Shown here piece by piece: positions 1 through 44,180 of a stretch of 44,180 nt of DNA. Numbering within the stretch: the stretch's first letter is position 1; each line of letters begins with the position of its first letter. Under the pieces are notes generated by a model that worked only from the letters and a program-made list of their open reading frames with translations, did no database searches and was not told the DNA's origin. The stretch is from Pacificibacter marinus (lineage in GTDB: Bacteria > Pseudomonadota > Alphaproteobacteria > Rhodobacterales > Rhodobacteraceae), in the NCBI RefSeq assembly GCF_018860505.1, contig NZ_JAHKPU010000041.1:1-44180 (forward strand). The letters are read 5' to 3'. The translations under genes were made by a program, and so were the position numbers.

Positions 1-11
1 CCAAGAGATAG

Positions 12-671
12 TTATCTTGGCAAAGTTCGCAGAGCGACACTGCCGAGGCTGTCACTGATCCATTGACGCGATTGCACAATTTTACGACTGCCGCGTTCCA
101 CCCAGAAAAAGTTGCGGAACTTGGTTTGCGTGTTGCGGCAGTCCTCGTAATACAGATCGGTATTGGCAGTATAGCCACCTAAGTCGACAAGGGCTTGTTT
201 TTGAAAGGTCACGCTACAGCGAAACGCGAGTGTTTCGGCTTGGCTTTTGCCATTGATATGTGTGATGAACCGATCTGTGATGCCATTGCGCCCTGCTTTA
301 AGCGCCGCAAGAGTTTGATAGGGGGCCCCTGCCAGCTGATCAGCACCCAAGCCACGAGTGGCAATGATCATGCCGTCCTTCATGCCCATAGACAGCTTGT
401 CCAATGAAATCCATGTTTCTTCGCCCTTGGCGTTCGTTGTTTGGCGCACGAAAGCCGTAAATGCATCTGGTATGGACTGAAGTGACATGATCAGTGCCGG
501 CGCACCTGCGGCTTCATAAGCCAAAAATGTTTCGTCAGGCTCTATTGCATCGTTCCCGCCCATGAAGTCCGCCAACAGGTTGGGGTTGTCAGGATCTGAG
601 GAGCAGGCGCTTAACCCTGCGATCAGGGTGAAGGCAAGGCCCAAAGGGCGCAAGGCGGTTGTAAAACTCAT
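12..671 (-). CDS. yjbF: YjbF/GfcB-like exopolysaccharide lipoprotein
   Basis: This is a probable outer-membrane lipoprotein of exopolysaccharide secretion, of the YjbF/GfcB family. The N-terminus has a hydrophobic stretch ending in a lipobox (LSAC followed by SSDPDN), so Cys would be the lipidated first mature residue. The protein is about 219 residues, near the usual family length. I chose the ATG whose A overlaps the yjbH stop codon in an ATGA junction; an ORF extension of six codons upstream has no support. It follows yjbH directly, as in the enterobacterial yjbEFGH and gfcABCD operons. Its exact function is unknown even in the model systems. The last codons overlap a short inverted repeat at the window edge (CCAAGA/TCTTGG) that could start a terminator. 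Further yjb genes may lie beyond the edge. Confidence 0.85.
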   Translation of the reverse strand: MSFTTALRPLGLAFTLIAGLSACSSDPDNPNLLADFMGGNDAIEPDETFLAYEAAGAPALIMSLQSIPDAFTAFVRQTTNAKGEETWISLDKLSMGMKDGMIIATRGLGADQLAGAPYQTLAALKAGRNGITDRFITHINGKSQAETLAFRCSVTFQKQALVDLGGYTANTDLYYEDCRNTQTKFRNFFWVERGSRKIVQSRQWISDSLGSVALRTLPR

Positions 672-2773
672 CTCCAGAATTTCCCCCAACGGTCTTCTAA
701 CTCGGTTGTATGGCTGCCTCTGACAATACCATAAAGCCTATTGCGTACATCCAGACGTGCCCCACCATCGCGTTGAACAGGACGGATAGTCGTGCCGTAG
801 CCGCCTTGGTTGGCAGATCCCGTGAGCCAGTCCACAGGGATAGAAAAGCGAATGCCTTTGTCAAAGGAGCCTTCGCCAAACTCGTCGAATGGCACGTCCG
901 TGAGCGTGAAAAACGCGCCCACGCGGAAGCCATTGTCGAATTCGCGATCTAGAGAGACGGTTGCACCATAATCGCCCGCAAGGTAACGCCCGACATCGAG
1001 CTGCCCCAAGTATCCGCCACCGAAATCGTAGTAAGCCGAGGCATGGCCGGTCACGATGTCATAGTCTTGCAAGCCGAACAGTTGGTCGAAATCACGTTGA
1101 ATGGCGTAGTTCAGCTCGGCGCCAAAGGCCAAGTTGCCGTTGACGGGTTTCCAAAGCACTTCGCCTGAGACGCCGCCATACATGGTTTCAAGATAGCCCG
1201 CTGTGATGCGCCCATATAGGTTTTTACCTGGGCGGAAGAAATATTCAGCCGTCAGGTTTTTGATTTGTATATCAGATTGCTTGGCATATTCGGTCACGTC
1301 GGAGCGCACATGGGGCAAAACAGAATTTGATGCACGTGTGCTGGTGTCGAGATTCCCTGTTAGAGGCTGGCGCACAGCACCTGACAAAATCAGGCCACGG
1401 GTTGGTTCAAAAGAGGCCGCAAATTGCAGACCTACATCGGCGCGTACGGGGTTATCTGGATCAAACAAAGCAGGATCAAGATAAGGGGTCAAACGCCAGT
1501 CGAATTTTGGATAAACGCCCGCGATGGCTTCAGCTTCACTACGTGCTGCATCTTCAAAACTGGTGCCGGCAAAGCTTTTCCAACTGTTCTCAAGATCATA
1601 TTCAAACGCTTCTAAACCTTCCCGTCCTAGGGTGGTGCGTGAGGTTGTGATACCGTTGGTGATGGATTCCACTTTGAAAGTAGTAATATTGTCTGGAAGG
1701 TTATTGGCCAAAATGCGTGCCGTGCGCCCGAGGGCCTGTGCATGCGCTGGGAAGCGCTCGTTACCAATGCGCACCGTCGCAGTAGAGCCCTCGATTGTGA
1801 TGCCCTCAAGAGCGATGCCTTGGTCGTCCAACGCTACGAACAGCGCGCTGTCCTTTTGACGTACACTGCCTTCGTCCCATGACAACGCCGCTTGGCTTTG
1901 GCGAGGTGTTAAAGCAGCAGGAGCTTCTTCTATGCCGCTTGGAAATCTAGGGTTTTGTGGGGTGATTGGGATAGTGCCCATAACCCCGACTTCTGAGCCA
2001 TGTAGGGTATATACAGACAATTGTGCCCCATTTTTAAACCCATAGCTTAAAGAGGCGTTAAATGGAGTTTTATGTTTAAATCCCATATTTATGCTTTCTG
2101 AAACATAAGCGTCAGAGGAGTATTCAGCCTTAAAGGTTATGCTTTCATTGACTTGCCAAGCAAATCCGCCAAAGAAAGCGGCATCACCTCTAAACCACTG
2201 ATCTACCTCTAGTTGACCTACTTCAGAAATATTGTTCGGACCACTCCCACGTGTTTCAAAAGAACCACTTAAAACTGATAATGGGTTTGAAAATCCTCCG
2301 TAGCTTCCTAGGCGGCCCCACCCAATACCACCTGTTAACGCGATGCGGTCATTCGCGAAGTGTTTAGTTGCTGCGATATATTCGGACCCAAAGACACCTG
2401 TTCCGCCAAAATCGCGCAGACCGACTACAATAGATGGTCGCAGATTACCCTCTTTTATAATTAAATAACCTAAATCAAAGCTTCTATCGTAGAGGTCACC
2501 GCCGACGGGCTTGAAATCATTAAGGATCGAATAGCGAAAGCTTCCGAATATTCGGGGAGAAATTTGAAAAGACAATGTGTGCTTTTGCGTAGTAGAGAAT
2601 AAGGCTCCCGTAAGCGTTATCTGTCCGTCTGGAAAAGCTTCGCCGGAAGGTATGTCTATTAACCCTGGGGTGCCGTAAGTGGATACTGGAAATTTCAACT
2701 CCAAAGCCATGGCGCAGGAGGTACCAAAAATAATACTGCTTATAACGCCGAAACACATGTGCTGGAGTATCAT
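668..2773 (-). CDS. yjbH: YjbH/GfcD-like outer-membrane beta-barrel protein
   Basis: This is a YjbH-domain protein thought to sit in the outer membrane and help secrete exopolysaccharide or capsule. After a signal peptide (hydrophobic MCFGVISSIIFGTSCAMA) the mature protein begins with the family hallmark GTPGLIDIPSGEAFPDGQ. The rest is rich in alternating aromatic and glycine strands such as YDFGGGYLGQLDVGRYLAGD, typical of a beta-barrel. At about 701 residues it has the usual family length. I chose an internal ATG, 11 codons inside the longest frame, because it places the signal peptide at the N-terminus and has a GAAAG about 8 nt upstream; the longer start cannot be excluded. It is first in an operon with yjbF (ATGA overlap) and diverges from the rhamnose operon. 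Family function is known only from genetics. Confidence 0.9.
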   Translation of the reverse strand: MILQHMCFGVISSIIFGTSCAMALELKFPVSTYGTPGLIDIPSGEAFPDGQITLTGALFSTTQKHTLSFQISPRIFGSFRYSILNDFKPVGGDLYDRSFDLGYLIIKEGNLRPSIVVGLRDFGGTGVFGSEYIAATKHFANDRIALTGGIGWGRLGSYGGFSNPLSVLSGSFETRGSGPNNISEVGQLEVDQWFRGDAAFFGGFAWQVNESITFKAEYSSDAYVSESINMGFKHKTPFNASLSYGFKNGAQLSVYTLHGSEVGVMGTIPITPQNPRFPSGIEEAPAALTPRQSQAALSWDEGSVRQKDSALFVALDDQGIALEGITIEGSTATVRIGNERFPAHAQALGRTARILANNLPDNITTFKVESITNGITTSRTTLGREGLEAFEYDLENSWKSFAGTSFEDAARSEAEAIAGVYPKFDWRLTPYLDPALFDPDNPVRADVGLQFAASFEPTRGLILSGAVRQPLTGNLDTSTRASNSVLPHVRSDVTEYAKQSDIQIKNLTAEYFFRPGKNLYGRITAGYLETMYGGVSGEVLWKPVNGNLAFGAELNYAIQRDFDQLFGLQDYDIVTGHASAYYDFGGGYLGQLDVGRYLAGDYGATVSLDREFDNGFRVGAFFTLTDVPFDEFGEGSFDKGIRFSIPVDWLTGSANQGGYGTTIRPVQRDGGARLDVRNRLYGIVRGSHTTELEDRWGKFWR

Positions 2774-3122
2774 GTTCACACTTTCATTAATTTTGATTAA
2801 GAGCATATAGATGATGTCCCGTTATTTATAAATACAGAGCTCTTTATTGGCTGATAAAGTAAGCCATTGTGACCTTCGCGCACGTATTTAAGGTCGAAAA
2901 AAAGGCAGCCACGTCAAAATTGGTATGTCTATGGCCGAATATGTTGATATGGGCCTTGTGCCATTAGTCCTATTTTGCCCTGTTTATAAGTGAAATGGAC
3001 GCTGCGTCACCTCCACAAGTTGAACAGATCAATATTGCGTAGTGAGAAAGAAACAGAGTTGTTGTAAGTGCAGCTAAAATCGTTAGAAAATACCCAAAAA
3101 TACATTTGTTGGAGATATCGGT
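2774..3122. promoter_or_regulatory. Divergent intergenic region yjbH / rfbC
   Basis: This AT-rich stretch of about 350 bases separates two divergent exopolysaccharide operons, so it should hold promoters for both. A GGAG lies 8 nt before the TTG start of rfbC and sets that start. I could not identify a convincing -35/-10 pair or a known operator. A minus-strand ORF that runs from here into rfbC has no family signature and is not called. Confidence 0.5.
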
Positions 3123-3686
3123 TTGATCGAGAAAACTTTGCTTAATGGTGTGTTTATCATTACCCCACCACGCTTCGGAGATCACCGTGGCTTTTTTGGA
3201 GAAAGTTGGAATAAGGCAGCTCTTTCAAGGGCGGGGCTCATTTTGCCTGAGTTTGTGCAAGATAACCATTCACTTTCTCATGGGATTGGGACTGTGCGTG
3301 GCCTTCATTTCCAGTCGCCACCTCACGCGCAAGGCAAGCTGGTGCGCTGCGGACGCGGTCGAATTTTTGATGTGGCTGTGGATGTGCGCAAGGGATCGCC
3401 AACCTACGGCAAATGGATTGGTGAAGAGCTGTCCTTTGAGAATGGCAAACAGCTTTGGATACCTGAGGGATTTTTGCACGGGTTTATGACTTTGGCGCCT
3501 GACAGTGAAATTGTCTATAAATGCACTGACCACTATGCGCCTGAATGTGACGGCACGGTAAAATGGGACAGCTGTGGGATTGAATGGCCGCTTGATGGCA
3601 TCATACCTGCGATTTCCGAAAAAGATGAAAAAGCGCAAAGCTTTGCGGAGTTCTTGACGCCTTTCGTATATGAGGGTTCCGTATGA
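3123..3686 (+). CDS. rfbC: dTDP-4-dehydrorhamnose 3,5-epimerase
   Basis: RfbC (RmlC) epimerises C3 and C5 of dTDP-4-dehydro-6-deoxyglucose in the third step of dTDP-L-rhamnose synthesis, in the cytoplasm. The cupin protein shows the family motifs in order: RGFFGESWN near residue 22, QDNHSLS near 46, RGLHFQ with the catalytic His62, PEGFLHGF near 114, and Tyr132 in VYKCTD. At 187 residues it has normal length. The start is a TTG, chosen because a GGAG lies 8 nt upstream and the protein then begins as expected for the family. It is the first gene of the rfbCBDA operon and overlaps rfbB by 4 nt. Confidence 0.96.
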
Positions 3687-4732
3687 AACTTTTGATCACA
3701 GGCGGAGCCGGCTTTATCGGATCAGCTGTCGTGCGCTTGGCTGTTGACCGGGGGCACGAGGTGGTGAACGTGGATGCGCTGACTTATGCTGCATGTTTGG
3801 ATAATGTGGCTTCTGTTTCTGACAGCCCACTTTATGCGTTTGAACAGGTTGATATTCGAAATCGTGATGCATTAGACGCTGTTTTTTCTAAACATAAACC
3901 GGATGCGGTGATGCATTTGGCGGCGGAAAGTCATGTGGACCGTTCTATTGATGGCCCAGGCGATTTTGTTGAAACTAACATCACCGGCACGTTCAACATG
4001 CTTGAAGCCGCGCGTAAATATTGGATTGAGGCGGACAAGCCCGACACGTTCCGGTTCCATCATATTTCCACCGATGAAGTGTTTGGCTCCCTACCAAATG
4101 ATCCTGCGGTAAAGTTCACCGAAGACACGCCGTATGACCCGCGCTCACCTTATTCGGCGTCGAAAGCCAGCTCGGATCACTTGGTGCGGGCATGGCACGA
4201 AACTTATGGTTTGCCTGTGGTTTTGACCAATTGTTCGAACAATTACGGCCCGTTCCATTTTCCTGAAAAACTGGTGCCTGTGATCATTCTCAATGCGCTC
4301 GCAGGAAAAGAACTTCCGATCTACGGTGACGGGGCAAATATCCGTGATTGGCTTTATGTCGAAGATCACGCTGACGCACTTTTGCTGGTCGTTGAAAAAG
4401 GCGTATTGGGGCGTAGCTATAATATTGGCGGCGAAAATGAGCGCACAAACCTTGAGTTGGTTAGAACGCTTTGCGCGATTTTGGATAAAAAACGACCCAA
4501 AGCCAGCGGAAGTTATACTGATCAGATCACCTTTGTGACGGATCGTCCCGGCCATGATGCGCGCTATGCTATTGATCCAACCCGCATTCGCGAAGAATTG
4601 GGATGGCAACCTTCGGTAACTGTCGAAGAGGGCCTTGAGAAAACAGTTGAGTGGTATCTTTCCAATGAAGCGTGGTGGAGCGCGCTGCAGCAGCGCCACG
4701 GTGTTGGCGAACGCTTGGGGGTCAAAGCATGA
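3683..4732 (+). CDS. rfbB: dTDP-glucose 4,6-dehydratase
   Basis: RfbB (RmlB) converts dTDP-D-glucose to dTDP-4-dehydro-6-deoxy-D-glucose, the second step of dTDP-rhamnose synthesis, using bound NAD. It is an extended short-chain dehydrogenase: the Rossmann motif GGAGFIG is at residues 7-13, the AAESHVDRS motif near 80, the catalytic T130-D131-E132 triad in STDEVFG, and YSASK with Tyr157 and Lys161. The 349-residue length is standard. Its ATG overlaps the rfbC stop (ATGA) and its own stop overlaps the rfbD start the same way, which implies translational coupling of the operon. Confidence 0.97.
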
Positions 4733-5580
4733 TCCTTGTTTTTGGTAAAACCGGCCAAGTCGCTACGGAATTGCGTGCGCTTCTGCCTGATGCCATATTC
4801 CTTGGTCGAGACGAGGCGGATTTAACCGATCCAAACCTATGTGCCCACAAAATCGTAACGCTCAAGCCCGATGCCGTTATCAACGCCGCAGCCTACACTG
4901 GGGTGGACAAGGCTGAAGAAGACGAAGACACCGCAGCTTTGGTGAATGGCAAGGCACCGACAGAAATGGCCAAGGCCTGTGCTACTCTTGGCATCCCTTT
5001 TGTTCATATCTCTACCGATTACGTGTTCGATGGGGCTGGCGAAACACCGTTTTCGACTGATCATCCAACTGCACCCTTGGGGGCCTACGGGCGAACGAAA
5101 CTTGCTGGCGAAGACGGTGTGCGAGCAGAGGGTGGCACCTTTGCCATTCTACGCACCTCTTGGGTATTTTCTGCTCACGGCAATAACTTTGTCAAAACCA
5201 TGCTGCGGCTTGGGAGCGAGCGTGACAAGCTGACCATCGTTGGCGATCAAATCGGTGGCCCAACTTCCGCCCGCGCGATTGCCAACGCCTGTGTCGAAAT
5301 GGCGCGGCGACTTCAAGTAGAGCCGAAGGCTGCTGGTACCTATCATTTCTCGGGCACGCCTGATGTGAGCTGGGCTGATTTTGCTCGCGCGATTTTTGCT
5401 GAGGCTGACCTCACATGCGCAGTCGAAGATATTCCATCTTCGGCCTATCCAACCCCCGCCAAACGGCCAAGCAATAGCCGGATGGATTGTCATACGCTTG
5501 ATGTCACATTCGGTATTAATCGCCCCAATTGGAAGGCCGGATTGGCCGATGTTCTGACAGATTTGGAGAAAACGACATGA
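4729..5580 (+). CDS. rfbD: dTDP-4-dehydrorhamnose reductase
   Basis: RfbD (RmlD) performs the last step of dTDP-L-rhamnose synthesis, reducing the C4 keto group with NAD(P)H. The protein starts [15 protein letters not shown], with the dinucleotide-binding glycine motif, then shows [13 protein letters not shown] near residue 51, STDYVFDG near 95, and YGRTK with Tyr120 and Lys124. I used the ATG that overlaps the rfbB stop codon, giving 283 residues, the usual length; a longer in-frame start inside rfbB would add a tail that does not belong to the family. The gene is third in rfbCBDA. Confidence 0.96.
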
Positions 5581-6461
5581 GCGAACGTAAAGGTATTATC
5601 CTCGCTGGGGGCTCCGGCACGCGATTGTATCCATTGACCATGGCTGTATCAAAACAGCTTATGCCGATCTATGATAAACCAATGATCTATTACCCATTGT
5701 CCGTGTTAATGCTCGCTGGCATTCGCGAGATCGCGATGATCACTACGCCGCAGGACCAAAATCAATTCGAGCGGTTGTTGGGCGATGGCTCCCAGTGGGG
5801 CATCGAAATCACTTATATTACGCAGCCGTCCCCTGATGGCCTGGCGCAGGCCTATATTTTGGCCGAAGATTTTCTTGATGGCGCACCCTCAGCAATGGTT
5901 TTGGGGGATAATATTTTCTTTGGTCATGGACTGCCCGAGATGTTGCATGCAGCCGATAGGAAAAAAAACGGAGGCACGGTGTTTGGCTATCACGTGGCAG
6001 ACCCAGAGCGCTACGGCGTTGTGAAATTTGACAGCAACGGCATCGTTGAAAAAATCATCGAAAAGCCAGACTTACCCCCCTCAAACTATGCGGTGACGGG
6101 CCTGTATTTCTTAGATGGAGACGCTCCGCGTCGTGCGAAAGAGGTCAAACCATCGCATCGCGGTGAGGTTGAAATTGTCACGCTTCTTGAGACCTACCTG
6201 GCCGATGGCACGCTATCCGTGGAACGCATGGGGCGTGGCTATGCGTGGCTCGATACCGGCACACATGGGTCTTTGTTGGATGCTGGGAATTTTGTGCGCA
6301 CGCTGTCCACGCGCCAAGGCATGCAATCGGGGTGCCCTGAAGAGATCGCCTATGCGGCAGGTTGGATCAATGATGGCAAAATGCAGGAACATGCTGAGAC
6401 ATTTAAGAAAACCGAGTATGGAAAATACCTTGCAAATTTACTGAGGGATGCAGGTAACTAG
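5577..6461 (+). CDS. rfbA: Glucose-1-phosphate thymidylyltransferase
   Basis: RfbA (RmlA) joins dTTP and glucose-1-phosphate to form dTDP-glucose, the committed first step of dTDP-rhamnose synthesis, and is normally feedback-inhibited by the end product. The nucleotidyltransferase signature GGSGTRLYPLT is at residues 11-21, followed by SKQLMPIYDKPMIYYPLS, VLGDNIFFG and the WLDTGTH motif. At 294 residues it has standard length. The start overlaps the rfbD stop (ATGA). It closes the four-gene rhamnose operon, and about 80 nt separate it from the next co-directional gene, so read-through is likely. Confidence 0.97.
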   Translation: MSERKGIILAGGSGTRLYPLTMAVSKQLMPIYDKPMIYYPLSVLMLAGIREIAMITTPQDQNQFERLLGDGSQWGIEITYITQPSPDGLAQAYILAEDFLDGAPSAMVLGDNIFFGHGLPEMLHAADRKKNGGTVFGYHVADPERYGVVKFDSNGIVEKIIEKPDLPPSNYAVTGLYFLDGDAPRRAKEVKPSHRGEVEIVTLLETYLADGTLSVERMGRGYAWLDTGTHGSLLDAGNFVRTLSTRQGMQSGCPEEIAYAAGWINDGKMQEHAETFKKTEYGKYLANLLRDAGN

Positions 6462-6541
6462 TGGCTGGCTGGTTTGCGCACCTGATCCACAGATAACAGG
6501 TAGTTGCCGCCGAGCACTGTAACAGGAGAAAATGACCGGAT

Positions 6542-7615
6542 ATGATAAAATATTGGCGGCTTACACCCGAGACTAATAATCTTTTGACGCTGGATTTTCT
6601 GCGCTTTATCGCATCTTTAGGGATTGTCTATTATCATCTCAATGAGTTTTTCTTTTCCCCTGAACAGAGGCAAGATATCATTGGTCTCCAAGGGTTTGGC
6701 ATGTTTGTTGATCTCTTTTTCATGATTTCTGGCTTTGTTCTTACCTATGCTTATCTGGGACGTATCAATTCGTTAAGTAGCTACTTAAAATTTTTGTGGC
6801 GCCGCGTTGCCCGTTTGTACCCGCTACATTTAGTGGTGCTGGCTATTAACATTGGGACTTGGTGGATCCTTCTGTTGCGAGCCAATGCTACTACAGCCCC
6901 GTCTTTTGATCCTGCCTGTATTTTGCACACAGCGCTGCTCATTCAGGAATATTTGAACTGTGGCTCCCCTTATACGTTCAACGGCGTGACGTGGTCGATA
7001 AGTATTGAAATGGGACTCTATGTCCTATTTCCAATATTTATATTACTCGCGCGCTCTATTTGGCTGTTGATAGGTAGTGTTAGTGTGTGTTTCATCATCT
7101 CGGGTGTATTGCTTGAACACACTGACGGCTGGGGCCATTTGCCTAGCGTGCTTCGTGGACTTACGGGTTTCACTTTCGGTATATTTCTGTTCTGCATTCG
7201 TGAGCATTTACCGAATATGAAAGACAAGGGCATTGTCAGTGTAATTCTTGTTCTCCTTCTGATTTTCGAAATGCTTACGCCAACATCCAGTTGGATTCGG
7301 ATGGTAACAATCGTCGCTTTGGCTACCACGGCTGTTGCAAGTGACGTCCATGGGAACATTAATGGTATGATTAGACGGTTGGCTCCCTTTGGTCAGCTAA
7401 CTTATTCGATGTATATTTGGCATAGGGTCATTATTCTTGTTTTCATGAATGCTGTTGCGGACAAGATGTTTCATGGCAATCAGGCGGTTCTAATTGCCAT
7501 GACGGCCTTGTCCATAGCTGTGATTGTTGTCACTAGTTATGCAGGATATTTTTTGATAGAGACCCCAGCACGTAAGGCGCTCACGAACGTTACTAAATCT
7601 CGGAACAAGAAGTGA
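6542..7615 (+). CDS. Membrane acyltransferase, OafA/acyltransferase-3 family
   Basis: This integral membrane acyltransferase probably O-acetylates or otherwise acylates a sugar of the polysaccharide. It opens with the family motif LDFLRFIASLGIVYYHLNEFF, including Arg21 and the likely catalytic His32. About ten hydrophobic segments follow, and it ends with FLIETPARK, close to the family's C-terminal IExP motif. The 357-residue length is typical, with no C-terminal SGNH domain. A GGAG lies about 15 nt before the ATG, which is far; a competing out-of-frame ATG closer to it gives only 14 codons. Its stop overlaps the next gene in GTGA, pointing to one transcript with the rfb genes. The acyl group and acceptor sugar cannot be told from sequence. 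Confidence 0.88.
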   Translation: MIKYWRLTPETNNLLTLDFLRFIASLGIVYYHLNEFFFSPEQRQDIIGLQGFGMFVDLFFMISGFVLTYAYLGRINSLSSYLKFLWRRVARLYPLHLVVLAINIGTWWILLLRANATTAPSFDPACILHTALLIQEYLNCGSPYTFNGVTWSISIEMGLYVLFPIFILLARSIWLLIGSVSVCFIISGVLLEHTDGWGHLPSVLRGLTGFTFGIFLFCIREHLPNMKDKGIVSVILVLLLIFEMLTPTSSWIRMVTIVALATTAVASDVHGNINGMIRRLAPFGQLTYSMYIWHRVIILVFMNAVADKMFHGNQAVLIAMTALSIAVIVVTSYAGYFLIETPARKALTNVTKSRNKK

Positions 7616-8739
7616 AGCAGAGGATGTCCGCCATGGCTGGACCCAAAACAAAAATTTGGCTCGTGGCGCAGTGCGACGAACCAATTAGTGGGCAGACTGT
7701 GTTCAACCAGTTGATGCGCACATGTCTGTCTGATTGTGGTCAAATCGAGCACCTGCCGATCGGAGGGACCACGGTTCAGAAGATAGGGCGAGGGTTGCTC
7801 AATCCGCTTATTCTTTTGGCTCGTCTCCGTTCAGGAGACATCGTTTATACGTCGCCGCCTGGGCAGATGGGCCTTTGGTTTTTCTTGGTGACCGTTCTGG
7901 TTTTGCGTCTACGCGGCCATCCATTCTATGCGCATCATCACAGCTATCGTGCGATTGCGATTGGTCCTCTCCCGCAGGTCCGCTTGATGGGAAAGCTTGG
8001 GGCTGGTCTTATTACCCATATTCTTCTTTGCGATAAAATGCGAGATGAGTATGAAAATCTATACCGCGTCAACGATAAGGAACGGTTTATAACTCTGCCG
8101 AATGCGGCATTCTTTTCTCGGTCTGGATCTCTTTCTGGACAGGAGAGGGGGCCACGGGTCACCGTAGGCCATATGAGTGTTATGACTGTAGAAAAAGGTG
8201 TCCCTTATCTATTGGAAATGTGGAAGCACCTTGCCTTAAATGATCTTGATGCCGAACTTGTTCTGGCTGGGCCGATTCCTGATCCTGAGCTTGAAAAACA
8301 GGTGCGCGAAGCCGTGGAGCAAAGCAACGGCACTCTTAAATGGATGGGACCTGTTGCAGGTCAAGCCAAGAAGGATTTCCTTGAGCACACAGAACTGTTC
8401 GTTCTTCCTACCCAGTTGATTGATGAAGCCGATCCTCTTGTTTTGCTTGAAGCATATAATTTCGGCGCCGCCGTCTTGGCGCCAGATCGAGGTTGCATCC
8501 GATCGCGACTTATTTCTACAGACTGGTTGATGTCCATGGATGTCGAAAAGGATGCTACTTTGCTGTTGGAAAAAGTCACTCAGGTTCGTAACGAGCGCAT
8601 GACATTGCCGTCTCTCCTTTTGGAGCACGCGACAGCGCTCCAAGAAAATGCTGAAAAAAGTGCCGAAAATTTCTTCGGTGAGTTTGGTGTTTCACAGGAC
8701 TATGCCCGAGATGTTCTAAAAAAGATCACCGCGGCATAG
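7612..8739 (+). CDS. Family 4 (GT-B) glycosyltransferase
   Basis: This is a predicted glycosyltransferase that adds one sugar of the repeat unit at the cytoplasmic face. The C-terminal half has the GT-B pattern: GHMSVMTVEKGVPYLLEMW, ELVLAGPI, KWMGPV, and the EX7E-like motif in DEADPLVLLEAYNFG, which binds the nucleotide-sugar. The N-terminal half is divergent but holds the hydrophobic segment PGQMGLWFFLVTVLVLRLRG, probably membrane-apposed. A GTG overlapping the previous stop is taken as start; ATGs four and seven codons later are also possible. It ends about 20 nt from the convergent GT2 gene, with no clear terminator between them. Donor and linkage are unknown. Confidence 0.85.
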   Translation: MKQRMSAMAGPKTKIWLVAQCDEPISGQTVFNQLMRTCLSDCGQIEHLPIGGTTVQKIGRGLLNPLILLARLRSGDIVYTSPPGQMGLWFFLVTVLVLRLRGHPFYAHHHSYRAIAIGPLPQVRLMGKLGAGLITHILLCDKMRDEYENLYRVNDKERFITLPNAAFFSRSGSLSGQERGPRVTVGHMSVMTVEKGVPYLLEMWKHLALNDLDAELVLAGPIPDPELEKQVREAVEQSNGTLKWMGPVAGQAKKDFLEHTELFVLPTQLIDEADPLVLLEAYNFGAAVLAPDRGCIRSRLISTDWLMSMDVEKDATLLLEKVTQVRNERMTLPSLLLEHATALQENAEKSAENFFGEFGVSQDYARDVLKKITAA

Positions 8740-8759
8740 CGCGCGTCAGGCGAGAGTGT

Positions 8760-9668
8760 TCACCTTTTGAAAAAGGCACGGTGCATTGCTAATTTGCGTG
8801 AAACATTGGGACCAAGCCTTTCGTTCTTTCGCCCAAGCTTATAGCCTAAAAATTTTGCACCTGCTGCGAAGAAGGCTCGGGGTATCCACAGAAAATGGCC
8901 GTGTTTCATTAGAAAACCAAACTGGTGGAGGACAACACGTATACCTTCGCCTTCAGGGCTTCCAAACGTTTCAAGAATCCAGTCTTCTTGGCTTTGGAAA
9001 ACGCCAATGTCAAAATAGCGCCGAAATTCTTCTCCAACAGAGTAGTTATGGGAATGTTGAGCACGAGCATCGGCAGCATAGGCGATTTTCCAGCCAAGCT
9101 TGAGCATTTTGGCGACGGCGTACATGTCCTCCGACAAAATCACATTGTCAGGAAATCCTCCGACTTCCAGCAAAGCGGAACGGCGATAGGCTGCGAATGA
9201 ATTTGACATGAAACATTTACGTATTCCTACAGGATAGTCGCTTTCCATCGACGCGACATAGCTCTCAGGGCCGTAACTTGTTGTCCGGGCATGGATTGCA
9301 AGTGGGTTGCCGTCATTGTGTGGTAACTGACGGCCGTAAACTGCACCCACGTCTGAATTATCGAAACATTTGATCAGATTTTTGATAGCATCAGGGTTAT
9401 CAAGTATGGCATCTTGGGTGATAAATACGATGATTTCGTCATCTATCATTTCGACGGCATCTGACCGTGTCCCACCATGATTAAACGTTCCGGCTGGGAC
9501 ATCATAGACGTCGAAACCATACTCAATTGAAAGCTCCCGTGACGCGTCTGAAGAGCCGCTTTCCATCACAAGTTTTTTGCTGAATTGACAGGCCTGCCGG
9601 TTCACAGACTGAAGGCATTGCCGATAAAGCTCGCCTCCATTGTATACGGGAATAACTAAGGCAACCAA
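8760..9668 (-). CDS. Family 2 glycosyltransferase, rhamnosyltransferase-like
   Basis: This GT-A glycosyltransferase resembles RfbN-type rhamnosyltransferases and is the best candidate user of the dTDP-rhamnose made by the neighbouring operon. It begins VALVIPVYNGG, has a TQDAIL aspartate motif near residue 84, the variant YGRQLP, SNSFAAYRRSALLEVGGFP, the likely catalytic SEDMYA, then HSHNYSVGEEFRRYFDIG, all characteristic of that subfamily. The tail YKLGRKNERLGP is also typical. The start is a TTG preceded by AGGAG about 10 nt upstream, and it puts the GT2 strand right at the N-terminus. At 302 residues it has normal length. It diverges from the next acyltransferase gene across about 240 AT-rich bases with no recognisable element. 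Confidence 0.9.
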   Translation of the reverse strand: MVALVIPVYNGGELYRQCLQSVNRQACQFSKKLVMESGSSDASRELSIEYGFDVYDVPAGTFNHGGTRSDAVEMIDDEIIVFITQDAILDNPDAIKNLIKCFDNSDVGAVYGRQLPHNDGNPLAIHARTTSYGPESYVASMESDYPVGIRKCFMSNSFAAYRRSALLEVGGFPDNVILSEDMYAVAKMLKLGWKIAYAADARAQHSHNYSVGEEFRRYFDIGVFQSQEDWILETFGSPEGEGIRVVLHQFGFLMKHGHFLWIPRAFFAAGAKFLGYKLGRKNERLGPNVSRKLAMHRAFFKR

Positions 9669-9904
9669 ATTTTCAATTCTCCTATGAAGTCTACATAAAG
9701 GCCAGCGTGGTGGCTGCTATGAATGATTGCAATCTCTTTTGGCAGGTAGAAACGTTGCCCTATTAAGTTCAGAATATGAGCAACATAACAACTTGTTTTT
9801 CTGTCGTTTTATGATCTTTGTGGTGAGCGGCAAAAAGTTGTAAAATTGCTTTGTCGCATCAGAGAAAAATGTTACCATGAACAGATATAATCCGAGGGGC
9901 CAAA

Positions 9905-10606
9905 GTGTTAAAATTACTATTAAAATCACTGACGGGCCGTGAATATGACTTGTCTTGGTCTGATCTAGGATATCTCTCTTCCAAAGCTGGCTGGCCTGCG
10001 GTGCGTGGTCTATTGCGATACGGCCTCTTGCGTCGACGTGTTGTCTTTATTGGACGGGGAGTCATCCTTATTTCCAAAGGCCACCTCACGCTTGAGCGAG
10101 GGGCCTCTATCGGCCATCATTCCTATATTGATGCTTACTCTCGCAGTGGTGTGGTTCTCCGAAGTGGTGCTACTTTGCGTGAATATTGCTGGGTACAGTG
10201 TCGTAGCGGATTGAGTTCTGTGGGCGAGGGTCTTGAAATTGGTGAACGAGCTTATGTCGGGCCGTTCAGCTCCATCGGAGTCGGTGGCAAAGTCACGATT
10301 GGCGCGGGTACGCAGATTGGCGCAGGCTTACGGTTGTCTGCAGAATCACATGAGATCGGCGAGAGCAATACGTTTACCGACGGCTCCGTTAAAAGGCAGG
10401 GCATTGAGATAGGTCAAAATGTCTGGATGGGCAACAGTGTCACGATTCTCGATGGTGTGACGATTGGCGATGGTGCGGTCATCGGTGCGGGCTCTGTGGT
10501 CACACGCTCTATCGCCCCCGGAATGGTAGCCTTTGGTGTACCAGCAAGAGAAGCCCGCCGCATTGACCATAAGGGACCAGCCCAAAATAATGAGGATTAT
10601 AAATGA
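9905..10606 (+). CDS. Hexapeptide-repeat O-acetyltransferase
   Basis: This left-handed beta-helix acyltransferase probably transfers acetyl from acetyl-CoA to a sugar hydroxyl. From about residue 60 it is built of hexapeptide repeats ([LIV]-G-x4), for example IGERAYVGPFSSIGVGGKV and the terminal block VWMGNSVTILDGVTIGDG. It ends with GSVVTRSIAPGMVAFGVPAR, as in WcaF/NodL-like enzymes. His in SAESHEIGE is a possible catalytic residue. The start is GTG with GAGGGG 5 nt upstream. The stop overlaps the following glycosyltransferase in ATGA, so the two are translationally coupled. The acceptor sugar is unknown. Confidence 0.9.
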   Translation: MLKLLLKSLTGREYDLSWSDLGYLSSKAGWPAVRGLLRYGLLRRRVVFIGRGVILISKGHLTLERGASIGHHSYIDAYSRSGVVLRSGATLREYCWVQCRSGLSSVGEGLEIGERAYVGPFSSIGVGGKVTIGAGTQIGAGLRLSAESHEIGESNTFTDGSVKRQGIEIGQNVWMGNSVTILDGVTIGDGAVIGAGSVVTRSIAPGMVAFGVPAREARRIDHKGPAQNNEDYK

Positions 10607-11730
10607 CCCGTGTTCTTTTTGATTGCCGCCCAGTTCGTCCCCCTATCAGTGGCGTTGCTCGGTACTGTTTAGGAGTGTCAGAGGCACTTTTGCGTACCAC
10701 TGACTATCAACTGGATGCTTTCGTCCAAGAAGAAAATGGAGCCAACGAGTTTGTCGATCTAATTTCGAAACAGGCACGAATTACCCCATCGCGTTTTTTT
10801 AAGAATAAACGGTTGGTGCCAAACCTGCTGTTAGAATTTTTGCCTTTCAGTGGTCAAGCGTTCTTCGAGAATGGGTACGATATCGTTCACGAAACTTATT
10901 TTGCAAATCTAGGCAAACCCAAAAAAGCAGCAAAGGTCGCTACGATCCATGATCTTATCCCCTTGGATCGCCCTGAATTATTTTCCAAACGAAACAGGAT
11001 ATTTGCAAGACGAAATTTTCACCGCCAGATGCGAGACGCTGATCATATCATTTCCGTTTCGGAGTATACTAAGGAACGCATCCTTGATTTCTATCCCGAC
11101 GCCCGTGATCGTATATCTGTGATTGGAAATGGGGTGGATCGTGCTATTATCGATGGCCCAAGTGTAGAGCCTCTCAACGAAGGAGATCCTCTCAACGAAG
11201 GTCCATTTGTTAGTTTTGTCGGCAACGTCGAGCCACGTAAAAACCTAGTGACGATGGCCAAAGGATTTGATCAAGCATTCCCTGCAGGCAGCGGCTGGAA
11301 AATGGTTGTTGCTGGCCGCCTTAATTTTGAAGCCGAGGGGATTATTACAAAAATTCAAGGCATTCTCGGTGACAGATTTCTTTATCTTGGGCCTGTTGAT
11401 GAGGAGCGTAAGTGGCAGGTCTTGGCTCATGCGCAAGCGACCGTCATGTCGTCAGAATACGAAGGTTTTGGGATTCCCATTTTTGAAAGCTACGCGGTTG
11501 AAACCCCGGTTATGATTGCGAATAACAGCTCCATGACAGAGCTTGCGGTGTCACCTGAACAACTTTTCCCAACGTTTTCGTCCGAAGCTTTGTCTGAAGG
11601 GTTAAGACAGATTGCGGAAAATGCCAGTTGGGTAACCCCATCAATCAAACTCGGAAAAAAAATTGTCGCTGACTACACGTGGGATTCTATCGCGCGTGAC
11701 ACAGCAGCTGTCTACGCACAGCTCAGCTGA
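10603..11730 (+). CDS. Family 4 (GT-B) glycosyltransferase
   Basis: This is a retaining GT4 glycosyltransferase of the polysaccharide assembly line. The N-terminal domain has the glycine loop PPISGVARYC and DIVHETYFA; the middle has ATIHDLIPL and HIISVSEYTKERI. The C-terminal domain has FVGNVEPRKNL, FLYLGPV and the donor-binding EX7E region SSEYEGFGIPIFESYAVETPV. This pattern is common in mannosyl- and rhamnosyltransferases, so GDP-mannose from manC is a plausible donor (inference). In the linker before the C-terminal domain, PLNEG is tandemly duplicated by an 18-bp repeat. The 375-residue length is standard, and the gene is coupled to the upstream acetyltransferase. Confidence 0.9.
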   Translation: MTRVLFDCRPVRPPISGVARYCLGVSEALLRTTDYQLDAFVQEENGANEFVDLISKQARITPSRFFKNKRLVPNLLLEFLPFSGQAFFENGYDIVHETYFANLGKPKKAAKVATIHDLIPLDRPELFSKRNRIFARRNFHRQMRDADHIISVSEYTKERILDFYPDARDRISVIGNGVDRAIIDGPSVEPLNEGDPLNEGPFVSFVGNVEPRKNLVTMAKGFDQAFPAGSGWKMVVAGRLNFEAEGIITKIQGILGDRFLYLGPVDEERKWQVLAHAQATVMSSEYEGFGIPIFESYAVETPVMIANNSSMTELAVSPEQLFPTFSSEALSEGLRQIAENASWVTPSIKLGKKIVADYTWDSIARDTAAVYAQLS

Positions 11731-11845
11731 CGGTTGGAATTTCAAAAATTAGTAAAAAATATTTAACACTGATCGCCTCAGGTTTGGGTTCTTTGAATGG
11801 CTTTCTTTCTAGTATCTGGGGAGAAAAACATACAAGGAATCCAAT

Positions 11846-12019
11846 ATGTCTATTGATAAATTTTTGAATAATGCCGTCAGCCTGACGGCTCCTGTGTCCA
11901 ATGGTTTTTCAATGATTGCTAATGGCGCAGAAACAATACTGGCCGGCACTTTGATCAGTGAGGGATGGCGGCCCGCCTCATTAAACCGATCTCGAATAAA
12001 ACGACTGGTTGTTAGCTGA
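11846..12019 (+). CDS. Unrecognised small protein, 57 residues
   Basis: This short frame lies in the otherwise empty gap between the GT4 gene and the convergent sulfotransferase gene. It starts MSIDKFLNNAVSLTAPVSNG and ends RIKRLVVS. A good AAGGA lies 7 nt before the ATG, the best evidence that it is translated. The N-terminal two thirds are small and mildly hydrophobic without a clear signal peptide; the last third is basic. I do not recognise a family. A perfect 17-bp palindrome (GCCGTCAGCCTGACGGC, 11873-11889) lies inside the reading frame. It could be a genuine small protein, the remnant of a longer gene, or chance. Confidence 0.45.
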   Translation: MSIDKFLNNAVSLTAPVSNGFSMIANGAETILAGTLISEGWRPASLNRSRIKRLVVS

Positions 12020-12025
12020 GTTCCC

Positions 12026-12955
12026 TCATCGGAAAATATTACGGGACTCTCCCAAAAAATTTTTAGAAAATAAAAGATTGGTTTGTTCAAACCGATCTTG
12101 AACTTCGGTGGCTTGCAAAAATTCCAGTCGGCCAATGCGCGCTAGGCCTGAAAGGATTGCGAGCCGCATGATACCATCTCTGAAACGATTGCGTCGACCG
12201 CCAAGCCAAAATTGAGGTAGAAGCAAATTTAGCCCTCGTGCAATTATGATTCCAATGGAGCCGAGCGATCTATTTGCTTCCGTTTCGATAAATGTGAGGT
12301 CTGAGAAATCTCGAATGCCTAAGGCTTCGATAGCAAAATCTTGCCGCACATCTCCCTTATGGAGAGCACTTCTTTTGTAAAGGCGCGCACAAAACGCACC
12401 ACTTCCAAAAGCAGACGTCCACATTTTGGCTAACGTACTATAGTCATAATAAGGGTTGCCAAGCGTGGCTTCCTGAGAAAACTCGGTAAGACTCATTGTG
12501 CCTCCCCCTCCTTCAACCCAAGTAGAATAGTTACTTTTCAAGAGACTCGCTTGTTCGCGAAAGTATCCAAAAACTTGAATACTTTGAAACAATGGTGCAA
12601 GAAACTCCTGAAGTTCGTTTATCTGTTCATACGATGTCAGGCGGGAATGAAGGTGCTCTGAAGAAATAAGGAACACTTCATGATTCTCACGAGCCATTTC
12701 GATTTCATCTAAGAGCTCCTTAAGAACTGGACCAAAATACACTTTCTGCTCTTCAAGTGTTTTGATTTTATTTCGGCGACTTAAGTCGTCAAGCCTGCCT
12801 TGAAAGTAAGCAGCAAGAGCGCGATTATTCCCTACGCCAAGCGTTTCACAAACTTTGATTCCTTGGCGAGAGAGAGATGCACGATTACTAGTTACAAAAC
12901 TCTGAATTGACGTGCTGCCAGTTTTCTCTGTTCCGATATGCAAAAGGCATTTCAT
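12026..12955 (-). CDS. Sulfotransferase-like protein
   Basis: This protein is predicted to transfer sulfate from PAPS to a carbohydrate. It begins MKCLLHIGTEKTGSTSIQSF, a clear 5'-phosphosulfate-binding loop (HIGTEKTGSTS), and has a second region, FGYFREQASLLKSNYSTWVEGG near residue 130, that fits the 3'-phosphate-binding R...S motif. The 309-residue length suits bacterial polysaccharide sulfotransferases. It is last in a wzx-wzy-sulfotransferase operon and overlaps wzy by 4 nt (ATGA), which places sulfation in the same assembly pathway. The PAPS it needs could come from cysD/cysNC in the same window. Acceptor specificity is unknown. Confidence 0.8.
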   Translation of the reverse strand: MKCLLHIGTEKTGSTSIQSFVTSNRASLSRQGIKVCETLGVGNNRALAAYFQGRLDDLSRRNKIKTLEEQKVYFGPVLKELLDEIEMARENHEVFLISSEHLHSRLTSYEQINELQEFLAPLFQSIQVFGYFREQASLLKSNYSTWVEGGGGTMSLTEFSQEATLGNPYYDYSTLAKMWTSAFGSGAFCARLYKRSALHKGDVRQDFAIEALGIRDFSDLTFIETEANRSLGSIGIIIARGLNLLLPQFWLGGRRNRFRDGIMRLAILSGLARIGRLEFLQATEVQDRFEQTNLLFSKNFLGESRNIFR

Positions 12956-14238
12956 GCTGTTAGTACCTTACTACTAGGTTTGAATATGTGCTGTCGATGG
13001 AGGCGTCGACCATGATAATATCCGGCGATAATCCAAAGTGTTGAGGATACTTTAGATGCGACTGCTGCGTCAATAAATATACAACTTAAAGCCATTGTGA
13101 GAAAACCTAGACGATAGAGGCGCGGCGCATCACGGCTGAATAAACTCGTCCAAAAAAAGAAAAGTGCAGCCGCAAAACCAATGACACCGCCTTCACCCAA
13201 AAAACGGATATAATGTCCATCAACCGCGAGCCCCCAAGCACCCGGTCCCCAACCCAAAAGAAAGTGCTTTGTATCTGCTCCCAAAGACTTGATAATCAAA
13301 GCCCATTTATAGGCCCTAACTTGAAAGCTTGCATCTCCAACTGAAAAATCCACATTGCTACGTAACCCATCGTCCACCATTGCACGAAATTCGCTCAAAG
13401 ATGTAATTTGGGGAACCTCGTCGACCCGTTTGAACAAATCTTCAGCCATGCTCGAAACAGATTGGGTCTGATTAAAACGTGAATCTGACAAACCTTGTGG
13501 ACCCATACTTACAAGAAGTAGAACTAAAGGCGCTAATAATAGGATCACAAGTGTGTTCTTGCTAGGGTAGGCTAATTGCCAGACAGCAAGAGCGGCGACT
13601 AAAGTTACACGAGACTGTGTGGCGAGTAGAACCCCCGCCATTGCTATTTTTTGCCATGTTTTGGGAGCAACTATCAGGATAAGTACGGCAAGTATCGCTG
13701 TTTCGTATGGTCCAGATGTGTTGAGTGTAATACGATCATCTACGACAGTGAAACGCCCAATTTTGGGAATAATATGAGCGGCTTCACCAATCCACCAAAG
13801 TAATAATACAAGTGCAATTCCCCCAAAAGCTCGCCGAAAACGTGCCTCGAAAACGAACGGAGCAAACTCTGCAGCTATGAGAAACCAAAGAAAATATTGT
13901 AGCTGTCGACCAGTGAAAACAAGGCCGATTAACCCAAGCTCATTTAAATTTACAACCGCGGACACAAAAGACGTGATCAAAAATAAGAAAAATGCCCAGA
14001 CATAGATCGGGAAGGGATGCGCTCTTGACTGATACCTCCAAAAAAGCGCCGGCAATGCGGCAAAAAGAACGAAATCTTCGACACGTAGGCCTGAAGCCCC
14101 AAAGGAAATTAGATTAACTTTAGGGGCGATAATGAAGGCTATAGTCAAATAAAACAAAAAAGTGGATCGTCTGATCTGCCCAGGACTGTGCATTTTGAGG
14201 GGCGCGCTTTGGGTAAGAACTATCGTTTCATCATGCAT
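12952..14238 (-). CDS. O-antigen polymerase/ligase-like membrane protein (Wzy)
   Basis: This is a polytopic inner-membrane protein of the O-antigen ligase/polymerase superfamily and the likely Wzy polymerase, which joins lipid-linked repeat units on the periplasmic side. About a dozen hydrophobic segments flank a large periplasmic loop (around residues 250-330). After the loop comes the family motif region LLGWGPGAWG...HYIRFLGEGGVIGF. The 428-residue length is normal. It begins one base after the wzx stop and overlaps the following sulfotransferase, so the three genes form one operon. Assignment as polymerase rather than ligase rests on the neighbouring Wzx, Wzc and Wza. Confidence 0.82.
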   Translation of the reverse strand: MHDETIVLTQSAPLKMHSPGQIRRSTFLFYLTIAFIIAPKVNLISFGASGLRVEDFVLFAALPALFWRYQSRAHPFPIYVWAFFLFLITSFVSAVVNLNELGLIGLVFTGRQLQYFLWFLIAAEFAPFVFEARFRRAFGGIALVLLLWWIGEAAHIIPKIGRFTVVDDRITLNTSGPYETAILAVLILIVAPKTWQKIAMAGVLLATQSRVTLVAALAVWQLAYPSKNTLVILLLAPLVLLLVSMGPQGLSDSRFNQTQSVSSMAEDLFKRVDEVPQITSLSEFRAMVDDGLRSNVDFSVGDASFQVRAYKWALIIKSLGADTKHFLLGWGPGAWGLAVDGHYIRFLGEGGVIGFAAALFFFWTSLFSRDAPRLYRLGFLTMALSCIFIDAAVASKVSSTLWIIAGYYHGRRLHRQHIFKPSSKVLTA

Positions 14239-14239
14239 A

Positions 14240-15547
14240 CTAAATCACAGCCGGACGGAATTTCAAACGTTTTATGCAGAGGCGCACCAGAACACAACGT
14301 CCGATAAGCGTACCTACAGCTACTGCGATCGCAGCTCCTGTAGCACCATAAAAAGGAGCTAAAATAAGAGCAAGCGCGACGACAACCCCAAGAGCGACGA
14401 TCTGCCCTTTCAGGGCAGATCCTTCATGTCCAGACATAGATAGAAGCATTCCGACAGGTCCCATTGCAACATTGCCAAGATGTCCAAGAGCAAGAATTTG
14501 CAGGGGCCGAGTGGCTAAGTCCGCGTACTCTTGGCCAAAAGTGAATCCTAAGATTGGCGCAGCAAACACAATAAGCGGCACACCAACCAGGATGGACACA
14601 AAAAAAGTTAAACGTGCAAATTTTCGGCTGCGTAGAGCCAATGCTTGAATCTGCCCACTCTTAAACATTTGTGCGGCCTGAGGTGAGAGTATCATATTAT
14701 TGATAAACAATGGAAAGCTAAGGAGTTGTGCGCCACTTATGGCCACTCTGAGAGCTCCTGCGCTGACTTCATCCCCATACGAACCTAAAACAAGAATGCC
14801 TATCTCGGCAGTAAATGTATTAGTGAAAGCAATTAGAGCAAAAGGTAAGACCGCAGACCTCCATGCCCTATCCTCGTAACGAGGGCTTGCACCTATGAGT
14901 TGGGAGGGAGCAAGACGCCGCAACATTATAAAACTAGCCACGAGGGCCAATAACGTCGCCACGATTTGGATGGCAAAAGCCCCACGAAGCGAAATCCCAG
15001 GCATAAGTAAAAGAGAGAGTGTCACAAACAAAAGTGCCAGCCCAGGGCGCAGTGCGATCTGGCCTACCTGTGAGGCTAATGCATGATGAAGCCCTTGTAA
15101 GACACCCGCCTGAATCGCAATCAATGACAGCACAGGAAACAGTAACAAGACTGTATAAATGCACTGTCGCTCCACAACTGATGAAGCATCCAAAATGAAC
15201 GAGGAATAGGCTAGCCCAACCGACCAAACCAAGATTGTAAAACCAGCGAGAAAGTGATGAGCCCTTTTGCGAATGCCTGCCATAAGTTCAAATTCACCAG
15301 CCTGCATAGCCTGTGCAGTCTCACGCACAATAAGTGCGACAACACCCTGCCCTGCAGGGATGGCAAGAACAGTAGCCAGAGACAGGACAAAAGCGTAGCG
15401 CCCAAAATCTTGAGGACCTAGAGCGCGCGCAACAACAATAGACAGTAATACTGTAATAGGTAGAGCCCCGACTTTCAAAAGACTTAACCAGAAAGCAGCC
15501 TTAGCACTATTTGTTTTTAGAGAAAAAAGCAACAAATCCGCTCCCAT
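14240..15547 (-). CDS. Oligosaccharide flippase (Wzx-like)
   Basis: This is a Wzx/PST-type flippase that moves undecaprenyl-linked repeat units across the inner membrane. It has about 12-14 hydrophobic segments and the family's N-terminal pattern VVARALGPQDFGRYAFVLSLATVLAIPAGQ (shown here in part), followed by a charged loop and paired helices. The 435-residue length is typical. It is the first gene of the wzx-wzy-sulfotransferase operon and diverges from the second sulfotransferase gene. These genes look more AT-rich than the sugar-nucleotide genes, which is common for glycan assembly genes gained by transfer; I did not calculate composition. Confidence 0.87.
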   Translation of the reverse strand: MGADLLLFSLKTNSAKAAFWLSLLKVGALPITVLLSIVVARALGPQDFGRYAFVLSLATVLAIPAGQGVVALIVRETAQAMQAGEFELMAGIRKRAHHFLAGFTILVWSVGLAYSSFILDASSVVERQCIYTVLLLFPVLSLIAIQAGVLQGLHHALASQVGQIALRPGLALLFVTLSLLLMPGISLRGAFAIQIVATLLALVASFIMLRRLAPSQLIGASPRYEDRAWRSAVLPFALIAFTNTFTAEIGILVLGSYGDEVSAGALRVAISGAQLLSFPLFINNMILSPQAAQMFKSGQIQALALRSRKFARLTFFVSILVGVPLIVFAAPILGFTFGQEYADLATRPLQILALGHLGNVAMGPVGMLLSMSGHEGSALKGQIVALGVVVALALILAPFYGATGAAIAVAVGTLIGRCVLVRLCIKRLKFRPAVI

Positions 15548-15692
15548 TAATCTGGGGGTCGGATAGTTCCGCCCTTAAGTTAACTCTACCATTTCTGAGC
15601 ACTACACAAAACGCAAGAGGCTTTATTGTGACGTTTAGAATCATGAAGTCCTTTGCTGACAGCATTACAATATCAGGCTATAAATAAATTGT

Positions 15693-15704
15693 CTTCGATC
15701 GAAG
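15693..15704. promoter_or_regulatory. Palindrome between divergent wzx and sulfotransferase genes
   Basis: A perfect 12-bp palindrome, CTTCGATCGAAG, lies about 50 bp before the sulfotransferase start and 145 bp before the wzx start, in an intergenic region of about 200 bases. The position suits an operator for a shared regulator, but a palindrome this short can arise by chance. Confidence 0.25.
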
Positions 15705-15753
15705 CACCAACGCGCAGTTGCGATAAACTATTCAGAAGCATGGCCGGTAAATT

Positions 15754-16557
15754 ATGACAACAATCCAACCAATTTTTTTGCGACAAGGACTGGATCAGCT
15801 AACGGTACCTAGACCTCATGATCTACTAAGAGAAAAAAATGGCTTTAGTATATTATTGCCTGATACACTCTACACTCCTGCAAGAATGTGGTACAGGCGT
15901 TTTTCTTACATGACAGGGCGGAAAACATCCCCATTTTCACTCTACGCCTCAGAGGATGTAGCATTTATTCACATTCCGAAAAATGCGGGTACATTCATCA
16001 ACGGCATCGTTTACCCTCAATTCGCACCCGAGGCATCAACAAGAATAAATGCACACCATTCGGCGCAATATCTAAACTTGTTAGACAGCCATACGTTCAA
16101 GAAAACAAAAAAATTTGCTATATTGCGCAACCCCATAACCCGCCTGCGTTCCGCCTTCGACTATCTGAAATTTAAAACACCTTTTGAAACCGATAAAGTG
16201 TTTGCGGAAACCGCCCTCGCAGATTTTGATAGCTTTGAGACATTTTGTGCAAACGTAAGCGACAGTACATTTAAAGAGCTAATCAAATGGCCGCATTTTC
16301 AACCGCAAATCAGTTTTATATGTGACATGCATGGGACACTTATCGTTGATGCTCTCACTGTGTCTGAACGTATGGATGAAGGCCTACACAGCATCGGCGA
16401 AACTTTAGGCAAAGATTGGTCAGGGATAGACATAAAGCCATCATCCATACAATCTGACCCAATCGTTGGGGACATCGTCGATCGATACTATTCTGCTGAT
16501 CTAAACCTTTGGGCACTCGCGAACAATGCCCCGCGAGCAAGCTGCTGGGTGGAATGA
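15754..16557 (+). CDS. Sulfotransferase family 2-like protein
   Basis: This second predicted carbohydrate sulfotransferase belongs to a different branch from the one after wzy. The PAPS-binding loop is FIHIPKNAGTFI near residue 70, which matches the HIPKxAGT signature of the sulfotransferase-2/heparan sulfate sulfotransferase families. The 3'-phosphate-binding motif is AILRNPITRLRSAFDYLKF near residue 122. It is 267 residues long with no signal peptide or membrane segment, so it should act in the cytoplasm on lipid-linked sugar. The ATG has only a weak upstream purine stretch. It is transcribed alone, toward the convergent manC, with an inverted repeat between them. Confidence 0.82.
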   Translation: MTTIQPIFLRQGLDQLTVPRPHDLLREKNGFSILLPDTLYTPARMWYRRFSYMTGRKTSPFSLYASEDVAFIHIPKNAGTFINGIVYPQFAPEASTRINAHHSAQYLNLLDSHTFKKTKKFAILRNPITRLRSAFDYLKFKTPFETDKVFAETALADFDSFETFCANVSDSTFKELIKWPHFQPQISFICDMHGTLIVDALTVSERMDEGLHSIGETLGKDWSGIDIKPSSIQSDPIVGDIVDRYYSADLNLWALANNAPRASCWVE

Positions 16558-16586
16558 AAACGAGAAAAAATAACATACTCGTTTTC
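16556..16586. terminator. Putative bidirectional terminator, sulfotransferase / manC
   Basis: A 9-bp inverted repeat (GAAAACGAG and CTCGTTTTC) with a 13-nt AT-rich loop lies at the end of two convergent genes. Short T-rich tracts on both strands make it a plausible but weak intrinsic terminator. Confidence 0.5.
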
Positions 16587-16602
16587 GCTTTTAGTCCGAG
16601 AC

Positions 16603-18060
16603 TTATCCCTTCGCACCTTGGCCGCGAGAATAAATATCCTCGTAGCGAATAATATCATCTTCACCGACGTAAGACCCAGTTTGAACTTCGATCAAAACCA
16701 TAGGCACTTTGCCTGGGTTTTCCATGCGGTGAACACAGCCCAAAGGCAGGTAGACAGATTGGTTTTCTGTCACCAAGCGCACATCATCATCAATCGTCAC
16801 ACGCGCAGTGCCCTCGACCACGATCCAGTGCTCTGAGCGATGAAAATGGCTTTGCAAAGACAAAGCAGCTCCCGGATGCACATGAATACGTTTCACTTGG
16901 AAACGGCTGCCCACCACAAGGCTCTCGAACCAGCCCCAAGGGCGGTGATCTTTAGGGAACGTGGTTGCTTGTGCAGAGCCTTTGGCTTTTAGAGCCGCAA
17001 CAGCTTTTTTGACGTCTTGGGCGCGCGACATGTCAGCCACCAAAACAGCGTCATTCATCGCAATCGCCATCACGTTTTTAAGGCCGATGCCGACAATTTC
17101 AAGGCTTTCACTGTCAGAGCGCAAAAGGCTATTTTCACATTCAATCGCCGTGGCGTCGCCTGAAGTGACCACCCCATCCGCGTCGGGGCCAAGCTCGCGC
17201 CAAACCGCGTCCCAACCGCCTAAATCAGACCAGCCGCCATCAAAGGGCACAACTGCCAAATTGGCCGCACGTTCCATCACAGCGTAGTCGATGGAAATAT
17301 CTTCGGCTTGTGCCCAAGCGTCCGCGTCCAAGCGCAAGAAGCCCAGATCAACCTGCGCCGCATCAACGGCTGCAGTCACTGGCGCCGTCAGGCTTGAAGC
17401 GTGTTCACCAAAGGCCGCTATAATATCTTTGGCTTTGAACAGGAAAATCCCTGCGTTCCACATAAATGTGCCTACATCCACCATCTCGGCAGCGCGGGCG
17501 GCGTCTGGTTTTTCAACAAACTGTTTGAGATCAACTGCAGCGCCAGAGGCTTCGGGCTGCGTGGCCAATTCAAGATAACCATAGGCCGTTTCCGCATGGG
17601 TTGGCTTGATGCCAAAGGTCACAAGTTTACCTGTCACAACAGCTGCAAGGCCTTTTTCAATAGCCGCGTGAAAGGCTTTTGTATCGGGCACAACATGATC
17701 GGAGGGTGCGACAAGCATGATGGCTTCGGGATCAGCCTTTGCCAAATGCAAGGCTGCAGCCAAAATCGCAGGCGCCGTGTTGCGGCCTTCTGGTTCAATC
17801 AAAATGGCACCGGGGTCGATGCCAATTTCAGCGAGCTGTTCAGTTACGATGAACCGGAAATCAGATCCGGTTAAGACTGAAGGGGCCGTAAAGTTGAGCT
17901 CGGAGGACACACCGCTTAAACGTTTTGCCGATGCCTGAAATAAGGTCTGCTCACCGACGAGCGGAACAAATTGTTTAGGGTAGCTTTTGCGAGACAGTGG
18001 CCAGAGCCTTGTTCCAGATCCACCACATAAAATAACGGGCGTGATACGTGCTGAAGTCAT
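16603..18060 (-). CDS. manC: Mannose-1-phosphate guanylyltransferase / mannose-6-phosphate isomerase
   Basis: This bifunctional type II enzyme makes GDP-mannose. The N-terminal nucleotidyltransferase domain has VILCGGSGTRLWPLSRKSYPKQF at residues 9-31 and VEKPD near 175. The C-terminal cupin domain has the metal-binding QSHFHRSEHWIVVEGTA and the YLPLGCVHRMENPG motif of phosphomannose isomerase. At 485 residues it has the full two-domain length of the XanB/AlgA family. With the divergent phosphomannomutase it covers the route from fructose-6-phosphate to GDP-mannose. An AGGA lies about 11 nt before the ATG. No GDP-mannose dehydratase or fucose gene is visible, so mannose itself may be the end sugar. 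Confidence 0.95.
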   Translation of the reverse strand: MTSARITPVILCGGSGTRLWPLSRKSYPKQFVPLVGEQTLFQASAKRLSGVSSELNFTAPSVLTGSDFRFIVTEQLAEIGIDPGAILIEPEGRNTAPAILAAALHLAKADPEAIMLVAPSDHVVPDTKAFHAAIEKGLAAVVTGKLVTFGIKPTHAETAYGYLELATQPEASGAAVDLKQFVEKPDAARAAEMVDVGTFMWNAGIFLFKAKDIIAAFGEHASSLTAPVTAAVDAAQVDLGFLRLDADAWAQAEDISIDYAVMERAANLAVVPFDGGWSDLGGWDAVWRELGPDADGVVTSGDATAIECENSLLRSDSESLEIVGIGLKNVMAIAMNDAVLVADMSRAQDVKKAVAALKAKGSAQATTFPKDHRPWGWFESLVVGSRFQVKRIHVHPGAALSLQSHFHRSEHWIVVEGTARVTIDDDVRLVTENQSVYLPLGCVHRMENPGKVPMVLIEVQTGSYVGEDDIIRYEDIYSRGQGAKG

Positions 18061-18437
18061 GGTGGAATATATCCTGTCGTTAGGTCAACTTTATAGATTC
18101 ATATATCAATAGAACTACTATGTGACACGGCTATTAATGAAAATAAAGCCGCCGCTTAAAATTTAGACATTTGCCTCCTGTAACACTGAAACGGCATATA
18201 AATAGTCCTTACCCTCAGCTGTGCTTAAAAAGTAATCTCAGCAGGGCCAAGCTTGGTAACGTTCCCCACATCTTATAGCACGCGCGCGATAGGCTGCCCG
18301 AGACAGCGAGGAAAGCCAGATAAAGCATGTTGCTAGGGCTGTTCTATTATTCGGTGTCAAATAACTTTGCATTTTGAATTTTTCATATCGATGTTAGAGA
18401 CGGGTTAAATGAATTTCTCTGACGAAAGGCCTTCAAT
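18061..18437. promoter_or_regulatory. Divergent intergenic region manC / phosphomannomutase
   Basis: These roughly 380 bases separate two divergent GDP-mannose genes and should hold both promoters. Both flanks are AT-rich. I see only a 10-bp palindrome CCAAGCTTGG near 18247, which is unremarkable, and no ORF or strong hairpin. Confidence 0.4.
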
Positions 18438-19829
18438 ATGGCTCCTTCTTTTGGCACCAGCGGCCTGCGCGGCCTTGTTATTGATTTGACCGAAGAAGTC
18501 GTCGCAGATTACGTGCATGCTTTTTTGACAACCGTGCCTGAGTGCGACACACTTTTCATCGGCCAAGATTTGCGCCCCTCTTCGCCTGACATTGCCCAGA
18601 TGATTGCCCGCACAGCTCTAGAGGCAGGCGTTGATGTCGTTGATTGCGGTGCGATTGGCACACCCGCGCTGGCTTTGGCCTCGATGAGCGCGGGTGCTGC
18701 CGCAATCATGGTGACTGGCAGTCATATCCCTGCAGACCGCAATGGTTTAAAATTCTACGTGCCACAGGGCGAAATTTCCAAAGAAGACGAACAAAAAATC
18801 ACCGCAGCTTATGCTGCGCGGGCGCGTCGCACAGGGCCAGCAGGGATGCAGACACCGCGGCCCGAGGCAGAGACCGTCTATGTAAATCGCTACATCGATG
18901 CCTTTGGAGCGGCAGCCCTTTCAGGTCTGCGCATCGGCGTTTACCGCCATTCGTCTGTTGCACGGGACACGATGGAGGTCATCTTAACACAACTGGGGGC
19001 CACCGTGGTGCCTTTGGCGCATTCCGACACGTTTATTCCGGTTGATACAGAAGCCGTTGATGACACGACCCGCGCCAATCTGATCACATGGAGCCAAGAG
19101 CACGGCCTTGACGCTGTGGCTTCGACTGATGGCGACGCAGACCGACCGCTGCTCAGCGATGCAACTGGTAAAGTCATTCCAGGGGATGTGCTTGGCGTGT
19201 TGACCGCGCAAGTTTTGGGCGCAAAAACGGTGATCACTCCGGTGTCCTCCAATGACATGGTGCGCCGCTGTCCTGAATTTGAAACCGTGGTTTTGACCCG
19301 CATCGGCTCGCCTTTTGTGATTTCCGAGATGGAAAAAGCCAAAGCGCCCGCAGACGCCTGCGTGGGGTTTGAAGCCAATGGCGGATTTCTTTTGGGCTTT
19401 GATGCATACCTATCAGGCCCTCTGGCCGTCCTGCCGACCCGCGACTGCATGTTGCCCATCATAGCCCCTTTGTTTGCCGCCAAACAGCAAAACAAGACTC
19501 TAACCGACCTTGTGGCAGGCTTGCCTCAATGCTTTACGGCAGCAGATCGTTTGCAAGAGATTGATCGCGCCAAAGCTGGGGCTTTCTTGACGGAGTTGAT
19601 TGACGACACCGAGAAACGTGAAGCCTTTTTCGCGCCCTACGGGGCCATCGCCAGCGTCGATCTGACGGATGGCTTGCGGGTCGATTTTGAAAGTGGCGAT
19701 GTGGTGCATTTACGCCCCTCAGGCAATGCACCAGAGTTTCGCATCTATGCCCAATCCAGCTCAGAAGCACGCGCCAAAGACCTAACCGTCCAAGTGCGCA
19801 AAGGTGTTGCGGCGCGGCTATATTCTTAA
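18438..19829 (+). CDS. Phosphomannomutase (alpha-D-phosphohexomutase family)
   Basis: This enzyme interconverts mannose-6-phosphate and mannose-1-phosphate (possibly also glucose phosphates), feeding ManC. All four hallmark regions are present: the phosphoserine loop TGSHIPADRNG (Ser95), the metal-binding DGDADR at 231-236, the sugar-binding region GFEANGGF, and the phosphate-binding RPSGNAPEFRIYAQS near the C-terminus. The phosphoserine loop is GSHIP where most relatives have ASHNP, and the sugar-binding loop has EANGG rather than EMSGH; both are departures from the classic ManB consensus. The 463-residue length is normal. An AAAGG lies 8 nt before the ATG. Confidence 0.92.
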   Translation: MAPSFGTSGLRGLVIDLTEEVVADYVHAFLTTVPECDTLFIGQDLRPSSPDIAQMIARTALEAGVDVVDCGAIGTPALALASMSAGAAAIMVTGSHIPADRNGLKFYVPQGEISKEDEQKITAAYAARARRTGPAGMQTPRPEAETVYVNRYIDAFGAAALSGLRIGVYRHSSVARDTMEVILTQLGATVVPLAHSDTFIPVDTEAVDDTTRANLITWSQEHGLDAVASTDGDADRPLLSDATGKVIPGDVLGVLTAQVLGAKTVITPVSSNDMVRRCPEFETVVLTRIGSPFVISEMEKAKAPADACVGFEANGGFLLGFDAYLSGPLAVLPTRDCMLPIIAPLFAAKQQNKTLTDLVAGLPQCFTAADRLQEIDRAKAGAFLTELIDDTEKREAFFAPYGAIASVDLTDGLRVDFESGDVVHLRPSGNAPEFRIYAQSSSEARAKDLTVQVRKGVAARLYS

Positions 19830-19957
19830 GCAAGCATCCACCGATTTTGAGAAAAGGGCACGACATTTTGCAAATGTCACGTTAAGCCAATGGATATTCG
19901 GCTGTAATTATCCTAAACCATACTGCAATTAGACCCTAGTAATAAGTAGAGAATCTC

Positions 19958-22048
19958 GTGTCGCAAAACAATAATCCGTCGTACGGCAGTGCAACTGATG
20001 AAGACGTAATTGATTTAGGGGCTTTACTCGGCGTTTTGTGGCGCAAGAAGCTGTTGATTTTAACCTGTATGGTCGTGATGGGTGCGTTGGGGGCGTTTTA
20101 TGCCATCAGTGTTGCTGTACCCAAATACCGTGCTACGACTGTTGTGCTTCTGGATGCTTCGGGTCAGCAGCTGTTAGACCTCAGTTCTGTCTTGCCAAGC
20201 CTCGGGACAGATTCCGAGGCAATCAACACGGAAGTTGAGATTCTCAAAAGCCGCCGCTTGCTAGAACGTGTTGTGAACGTGGCAGGCCTGACAGAAGATC
20301 CTGAGTTTAACACTGCGCTACGTCCATTGGACTTTAAGGGCAAGTTGACGACCGCCTTGACTGGTGCAAAACCTGAGCCCACAACACAAGAAAAACAGCA
20401 CGCTTCGACCATCAATGCACTGTTAGAACGTATCTCTGTACGAAACATTCCCAACACTTATGTGCTACAAATTACGCTTGAAACCGAGGATGCACAAAAA
20501 TCTGCAACCCTCGCGGACATAATGGCAGAGCAGTATATTCTATACCAAATGGATGTGAAATTCGAAGCCACCAAAGACGCATCGGAATGGCTGACATCCC
20601 GCGTGGCGGATCTTAAATTGGAATTGGAACAAGCCGAAGCGCGTGTATCAGCATTTTCGACCAATTCTGAAGCGGTCAGCATCGAAAGTGTGCAAGCGCT
20701 TGATCGTCAACTCAAAGAGTCGCGTGATCGGTTGCAAACAACCCGTGCGACCCTTGCAGAAGCTGAACGTCAACTGGCGACTTTAACGGCTTTAGAGACA
20801 GCATCAGATCAAGACAAAGCGGAACAAGCGGGCGATTCTCGACTGACGACGCTGTGGCGCCAAACGGGTTCAGGCCCTGAATTTGATGCGCAATTCGCGC
20901 AACTTCTGGCGCGGGCCCAATTGCAAGCACAACGCGTGGGCGCACAGGTACAGTCTTTGGCCGCGAGTATTGAAGAACGCGAGATCGAGATCGCCACGCA
21001 AAGCGATGAGATCATTCAGTTGCAGCAATTGTCACGCGAAGCCGAGGCCAGTCGACTGCTCTATGAATATTTCCTAGGCCGCCTCAAAGAAACCGCAGCT
21101 CAAGAGGGTATTCAGCAAGCGGACAGCCGCATTTTATCCAACGCGGTTTTGCCGAGCGGTCCGTCGGAGCCACGTAAATCATTGATCCTTGCGATGTCAC
21201 TCATTCTGGGTGGAATACTTGGGTGTGGTGCAGCGTTTCTGTTGGAAATGCGCCAAAAAGGCTATCGCCAATCGAGCGATTTGGAATCAGACACAGGCCT
21301 GCGAGTGATGGGTCAAATCCCACTTTTGCCAAGTCGCAGCCGTCGCGACGGTCTGGACTATCTGGCAGACAAACCCACATCTGCTGCGGCTGAGGCCGTG
21401 CGCAACCTAAGGACATCGGTATTGCTGTCCGGTGTCGACAAAACGCCACAAGTGATCATGTCGACCTCGTCCTTACCCGGCGAAGGCAAAACCACGGTGT
21501 CTTTTGCTTTGGCGCAAAACTTGGTTGGCTTGGGCAAAAAAGTTCTTTTGGTTGAAGGCGACATTCGCCGTCTTGTGTTCAGTCAGTATCTTAACGTCAC
21601 AGACGCCAAAGGCTTGATGAGCGTTTTGGCGGGAGATGTCGCGTTAAGCGAAGCTGTTATGCACGACAAAATTCTTGGTGCAGACATCCTTGTCAGCGAA
21701 CCCAGCTCTGAGAATGCAGCCGACATTTTGTCATCGCGACGCTTCTTAGACTTCCTGAAAACCGCGCGCGAGGCCTATGACTTTGTGATCATCGACACAC
21801 CGCCTGTGCTGGTTGTGCCTGACGCACGGGTTGTTGCCCAACACGTTGATGTCGTTTTGTTCACCGTCCATTGGGACAAAACATCAAAAACCCAAGTACG
21901 CGATTCATTGCGGATGTTTGAAACAGTTGGTGTCACAGTCAACGGGCTGGTGCTCAACCAAATCGACCCCAAAGGCATGAAACGCTATGGCTATGGCGAT
22001 TCATATGGCGCCTATGGGTCTTACGGGACGAAATATTATACGAATTGA
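19958..22048 (+). CDS. Polysaccharide co-polymerase / tyrosine autokinase (Wzc-like)
   Basis: This is a fused Wzz-domain and BY-kinase protein of the inner membrane that controls chain length and couples polymerisation to Wza export. A first transmembrane helix lies near residues 31-52, then a periplasmic domain with long coiled coil (about 190-380), a second helix near 408-430, and a cytoplasmic kinase. The kinase has Walker A SSLPGEGKTT (near 505), Walker A' LLVEGDIRR (near 530, Glu where Asp is usual) and Walker B FVIIDTPP (near 610). The tail KRYGYGDSYGAYGSYGTKYY holds seven tyrosines for autophosphorylation. The start is GTG. It sits before wza. No Wzb phosphatase gene is adjacent, but a PPP-family phosphatase lies three genes on. 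Confidence 0.93.
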   Translation: MSQNNNPSYGSATDEDVIDLGALLGVLWRKKLLILTCMVVMGALGAFYAISVAVPKYRATTVVLLDASGQQLLDLSSVLPSLGTDSEAINTEVEILKSRRLLERVVNVAGLTEDPEFNTALRPLDFKGKLTTALTGAKPEPTTQEKQHASTINALLERISVRNIPNTYVLQITLETEDAQKSATLADIMAEQYILYQMDVKFEATKDASEWLTSRVADLKLELEQAEARVSAFSTNSEAVSIESVQALDRQLKESRDRLQTTRATLAEAERQLATLTALETASDQDKAEQAGDSRLTTLWRQTGSGPEFDAQFAQLLARAQLQAQRVGAQVQSLAASIEEREIEIATQSDEIIQLQQLSREAEASRLLYEYFLGRLKETAAQEGIQQADSRILSNAVLPSGPSEPRKSLILAMSLILGGILGCGAAFLLEMRQKGYRQSSDLESDTGLRVMGQIPLLPSRSRRDGLDYLADKPTSAAAEAVRNLRTSVLLSGVDKTPQVIMSTSSLPGEGKTTVSFALAQNLVGLGKKVLLVEGDIRRLVFSQYLNVTDAKGLMSVLAGDVALSEAVMHDKILGADILVSEPSSENAADILSSRRFLDFLKTAREAYDFVIIDTPPVLVVPDARVVAQHVDVVLFTVHWDKTSKTQVRDSLRMFETVGVTVNGLVLNQIDPKGMKRYGYGDSYGAYGSYGTKYYTN

Positions 22049-22193
22049 TCGCGGATCTGAGACGGTTTTGTGCCGCTTGGTGCGGCGCGAAAGCCTCTAT
22101 CGTGCAGGTTCGACTCTATAGAATGGTTTTAAGGATCGATCTTCGATATTAAGAACCGACAATCGACGGATTTTAAGACAAGGAATGTTTCCA

Positions 22194-23549
22194 GTGCGTA
22201 CAGCTGTTGCTCTCATCATGGCACTTTCACTGTCCTCTTGTGGGACTGTATATCATAGCCAAAAGGTCGTTGCTGGCGCTACGGATGAGGCAAAAGTGCG
22301 TGTTGTGCCTGTCACCAGCCAAAGTGTGCTTGTGGCCAATCGGTCTTCTTATACGCCCCATGATTTACCAGCCGTGTTTCGCGCGACAGCCGGTATGGGT
22401 GGCGGTCTCAGAGGTGCCGGCGCTGTGCCTGAGCCGTCTTATACCGCGCAAACGCGTCCAAACGCCTTGGCAACACGCTTGCCCCCTGCGCGTCAGCCAC
22501 AACCCTACATGATCGGTGTTGGCGATGTCGTTTTGCTTGCGACGCCTGCGGGATCTTCCGTTGAACAGCTGTCTGGACTGTTGGCCGCGCAAAACAGCCG
22601 CCAAGGCTATACCGTGCAAGACGATGGCAGCATCGCCATCCCCGATGTTGGCCGCGTATCCATTGCAGGTCTCACCTTGGAAGAAGCCGAAGCAACACTG
22701 TTCCAAAGCTTGGTCTCAGCCCAGATTGAACCGACCTTCAGCCTTGAAATCTCACAGTTCAACTCCAAAAAAGTCTCCATTGGGGGCGCAGTCCCCAACC
22801 CCGGAGTTGTCCCAATCACTCTGACTCCACTGTATCTTGACGAAGCGTTGGCTGGCGTCGGTGGCACAACGGCCGAGAACATGGATTACACCTCTGTGCG
22901 CCTTTATCGCGATGGATCGCTCTACCAAATTCCGCTGGAAAAACTCTACGCAAGCGACAGTCTGCAAAAAATCCCACTGTTCCCGAGCGATAGCATCTTC
23001 GTTGATGACACCTACCAGCTGGATCAAGCGTCGGCCTACTTCAGTCAACAAATTCAATTGGCCTCTTACCGCCAAAATGCACGCACAGCGGCCCTATCAC
23101 AGCTTAATACAGAAGTATCCCTGCGCCGCGCGCAACTTGCCGAGGCCCGCGCAAATTACACCGCTCAGGTCCAGTTTGACGCTAGCGATCGTGACTATGT
23201 CTACCTCACAGGCGAAGTCAAAACCCAAGGCCGCTTTCCACTACCTCTTGGGCGTCAGGCCAGCTTGGCTGATGCGCTTTATGAAGGTGCTGCAGGTCTT
23301 GCGACCACAACCGCTGACCCGCGTCATATCTATGTCTTGCGTGGTTCTGAGGATCCGATGGAATTTGATGCCTTCACCGCATGGAAGCTCGATACCAGAA
23401 ATGTCACAATGCTCACTTTGGCCACGCGTTTTGAGTTGCGGCCCAATGATATCGTGTTCGTTGCCGAACAGCCCGTCACCAGATGGAATCGCCTGATCAA
23501 TCAAATCACCCCATCCATCCTCAATATTACTGCCTCAGCTGCCCAGTAA
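22194..23549 (+). CDS. Polysaccharide export lipoprotein (Wza-like)
   Basis: This is an outer-membrane polysaccharide export (OPX) protein that forms the exit channel. The signal peptide ends in a lipobox (SLSSC). The export domain starts at PYMIGVGDVV and includes VQDDGSIAIPDVGRVSIAGLT, followed by SLBB-type segments (KVSIGGAVPNPG and VYLTGEVKTQGRFPL) split by a charged helix (RRAQLAEARANY). A C-terminal amphipathic end (WNRLINQITPSIL) may be the pore helix. At about 451 residues it is longer than E. coli Wza. I chose a GTG because AAGGA lies 9 nt upstream; an ATG three codons earlier sits directly against that AAGGA and is less likely. It follows wzc by about 145 nt. Confidence 0.9.
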   Translation: MRTAVALIMALSLSSCGTVYHSQKVVAGATDEAKVRVVPVTSQSVLVANRSSYTPHDLPAVFRATAGMGGGLRGAGAVPEPSYTAQTRPNALATRLPPARQPQPYMIGVGDVVLLATPAGSSVEQLSGLLAAQNSRQGYTVQDDGSIAIPDVGRVSIAGLTLEEAEATLFQSLVSAQIEPTFSLEISQFNSKKVSIGGAVPNPGVVPITLTPLYLDEALAGVGGTTAENMDYTSVRLYRDGSLYQIPLEKLYASDSLQKIPLFPSDSIFVDDTYQLDQASAYFSQQIQLASYRQNARTAALSQLNTEVSLRRAQLAEARANYTAQVQFDASDRDYVYLTGEVKTQGRFPLPLGRQASLADALYEGAAGLATTTADPRHIYVLRGSEDPMEFDAFTAWKLDTRNVTMLTLATRFELRPNDIVFVAEQPVTRWNRLINQITPSILNITASAAQ

Positions 23550-23581
23550 CGGTGATGTTCAGCACGAATATTGGGCAATCT

Positions 23582-23625
23582 TGCGCCTAATCTTCGTGTT
23601 TTGGGCAACCTAGGCGCACAAAACA
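23582..23625 (+). promoter_or_regulatory. Interleaved inverted repeats downstream of wza
   Basis: Two stems overlap in an a-b-a'-b' order: TGCGCCTA (23582) pairs with TAGGCGCA (23611), and TGTTTTG (23597) pairs with CAAAACA (23619). With no bases between the two 3' arms a simple pseudoknot is unlikely, so they would form mutually exclusive hairpins. A third small stem (AGGT/ACCT) follows. It could be a read-through switch between wza and the next gene. Confidence 0.4.
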
Positions 23626-23741
23626 GGTTATTTTACCTATTTTGCCATATAATTAAAATGTGAACTGGGTTATAGTAACCTTAAATATGTCATCACGTTT
23701 CTTTCGTTAAAGAGACGCCAAACCAGAATAGCGAGTCAACC

Positions 23742-24011
23742 ATGTCTAAATTTGCATTCCTTCTTCTTTCCGCCTTTGCAATGTTCGCAACAGCGGCAAC
23801 AGCACAAGAAATAGCCGCCGTCTCACAAGAAGACGACTGCGAAGACGAAGCCAACAAAGATGATGAAGCCTGCATCATGCTGCCTGGCGCTGGCGATGTA
23901 CAAAACTTTATCCCAGGCATCGTACCCCTCATCGGTGGCGGCGGCATTTTGGCTGCTGGCCTTTCGGGCAACAGCACAACGACTACAACTACAACTACAA
24001 CTACAAACTAA
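23742..24011 (+). CDS. YjbE/GfcA-like secreted small protein with poly-threonine tail
   Basis: This 89-residue protein has a clean signal peptide (KFAFLLLSAFAMFATAATAQ). The mature part carries an acidic segment with two cysteines (DDCEDEANKDDEAC), a glycine-rich hydrophobic stretch (PLIGGGGILAAGLSG) and a tail of ten threonines plus Asn. That layout (signal peptide, small hydrophobic middle, Thr-rich C-terminus) resembles E. coli YjbE and GfcA, the first genes of the yjbEFGH and gfc operons. The comparison is from memory of the architecture, not an alignment. The locus also encodes YjbF, YjbH and Wza, which supports the link. The threonine tail is encoded by a hexanucleotide repeat, and a strong intrinsic terminator follows. 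Confidence 0.65.
   Translation: MSKFAFLLLSAFAMFATAATAQEIAAVSQEDDCEDEANKDDEACIMLPGAGDVQNFIPGIVPLIGGGGILAAGLSGNSTTTTTTTTTTN
23982..24005 (+). repeat. ACTACA hexanucleotide microsatellite
   Basis: Four perfect tandem ACTACA units encode the Thr-Thr repeats at the C-terminus of the small secreted protein. Gain or loss of a unit would change tail length by two residues without a frameshift. Confidence 0.85.
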
Positions 24012-24052
24012 ACCCAACCGCAGCTGCGGTCTGAGCGTTTTGATATTTAAAA

Positions 24053-24078
24053 GGCACCATTTTGTGGTGCCTTTTTTT
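24053..24078 (+). terminator. Intrinsic terminator after the YjbE-like gene
   Basis: A 7-bp stem (GGCACCA and TGGTGCC) with a TTTTG loop is followed by seven T residues, a textbook Rho-independent terminator about 40 nt past the stop codon. Confidence 0.88.
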
Positions 24079-24169
24079 ATGTTTGATCGACAACCTCTCA
24101 CCACCACTTAATCGTTTCTTAGACTCTCTCTGTTTTACTCCAAAGCAAGCCGATGGGGGTCGGCGACAT

Positions 24170-24204
24170 GGGGTGAGAACACCCCTTATTTATCACGTGG
24201 GGTG
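24170..24204 (+). promoter_or_regulatory. Alternative leader hairpins before the ClpP-like gene
   Basis: The leader holds GGGGTG at 24170, CACCCC at 24180 and GGGGTG again at 24199. The central CACCCC can pair with either flank. Pairing with the first copy makes a tight AGAA-loop hairpin and leaves the second free; pairing with the second would hide the only Shine-Dalgarno candidate (GGGG, 7 nt before the ATG). This is the layout of a simple translational switch. Confidence 0.45.
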
Positions 24205-24209
24205 ATTAC

Positions 24210-24731
24210 ATGTTTTTTAAACAATCAAAGCGTGCGCTTTTGGCGCGCGGACGAAATTCGTTTGTCTACGGTGTATCTATACTTGGCACAGCACTACTGC
24301 TGACGGCGTTTGCGCTGCCCGCATATGCCGCACGGCCAAAGTCAAAAGTCCCAGGGGCAACAATCGTTATCAACGGCGACCCAGGCGGCAGCGTCCGCGT
24401 CCGCGAACGCTACGGCGAAATCCAACAGATCAACAGATTGGGGCAGCGCATCGAAATCCGCCGTGGTTCCTGCATGTCCAGCTGCACAATGTTTTTGGGA
24501 GCCCGAAATGTCTGCGTGACACCGACAGCTGTCTTCGGGTTCCATGGCCCTTACCGGTTCGGATCAAAACTGCCCAAAGCCGAATTCGACCGCTGGTCAA
24601 ACGTCATTTCAGCACATTACCCACCAGCCATCAAAACCTGGTACATGACAAGCGCCCGTTACAGTACACGAAAACCAACGAAACTCACAGGCGCTGAACT
24701 CATACGACTAGGCGTTCAAAGGTGCCGCTGA
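24210..24731 (+). CDS. Periplasmic ClpP/crotonase-like protein (COG3904-like)
   Basis: This is an exported protein of unknown function. A long N-terminal signal sequence ends at AYA (residue 40). The mature part reads TIVINGDPGGSV near 51 and RRGSCMSSCTMFLGARNVCVTP near 85, then GFHGPYRFG near 110. The order GGS, CxSxC, GFHG resembles the 'predicted periplasmic' ClpP-like family (COG3904), where the Ser between the cysteines and the later His would be catalytic (Ser90 and His112 here). At 173 residues it is short for the family, and the GGSV-to-CxSxC spacing is compact, so activity is uncertain. It lies between the export genes and the phosphatase and has its own structured leader. Confidence 0.6.
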   Translation: MFFKQSKRALLARGRNSFVYGVSILGTALLLTAFALPAYAARPKSKVPGATIVINGDPGGSVRVRERYGEIQQINRLGQRIEIRRGSCMSSCTMFLGARNVCVTPTAVFGFHGPYRFGSKLPKAEFDRWSNVISAHYPPAIKTWYMTSARYSTRKPTKLTGAELIRLGVQRCR

Positions 24732-24817
24732 GGCATGAATAACACCTCATGAGGTCAGCACTGCTTTATTTGCGCTCTGATGTTGATATGACCTATAATA
24801 ATGCGTGGCATTTTCAT

Positions 24818-24855
24818 AAACACAAACCGCGCTCCGTTGAGCGCGGTTTGTGTTT
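24818..24855. terminator. Perfect 16-bp hairpin between ClpP-like and phosphatase genes
   Basis: A 16-bp perfect inverted repeat (AAACACAAACCGCGCT and its complement) surrounds a 6-nt loop. It ends in TGTTTGACC rather than a long T-run, so it is best read as a terminator-type or mRNA-stabilising hairpin. It lies about 30 nt before the phosphatase ATG. Confidence 0.65.
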
Positions 24856-24884
24856 GACCTCTGCTCGAAGGAAGGGTTTTCCCG

Positions 24885-25658
24885 ATGTTTAAGCGTTTTT
24901 TTCGCCCGCGAAAGCCAAAAGAAACTGCACCTATTTTACGGTTTGAAGGTGGGGCGCCAAGTCCAGAAGAAAACCTTGCTATTGTGGGCGATATCCATGG
25001 GCAGCTGGGCTGCCTGAATGCGATGATCGACCAGTTAAACGACCAAGCGCCCGACGCCCGCTGGATCTTTGTTGGGGACTTGATAGACCGCGGCGAAGAC
25101 AGCGCAGAGGTTTTAGAGCGCATACGCAGCTTACAGACCACGCGCCCAAACACAGTGGTTATTTTGGGCAACCACGAAGAAATGATGTTGTCATTTCTTC
25201 GTAATCCAGAAGAAGCAGGCAACAGATGGATGCGTCATGGCGGCTTGCAAACGCTGGCAAGCTATGGCGCTTTGCATTTAAGCCAAAACAACACGCCAAA
25301 AGCCTTAAGACAAGCGCATGAACATCTTTTGGCTGCTATGCCATCAGGGCTTGAGCAGTGGCTCAGCGACCGCCCTCGCGTGTTTCAAAGCGGCAATGTT
25401 GCTGTCGTCCACGCTGGCGCAGACCCTACGCTGCCCATAGAACATCAAAAGGACCAAGCCTTGACTTGGGGCCATGTGCGCTTTCAACAGCAGCCACGGC
25501 AAGACGGGCTTTGGGTTGTCCATGGGCATACCATCGTAGATATCCCACAAGAGAGTAACGGTGTGATTTCGGTGGATACCGGAGCATATGCCACAAGCCG
25601 CCTGACCGCTGCATTCCTGCACGACGGGGCCGTTGAATTTATTCAAACCCGTGGATAA
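24885..25658 (+). CDS. PPP-family metallophosphatase
   Basis: This is a cytoplasmic serine/threonine or dual-specificity protein phosphatase of the PPP metallophosphoesterase family, close in motif pattern to phage lambda phosphatase and bacterial PrpA/PrpB. The metal-binding motifs are GDIHG at residues 35-39, GDLIDRG at 64-70 and GNHEE at 95-99, with later histidines in VVHAG and VVHGHT. At 257 residues it has full length. Its place a few genes after the Wzc autokinase, where clusters often carry a Wzb phosphatase, suggests it may dephosphorylate Wzc; diadenosine polyphosphate hydrolysis is an alternative. It ends facing the ABC-transporter operon. Confidence 0.85.
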   Translation: MFKRFFRPRKPKETAPILRFEGGAPSPEENLAIVGDIHGQLGCLNAMIDQLNDQAPDARWIFVGDLIDRGEDSAEVLERIRSLQTTRPNTVVILGNHEEMMLSFLRNPEEAGNRWMRHGGLQTLASYGALHLSQNNTPKALRQAHEHLLAAMPSGLEQWLSDRPRVFQSGNVAVVHAGADPTLPIEHQKDQALTWGHVRFQQQPRQDGLWVVHGHTIVDIPQESNGVISVDTGAYATSRLTAAFLHDGAVEFIQTRG

Positions 25659-25752
25659 AGGCTAAAACGCAGCTGAAGTGCATGGCGCTTATGCGATCCC
25701 CCATATGCCTGATCGGGTATTTCATGGATTTTATCGGGATCGACAACTGCTA

Positions 25753-25815
25753 AAATTTCACGCTTTTTGCTCTGCCTATGAAGTTTCATAAAGACACGAG
25801 AAAAGCGTGAAATTT
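25753..25815. repeat. Long inverted repeat with nested palindrome
   Basis: Fifteen bases (AAATTTCACGCTTTT) are repeated perfectly in inverted form after a 33-nt spacer, and the spacer contains its own palindrome TATGAAGTTTCATA (25777-25790). It lies between convergent transcripts (phosphatase and permease). It may be a bidirectional terminator or mRNA 3'-end structure, or a protein-binding site; no transposase is nearby to make it an IS end. Confidence 0.6.
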
Positions 25816-25828
25816 GATGCAGTGATCG

Positions 25829-26830
25829 TCAGCGCTTTACACGGTACAATCTTTGGCGCCTGATGTGATCGACAGCGACGGCTGCGATAAGGATAACACC
25901 AACGATAATGGTGTTATACTGTGGCGGAATGGATGCCACGATGAGGGCATTGTCGATCTCAGACAGCAAAACCGCACCGACAGCGATACCTGTGATCGTG
26001 CCCAAGCCGCCTTGCAGACTGACACCGCCAATCAGAACAGCGGTAATCACCGTCAACGTCACCGCTGATCCGCCCGCTGCAACTTGCCCACTGCCCACAC
26101 GGGCGGCATAAATAATGCCCGCAAAGGCGGCAGTCGCTCCGCCGAGGATGTAAATGATGCGTTCAACCCGTTCGACCTTAATACCATTGGCCTGCGCAGC
26201 CTCACGATTACCGCCCACTGCGCGGACTTCCACACCAAAGGGTGTGTGCTCAAGGACAAACCAGAAAGCCGCGCCAACCACTGCCGCATAAAGCACCACG
26301 TAGGGAATACCGAAAATCGCACCTTGCCCAAGAACCTGAAACGCGCGGGGCAGGGGCAGAATATCCTGCCCACCCGTCACCTGAATGGTAAGGCCCGTGA
26401 AAATGTAGAACGATCCAAGTGTTGCGATGATCGACGGAACATGCAGTTTTTGGATGATTTGGCTGTTCAGATAACCCGCAACGCCCCCGACAAACACGCC
26501 GACGACAATGGCAATGGGCCACGGAACGCCAGCCTGCAGCAACATGGTGGTTGTAATCGCCCCCAATGTGAACACGGCCCCAACCGAAAAGTCCAAGCCT
26601 CCGCCGATCATCAAAAGCGATGCACCACAGGCCATGACAAAGTAAATGACGGCCGCACGCCCGATGTCGGTCAGATTACCGATGTTCAGGAAATTCGGGT
26701 TAACAAAGGATGTCGCAATAGCAATTGCGACGATGACAATGATCAACGTCAATTCAGGCCGAAGAAACATTTCAAGCGTGAAACGCGTTTTTTTAGCGGC
26801 GGAATTCACAGACACGGGTTGGTCAGTCAT
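25829..26830 (-). CDS. Ribose-type ABC transporter permease
   Basis: This is the inner-membrane permease of a CUT2 (RbsC-like) sugar importer. About eight to ten hydrophobic segments are visible, and family motifs include GGGLDFSVGAVFTLGA (near residue 80), GGVAGYLNSQII and AVGGNREAAQANGI. I started at an ATG inside the longest frame, since it overlaps the ATPase end by 8 nt and has an AAGAG upstream; this gives about 333 residues, normal for the family. It is the third gene of the binding-protein, ATPase, permease operon. The substrate is unknown; CUT2 systems carry pentoses, inositol and similar small polyols. Confidence 0.93.
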   Translation of the reverse strand: MTDQPVSVNSAAKKTRFTLEMFLRPELTLIIVIVAIAIATSFVNPNFLNIGNLTDIGRAAVIYFVMACGASLLMIGGGLDFSVGAVFTLGAITTTMLLQAGVPWPIAIVVGVFVGGVAGYLNSQIIQKLHVPSIIATLGSFYIFTGLTIQVTGGQDILPLPRAFQVLGQGAIFGIPYVVLYAAVVGAAFWFVLEHTPFGVEVRAVGGNREAAQANGIKVERVERIIYILGGATAAFAGIIYAARVGSGQVAAGGSAVTLTVITAVLIGGVSLQGGLGTITGIAVGAVLLSEIDNALIVASIPPQYNTIIVGVILIAAVAVDHIRRQRLYRVKR

Positions 26831-27620
26831 GGGATCTCTTTTCAATCTGTGCGGCATCGATCGACCCCGTGATGAGGCCGACGACGAGGTCGTGACGCGC
26901 CTGATCTGCGGTCAGGGTTGCAACGGATTTCCCCAGTCGCATTACGGTTACTTTATCGGCAAGTTTGAAAACGAAATCCAAATCATGACTGATGCAGATC
27001 ACGGTCTTCCCCTTGCGCCGTAGCTCTTGCAGGATTTCTCCCACATGTGCCGTTTCACGCACGCCAAGGGCTGCGGTGGGTTCATCCAGTAAGATGATCG
27101 GCAGATTCATCCGCACAGCGCGAGCGATGGCGACGATCTGGCGTTCCCCCCCTGACAGCAAACCGATTTGCGTGCGCACCGATCCGACCCTGACCTTGAG
27201 ATCAGACAACACGGCCTCTGCCTCGCGCTCCATTGCCTTACGGTCCAACATAAAGCCACGCTTGGGGATCGCGCCCAGCGACATATTTGTTGCCACATCA
27301 AGGCATTCGACTAGCGCCAAATTTTGGTGAACCACAGCAATGCCCTGAGCCTTTGCGTCAGAGGCATCGGCGAAATGCACGGGCGTGCCGTTCAGTGATA
27401 TCTCCCCTGCATCGGCAGTATGCATGCCGGCTAGAATTTTCAACGTTGTGGATTTGCCCGCACCGTTGTCGCCAACAACAAAGTGAATTTCACCCACCTG
27501 CGCGTCAAGATTGACGCAGCTGAGGGCAGTGACCTGTCCGAATGCCTTTTCGACATTGCGCAGCGACAGGGCAGGCACGCGGGTTTTCACCCGAGTGCCT
27601 GTGTGTTCTGTTACTGCCAT
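26823..27620 (-). CDS. ABC transporter ATP-binding protein (CUT2 type, single domain)
   Basis: This is the ATPase subunit of the sugar importer. It has Walker A GDNGAGKST at residues 50-58, a Q-loop glutamine in VVHQNLAL, the signature LSGGERQ at 155-161, Walker B ILLDEPTAAL and the switch histidine in CISHDLDF. The protein has one nucleotide-binding domain (265 residues), unlike the duplicated RbsA/XylG ATPases, so it would dimerise. It overlaps the binding-protein gene by 10 nt and the permease gene by 8 nt, which implies a tightly coupled operon. Confidence 0.94.
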   Translation of the reverse strand: MAVTEHTGTRVKTRVPALSLRNVEKAFGQVTALSCVNLDAQVGEIHFVVGDNGAGKSTTLKILAGMHTADAGEISLNGTPVHFADASDAKAQGIAVVHQNLALVECLDVATNMSLGAIPKRGFMLDRKAMEREAEAVLSDLKVRVGSVRTQIGLLSGGERQIVAIARAVRMNLPIILLDEPTAALGVRETAHVGEILQELRRKGKTVICISHDLDFVFKLADKVTVMRLGKSVATLTADQARHDLVVGLITGSIDAAQIEKRSHD

Positions 27621-28570
27621 CCGTCGTCCAAGTATTGCTGAAGGCCTTCGGCACCAAACATCTGGATGCCAACATCCAGTTGCGCGGGCACCTCTTCACC
27701 GTTGCCGATTTTGACCAGACCGTCGACGACCTGCGTCCCCGCACTGCACAGGTTTTGCATCATGATGCGGTGAACTGTTCCATCTTCTAGACCTTCTTGA
27801 CCACCGCCAGCGGCGCCGTTTGCCAACATCACAACATCACCTATCAACCCGCGCGATGTAATCGCAGCGACAGTGCCTTGTGTTGCTGTGCCCATGTGAG
27901 ATGCAATGACGTTGATTTCGGGGTGGGCCGTCAGCAAAGCATTTGCCTGATCCAACGCTTTGCTGGCATTGTCTTCAGTAAAGACAGTTGCCACGACCGT
28001 CACGTTATCAGCGGCCTCGGCCTCGGCCATAAATGCGTCTTGGTATTCTTTGGCAGACCCACTTGGGCCTTGCACCATCAGCCCGACATTTTGCTGGCCT
28101 TCACGTTCGATGAGCGTTTCGACCATAATCTTCCCGACAGTCGCAAAGTTTGCACCAACGTTGGTGTCAGATGCAGATGCGGTGAATCCGGAGCCATAAA
28201 GCGTGCCGACAAGAATATCTGCCCTTCCAGCCTGTTCAAGCAGTGGCACAAAACCATCTGATGCAGGGAAGGTGACGATCGCGTCGACCTTGTTGGAAAT
28301 GCCTTGTTGAATCTGTTGCATCATCACATTGGCGTTCAACGTACCGTCTGTCGGACCTGTTTCGGTCAACGTCACACCAAGACGCGTAGCCTCTTCTGCC
28401 ATACAATCACCGATAAGGCGCCATGCTGGAAACTGAGGCAACGGGTTGACGAAATAGATGCTTTCGACAGGGTCGGCCATCGCACTACTCATAGAGGTGG
28501 TGGCAAGCAGGGTCGCCCCCAACAATACGCGAACCGCCGAATTGGCAATAGTTCTTTTCTGGTTGTCCAT
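27611..28570 (-). CDS. Sugar ABC transporter substrate-binding protein
   Basis: This is a periplasmic binding protein of the ribose/LacI-like (peripla_BP_4) class that delivers substrate to the permease. An N-terminal signal peptide (VRVLLGATLLATTSMSSAMA) precedes the mature VESIYFVNPLPQFPAWRLIG. Binding-cleft strands include AIVTFPASD, VGLMVQGPSGSAKEYQDAF and VIASHMGTATQG. I chose an ATG ten codons inside the longest frame because GGGAG lies about 6 nt upstream; the mature protein then has the usual length. It heads the transporter genes and follows an SGNH hydrolase gene on the same strand. The ligand cannot be deduced. Confidence 0.92.
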   Translation of the reverse strand: MDNQKRTIANSAVRVLLGATLLATTSMSSAMADPVESIYFVNPLPQFPAWRLIGDCMAEEATRLGVTLTETGPTDGTLNANVMMQQIQQGISNKVDAIVTFPASDGFVPLLEQAGRADILVGTLYGSGFTASASDTNVGANFATVGKIMVETLIEREGQQNVGLMVQGPSGSAKEYQDAFMAEAEAADNVTVVATVFTEDNASKALDQANALLTAHPEINVIASHMGTATQGTVAAITSRGLIGDVVMLANGAAGGGQEGLEDGTVHRIMMQNLCSAGTQVVDGLVKIGNGEEVPAQLDVGIQMFGAEGLQQYLDDGWQ

Positions 28571-28655
28571 ATCTCTCTCCCTATGGAATGAGGCCTTCAT
28601 GGCCCCTCTGGTCTTGGTCGTTTCAATTCTTGGAGGACGCGCGCCCGCGTTCCCC

Positions 28656-29312
28656 CTACACCTCCAAAAGTGTCGTTATGTGTTCTGCAATCGCGTGGCC
28701 AAGCTGGATGTGGGCATCCGCGCTCAGGTGAATTCCATCAAGCGGATCAGCTGACACAATCGTTGCAGCATCGATAAAACCTGTGCCGTACTGGTCGGCC
28801 AATTCGCGCAAACATGCGCCAAGCTGCTGCGATTTTTCGGCTGCACCCGCCATTGCGCTCGCGGCAAACCCAGTTTCAACAATGTGGGGCGGGGCGACGA
28901 TCAGAATTTTAGGAGCTTGCCCTTTCACAGGTCCGCAAGGAGTCTGCTGGATCAGCTCGATCAGCTGGGCAAGATTCCATGCAACCACTTGTGCGCTGAT
29001 GGCGTAATGCGCATGCAGATCGTTGGTGCCCAACATCAGAACCACGCAATCAAGCGGGCAATTGGATTCAAGATAAACATTCAGCGCTGTTAGGCCGCTG
29101 CGATTTCCGCCTGCGGTCCTATTGTCAAACAACGTTGTACGCCCCGGATGGCCAGCCTCGATAAGCTGCGCGCTGTCGCCAAGGACAGCCTGTGCAACAC
29201 CAGGCCAGCGTTCATGCAGGGGAAAGCGCCTGACATCACGAATACCTTGCATGGGGCATGTGCCATGGGTGTTTGAATCGCCAAAACACAGAATAACAGG
29301 CGCGGATGTCAT
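28656..29312 (-). CDS. SGNH/GDSL hydrolase
   Basis: This is a cytoplasmic esterase or deacetylase of the SGNH family. The catalytic blocks are visible: FGDSNTHG with the nucleophilic Ser, GHPGRTT (block II Gly), MLGTNDLH (block III Asn) and DGIHLSADAH with the Asp/His pair. There is no signal peptide. The ATG is chosen for a run of G residues 5 nt upstream; five codons of extra frame lie before it. It precedes the binding-protein gene in the same direction, so it is probably part of the transporter operon. A plausible role is removing acyl groups from an imported sugar (inference). Confidence 0.9.
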   Translation of the reverse strand: MTSAPVILCFGDSNTHGTCPMQGIRDVRRFPLHERWPGVAQAVLGDSAQLIEAGHPGRTTLFDNRTAGGNRSGLTALNVYLESNCPLDCVVLMLGTNDLHAHYAISAQVVAWNLAQLIELIQQTPCGPVKGQAPKILIVAPPHIVETGFAASAMAGAAEKSQQLGACLRELADQYGTGFIDAATIVSADPLDGIHLSADAHIQLGHAIAEHITTLLEV

Positions 29313-29462
29313 AGCATCCCCCCACATGTTCGACGTGCAGGCTCAAAAGCGAATGGCAACACGGCGTTAAAACGCCCGTTTAATCGCGACAATAGCATCA
29401 ACAGTTTTCCCCACCCTAAATCCAGCCAAGCACACTGTGCGACTCTGGCTATAGAATGGATA

Positions 29463-29484
29463 TTACATCATACGTATGATGTAA
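29463..29484. promoter_or_regulatory. 22-bp operator palindrome
   Basis: A perfect 22-bp palindrome has half-site TTACATCATAC, so its centre reads ATCATACGTATGAT. It lies about 150 bp upstream of the SGNH-transporter operon start, just past the end of the second SGNH gene. The size and symmetry suit a dimeric regulator such as the adjacent GntR/FadR protein. The right half GTATGAT recurs before the gntR gene. Confidence 0.7.
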
Positions 29485-29494
29485 AGAGTGCGTG

Positions 29495-30142
29495 TTATGA
29501 TCGCATTTCGAGGATACTCATGACTTGCGGGGCCAGTGCCTGCCCCAGCGCACGGTGACCAGCATCATCAAGGTGAATACCGTCTTTGACTGCACCAGCG
29601 ACGAGATTGCAGTCAAAATGGAAGCACCCTGTGCGCTCAGCAACCTGATTTAGATAATCTGCATGGCCGATACAGCGCTCTGCGGCATCCCCCCAAAAGG
29701 CGACCTCAGCGCTTGCGTCGATAGACGGGGGCGTTACGATCAGGATTTCCGGACAATCATCCGACAGCACGTAATAGCCTTTGATAAGCTGGATCAGGGT
29801 CAAAATTCCGCGCGCGGATGTAAACGACGATACGTTAAAATGCGTTTTAAAATCGTTCGTCCCAAGCATGATGATCACCAAATCAAGGGGCGCGTGAGTC
29901 TCCAAGCAAGCCACCAGCAAACGAGACCCGTTTTTGTGTTCCCCCTCGATAGGGTCATCAAATACCGTCGTGCGCCCGCTGAGGCCCTCTTCGATTATTT
30001 TGATCGGGAACTTGGCATCTTCAACCATAACATTGGTCCAGCGCCGCTCTTTTGGCATACGCCTTGGCGTAGCATTGGGATGCTCAAATGGTTCGCAACC
30101 CCATGTATTTGAGTCTCCAAAACAAACAACTGTCTTTTCCAT
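29495..30142 (-). CDS. SGNH/GDSL hydrolase (paralogue)
   Basis: This is a second cytoplasmic SGNH hydrolase, similar in block pattern to the one downstream: CFGDSNTWG at residues 8-16, GLSGRTTVFDDP, IMLGTNDFKTH and DGIHLDDAGH. The two probably arose by duplication and then diverged, since only the blocks and their surroundings match. It is 215 residues with no export signal. It starts about 95 nt from the divergent gntR gene. The operator palindrome lies between it and the downstream SGNH-transporter genes, so the latter may have their own promoter. Confidence 0.9.
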   Translation of the reverse strand: MEKTVVCFGDSNTWGCEPFEHPNATPRRMPKERRWTNVMVEDAKFPIKIIEEGLSGRTTVFDDPIEGEHKNGSRLLVACLETHAPLDLVIIMLGTNDFKTHFNVSSFTSARGILTLIQLIKGYYVLSDDCPEILIVTPPSIDASAEVAFWGDAAERCIGHADYLNQVAERTGCFHFDCNLVAGAVKDGIHLDDAGHRALGQALAPQVMSILEMRS

Positions 30143-30179
30143 ATACTCCGCTCCGATGCTGTGAATTGACCTCGTCTAT

Positions 30180-30193
30180 TCGTATGATCTATA
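30180..30193. promoter_or_regulatory. Operator half-site before gntR
   Basis: CGTATGATCTATAA repeats the right arm of the 22-bp operator (CGTATGAT) inside the divergent region between the second SGNH gene and gntR. The left arm is degenerate. It may be a weaker binding site for the same regulator. Confidence 0.4.
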
Positions 30194-30220
30194 AGTCCAA
30201 AGAATAGCAAGCTCTAGCGA

Positions 30221-30234
30221 CTATAAGGTTATAG
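30221..30234. promoter_or_regulatory. Palindrome over the gntR ribosome binding site
   Basis: CTATAAGGTTATAG is a perfect inverted repeat with a GG centre that contains the AAGG Shine-Dalgarno of gntR and ends 2 nt before its ATG. It could limit translation or bind the regulator itself. Confidence 0.4.
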
Positions 30235-30236
30235 AA

Positions 30237-31010
30237 ATGACAATTTACAGGCGCCCGGACCCTATTCCGCGTCCGACACAAAAGAGTGTGTCGGCATCCA
30301 AGCTTGAGCCCATCAGGGAAAGCCGCACCGATCTGAGCACACTTGCCGCGCAACACATCTTTTCCGCGATTGTGTCAAAGAACTGGGCGCAAACAGGGCT
30401 TTTGCCGCGTGAGGATATTCTGGGTGAGGAGCTTAGCGTCAGCCGTACGGTTGTGCGTGAGGCCGTGAAGTCACTTTCTTCCAAGTCAATTGTAGAAACC
30501 AAACGTCGTCGTGGCACCGCAATTCTGAACCAATCTGATTGGAATTTTGTCGATCGCGAAATGATTGGCTGGATGAGCGCGTCAGAGAGTTTTCCTGATG
30601 TCGGCAGTCAATTGATTAATGCATTGGCCATGACCCAAAGCAGCCTTTTGGCACAGATCTCTGAGAGAGATCTGGACACGAGCGCCCTGCGCGAACAGGC
30701 GCGGATGATTGACGGCACACCGGTTGAGGCCGCGATCGCTGCCCTTGCGTTTCACCGCACCGCTGCACAAATCGTCATGAACGACTTTCTGTTATCTTTG
30801 ACAACAAGCATGATTTACGGCTTGCATGCGCATCATATTGAATGGCTCGTTCAGATTGGCTTCGGAGCCAATCCCCAACAGTATACCGCGCTGTGCGATG
30901 CGATAGAGGCAAAGGACACGGATGCCATCAGGACGCTGAATACAGAGATTTTCAGCAACGCCCTGCCCACCGTCAAAGACCGCCGCGCACCCGCCGGCGT
31001 CAGCATGTAA
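30237..31010 (+). CDS. GntR/FadR-family transcriptional regulator
   Basis: This is a DNA-binding regulator with an N-terminal winged helix and a C-terminal FCD effector domain. The helix-turn-helix is in LPREDILGEELSVSRTVVREAVKSLSSKSIVETKRRRGTAIL (seen in parts, about residues 57-97), the standard FadR layout. The C-terminal helical domain contains the FCD-like ALAFHRTAAQIVMND and LHAHHIEW with potential metal-binding histidines. The 257-residue length is typical. It diverges from the SGNH/ABC genes and probably represses them, released by a transported sugar or its metabolite (inference). Confidence 0.92.
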   Translation: MTIYRRPDPIPRPTQKSVSASKLEPIRESRTDLSTLAAQHIFSAIVSKNWAQTGLLPREDILGEELSVSRTVVREAVKSLSSKSIVETKRRRGTAILNQSDWNFVDREMIGWMSASESFPDVGSQLINALAMTQSSLLAQISERDLDTSALREQARMIDGTPVEAAIAALAFHRTAAQIVMNDFLLSLTTSMIYGLHAHHIEWLVQIGFGANPQQYTALCDAIEAKDTDAIRTLNTEIFSNALPTVKDRRAPAGVSM

Positions 31011-31223
31011 ACGGCTGCGCTAAACCGCTCACCAATACATCACGTTAAAGACCTAACCATGCGACTTATGCCGCGCGGCAGTGACGGTGCATCGTCTTTC
31101 AAACGACCTGCATTCTGTTGGGGGCAACGCTGTAATTGGCTGGTCAACGACATTATCACAATCGGAATATTGAAGGGATAAAAGAGGCCCAGAACGTGTC
31201 GGCGCGTAGCGTAGGGGTGTCGG

Positions 31224-31281
31224 GGGGAGGCTGCGAAGCAGTTCCCCATGATCCTCATTGACACTCCTGCGAAGCTGGAGT
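31224..31281 (+). other. Candidate oriT: two GCGAAGC-capped hairpins before the relaxase gene
   Basis: Hairpin 1 pairs GGGGA(G) with TTCCCC and CTGC with GCAG around a GAA loop (31224-31247). Hairpin 2 is ACTCCTGCGAAGCTGGAGT (31263-31281), with five outer pairs, a T-T mismatch and the same GC-GAA-GC cap. CTGCGAAGC is thus directly repeated 36 bp apart. The d(GCGAAGC) cap is known to form an exceptionally stable DNA mini-hairpin. MobV relaxases usually have their oriT just upstream, so this is the natural candidate. Hairpin 2 also covers the relaxase Shine-Dalgarno (GGAG). The oriT role is inference. Confidence 0.45.
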
Positions 31282-31287
31282 TTCATT

Positions 31288-33480
31288 ATGAGCAATAAAC
31301 TCCAAATCGGAATCATTGTCTCAACCATATGGAATGATGTCATGGCCAGACGCCCTCGGAAACCACGCGGCACAAGAAAACCACGTCAACCAAAAGAGCG
31401 TCAACTTGCTGGAACGGGTGCCATCGTCACGAATTTTCGCCAATCTTCGCGCGCCAATTTGAAAGCAGCCACACTACACCAGACAAAACGAAACCCTGAC
31501 GGCTGGTCTGCGATTGACCTTGATCGTGTGCACCTCAATGAGGTCTGGGTAGGGTCCGGCATGCACATTCTCAACGATGTGAACGCCTATATGAAAGACG
31601 TGGTTGAGCCGACATTTAAAAACTCGTCAGGCTCTCCTTTTTGCACCATCATCCTCGGTGCCTCACCAGAATATTTTCGACCAGATGGCGGTGCTCCAGG
31701 AAGCGAAGACCCGAAACGTCTGTCGGCTTGGAAGACGCTCACAAAGGCATGGATCGTCGCAACCTTTGGAGACGACTTGGTCTCTGCCATTTACAATGGC
31801 GATGAAACGACACCCCATGTCCACCTCGCGATCTGTCCAACTTATATGAAACGATCTCGCAAACCTGACCGCAAGAAAGCAGGGGAAACCGACGAAGCAT
31901 TCAGGCAGCGCTGCGAAGATTGGAAGACAGAGATCGGCACAAAAACATTGAGTTGGTCATCCAACCATGTCCTTGGAAAGTACAACAGCTTTGGACAGCT
32001 GCGCGAATCCTATGCAGAAGCGATGAAACCACTCGGGCTTGAATACTCGCTCGCATCCTTTGAACCAGCGCAATACCCAAACCCCAGCAACAAACGTGAG
32101 TACGTCATTGAGCTGGAGGAACAAAACGAAGCTGAAGTGGCCCAACTCCAGGAGGAACGACAAAAACTAGCCGAGGAACGCGAAGCCCTGCGCAAAGAAC
32201 GTGAAGCGTTTGAGGCCACAAAAGATGACCTCATGCGGGAAACACTGGAAACAGGCACGGCCAATGCCTTGCGCATTTCAAAGGCGACCGTGGCTGCAAG
32301 CGAAAAAGTCGCTGGGCGTTTAGAGGCAAATGCAGCCGAAAAGGCCAAGCGACTTGAGGCAGAACGCACTGCGGAATGGGACGAACGAGTTGCGCAGCTT
32401 GTGCAACGTGAACGCACATTCAAACGCGAGCGCATTCAAATGAAGGAAGAGATCAACTGGATATCGAATGCTCTAACCAACATCGCTTTCGCATTCGAAG
32501 CCATTTTTGACGGCACTTTCGAACATGTTCTTGAATCTGATGCTTTCCCCTCAAGCAAAGCAACGGATGACCTTTTTGAACGGCGCGCAGGCAAGCCCGA
32601 TAAAGGCGACAGATATGAGTTCCTGTCGACCCACTTCTCAAGCGGCGATCCGATCCCTCTGCCCGCAACCATCAAGTCCATCATTCATGACACGTTCTCG
32701 CGCATTCGCAGATTTGTGTCAGAGTTTATCGAACAGCTCAAGCGACACAAAGAACGCAAACGTGAGGTAGAAATTCTCGAGAAACAAAAGCGGCAGACCC
32801 AAGAAGACCTCAGCGGGGCACTACGAGATCTCAAACAAACCCGTGCAAATCATCGAGCTGCCGAAACGGCCGAGAAAGATGCCCAAGCGGCATATGGAAA
32901 ATTGTCCTCAGACATCATTGACCTCACCAGCAAAATGGCCCCCCTCCGACCAGCCTATGAAAGCCTTAAATCTTGGACCGATGAGCTGACCGGCTTGAAA
33001 CCGATGGATGAGGATTATTCCGCTGCAAATCTCTGGCTCAGGAACTGGCTCAACGGTGCAGATATCGGAAATGGCACGCTGCACTCTTTGACTGTTCGGT
33101 TGCAGCATGCTGACTATCGCGCGGCTTTCGCTAAACGTGTGGCAAAGCGCGGCATCCCTTGTGATGTCTCCTCTGACGATATCCGAGAGAGATGGGCGGC
33201 CTTATCTAGGGTGAGCCGAGACTCTCTCCAAACCTTACTGTGTGAAATGGAGGTGATGGAAAACAAAGGCGAGCTTCCGATCGTGTGGACTGAGGCTGTG
33301 CTCGAGCCGCTTGCGTCCCAATTCGCAAAAGAACGTGCCAACAGGACAACGCACCAAATGCCAGAACTTGCAAAACTGTTCTTGGGGCTCCCCGATGAAA
33401 TCAAAAAACGCACTGAGGCGGCCCTCGATGCCAATCCAAAACCAGCATCAACCAGCAACGGCCCAAATATGAGATTTTGA
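31288..33480 (+). CDS. MobV-type relaxase / plasmid recombination (Mob/Pre) protein
   Basis: This is a probable DNA relaxase that would nick oriT and start plasmid transfer. The N-terminal domain holds Mob/Pre-like motifs: LHQTKRN (candidate catalytic His, near residue 64), DRVHLNEVWVG near 80, and the metal-binding YNGDETTPHVHLAICPT near 170, matching the HxDExTPHxH pattern of MobM. The rest is dominated by coiled coil (about 275-420 and 495-570) and a helical C-terminus. The total is about 730 residues, longer than classical MobM. I chose an ATG with GGAG 7 nt upstream; a TTG start ten codons earlier is weaker. No coupling protein or type IV secretion gene is in the window. Confidence 0.8.
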   Translation: MSNKLQIGIIVSTIWNDVMARRPRKPRGTRKPRQPKERQLAGTGAIVTNFRQSSRANLKAATLHQTKRNPDGWSAIDLDRVHLNEVWVGSGMHILNDVNAYMKDVVEPTFKNSSGSPFCTIILGASPEYFRPDGGAPGSEDPKRLSAWKTLTKAWIVATFGDDLVSAIYNGDETTPHVHLAICPTYMKRSRKPDRKKAGETDEAFRQRCEDWKTEIGTKTLSWSSNHVLGKYNSFGQLRESYAEAMKPLGLEYSLASFEPAQYPNPSNKREYVIELEEQNEAEVAQLQEERQKLAEEREALRKEREAFEATKDDLMRETLETGTANALRISKATVAASEKVAGRLEANAAEKAKRLEAERTAEWDERVAQLVQRERTFKRERIQMKEEINWISNALTNIAFAFEAIFDGTFEHVLESDAFPSSKATDDLFERRAGKPDKGDRYEFLSTHFSSGDPIPLPATIKSIIHDTFSRIRRFVSEFIEQLKRHKERKREVEILEKQKRQTQEDLSGALRDLKQTRANHRAAETAEKDAQAAYGKLSSDIIDLTSKMAPLRPAYESLKSWTDELTGLKPMDEDYSAANLWLRNWLNGADIGNGTLHSLTVRLQHADYRAAFAKRVAKRGIPCDVSSDDIRERWAALSRVSRDSLQTLLCEMEVMENKGELPIVWTEAVLEPLASQFAKERANRTTHQMPELAKLFLGLPDEIKKRTEAALDANPKPASTSNGPNMRF

Positions 33481-33505
33481 GCCTTTTGCCTCGTGGATAA
33501 TACGA

Positions 33506-34096
33506 TTACTCTAACAGCCCTGCATCCTGCATCTGCTCACGATCTGGTAGGTCGCGTAGCGTTTCCAACCCGAACAGCACGAGAAACTCTTCGGTGGTGA
33601 CGAACGTATAAGGCGCGCCACGCCGAGGTGATCGCGGACCCGTCCCGATCAGACCACGCGCATGTAACCGTCCAATCAGGTCACGGCTGATGTCCTTGGC
33701 GAAGACGTCTTTCAACCCCTCACGCGTGATCGGTTGGTGATAGGCAATTGCAGTCAACACAGCGACATCAAGCGTGCTCAGGTCCAGCCGCTGCTCACCA
33801 AGGTCCGCCGCGGCTCGGATCGCCGGCGCATAGGCAGATCGGGTCCGGAACATCCAGCCACCAACCACTTTGGCAATTTCAAAAGACCGGCCAGCAAGGT
33901 CAGCACAGAGATCTTCGATCAAAAGATCGACCGAAGCCTCCTGCCCCACCACCTTTGCCAAATCCTCGCGCAGCACCGGCGAAGCGCTGGCAAACAGCAC
34001 GGCCTCAATCCGTCGCATCCATTCGCGCCAGCGCAGTTCTGGCGGCAGGTCAGCCAGCTCGCGGTCAAGTTCAGGCTCAGGGTGTTTCTTAGCCAT
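33506..34096 (-). CDS. scpB: ScpB-like segregation and condensation protein
   Basis: This belongs to the ScpB (kleisin-interacting tandem winged-helix) family, a subunit of the SMC-ScpAB complex. The first winged helix covers RRIEAVLFASASPVLREDLAKVV, and the second includes LSTLDVAVLTAIAYHQPITREGLKDVFAKDIS, then RGLIGTGPRSPRRGAPYTFVTTEEFLVLFGL, the family's signature end. At about 196 residues it is of normal length. I chose the MAKKHPEPE start; an ATG five codons upstream overlaps the previous gene. No scpA or smc is nearby, so this is an orphan copy, translationally linked to the DUF1403 gene. It may serve plasmid segregation rather than replace the chromosomal copy. Confidence 0.88.
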   Translation of the reverse strand: MAKKHPEPELDRELADLPPELRWREWMRRIEAVLFASASPVLREDLAKVVGQEASVDLLIEDLCADLAGRSFEIAKVVGGWMFRTRSAYAPAIRAAADLGEQRLDLSTLDVAVLTAIAYHQPITREGLKDVFAKDISRDLIGRLHARGLIGTGPRSPRRGAPYTFVTTEEFLVLFGLETLRDLPDREQMQDAGLLE

Positions 34097-34100
34097 AGGA

Positions 34101-35003
34101 TTAGACCCCATATAGTCGAAAGGTGTCGCGGCCAGTAAGTTCCCGCACTGCCCCCAACGCGCCCAACCTATCGCAAAGACGTCGTGCCGCCCGATCAGGC
34201 AAAGGCAAAGCCATTGGCGAAACAGCATCCCGCGCCAGAAACATCTCAACGGCAGCGCCCGCCGCTTTCGCCCGCAACTTCGGCGCGACCGCTTTCAGAT
34301 GCACCGCACCACGCGAAAGCTCCGCCCCAAAGCCGACAGCCTCACAAGCCGAAGAGACTACCGCGCGATGATATACCAATCGCAGATCATCACCACGCTT
34401 ACGAAGGTCAGCATGTTTTAGGCCCGCAGCCAGCAGCGGAACCAGATGGTCCCACCCCAGCCCCTGCGCCAAAGCAGCGTCTGCAAGGATCAAGGCTGAA
34501 ACCTCCGCGCGCGGCGCATCCATCAGGACGGCTTCAAACACAGCGGCAGCGCGGTCCACCGGCGCACCCTGCCCCGCGTCGAGCCAATCGACGACCTGCG
34601 CGACATCAACTTGAGGCAGAGCGCGATGCAAGGTTTTGATCGACAAGGGCCTCTCGATCGCGCGCCGCCATTGCAGATAAGTCTCCCCTGCCGGACCGGG
34701 CAGGTCGCCTGGACGCATGAAGTGCAGAGCATCACGCAGGTCGCTTGCGCGTTCAGGTCGCCCCGCAAAAGTCATACAGGCTTCGGCTGCCCGTAGCGCC
34801 AAGCGGTCTCTCAACAACTCCTGAGGCACGTCACCGCACATCAATAGAGTATGCAGATGCGACAACGCTGCCCCTGATAAAAACGCCGCATCTTCAAGAG
34901 TTTCGGCACATCCAGACGGAATCCAAGACGGTATTCGGAACACTGTATCTAGACTCGTCCTTTGCGGAATATATTCGATTTTCATACGAAAATCGTAATC
35001 CAT
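34101..35003 (-). CDS. DUF1403 family protein
   Basis: This is a protein of unknown function that I match by pattern to the DUF1403 family of alphaproteobacterial plasmids and islands. Recognisable stretches are FLSGAALSHLHTLL, RDRLALRAAEACMTFAGRPERASDLRDALHF, GDLPGPAGETYLQWRR and LGWDHLVPLLAAGLKHADLR. It is predicted to be all-helical with no membrane segment. The start is uncertain: the longest frame begins at 35090, only 20 bp from the divergent recombinase start, which would leave no room for promoters, so I used an internal ATG; another lies six codons further on. It forms an operon with scpB. Confidence 0.75.
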   Translation of the reverse strand: MDYDFRMKIEYIPQRTSLDTVFRIPSWIPSGCAETLEDAAFLSGAALSHLHTLLMCGDVPQELLRDRLALRAAEACMTFAGRPERASDLRDALHFMRPGDLPGPAGETYLQWRRAIERPLSIKTLHRALPQVDVAQVVDWLDAGQGAPVDRAAAVFEAVLMDAPRAEVSALILADAALAQGLGWDHLVPLLAAGLKHADLRKRGDDLRLVYHRAVVSSACEAVGFGAELSRGAVHLKAVAPKLRAKAAGAAVEMFLARDAVSPMALPLPDRAARRLCDRLGALGAVRELTGRDTFRLYGV

Positions 35004-35077
35004 GACGGCGCTTATGGCTAGATATTTTCCATCAAACCGCCTCAGCTTGTATGATCTATTTACGTCCAATAAGTTTG

Positions 35078-35094
35078 TATTATCGGACATAATA
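35078..35094. promoter_or_regulatory. Inverted repeat between DUF1403 and recombinase genes
   Basis: TATTATCGGACATAATA is a perfect 6-bp inverted repeat with a 5-nt centre. It ends 17 bp before the recombinase ATG, in the only space available for the two divergent promoters. It is a possible operator or recombinase-binding site. Confidence 0.4.
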
Positions 35095-35110
35095 AAATAG
35101 CCTAAAATCT

Positions 35111-36145
35111 ATGTCGCGCAACGCCCCAAAACCCGATGAAATTGCCCTGCCAGCTGATGTTTCCGGCTCAGGCACCATGGATCGCTTGGTTACCACCGCG
35201 CGCGATTACGCACGCATGGCCGTGGCGGACAATACCAATGCGGCTTACAAAACAGACTGGTCGCAATTCGCACGCTGGTGCAGGCGTCGAGGCGCAGAAC
35301 CTTTACCCCCGTCCGCTGAGTTGATCGGGCTTTACATGGCCAATTGTGCCGCTCCAGATGATCGCTCCCCTGCCCTGTCTGTGGCGACCATAGAGCGACG
35401 TCTCTCTGGGCTTGTGTGGCATTACAAACAACATGGCTTTGCGCTGGATCGCAAGGATCGCCACATCTCGACTGTGCTGGCGGGCATCCGGCGCAAGCAC
35501 GCCCGCCCTCCGGAGCAAAAGGAAGCCATCCTGCCCGAAGACATCCGCGCCATGGTTGCGACCTTGGGGTTTGATCTGCGCGGGCTTCGGGATCGCGCTA
35601 TTTTATTGCTGGGGTTTGCAGGCGGATTACGGCGCTCTGAAATCGTCAGTTTGGATATGCGCAAGGGCGATACAATTGACGGCAAAGGGTGGGTCGAAAT
35701 TTTGGACGCAGGGATCATTTTGACCTTTCACAGCAAAACCGGTTGGCGCGAGGTTGAGATTGGTCGAGGATCGTCGGATCAAAGCTGCCCTGTGCATGCT
35801 CTTGAGCAATGGTTGCACTTTTCCAAAATTGACCTTGGTCCCGTATTCAGGCGCACGGCGCGCAATGGCAAACATGCGCTTGAGGCGCGGTTGTCGGACA
35901 AACATGTGGCACGGCTGATTAAGCAAACCGTCTTGGCCGCGGGCATCCGATCTGATCTGCCTGAAAAAGAACGGCTGACTTTATTTTCTGGTCATAGCTT
36001 GCGAGCGGGGTTGGCCAGTTCAGCCGAAGTGGATGAGCGTTATGTGCAAAAACATCTTGGACATGCCTCCGCTGAAATGACCCGCCGTTATCAACGCCGC
36101 CGAGATCGGTTCCGTGTGAACCTGACCAAAGCTGCGGGACTATAG
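35111..36145 (+). CDS. Tyrosine recombinase / integrase
   Basis: This is a site-specific recombinase of the tyrosine family. A SAM-like DNA-binding N-terminal domain (DNTNAAYKTDWSQFARWCRRRG) precedes the catalytic domain. The catalytic residues are seen as Arg in GFAGGLRRSEIVSL, Lys in FHSKTGWR, HSLRAGLA (His and Arg), GHAS and the nucleophilic Tyr in MTRRYQRRRDRF. The 344-residue length and simple architecture resemble XerC/D-like and plasmid resolvase-type integrases rather than phage integrases. It diverges from DUF1403-scpB and is followed by a cluster of palindromes. Dimer resolution or cassette integration are both possible; no duplicated attachment site was found. Confidence 0.93.
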   Translation: MSRNAPKPDEIALPADVSGSGTMDRLVTTARDYARMAVADNTNAAYKTDWSQFARWCRRRGAEPLPPSAELIGLYMANCAAPDDRSPALSVATIERRLSGLVWHYKQHGFALDRKDRHISTVLAGIRRKHARPPEQKEAILPEDIRAMVATLGFDLRGLRDRAILLLGFAGGLRRSEIVSLDMRKGDTIDGKGWVEILDAGIILTFHSKTGWREVEIGRGSSDQSCPVHALEQWLHFSKIDLGPVFRRTARNGKHALEARLSDKHVARLIKQTVLAAGIRSDLPEKERLTLFSGHSLRAGLASSAEVDERYVQKHLGHASAEMTRRYQRRRDRFRVNLTKAAGL

Positions 36146-36162
36146 ATTTTGTATTTCTAAAA

Positions 36163-36188
36163 AGTTTGTTTCGCACGCGAAACAAACT
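36163..36188. other. parS-like site 1
   Basis: The core GTTTCGCACGCGAAAC (36168-36183) is flanked by matching AGTTT/AAACT, giving an inverted repeat with 11-bp arms and a CACG centre. The same core occurs at 40298 and 40704 near parB. The arms GTTTC/GAAAC are those of the chromosomal ParB site GTTTCACGTGAAAC, with a longer centre. It lies about 4 kb from the other copies, between the recombinase and cysNC genes. Confidence 0.72.
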
Positions 36189-36204
36189 GCAATGAAGTCA
36201 TTGC
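36189..36204. repeat. Palindrome next to parS-like site 1
   Basis: GCAATGAAGTCATTGC is a perfect 7-bp inverted repeat around AG. It directly abuts the parS-like site on one side and overlaps the terminator hairpin on the other. Two short inverted arms around a small centre, just after a tyrosine recombinase gene, also fit a recombination core site. Confidence 0.45.
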
Positions 36205-36233
36205 CCGACGCGACCGTGTGCGACGCGTCGGGC
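36203..36233. terminator. Hairpin between convergent recombinase and cysNC genes
   Basis: A perfect 10-bp GC-rich stem (GCCCGACGCG and CGCGTCGGGC) with an 11-nt loop is followed on the plus strand by TTTCCGTTT. It probably ends transcription of the recombinase gene and perhaps of cysNC. Confidence 0.65.
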
Positions 36234-36253
36234 TTTCCGTTTAAAGCAACACC

Positions 36254-38161
36254 TTACGGGATAAGGCGTGCGATGATCGCGTCTGCGGCCTCTTCAGGCG
36301 TCATTGCAGTTGTATCGATCCGCATGTCTGGCGATTCAGGATGTTCGTAGGGGCTGTCGATGCCAGTGAAGTTTTTCAATTCACCCGCACGTGCTTTCGC
36401 ATACAGGCCTTTGACATCGCGGCTTTCGGCCACTTCCAAAGGTGTATCGACAAACACTTCAACAAATTCGCCCGGCTGCATCATAGACCGCACCATGTCG
36501 CGTTCTGAACGGTAAGGCGAAATGAACGCGGTGATCACGATCAGGCCCGCATCCGTCATCAACTTGGCAACCTCACCAACGCGACGGATGTTTTCCACCC
36601 GATCAGCTTCGGTAAAGCCAAGGTCTTTGTTCAAGCCATGACGCACGTTATCGCCATCCAGCAAGAAGGTATGGCGGTTCATCCGCGCCAGTTTTTTCTC
36701 AACGATGTTGGCGATGGTCGATTTGCCAGATCCAGACAGACCTGTCAGCCAAAGCACGGCTGCTTTTTGGTGCTTCATCGAGGCGTGGTGATCACGGCCC
36801 AAGTCAGTGGCTTGCCAATGCACGTTTTGCGCACGACGCAATGAGAAGTGCAACATACCAGCCGCGACAGTTTGATTGCTGATCTTATCGATCAGAATAA
36901 ACCCGCCCAGATCATGTGACTCTTCGTAGGGTGCGAAAGGAATTTCGCGGTCTGTCGTGATATTGGCGATGCCGATGGCATTCAAATCCAATGTCTTGGA
37001 TGCAAGGTGTTCTTGCGTGTTCACATTCACTTCGTATTTGGGTTCTTGCACGGTGGCTGAAACGGTTTGTGACCCGATTTTCATCCAGTAGGCACGGCCA
37101 GGAACAAGCTCTTGCTCGTCCATCCACACCAATGTGCTTTCAAACTGATCAGCAACTTCAAGCGGTGATTTCGAGGCGACAATCACTTGACCACGCGAAC
37201 AATCGATTTCATCTGTCAAAGTTAGCGTGACAGATTCACCGGCAACAGCCATGTCACGGTCGCCATCAAAGGTGACGATCTTGTCGATGGTTGATGTTTT
37301 TCCTGATGGCAAAACCCGCACTTCATCACCGGGGCGCACTGTGCCAGAGGCGATCAGGCCAGAAAAACCACGGAAATCAAGGTTCGGGCGATTCACCCAT
37401 TGCACAGGCATGCGGAAAGGTTCGGCTTGCTCGAGGCTATCTTCGACAGACACTGTTTCAAGGTGCGGCAACAAGGATGTGCCTTTATACCAAGACGTGT
37501 TTTCACTCGCGCCTGTGATGTTGTCGCCTTTGAAACCTGAAATCGGAATCGCTGTGAAGTCTTCGATACCGATAGTGTCAGCAAATTCGCGGTAATCAGA
37601 AACGATTTGGTTGAATGTATCTTGATCGTAATCCACCAAATCCATCTTGTTCACAGCCAAAACCACGTGGCGAATGCCCAGAAGTTTCACGAGATAGCTG
37701 TGACGGCGGGTTTGGGTCAAAATGCCTTTACGCGCATCGATCAAAATGACGGCAAGGTCAGCCGTTGAGGCGCCTGTTACCATGTTGCGTGTGTATTGCT
37801 CATGGCCCGGCGTATCGGCCACGATGAATTTACGCTTTTCGGTGGCAAAGAAACGGTACGCCACATCGATGGTGATACCTTGCTCGCGTTCTGCCGCCAA
37901 ACCGTCAACCAAAAGCGCGAAATCAATTTCTTCGCCTTGGGTGCCAGAGCGTTTGCTGTCGGCTTCGAGTGTTGCAAGCTGGTCTTCAAAGATCATCTTT
38001 GAATCGTACAACAAGCGACCGATCAAAGTGGATTTGCCGTCGTCGACAGAACCACAAGTGATAAAGCGCAGCATGGTTTTATGCTGGTGTGTTTCAAGAT
38101 ACTGATCGATGTTTTCAGCGATCAAAGCATCTGTTTTGTAAATAGGATCCGGGGTCGTCAT
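36254..38161 (-). CDS. cysNC: Bifunctional sulfate adenylyltransferase subunit 1 / APS kinase
   Basis: This fusion (also called CysNC or NodQ) performs the GTP-driven part of ATP sulfurylase and then phosphorylates APS to PAPS. The N-terminal EF-Tu-like GTPase has GSVDDGKS at residues 37-44, [12 protein letters not shown] and NKMD. The C-terminal APS kinase has its P-loop GLSGSGKST from about 474, [10 protein letters not shown] and the [10 protein letters not shown] active-site motif. The 635-residue length is complete. It follows cysD by about 58 nt. No cysH or cysIJ accompanies it, so the pair is likely to serve sulfation, as nodPQ does in rhizobia, rather than only cysteine synthesis (inference). 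Confidence 0.96.
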
Positions 38162-38219
38162 AAATAGTCACCTGAACTGAAAGGGCAAAAATGAAGGCGA
38201 TATCTGGCGCATTGAGCGC

Positions 38220-39122
38220 CTAGAAATAGCCTTCCTGCTTTTTCTTTTCCATCGACGCCGCTTGATCGTGGTCGATGGCGCGGCCCTGCCGCTCGGAGGT
38301 TGTGGTCAACAGCATTTCCTGAATGATCTCAGGCAATGTTGTCGCCTCACTTTCCACTGCACCCGTCAGCGGGTAACACCCAAGAGTGCGGAACCGCACA
38401 GAGCGCATCACAGGTTCTTCGCCATTCAGCGGGAAACGGTCGTCGTCAACCATGATGGTCAAGCCATCACGAACGACAGTTGGACGCATCGCAGACATGT
38501 AGAGAGGAACTATTTCGATCCCTTCCAGATGGATGTACTGCCAGATGTCCAATTCGGTCCAGTTGGAAATCGGGAAAACACGAACGCTTTCGCCTTTGGC
38601 TTTACGCGCGTTGTAGATGTTCCACAATTCAGCGCGCTGGTTTTTCGGATCCCAACGGTGATTGGCCGAGCGGAATGAGAACACACGTTCTTTCGCACGC
38701 GCTTTTTCCTCATCACGACGCGCACCACCAAAGGCCGCATCAAAGCCGTATTTATTAAGCGCCTGCTTTAGACCCTCGGTCTTCCACATATCGGTGTGCA
38801 AGCTGCCGTGATCAAACGGGTTGATACCGCGTTCCTGCGCTTCTGGGTTTTGGTAGACCAACAATTCCATGCCAGCATCTTTGGCCGCTTTGTCGCGCAG
38901 CTTGTACATTTCTTGGAATTTCCAAGTTGTATCAACGTGCAGCAAAGGAAAAGGCGGCGGTGATGGGTAAAAGGCTTTTTTCGCCAAATGCAACATGACA
39001 GCACTGTCCTTGCCAACGCTGTAAAGCATGACTGGGTTTTCTGTCTCGGCGACGACTTCACGCATGATGTGGATGCTCTCGGCTTCCAAACGCTGAAGGT
39101 GTGTGAGGGTTTTGTTGGCCAT
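38220..39122 (-). CDS. cysD: Sulfate adenylyltransferase subunit 2
   Basis: CysD is the catalytic ATP-pyrophosphatase subunit that adenylates sulfate to APS together with CysN. The PP-loop motif [12 protein letters not shown] begins near residue 35, followed by [14 protein letters not shown], the conserved [20 protein letters not shown], and [14 protein letters not shown] near the end. It is 300 residues, the standard length. It is the promoter-proximal gene of cysD-cysNC, diverging from a LuxR-type regulator that could control it. Confidence 0.97.
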
Positions 39123-39186
39123 AGGCCCTCTCTAAATCTGCTAAATTGAGTATTACCTGTATTTACCCTTGCCTGCCTCAGCAATC

Positions 39187-39204
39187 ACCCCCCATATGGG
39201 AGGT
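39187..39204. promoter_or_regulatory. Palindrome between cysD and luxR-type gene
   Basis: ACCCCCCATATGGGAGGT is an 18-bp palindrome with one mismatched pair and a perfect core CCCATATGGG. It lies 18 bp before the regulator ATG and about 65 bp before cysD, so it could act on both. The GAGG Shine-Dalgarno of the regulator gene lies just after it. Confidence 0.45.
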
Positions 39205-39222
39205 ATATTGTAATGAGGCCAT

Positions 39223-40257
39223 ATGTCAGACGAAACCCAACTTCTTACAGCGCTGTTTATGGCCTCGACAGGCCTGCCAGATGAGGCCCGTGCCGAGTTC
39301 AAATCATCTGAGGCCCCTCCCCAAAAGGCTTGGTCCCATTTCCTGAGGGTGCTGGCAGATATCACTCATGCAGACAGCGCAGAATTGCATCTGATCGAAA
39401 ACAATCGATCCGTGCAGAGCTGGCAAGTGGGTGATGATTTAGGGGACGCAGACTTAACCGCAAGCGACAGGATGCGCACCAGCCGCGTGTATTCTCAATC
39501 AGACCACCCTAGTGCGCTCAAATCGGATCTACCGCTGCGGGCCATACGGTGGAGGGTCGCGACGGATGCTTGGGGGATAATCACCCTCAAACGTCGCACA
39601 GACGATTTTCGCGCAATAGATGGCCAACATCTGTCCAACCTGTTGCCCTATCTCGCCCCTGCTGTTCGGGCATGGCAAAGCCTCAATCGTGAGCGTGCGC
39701 AAGCAGAGCTGACACATCAAATCTGTGCCGACCTCGGCGCGGGATGGATTGTGTTTACCCCCACAGGTCAAGTCACTGCGATGGCCTTAGGGCTGGCAGA
39801 ACAGCTTGGGAAAGTGGCGAACATTGGCTTGAGCGGCGAAGGCCGGCTACGCCTTACGCCTGTAGCGGCACGGGATTTGCGGGATGCTTTAGGCGCTATT
39901 ACAAATGGAAATTCCGGTCCACACAGTGTCTGGCTTTGCTCATCCCCACGGGTGCAAATGATCCTCTCGACCCAGCATCATGCTGGCACTATGGTTTTGG
40001 TGGGACGGATACGTCATGATGTGAAGGCAAGCGCCCTGCCCTTGTCACAAATCATGGTCGCCTTTGATCTGAACCGCAGCGAAGCCCGGCTTGCGGCAGC
40101 GCTATGTGATGGTCTCAGCCTGAGTGACGCGGCTCAAACGCTGGGTTGGACAATAGAAACAACCCGCAGCACATCAAAACAACTTTTTGCTCACATAGGC
40201 GTCCGTGGCCAACCCGGTGTTGTACGCGCCATGCAAGCCAGTGCAATTTGGTTATAG
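39223..40257 (+). CDS. LuxR-type helix-turn-helix regulator
   Basis: This is a transcriptional regulator with a C-terminal LuxR/NarL-like HTH: FDLNRSEARLAAALCDGLSLSDAAQTLGWTIETTRSTSKQLFAHIGVRGQ (shown in parts, about residues 283-331). The N-terminal 260 residues have no recognisable autoinducer- or phosphate-receiver signature; they may form PAS/GAF-like sensory folds, as in a broad alphaproteobacterial group of such proteins. A GAGG lies 5 nt before the ATG. It lies between cysD and the par operon and may control sulfation or the polysaccharide genes (inference). The ligand is unknown. Confidence 0.8.
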   Translation: MSDETQLLTALFMASTGLPDEARAEFKSSEAPPQKAWSHFLRVLADITHADSAELHLIENNRSVQSWQVGDDLGDADLTASDRMRTSRVYSQSDHPSALKSDLPLRAIRWRVATDAWGIITLKRRTDDFRAIDGQHLSNLLPYLAPAVRAWQSLNRERAQAELTHQICADLGAGWIVFTPTGQVTAMALGLAEQLGKVANIGLSGEGRLRLTPVAARDLRDALGAITNGNSGPHSVWLCSSPRVQMILSTQHHAGTMVLVGRIRHDVKASALPLSQIMVAFDLNRSEARLAAALCDGLSLSDAAQTLGWTIETTRSTSKQLFAHIGVRGQPGVVRAMQASAIWL

Positions 40258-40294
40258 TTCCGCGCGTCTTATCAAGATCGCAACGTGATCTATT

Positions 40295-40316
40295 TTTGTT
40301 TCGCGCGCGAAACAAA
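40295..40316. other. parS-like site 2
   Basis: This is a perfect 22-bp palindrome with core GTTTCGCGCGCGAAAC (40298-40313) flanked by TTT/AAA. It lies in the gap between the convergent LuxR-type gene and parB, the usual place for a plasmid centromere site. It is the most symmetrical of the three copies. Confidence 0.8.
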
Positions 40317-40341
40317 TGCCAAGAATTGGCAAATCGCGTTT

Positions 40342-41361
40342 TTACATCCGGCGCGCTTTCAGCCACTTGTTCAAATCTTTTATCAGGGCCTCGTCAACGC
40401 CCTCCCCCGTGAGTTCCGCACGCCCATCTTTTGGGTGAAAGGTGACTTTAACTTGGGTCGTAGTCTTTAACCCTTTAGGATGAGCCACTTTCGCGCGCGC
40501 TTCAGTCAACAACACAGCCATTTCGGCCTCAGCTGAAGTCGGCTTTGCTTGCGCTAGTCGCGCCTTCATCGCTTCGGCATTGGCGGGGTCCGCCTGAATT
40601 CTTTTGACCAATTCAAGGCCTGTGCGTTCGCTCAAGGCAGACGGGAACTGCAAAGCCCCGTCTAGAGTCTCAACAAGGGTCATAAAGCTTTTGATCTTGG
40701 AACGTTTCGCACGCGAAACATTTGAAAACAGAGTCTGAAGGGCTTTCTTAGAGTCTGTATAGACCCCCTCCTCCAAGGCTTTGACCACGACGCGTGCTCG
40801 TTCATAAAAACTGATGTCAGAGCGAATTTCGTTTTCTTCCACCATCGCGACATAGGCATCCGAAGAGGTTTTAGGCTGACGCACAATCGCCAAAACTTCA
40901 GGTGCGCCAATCTCGGACAGCGCAACCATACGGCGCCAGCCAGAGATCAAACCATAGCGCGGCGTCGTCTCTGCGCCACGATCCACCACTTCAATGGGTG
41001 TTTGCTGCCCACGCGCTTTTAGGCTGGATTTGAGCGCCTCAAGATCATCGCTATGGACATGAACGCGGTCACGCACCAGATGCCCCATATCGACCTGCGA
41101 CAACGCCAGAACTTCAACAATACGGCCTTCAGAGCGCGCCTTAGCCACCATGTCGGTCATTTCAGTGAGCGCCGCAGTCATCGCCGCTTCGCCTGCGACA
41201 TGCGCGATCGGCGGGCGGCTTGTGGTTTTGGCTACACCCATCGAAAACATCGCTTTGGTCTCAGGGGCTCGCGCGTCAGTTTTGGCTGCATTCGAGTCAA
41301 TTTGGTCATTGCCACCAAGAAAATCTGAACGGGCAGGGGTCAGTCTTTTACGTTTCGCCAT
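40342..41361 (-). CDS. parB: Plasmid partition protein ParB
   Basis: ParB binds the plasmid centromere and partners ParA in segregation. Family motifs are VRDRVHVHSDDLEALKSSLKARGQQTPIEV, YGLISGWRRMVALSEIG (the arginine-rich box) and VEENEIRSDISFYERARV, followed by an HTH region (TDSKKALQTLFSNVSRAKRSKIKSF, shown in part) and a C-terminal dimerisation end. The 339-residue length is typical for RepA- and RepABC-linked ParB. The start overlaps the parA stop by 14 nt. A parS-like site lies inside the coding sequence and another just after it. Confidence 0.95.
   Translation of the reverse strand: MAKRKRLTPARSDFLGGNDQIDSNAAKTDARAPETKAMFSMGVAKTTSRPPIAHVAGEAAMTAALTEMTDMVAKARSEGRIVEVLALSQVDMGHLVRDRVHVHSDDLEALKSSLKARGQQTPIEVVDRGAETTPRYGLISGWRRMVALSEIGAPEVLAIVRQPKTSSDAYVAMVEENEIRSDISFYERARVVVKALEEGVYTDSKKALQTLFSNVSRAKRSKIKSFMTLVETLDGALQFPSALSERTGLELVKRIQADPANAEAMKARLAQAKPTSAEAEMAVLLTEARAKVAHPKGLKTTTQVKVTFHPKDGRAELTGEGVDEALIKDLNKWLKARRM
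40704..40719. other. parS-like site 3, inside parB
   Basis: GTTTCGCACGCGAAAC, identical in core to site 1, lies within the parB coding region where it encodes part of the NVSRAKRS segment. It is about 390 bp from site 2. An intragenic parS could couple ParB spreading to its own expression. Confidence 0.7.
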
Positions 41362-42751
41362 GCGTCATCTCCTGTGCGTCTATCTCGTCCCGCCGCCAGC
41401 TGCCCAAGAGCAAGCGTTTAAACGCTGCATAGGTTTCATCAAAGGTCTGTCGGCCACGGGCATAGGTCTCGCGGTTAAAGTCCCTATAGTCGGCTTCATA
41501 GATGCCATTCACTTGTTCGCCGGCTTGACCGATCAAGGCAGTGAAATCTTGTCTATGCGGGGATAGCGTTTTGCCCAAATAAGCCTGCATCAAAGACCCT
41601 AACTCACCTTGCTGTGCCCCATCGTAGCGGGTGATTACGGTGCGCACGGCGTCCCATTCAAAACTCAATTCCTCGCGGCCCAAAGCCCGCGCCGCCATGT
41701 TTTCCCCGTCCTCGATAGATTGGAAGGTGGAATGCAGCATGTCAAAAAAACGGCCTGTGGAATCGAACTCCAAGAATGACGCCCCAAGAGGCACGAGCAA
41801 GATGTCCGAGGCGGCCAAGCCGTTGATCGTCAGATAGCCAAGGGCAGGGGGGGTATCGAGGAACACGATGTCATAATCATCAAGCACCCCGTCGGCCTCC
41901 AGCACATCTGTGAGCGCATCCCAGAGTTTCCAGCCGCGGCCTTGCATCCGCCAGACCGGAATTTGAAATTCGGACCAGTATAAATTTAGCTGCGCACCTA
42001 TCAAGTCGATGTTGGGCCAATGGGTGGATTGGATCACGTCTTGGGCTTTGACCTTCAAGGCCTCTGTGAGCGTCTCATCAAGGGGCACAGGGGCTTCTCC
42101 GCGATCCATACGAGACTGGTTGGCCTGACGCTGGTGTGTGGCGTAGTGGCGGGCCAGAAGCGGGAACACAGTGCCCCACTCGTCTTCGACCTTGCCACCA
42201 AAGATAGAAGTCATCGATCCTTGGCTATCCAGGTCAATGACCAAAACCTTATATCCATCCAAAGCCGCTGACATGGCCAGATGTGCTGCCGTGGATGTTT
42301 TACCAACACCGCCTTTGAAATTTGCGACAGCAACGATTTTGGCAGGCAGGCCTTTGGGCCGATAGGGGACATATTCTTTGCTCTTAGAACCTTCAGCTGC
42401 GAAATGCGCGCGAAGTTTGAGAACCTCATCAAGCGTGAACCATTTCGCGCCGCCATCGGTTTCAGAGCTGCCTTGGGGTAAATCTGGGTTTGAGCGCAAC
42501 ACGCGTCTGAAATGCGGTGTGGCAACAGGGATCAGATAACGAGTGATTTCCCATGTGGAAAATAGTCTAAGCTTTTTGTGACCGGCTTCGTTCATCCCGC
42601 GAGAGGCAAGATCATCACGTCCACGACTGCAGGCTTCTGCGATACTGGCAAAGCCTTTTGTGTTCACCGGTGTTTCAAGATCAAGCATGGCTTGGTCAGG
42701 ATCGATGTTGAAATAAGGGGGTTGGATGGTTCCGTCTTTGGTCATTGCCAA
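41348..42751 (-). CDS. parA: Plasmid partition ATPase ParA
   Basis: ParA is the Walker-type ATPase that moves ParB-bound plasmids. An N-terminal extension of about 135 residues includes a MerR-like DNA-binding part (FTLDEVLKLRAHFA), typical of type Ia ParA proteins that also repress their own operon. The deviant Walker A KGGVGKTST is at residues 146-154, then VLVIDLDSQGSMTSIFG, and Walker B with LDTPPALGYLTING. The 467-residue length is normal. It precedes parB and diverges from repA across the origin region. Confidence 0.96.
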   Translation of the reverse strand: MAMTKDGTIQPPYFNIDPDQAMLDLETPVNTKGFASIAEACSRGRDDLASRGMNEAGHKKLRLFSTWEITRYLIPVATPHFRRVLRSNPDLPQGSSETDGGAKWFTLDEVLKLRAHFAAEGSKSKEYVPYRPKGLPAKIVAVANFKGGVGKTSTAAHLAMSAALDGYKVLVIDLDSQGSMTSIFGGKVEDEWGTVFPLLARHYATHQRQANQSRMDRGEAPVPLDETLTEALKVKAQDVIQSTHWPNIDLIGAQLNLYWSEFQIPVWRMQGRGWKLWDALTDVLEADGVLDDYDIVFLDTPPALGYLTINGLAASDILLVPLGASFLEFDSTGRFFDMLHSTFQSIEDGENMAARALGREELSFEWDAVRTVITRYDGAQQGELGSLMQAYLGKTLSPHRQDFTALIGQAGEQVNGIYEADYRDFNRETYARGRQTFDETYAAFKRLLLGSWRRDEIDAQEMTHGET

Positions 42752-42824
42752 ACCTCATATGCCATGTTTTCCTTAGAATACTGCAAAAAGCAGCACATGG
42801 AAGTAAAACCGTACCATTGCGAAT

Positions 42825-42840
42825 CAATTTGTTGAAATTG
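42825..42840. promoter_or_regulatory. Inverted repeat upstream of parA
   Basis: CAATTTGTTGAAATTG is a perfect 6-bp inverted repeat with a 4-nt centre, about 75 bp before the parA start. A smaller CTGC/GCAG stem lies at 42781-42793. Either may be the ParA autorepression operator. Confidence 0.35.
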
Positions 42841-42882
42841 TTGCTACTTTTTGAGGTTCAGTAGGACCGCAATTGAAGGTCT

Positions 42883-42980
42883 GAAAAAAAATGCAGTGTT
42901 ATATTTAAGTTATTTATTAGTTAAGGGGTCAAGGTGAATTCTATATCTATATGAAACAAAACAAAAAATATGGGATCTGA
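42883..42980. other. AT-rich unwinding region of the origin
   Basis: An A-run followed by a strongly AT-rich stretch (TTATATTTAAGTTATTTATT and similar) lies just upstream of the iterons, between parA and repA. This is the expected position of a DNA unwinding element. I found no perfect DnaA box. Confidence 0.5.
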
Positions 42981-42991
42981 AAATCATAGGC

Positions 42992-43050
42992 GACTCTGAA
43001 CCCACGATAAGGTGACTCTGAACCCACGTTCAAGCGACTCTGAACCCACG
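42992..43050 (+). repeat. Three 22-bp iterons of the replication origin
   Basis: GACTCTGAACCCACG occurs three times, starting at 42992, 43014 and 43036, with an exact 22-bp period (two helical turns). A possible degenerate fourth unit begins with GACT at 43058. Their place before repA and their period are typical of RepA-binding iterons that set copy number. The stretch ends about 105 bp before the repA start. Confidence 0.88.
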
Positions 43051-43156
43051 TTGGAAAGACTGGACCGTTCAAGCTCCTATCTTTAAGCTGGGTGTTAATA
43101 AAACCCCGAAGGGGAAATGGCGAATTTGCTTCAATGATGAGCAGTCAGGGACAAGA

Positions 43157-44180
43157 ATGGCAGGCGCAGTGACAACTGCTGGGGCAGGGGGGCTTTTACC
43201 CGATCGGCATCCGCAGATTGATTTTTTTCTTTGCGACATCTTTGATGCCATTCCCAAGGATGATTTGGCGACGATGGAACATCCGATGTTCTCGCTGTCT
43301 ACACGCCCTGATCGACGTATTTTGTCTTACGAGCACAACGGAACGCAGATCGAGGTCACGCCCTCTGTTAAAGGTCTGGCGACAATTCACGACAAAGACA
43401 TTTTGATTTTTTGCGTCAGTCAATTGATGGCGGCGCTCAATATGGGACGTGCCATCAGTCGCACGCTGACCTTGACCGCCCATGATCTTTTGGTGGCCAC
43501 TAACCGTGAAACCAGTGGGGATTCTTACCGGCGTTTGACGGAAGCGTTTGACCGTCTTGCGGGGACGCGGATCAAAACCAACATCGTGGTTGGTGATCAT
43601 GAGGTGACGTCTGGGTTTGGCCTGATTGAAAGCTGGGAAATTGAGCGGAAAACCCGTGGCGGGCGGATGCTGAATGTCTCTGTCACCTTGTCGGAATGGC
43701 TGTTTAGAGCCGTTATGTCGAAATCTGTTTTGACGCTCAGTCGTGATTATTTCAGGTTGCGCAAACCGCTGGAACGGCGGGTTTACGAGTTGGCGCGTAA
43801 ACATTGTGGCAAGCAAGATTATTGGCGCGTGTCTGTGTCAACGCTGTTGAAAAAATCAGGCTCGGCCAGCCCGCGTCGTGTATTTCGCAAAATGATCCGC
43901 GATATGATCGAGGCCAATCAACTGCCCGATTACGAGATCGCAGAAGAAGAGGGCGACATCATCCGCTTTACAACGCGCGCGCGCGTGTTGGAAAACGATG
44001 GTCCGACGCTTGGGCCATTACCAGTGGCTGCGTTCGAGCGCGCGCGCGATATTGCGCCTGGTTGGGATGTCTATGCGCTTGAGGCGGATTGGCGTGCCTA
44101 CTGGGCGGCCTCTGGCCACCCGCGATTGCATTCCGCAGAACAAGCGTTCTTGGGCTACGTCAAAGTGCGTATGGCCAAGA
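43157..44180 (+). CDS. repA: Plasmid replication initiator RepA (RPA family), partial
   Basis: This initiator should bind the upstream iterons and open the origin. Translating the frame gives LLPDRHPQIDFFLCDIFDA near the start, MEHPMFSLSTRP, the hallmark TPSVKGLATIHDKDILIFC, FRLRKPLERRVYELARKHCG and a winged-helix-like C-terminal region, as in the RPA-type RepA of Rhodobacteraceae plasmids. The ATG is chosen because AGGGA lies 5 nt upstream and no other start codon exists in frame before it after the stop at 43019. At least 341 codons are open and the frame runs off the window end, so the C-terminus is missing here. It diverges from parAB. Confidence 0.93.
   Translation, partial: MAGAVTTAGAGGLLPDRHPQIDFFLCDIFDAIPKDDLATMEHPMFSLSTRPDRRILSYEHNGTQIEVTPSVKGLATIHDKDILIFCVSQLMAALNMGRAISRTLTLTAHDLLVATNRETSGDSYRRLTEAFDRLAGTRIKTNIVVGDHEVTSGFGLIESWEIERKTRGGRMLNVSVTLSEWLFRAVMSKSVLTLSRDYFRLRKPLERRVYELARKHCGKQDYWRVSVSTLLKKSGSASPRRVFRKMIRDMIEANQLPDYEIAEEEGDIIRFTTRARVLENDGPTLGPLPVAAFERARDIAPGWDVYALEADWRAYWAASGHPRLHSAEQAFLGYVKVRMAK

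Follow-up and report, generated by a model that had tools for sequence, protein, structure and literature searches.

Three genes and one composite DNA site make up, in our reading, a stand-alone module for site-specific recombination on low-copy alphaproteobacterial plasmids, which would resolve multimers and cointegrates with a DUF1403 protein and a paralog of ScpB as accessory factors; we give this a probability of roughly two in three. The window, i.e., the whole 44,180-nucleotide stretch analyzed, holds the module at 33506–36145. The sequence-only reading had proposed a maintenance module for dimer resolution and condensation, or for redirecting the host SMC complex to the plasmid. What stands is one conserved plasmid module with recombination as the likely activity, from which we infer dimer resolution itself; condensation and SMC redirection found no support.

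Genes and distribution of the module

All three genes named in the sequence-only reading are present, each above its Pfam cut-off: a Cre/Xer-type tyrosine recombinase on the plus strand (35111–36145; PF00589, 52.3 bits, cut-off 27.1) and, divergent from it on the minus strand, the DUF1403 protein (34101–34985; PF07183, 296.8 bits with the long frame scanned, cut-off 31.8) and the ScpB paralog of a plasmid clade (33506–34096; PF04079, 111.5 bits, cut-off 27.4). The gap from DUF1403 to ScpB is 4 nt, and the 125 bp spacer between the recombinase and DUF1403 contains a composite site of about 80 bases, formed by a recombination core and an accessory inverted repeat, IR2. The DUF1403 frame of the window (34101–35090) is overlong, its first 35 codons being non-coding site DNA. 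We moved the start to 34985, directly behind IR2, because the annotated genes of relatives begin later and because of the spacing of the ATG: in 87 of the 101 gene-linked sites listed, it follows IR2 at exactly 20 nt, 34985 being the equivalent here; in the aligned proteins, the choice of start follows a fallback rule.

The nearest solved structure to the recombinase is Cre (E 3e-10), and the catalytic residues (R-K-H-R-H-Y), here R174, K209, H295, R298, H318, and Y327, are invariant or at least 90% conserved in 32 aligned rows. DUF1403 has no solved-structure relative up to E 1, and a literature search by name found nothing on it. Its C-terminal match to HTH_13 is weak (E 0.0005, below the family cut-off, long frame scanned). 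The idea that DUF1403 is a divergent ScpA, and hence a kleisin, was rejected on sequence, the profile comparison giving a probability of 0.2%. PADLOC gave no match to a defence function for the locus.

The recombinase, DUF1403, and ScpB are a widespread conserved module of alphaproteobacterial plasmids, often near repABC. Among 72,556 plasmid records, 702 match the recombinase (E ≤ 1e-50), 647 DUF1403, and 748 ScpB, and the divergent arrangement recombinase–DUF1403–ScpB is seen near rep genes in five of the seven annotated records examined first. At the level of the order, DUF1403 is above cut-off in 31 of 149 genomes and the recombinase (E ≤ 1e-40) in 28; comparing the two listings, 26 of the 149 have both where about 6 would be expected, so that the co-occurrence goes beyond chance. 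Conserved co-occurrence, whose absence the sequence-only reading had named as refuting it, is therefore observed. Three genomes (G057, G058, G119) have DUF1403 and the site, with no recombinase match at E ≤ 1e-40.

A composite site between the divergent genes

The core (35064–35088, minus strand) is a 25 bp, lox/dif-like sequence of the form GTCCGATAA-N7-TTATTGGAC, here GTCCGATAA-TACAAAC-TTATTGGAC. IR2 (35006–35041, minus strand) has the form GGCGGTTT-N19-AAAGCGCCG, in the window TAAGCGCCG, and keeps a fixed spacing to the core, about 52 bp from center to center or about five helical turns. With up to 3 mismatches allowed, a 29-base form of the core has a single match in the genome, although the backward control pattern likewise gives one. 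In 31 of 37 aligned loci of relatives, the core agrees in ≥17 of 22 arm letters; below this threshold are L003, L022, L023, L024, L026, and L036, the last with a variant core. The composite pattern was drawn from these 37 aligned spacers, and its fixed blocks are therefore conditioned on them; independent of this conditioning are the spacing totals, the core-only search, and the breakpoints.

At least 117 composite sites are found among the genome contig matches listed, with a total spacing of 49 in 111 and of 48 in the other 6, in a search that permitted 25 totals. DUF1403 adjoins 103 of the 117 listed, the recombinase 74, and both adjoin 69, and 30 are without an adjacent recombinase despite at least 600 bp of room. 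One listed site, L225, resembles a chance match. Searching for the core alone gives matches in 34 of 149 genomes, against 7 of 149 for the backward control, and of 30 such loci examined, 26 have IR2 (≥14 of 17 letters), the remaining four scoring ≤6.

Complete sites without the genes are present on contigs of two genomes (G140 and G046), in which the recombinase is on a different contig, and three of these five sites adjoin plasmid replication genes; such site-only replicons may use the proteins in trans. Absent from the sequence-only reading were the composite site itself, the clustering of breakpoints at the core, and these gene-less copies on other contigs. Eleven plasmids were picked for having two or more places matching DUF1403 or ScpB: five have two sites, four have one, and two have none by the pattern.

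The recombinase would bind both arms of the core and exchange strands in the 7 bp center, the sequence evidence for the site and the crossover being strong. DUF1403 and the ScpB paralog, read as one operon, may be accessory proteins that work through IR2, as their linkage suggests, and they could control the timing of the exchange or which pairs of sites recombine. Alternatively, recombination could need nothing beyond the recombinase and the core, with DUF1403 and ScpB as purely transcriptional regulators and IR2 as their operator. The layout fits this, the core directly preceding the recombinase gene and IR2 directly preceding the −10-like box and start of DUF1403, as does the weak helix-turn-helix match in DUF1403, but we consider it unlikely. 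IR2 is retained in nine sites without detectable DUF1403 (11 examined, two below the letter thresholds), where the TA of the promoter box is lost (0 of 9, vs. 93 of 101 gene-linked sites), although four of the nine came from a pattern already demanding part of IR2. The site L177, counted as without DUF1403, may contain a broken remnant of the gene. The fixed spacing between IR2 and the core also speaks against a simple operator. Tentatively, and with somewhat less than even confidence, we propose that the ScpB paralog and DUF1403 build a synaptic complex at IR2 that restricts the recombinase to the right pair of sites, a condensin subunit having been recruited for this and the process possibly being coupled to SMC-driven plasmid segregation.

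Breakpoints, cointegrates, and known recombination systems

Related plasmids repeatedly have one flank near-perfectly in common and the other flank different, with the change-over at the core. Across 146 distinct segments compared, near-identical stretches have 35 ends, of which 19 fall at the core, and 9 of 21 breakpoint clusters lie within about 20 bp of its center (P about 4e-12 if uniform). These sequence comparisons make it very probable that crossovers naturally take place at the core. Ordinary homologous recombination through a short conserved core could in principle switch flanks as well, the core being the best conserved non-coding stretch and the other 12 of the 21 clusters lying away from it (five of those ends at ≤60 bp from the core center). 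We regard this as improbable: identity breaks off no more than a few bases from the edges of the core, often with flanks only about 50%–80% alike, and about 25 identical bases are little substrate for homologous recombination.

Two cointegrates were examined. NZ_CP086905 (197,667 bp) keeps two identical sites in direct repeat about 87 kb apart, and resolution is therefore not always efficient. Compared with a sister plasmid, its joints miss the core center (−30 and +131 to +206, counted from the start of the core), which does not bear out an origin by simple core crossover; joints outside the core also count in favor of homologous recombination. In the second, NZ_CP087085, neither module is disrupted, and the joining probably took place in the Tn7-like region.

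The PHROGs annotation, integration and excision, would imply that the recombinase serves a phage- or ICE-like mobile element, inserting and excising it, and not resolution. The existence of plasmid cointegrates could be taken the same way, as could the modules on contigs 0.8 to 3.1 Mb long (G046, G119, and G148; 1.15 Mb in G119 and 3.1 Mb in G148, with one site each), from which it follows that not all modules are on plasmids now. The module is found in plasmid backbones, however, with exactly one composite site on nine of the first ten replicons checked, and in the order-level sample the gene-less genomes gave just four core matches, all with 2 mismatches and all without IR2, which makes a mobile element unlikely. 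For the resolution module, the main benefit would be the conversion of plasmid dimers and cointegrates to monomers, enabling partition of low-copy plasmids, and occasional core exchange between different plasmids, for which the breakpoints are observed, may give mosaic plasmids. The module would explain one route to such mosaics.

The closest known systems are Cre/loxP of P1, a phage-plasmid, and further tyrosine resolvases carried by plasmids, e.g., ResD/rfsF of F. The module shares with this kind a recombinase whose best solved relative is Cre, inverted arms around a short asymmetric center, and a site beside the gene, mostly one per replicon; it differs in its 7 bp center, loxP having 8, and in adding IR2 at a fixed distance and two conserved neighbor genes, one of them an ScpB paralog. 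Xer/cer and Xer/psi, which resolve multimers of ColE1-type plasmids with the accessory proteins ArgR, ArcA, and PepA, are similar in combining a core with adjoining accessory sequence, in using accessory proteins, and in having sites on replicons without a recombinase. Unlike these, the module encodes its own single recombinase, and its accessory candidates are DUF1403 and ScpB rather than ArgR, ArcA, or PepA. One report links a Cre-like “xerD”, which pSmeLPU88b carries downstream of its repABC, to concatemer resolution (PMC10194956). It resembles our recombinase in adjoining repABC, there on rhizobial plasmids, and differs in being followed by a toxin–antitoxin pair; the available part of the report describes no site, DUF1403, or ScpB (PMC10194956). 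The accessible portions of the literature on dif-like sites with repABC treat only chromosomal dif. The composite site supplies a site for the recombinases adjoining many repABC replicons, which include a Ti plasmid as well as plasmids of rhizobia and roseobacters.

The ScpB paralog and the parS-like repeats

The description of the plasmid ScpB as an orphan holds. One other ScpB is encoded in the genome (C1:213311–213772), adjoined by the sole ScpA found (C1:213889–214536), and no ScpA was found on the contig of the window. The plasmid protein scores 76.4 bits against TIGR00281, below the cut-off of 89.2, and in a profile comparison it matches the other ScpB class along almost its entire length (99.9%). 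In the tree, for which a set of 100 plasmid rows was reduced to 23 and in which “plasmid” and “chromosomal” were assigned from module linkage and score class rather than contig identity, it forms a separate clade with support 100/100 and a very long branch. Of the second-half columns conserved in the other class (n = 76), 22 are kept in ≥90% and 31 in <10% of plasmid rows.

These properties decide how we view the earlier proposal that the plasmid ScpB redirects the host SMC–ScpA to the plasmid for condensation and segregation. The nearly full-length profile match and the parS-like sites near by would suit it, and the module does share the ScpB family PF04079 with the SMC–ScpAB condensin. Set against this, the separate clade, the many altered residues, the position of the sole ScpA found beside the other ScpB, the lack of profile similarity to ScpA in DUF1403, and the linkage of ScpB here to a recombinase and its site leave it, on sequence grounds, with little probability. 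Literature searches on ScpB with repABC, with plasmids of Roseobacter or Rhizobium, or with a plasmid site-specific recombinase and RepC found nothing, and neither ScpB nor Scp appears in the available portions of PMC13386836, PMC10194956, and PMC9426580. The recombination module provides DUF1403, and likewise hundreds of plasmid “ScpB” genes that do not simply duplicate the usual condensin gene, with a function that can be tested; if ScpB does serve recombination, a chromosome-folding protein would have shifted to a new task.

The canonical parS, TGTTTCACGTGAAACA, is not found in the window when up to 3 mismatches are allowed. The parS-like site pointed out earlier is credible, GTTTCGCRCGCGAAAC being found at 36168 and in two further copies (40298 and 40704), next to and inside parB, and the palindrome cluster described with it is real, at 36163–36188 and 36203–36233.

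The module and its composite site

Comparison of sequences demonstrates, beside the module itself, a site of fixed geometry, copies of this site away from the genes, and natural breakpoints at its core. The module (ScpB gene, DUF1403 gene and divergent tyrosine recombinase gene, 33506–36145 of the window) has the ScpB start 4 nt behind DUF1403. The site came to light in an alignment of 37 recombinase–DUF1403 spacers, across which the non-coding DNA is strongly conserved, and has two parts: a core, GTCCGATAA-N7-TTATTGGAC, with inverted arms and a short centre between them, and, 22 nt after it, a second inverted repeat (IR2), GGCGGTTT-N19-AAAGCGCCG. In the window, both are on the minus strand, the core at 35064–35088 and IR2 at 35006–35041, their centres being about 52 bp apart, or close to five helical turns. 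At least 17 of the 22 arm letters are present in 31 of the 37 spacer loci. Within 3 mismatches, the 29-base core occurs at one place in the whole genome, as does a backward control pattern.

A scan for the composite pattern with loose spacing, in one genome per species, gave at least 117 stretches. Among the 117 matches listed, the total spacing is 49 in 111 and 48 in 6, out of 25 totals permitted; 103 adjoin DUF1403, 74 the recombinase, 69 both and 9 neither, a rep gene lies within 50 of the loci, and 115 are from Alphaproteobacteria by title, the remaining two carrying no class. A core-only search (≤2 mismatches), independent of the composite pattern, matched 34 of 149 genomes of the order, versus 7 of 149 for the backward control. 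IR2, at its fixed spacing and with ≥14 of 17 letters, was found at 26 of the 30 loci returned by this search, taken one per genome from 30 genomes; the other four, all 2-mismatch cores in genomes without the module genes, have at most 6 IR2 letters.

The open reading frame of DUF1403 (34101–35090) runs across core and IR2; the real start is most likely 34985, because an ATG stands at a fixed 20 nt behind IR2 in most gene-linked sites (exactly so in 87 of the 101 that pass the letter thresholds; a −10-like box, with TA at offset 8, is present in 93 of the 101). We examined 11 sites without detectable DUF1403, nine of which passed the letter thresholds, five from the core-only search and four from the composite pattern; one of these sites (L185) has the recombinase, and another counted among them (L177) may hold a broken DUF1403. 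IR2 is retained in all nine (13 to 17 of 17 letters), the promoter-box TA in none, and this retention of one with loss of the other makes IR2 seem more than a DUF1403 operator. DUF1403 and ScpB may act through it.

Breakpoints at the core and sites without the genes

Breakpoints were taken as the interior ends of stretches of ≥120 bp at ≥95% identity between 146 distinct windows reaching up to 1.5 kb each side of the core. The 35 pairs with such stretches gave 35 interior ends, of which 19 (9 clusters) are at the core, at −10 to −18 relative to the core centre when the right flank is common and at +13 to +16 when the left flank is; the other 16 form 12 clusters, and five of the 16 are still no more than 60 bp away from the core centre. 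The core thus holds 9 of 21 clusters (P ≈ 4 × 10^−12, counting 40 of 2,960 positions as core, with uniform breakpoints as the sole null). Thalassovita and Salipiger have the right flank in common and differ on the left. In one Pseudohalocynthiibacter genome, a plasmid matches another contig along the left flank and across the core, and the two diverge on the right. Two Pseudosulfitobacter plasmids, unlike ahead of the core, have 3,212 identical bp starting from it. Between sites with unlike 7-bp centres, identity often ends at the centre. As read from these alignments, the pattern is what strand exchange in the core centre would leave, an exchange presumably carried out by the recombinase.

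Complete core and IR2 sites lie away from the module genes in two genomes, on three contigs of G140 and two of G046, and in each genome the recombinase is on a different contig from these sites. Two in G140 are near PF10134 initiators and one in G046 follows repABC; the remaining two are 4 kb from a parA-like gene (L103) and among polysaccharide genes (L106). Contig C12 of G046 has two identical sites (L107, L108), which we counted as one since the two contig ends share a repeat of more than 10.7 kb, from assembly overlap of a circle or real duplication.

Systems of this general kind are known, such as Cre/lox and Xer/cer. For pSmeLPU88b, one account (PMC10194956) describes a Cre-like recombinase beside repABC. 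DUF1403, the composite site and the ScpB partner had no description in the literature searched, most subscription papers being outside its reach.

Site number and cointegrates

The benefit of the module would be the resolution of multimers and cointegrates. A single site is present in six of seven complete plasmids and two sites in the seventh; the three sites of genome G149 are on three separate contigs. Eleven further plasmids, each chosen for having at least two DUF1403 or ScpB places, gave two sites in five, one in four and none by the pattern in two. The sites are opposite in orientation in four of the six two-site plasmids (W02, W08, W09, W12), and direct with differing centres in W14. 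In W10 (NZ_CP086905), the two sites are identical and direct, with about 87 kb between them; this plasmid appears to be a fusion of two that occur separately in sister strains. Counted from the core start, its joints with those relatives are at −30 and +131 to +206, off the core, so there was a replacement of one parent's site segment and no clean crossover. This counts against resolution being efficient in the isolate, or else points to a parent other than the one compared. In NZ_CP086905 (L282, L283) and NZ_CP087085 (L286, L287), from sister strains, the same two plasmids, of 110.6 kb and 87.1 kb, seem to have fused, with the joints in different positions.

Proteins, replicon and distribution

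The sequence-only reading had called the ScpB an orphan, and this is borne out: the genome's other ScpB and the only ScpA found are neighbours on another contig (C1). The ScpB of the window scores under the TIGR00281 (ScpB equivalog) cut-off. In a tree of 54 sequences, a very long branch with full support separates the 23 module-linked from the 31 high-scoring ScpB; profile comparison ties module ScpB to the other ScpB class (99.9%), and a PDB search with it found ScpB structures. It has its own N-terminal motif, DRELxDLPPELRWREWM, and of the 76 second-half columns that the other class conserves, 22 are retained in ≥90% of module rows and 31 in <10%. We infer from sequence that its partner has probably changed. 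DUF1403 has a weak C-terminal HTH match, under its cut-off; sequence search gave no solved relative, and profile comparison no similarity to ScpA.

The window, which is contig C17 of the genome in its entirety, carries a RepA-type initiator (PF10134, 328.6 bits; 43157–44179, extending past the contig end), so the module is here on a RepA-type, not a repABC, replicon, together with a parA/parB pair and, from predicted ORFs, many polysaccharide genes. A parS-like palindrome, GTTTCGCRCGCGAAAC, has three copies, one directly behind the recombinase (36168–36183) and two beside and inside parB (40298–40313, 40704–40719); at ≤3 mismatches the window has 7 strand-counted matches versus 0.74 expected, one being elsewhere (24899). 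A MobV-like relaxase whose C-terminal half is long (31258–33480; 58.4 bits, cut-off 100) is convergent with ScpB.

The candidate plasmid maintenance module of the sequence-only reading proved conserved: in five of the first seven records inspected (Sulfitobacter D7, Roseovarius, a Ti plasmid, Sulfitobacter BSw21498 and Methylocystis), recombinase, DUF1403 and ScpB are near repABC or repC. The Phaeobacter record has all three genes, with no rep genes within the stretch viewed, and the Bradyrhizobium record lacks the recombinase at that place. In tblastn searches of 72,556 plasmid records, 647 matched DUF1403, 748 matched ScpB and 702 matched the recombinase (E ≤ 1e-50), with top genera alike for all three. 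Among the 149 genomes, DUF1403 is above cut-off in 31, the recombinase is present in 28, and 26 have both by our own count. Some modules are on large contigs (0.8 to 3.1 Mb); thus not every copy is now plasmid-borne. Tn7-like TniQ, TniB or Mu-type transposase genes are repeatedly near the module (loci L035, at 4305–7853, L272, L275, L282–L288 and L290), as though these elements favoured it as a target.
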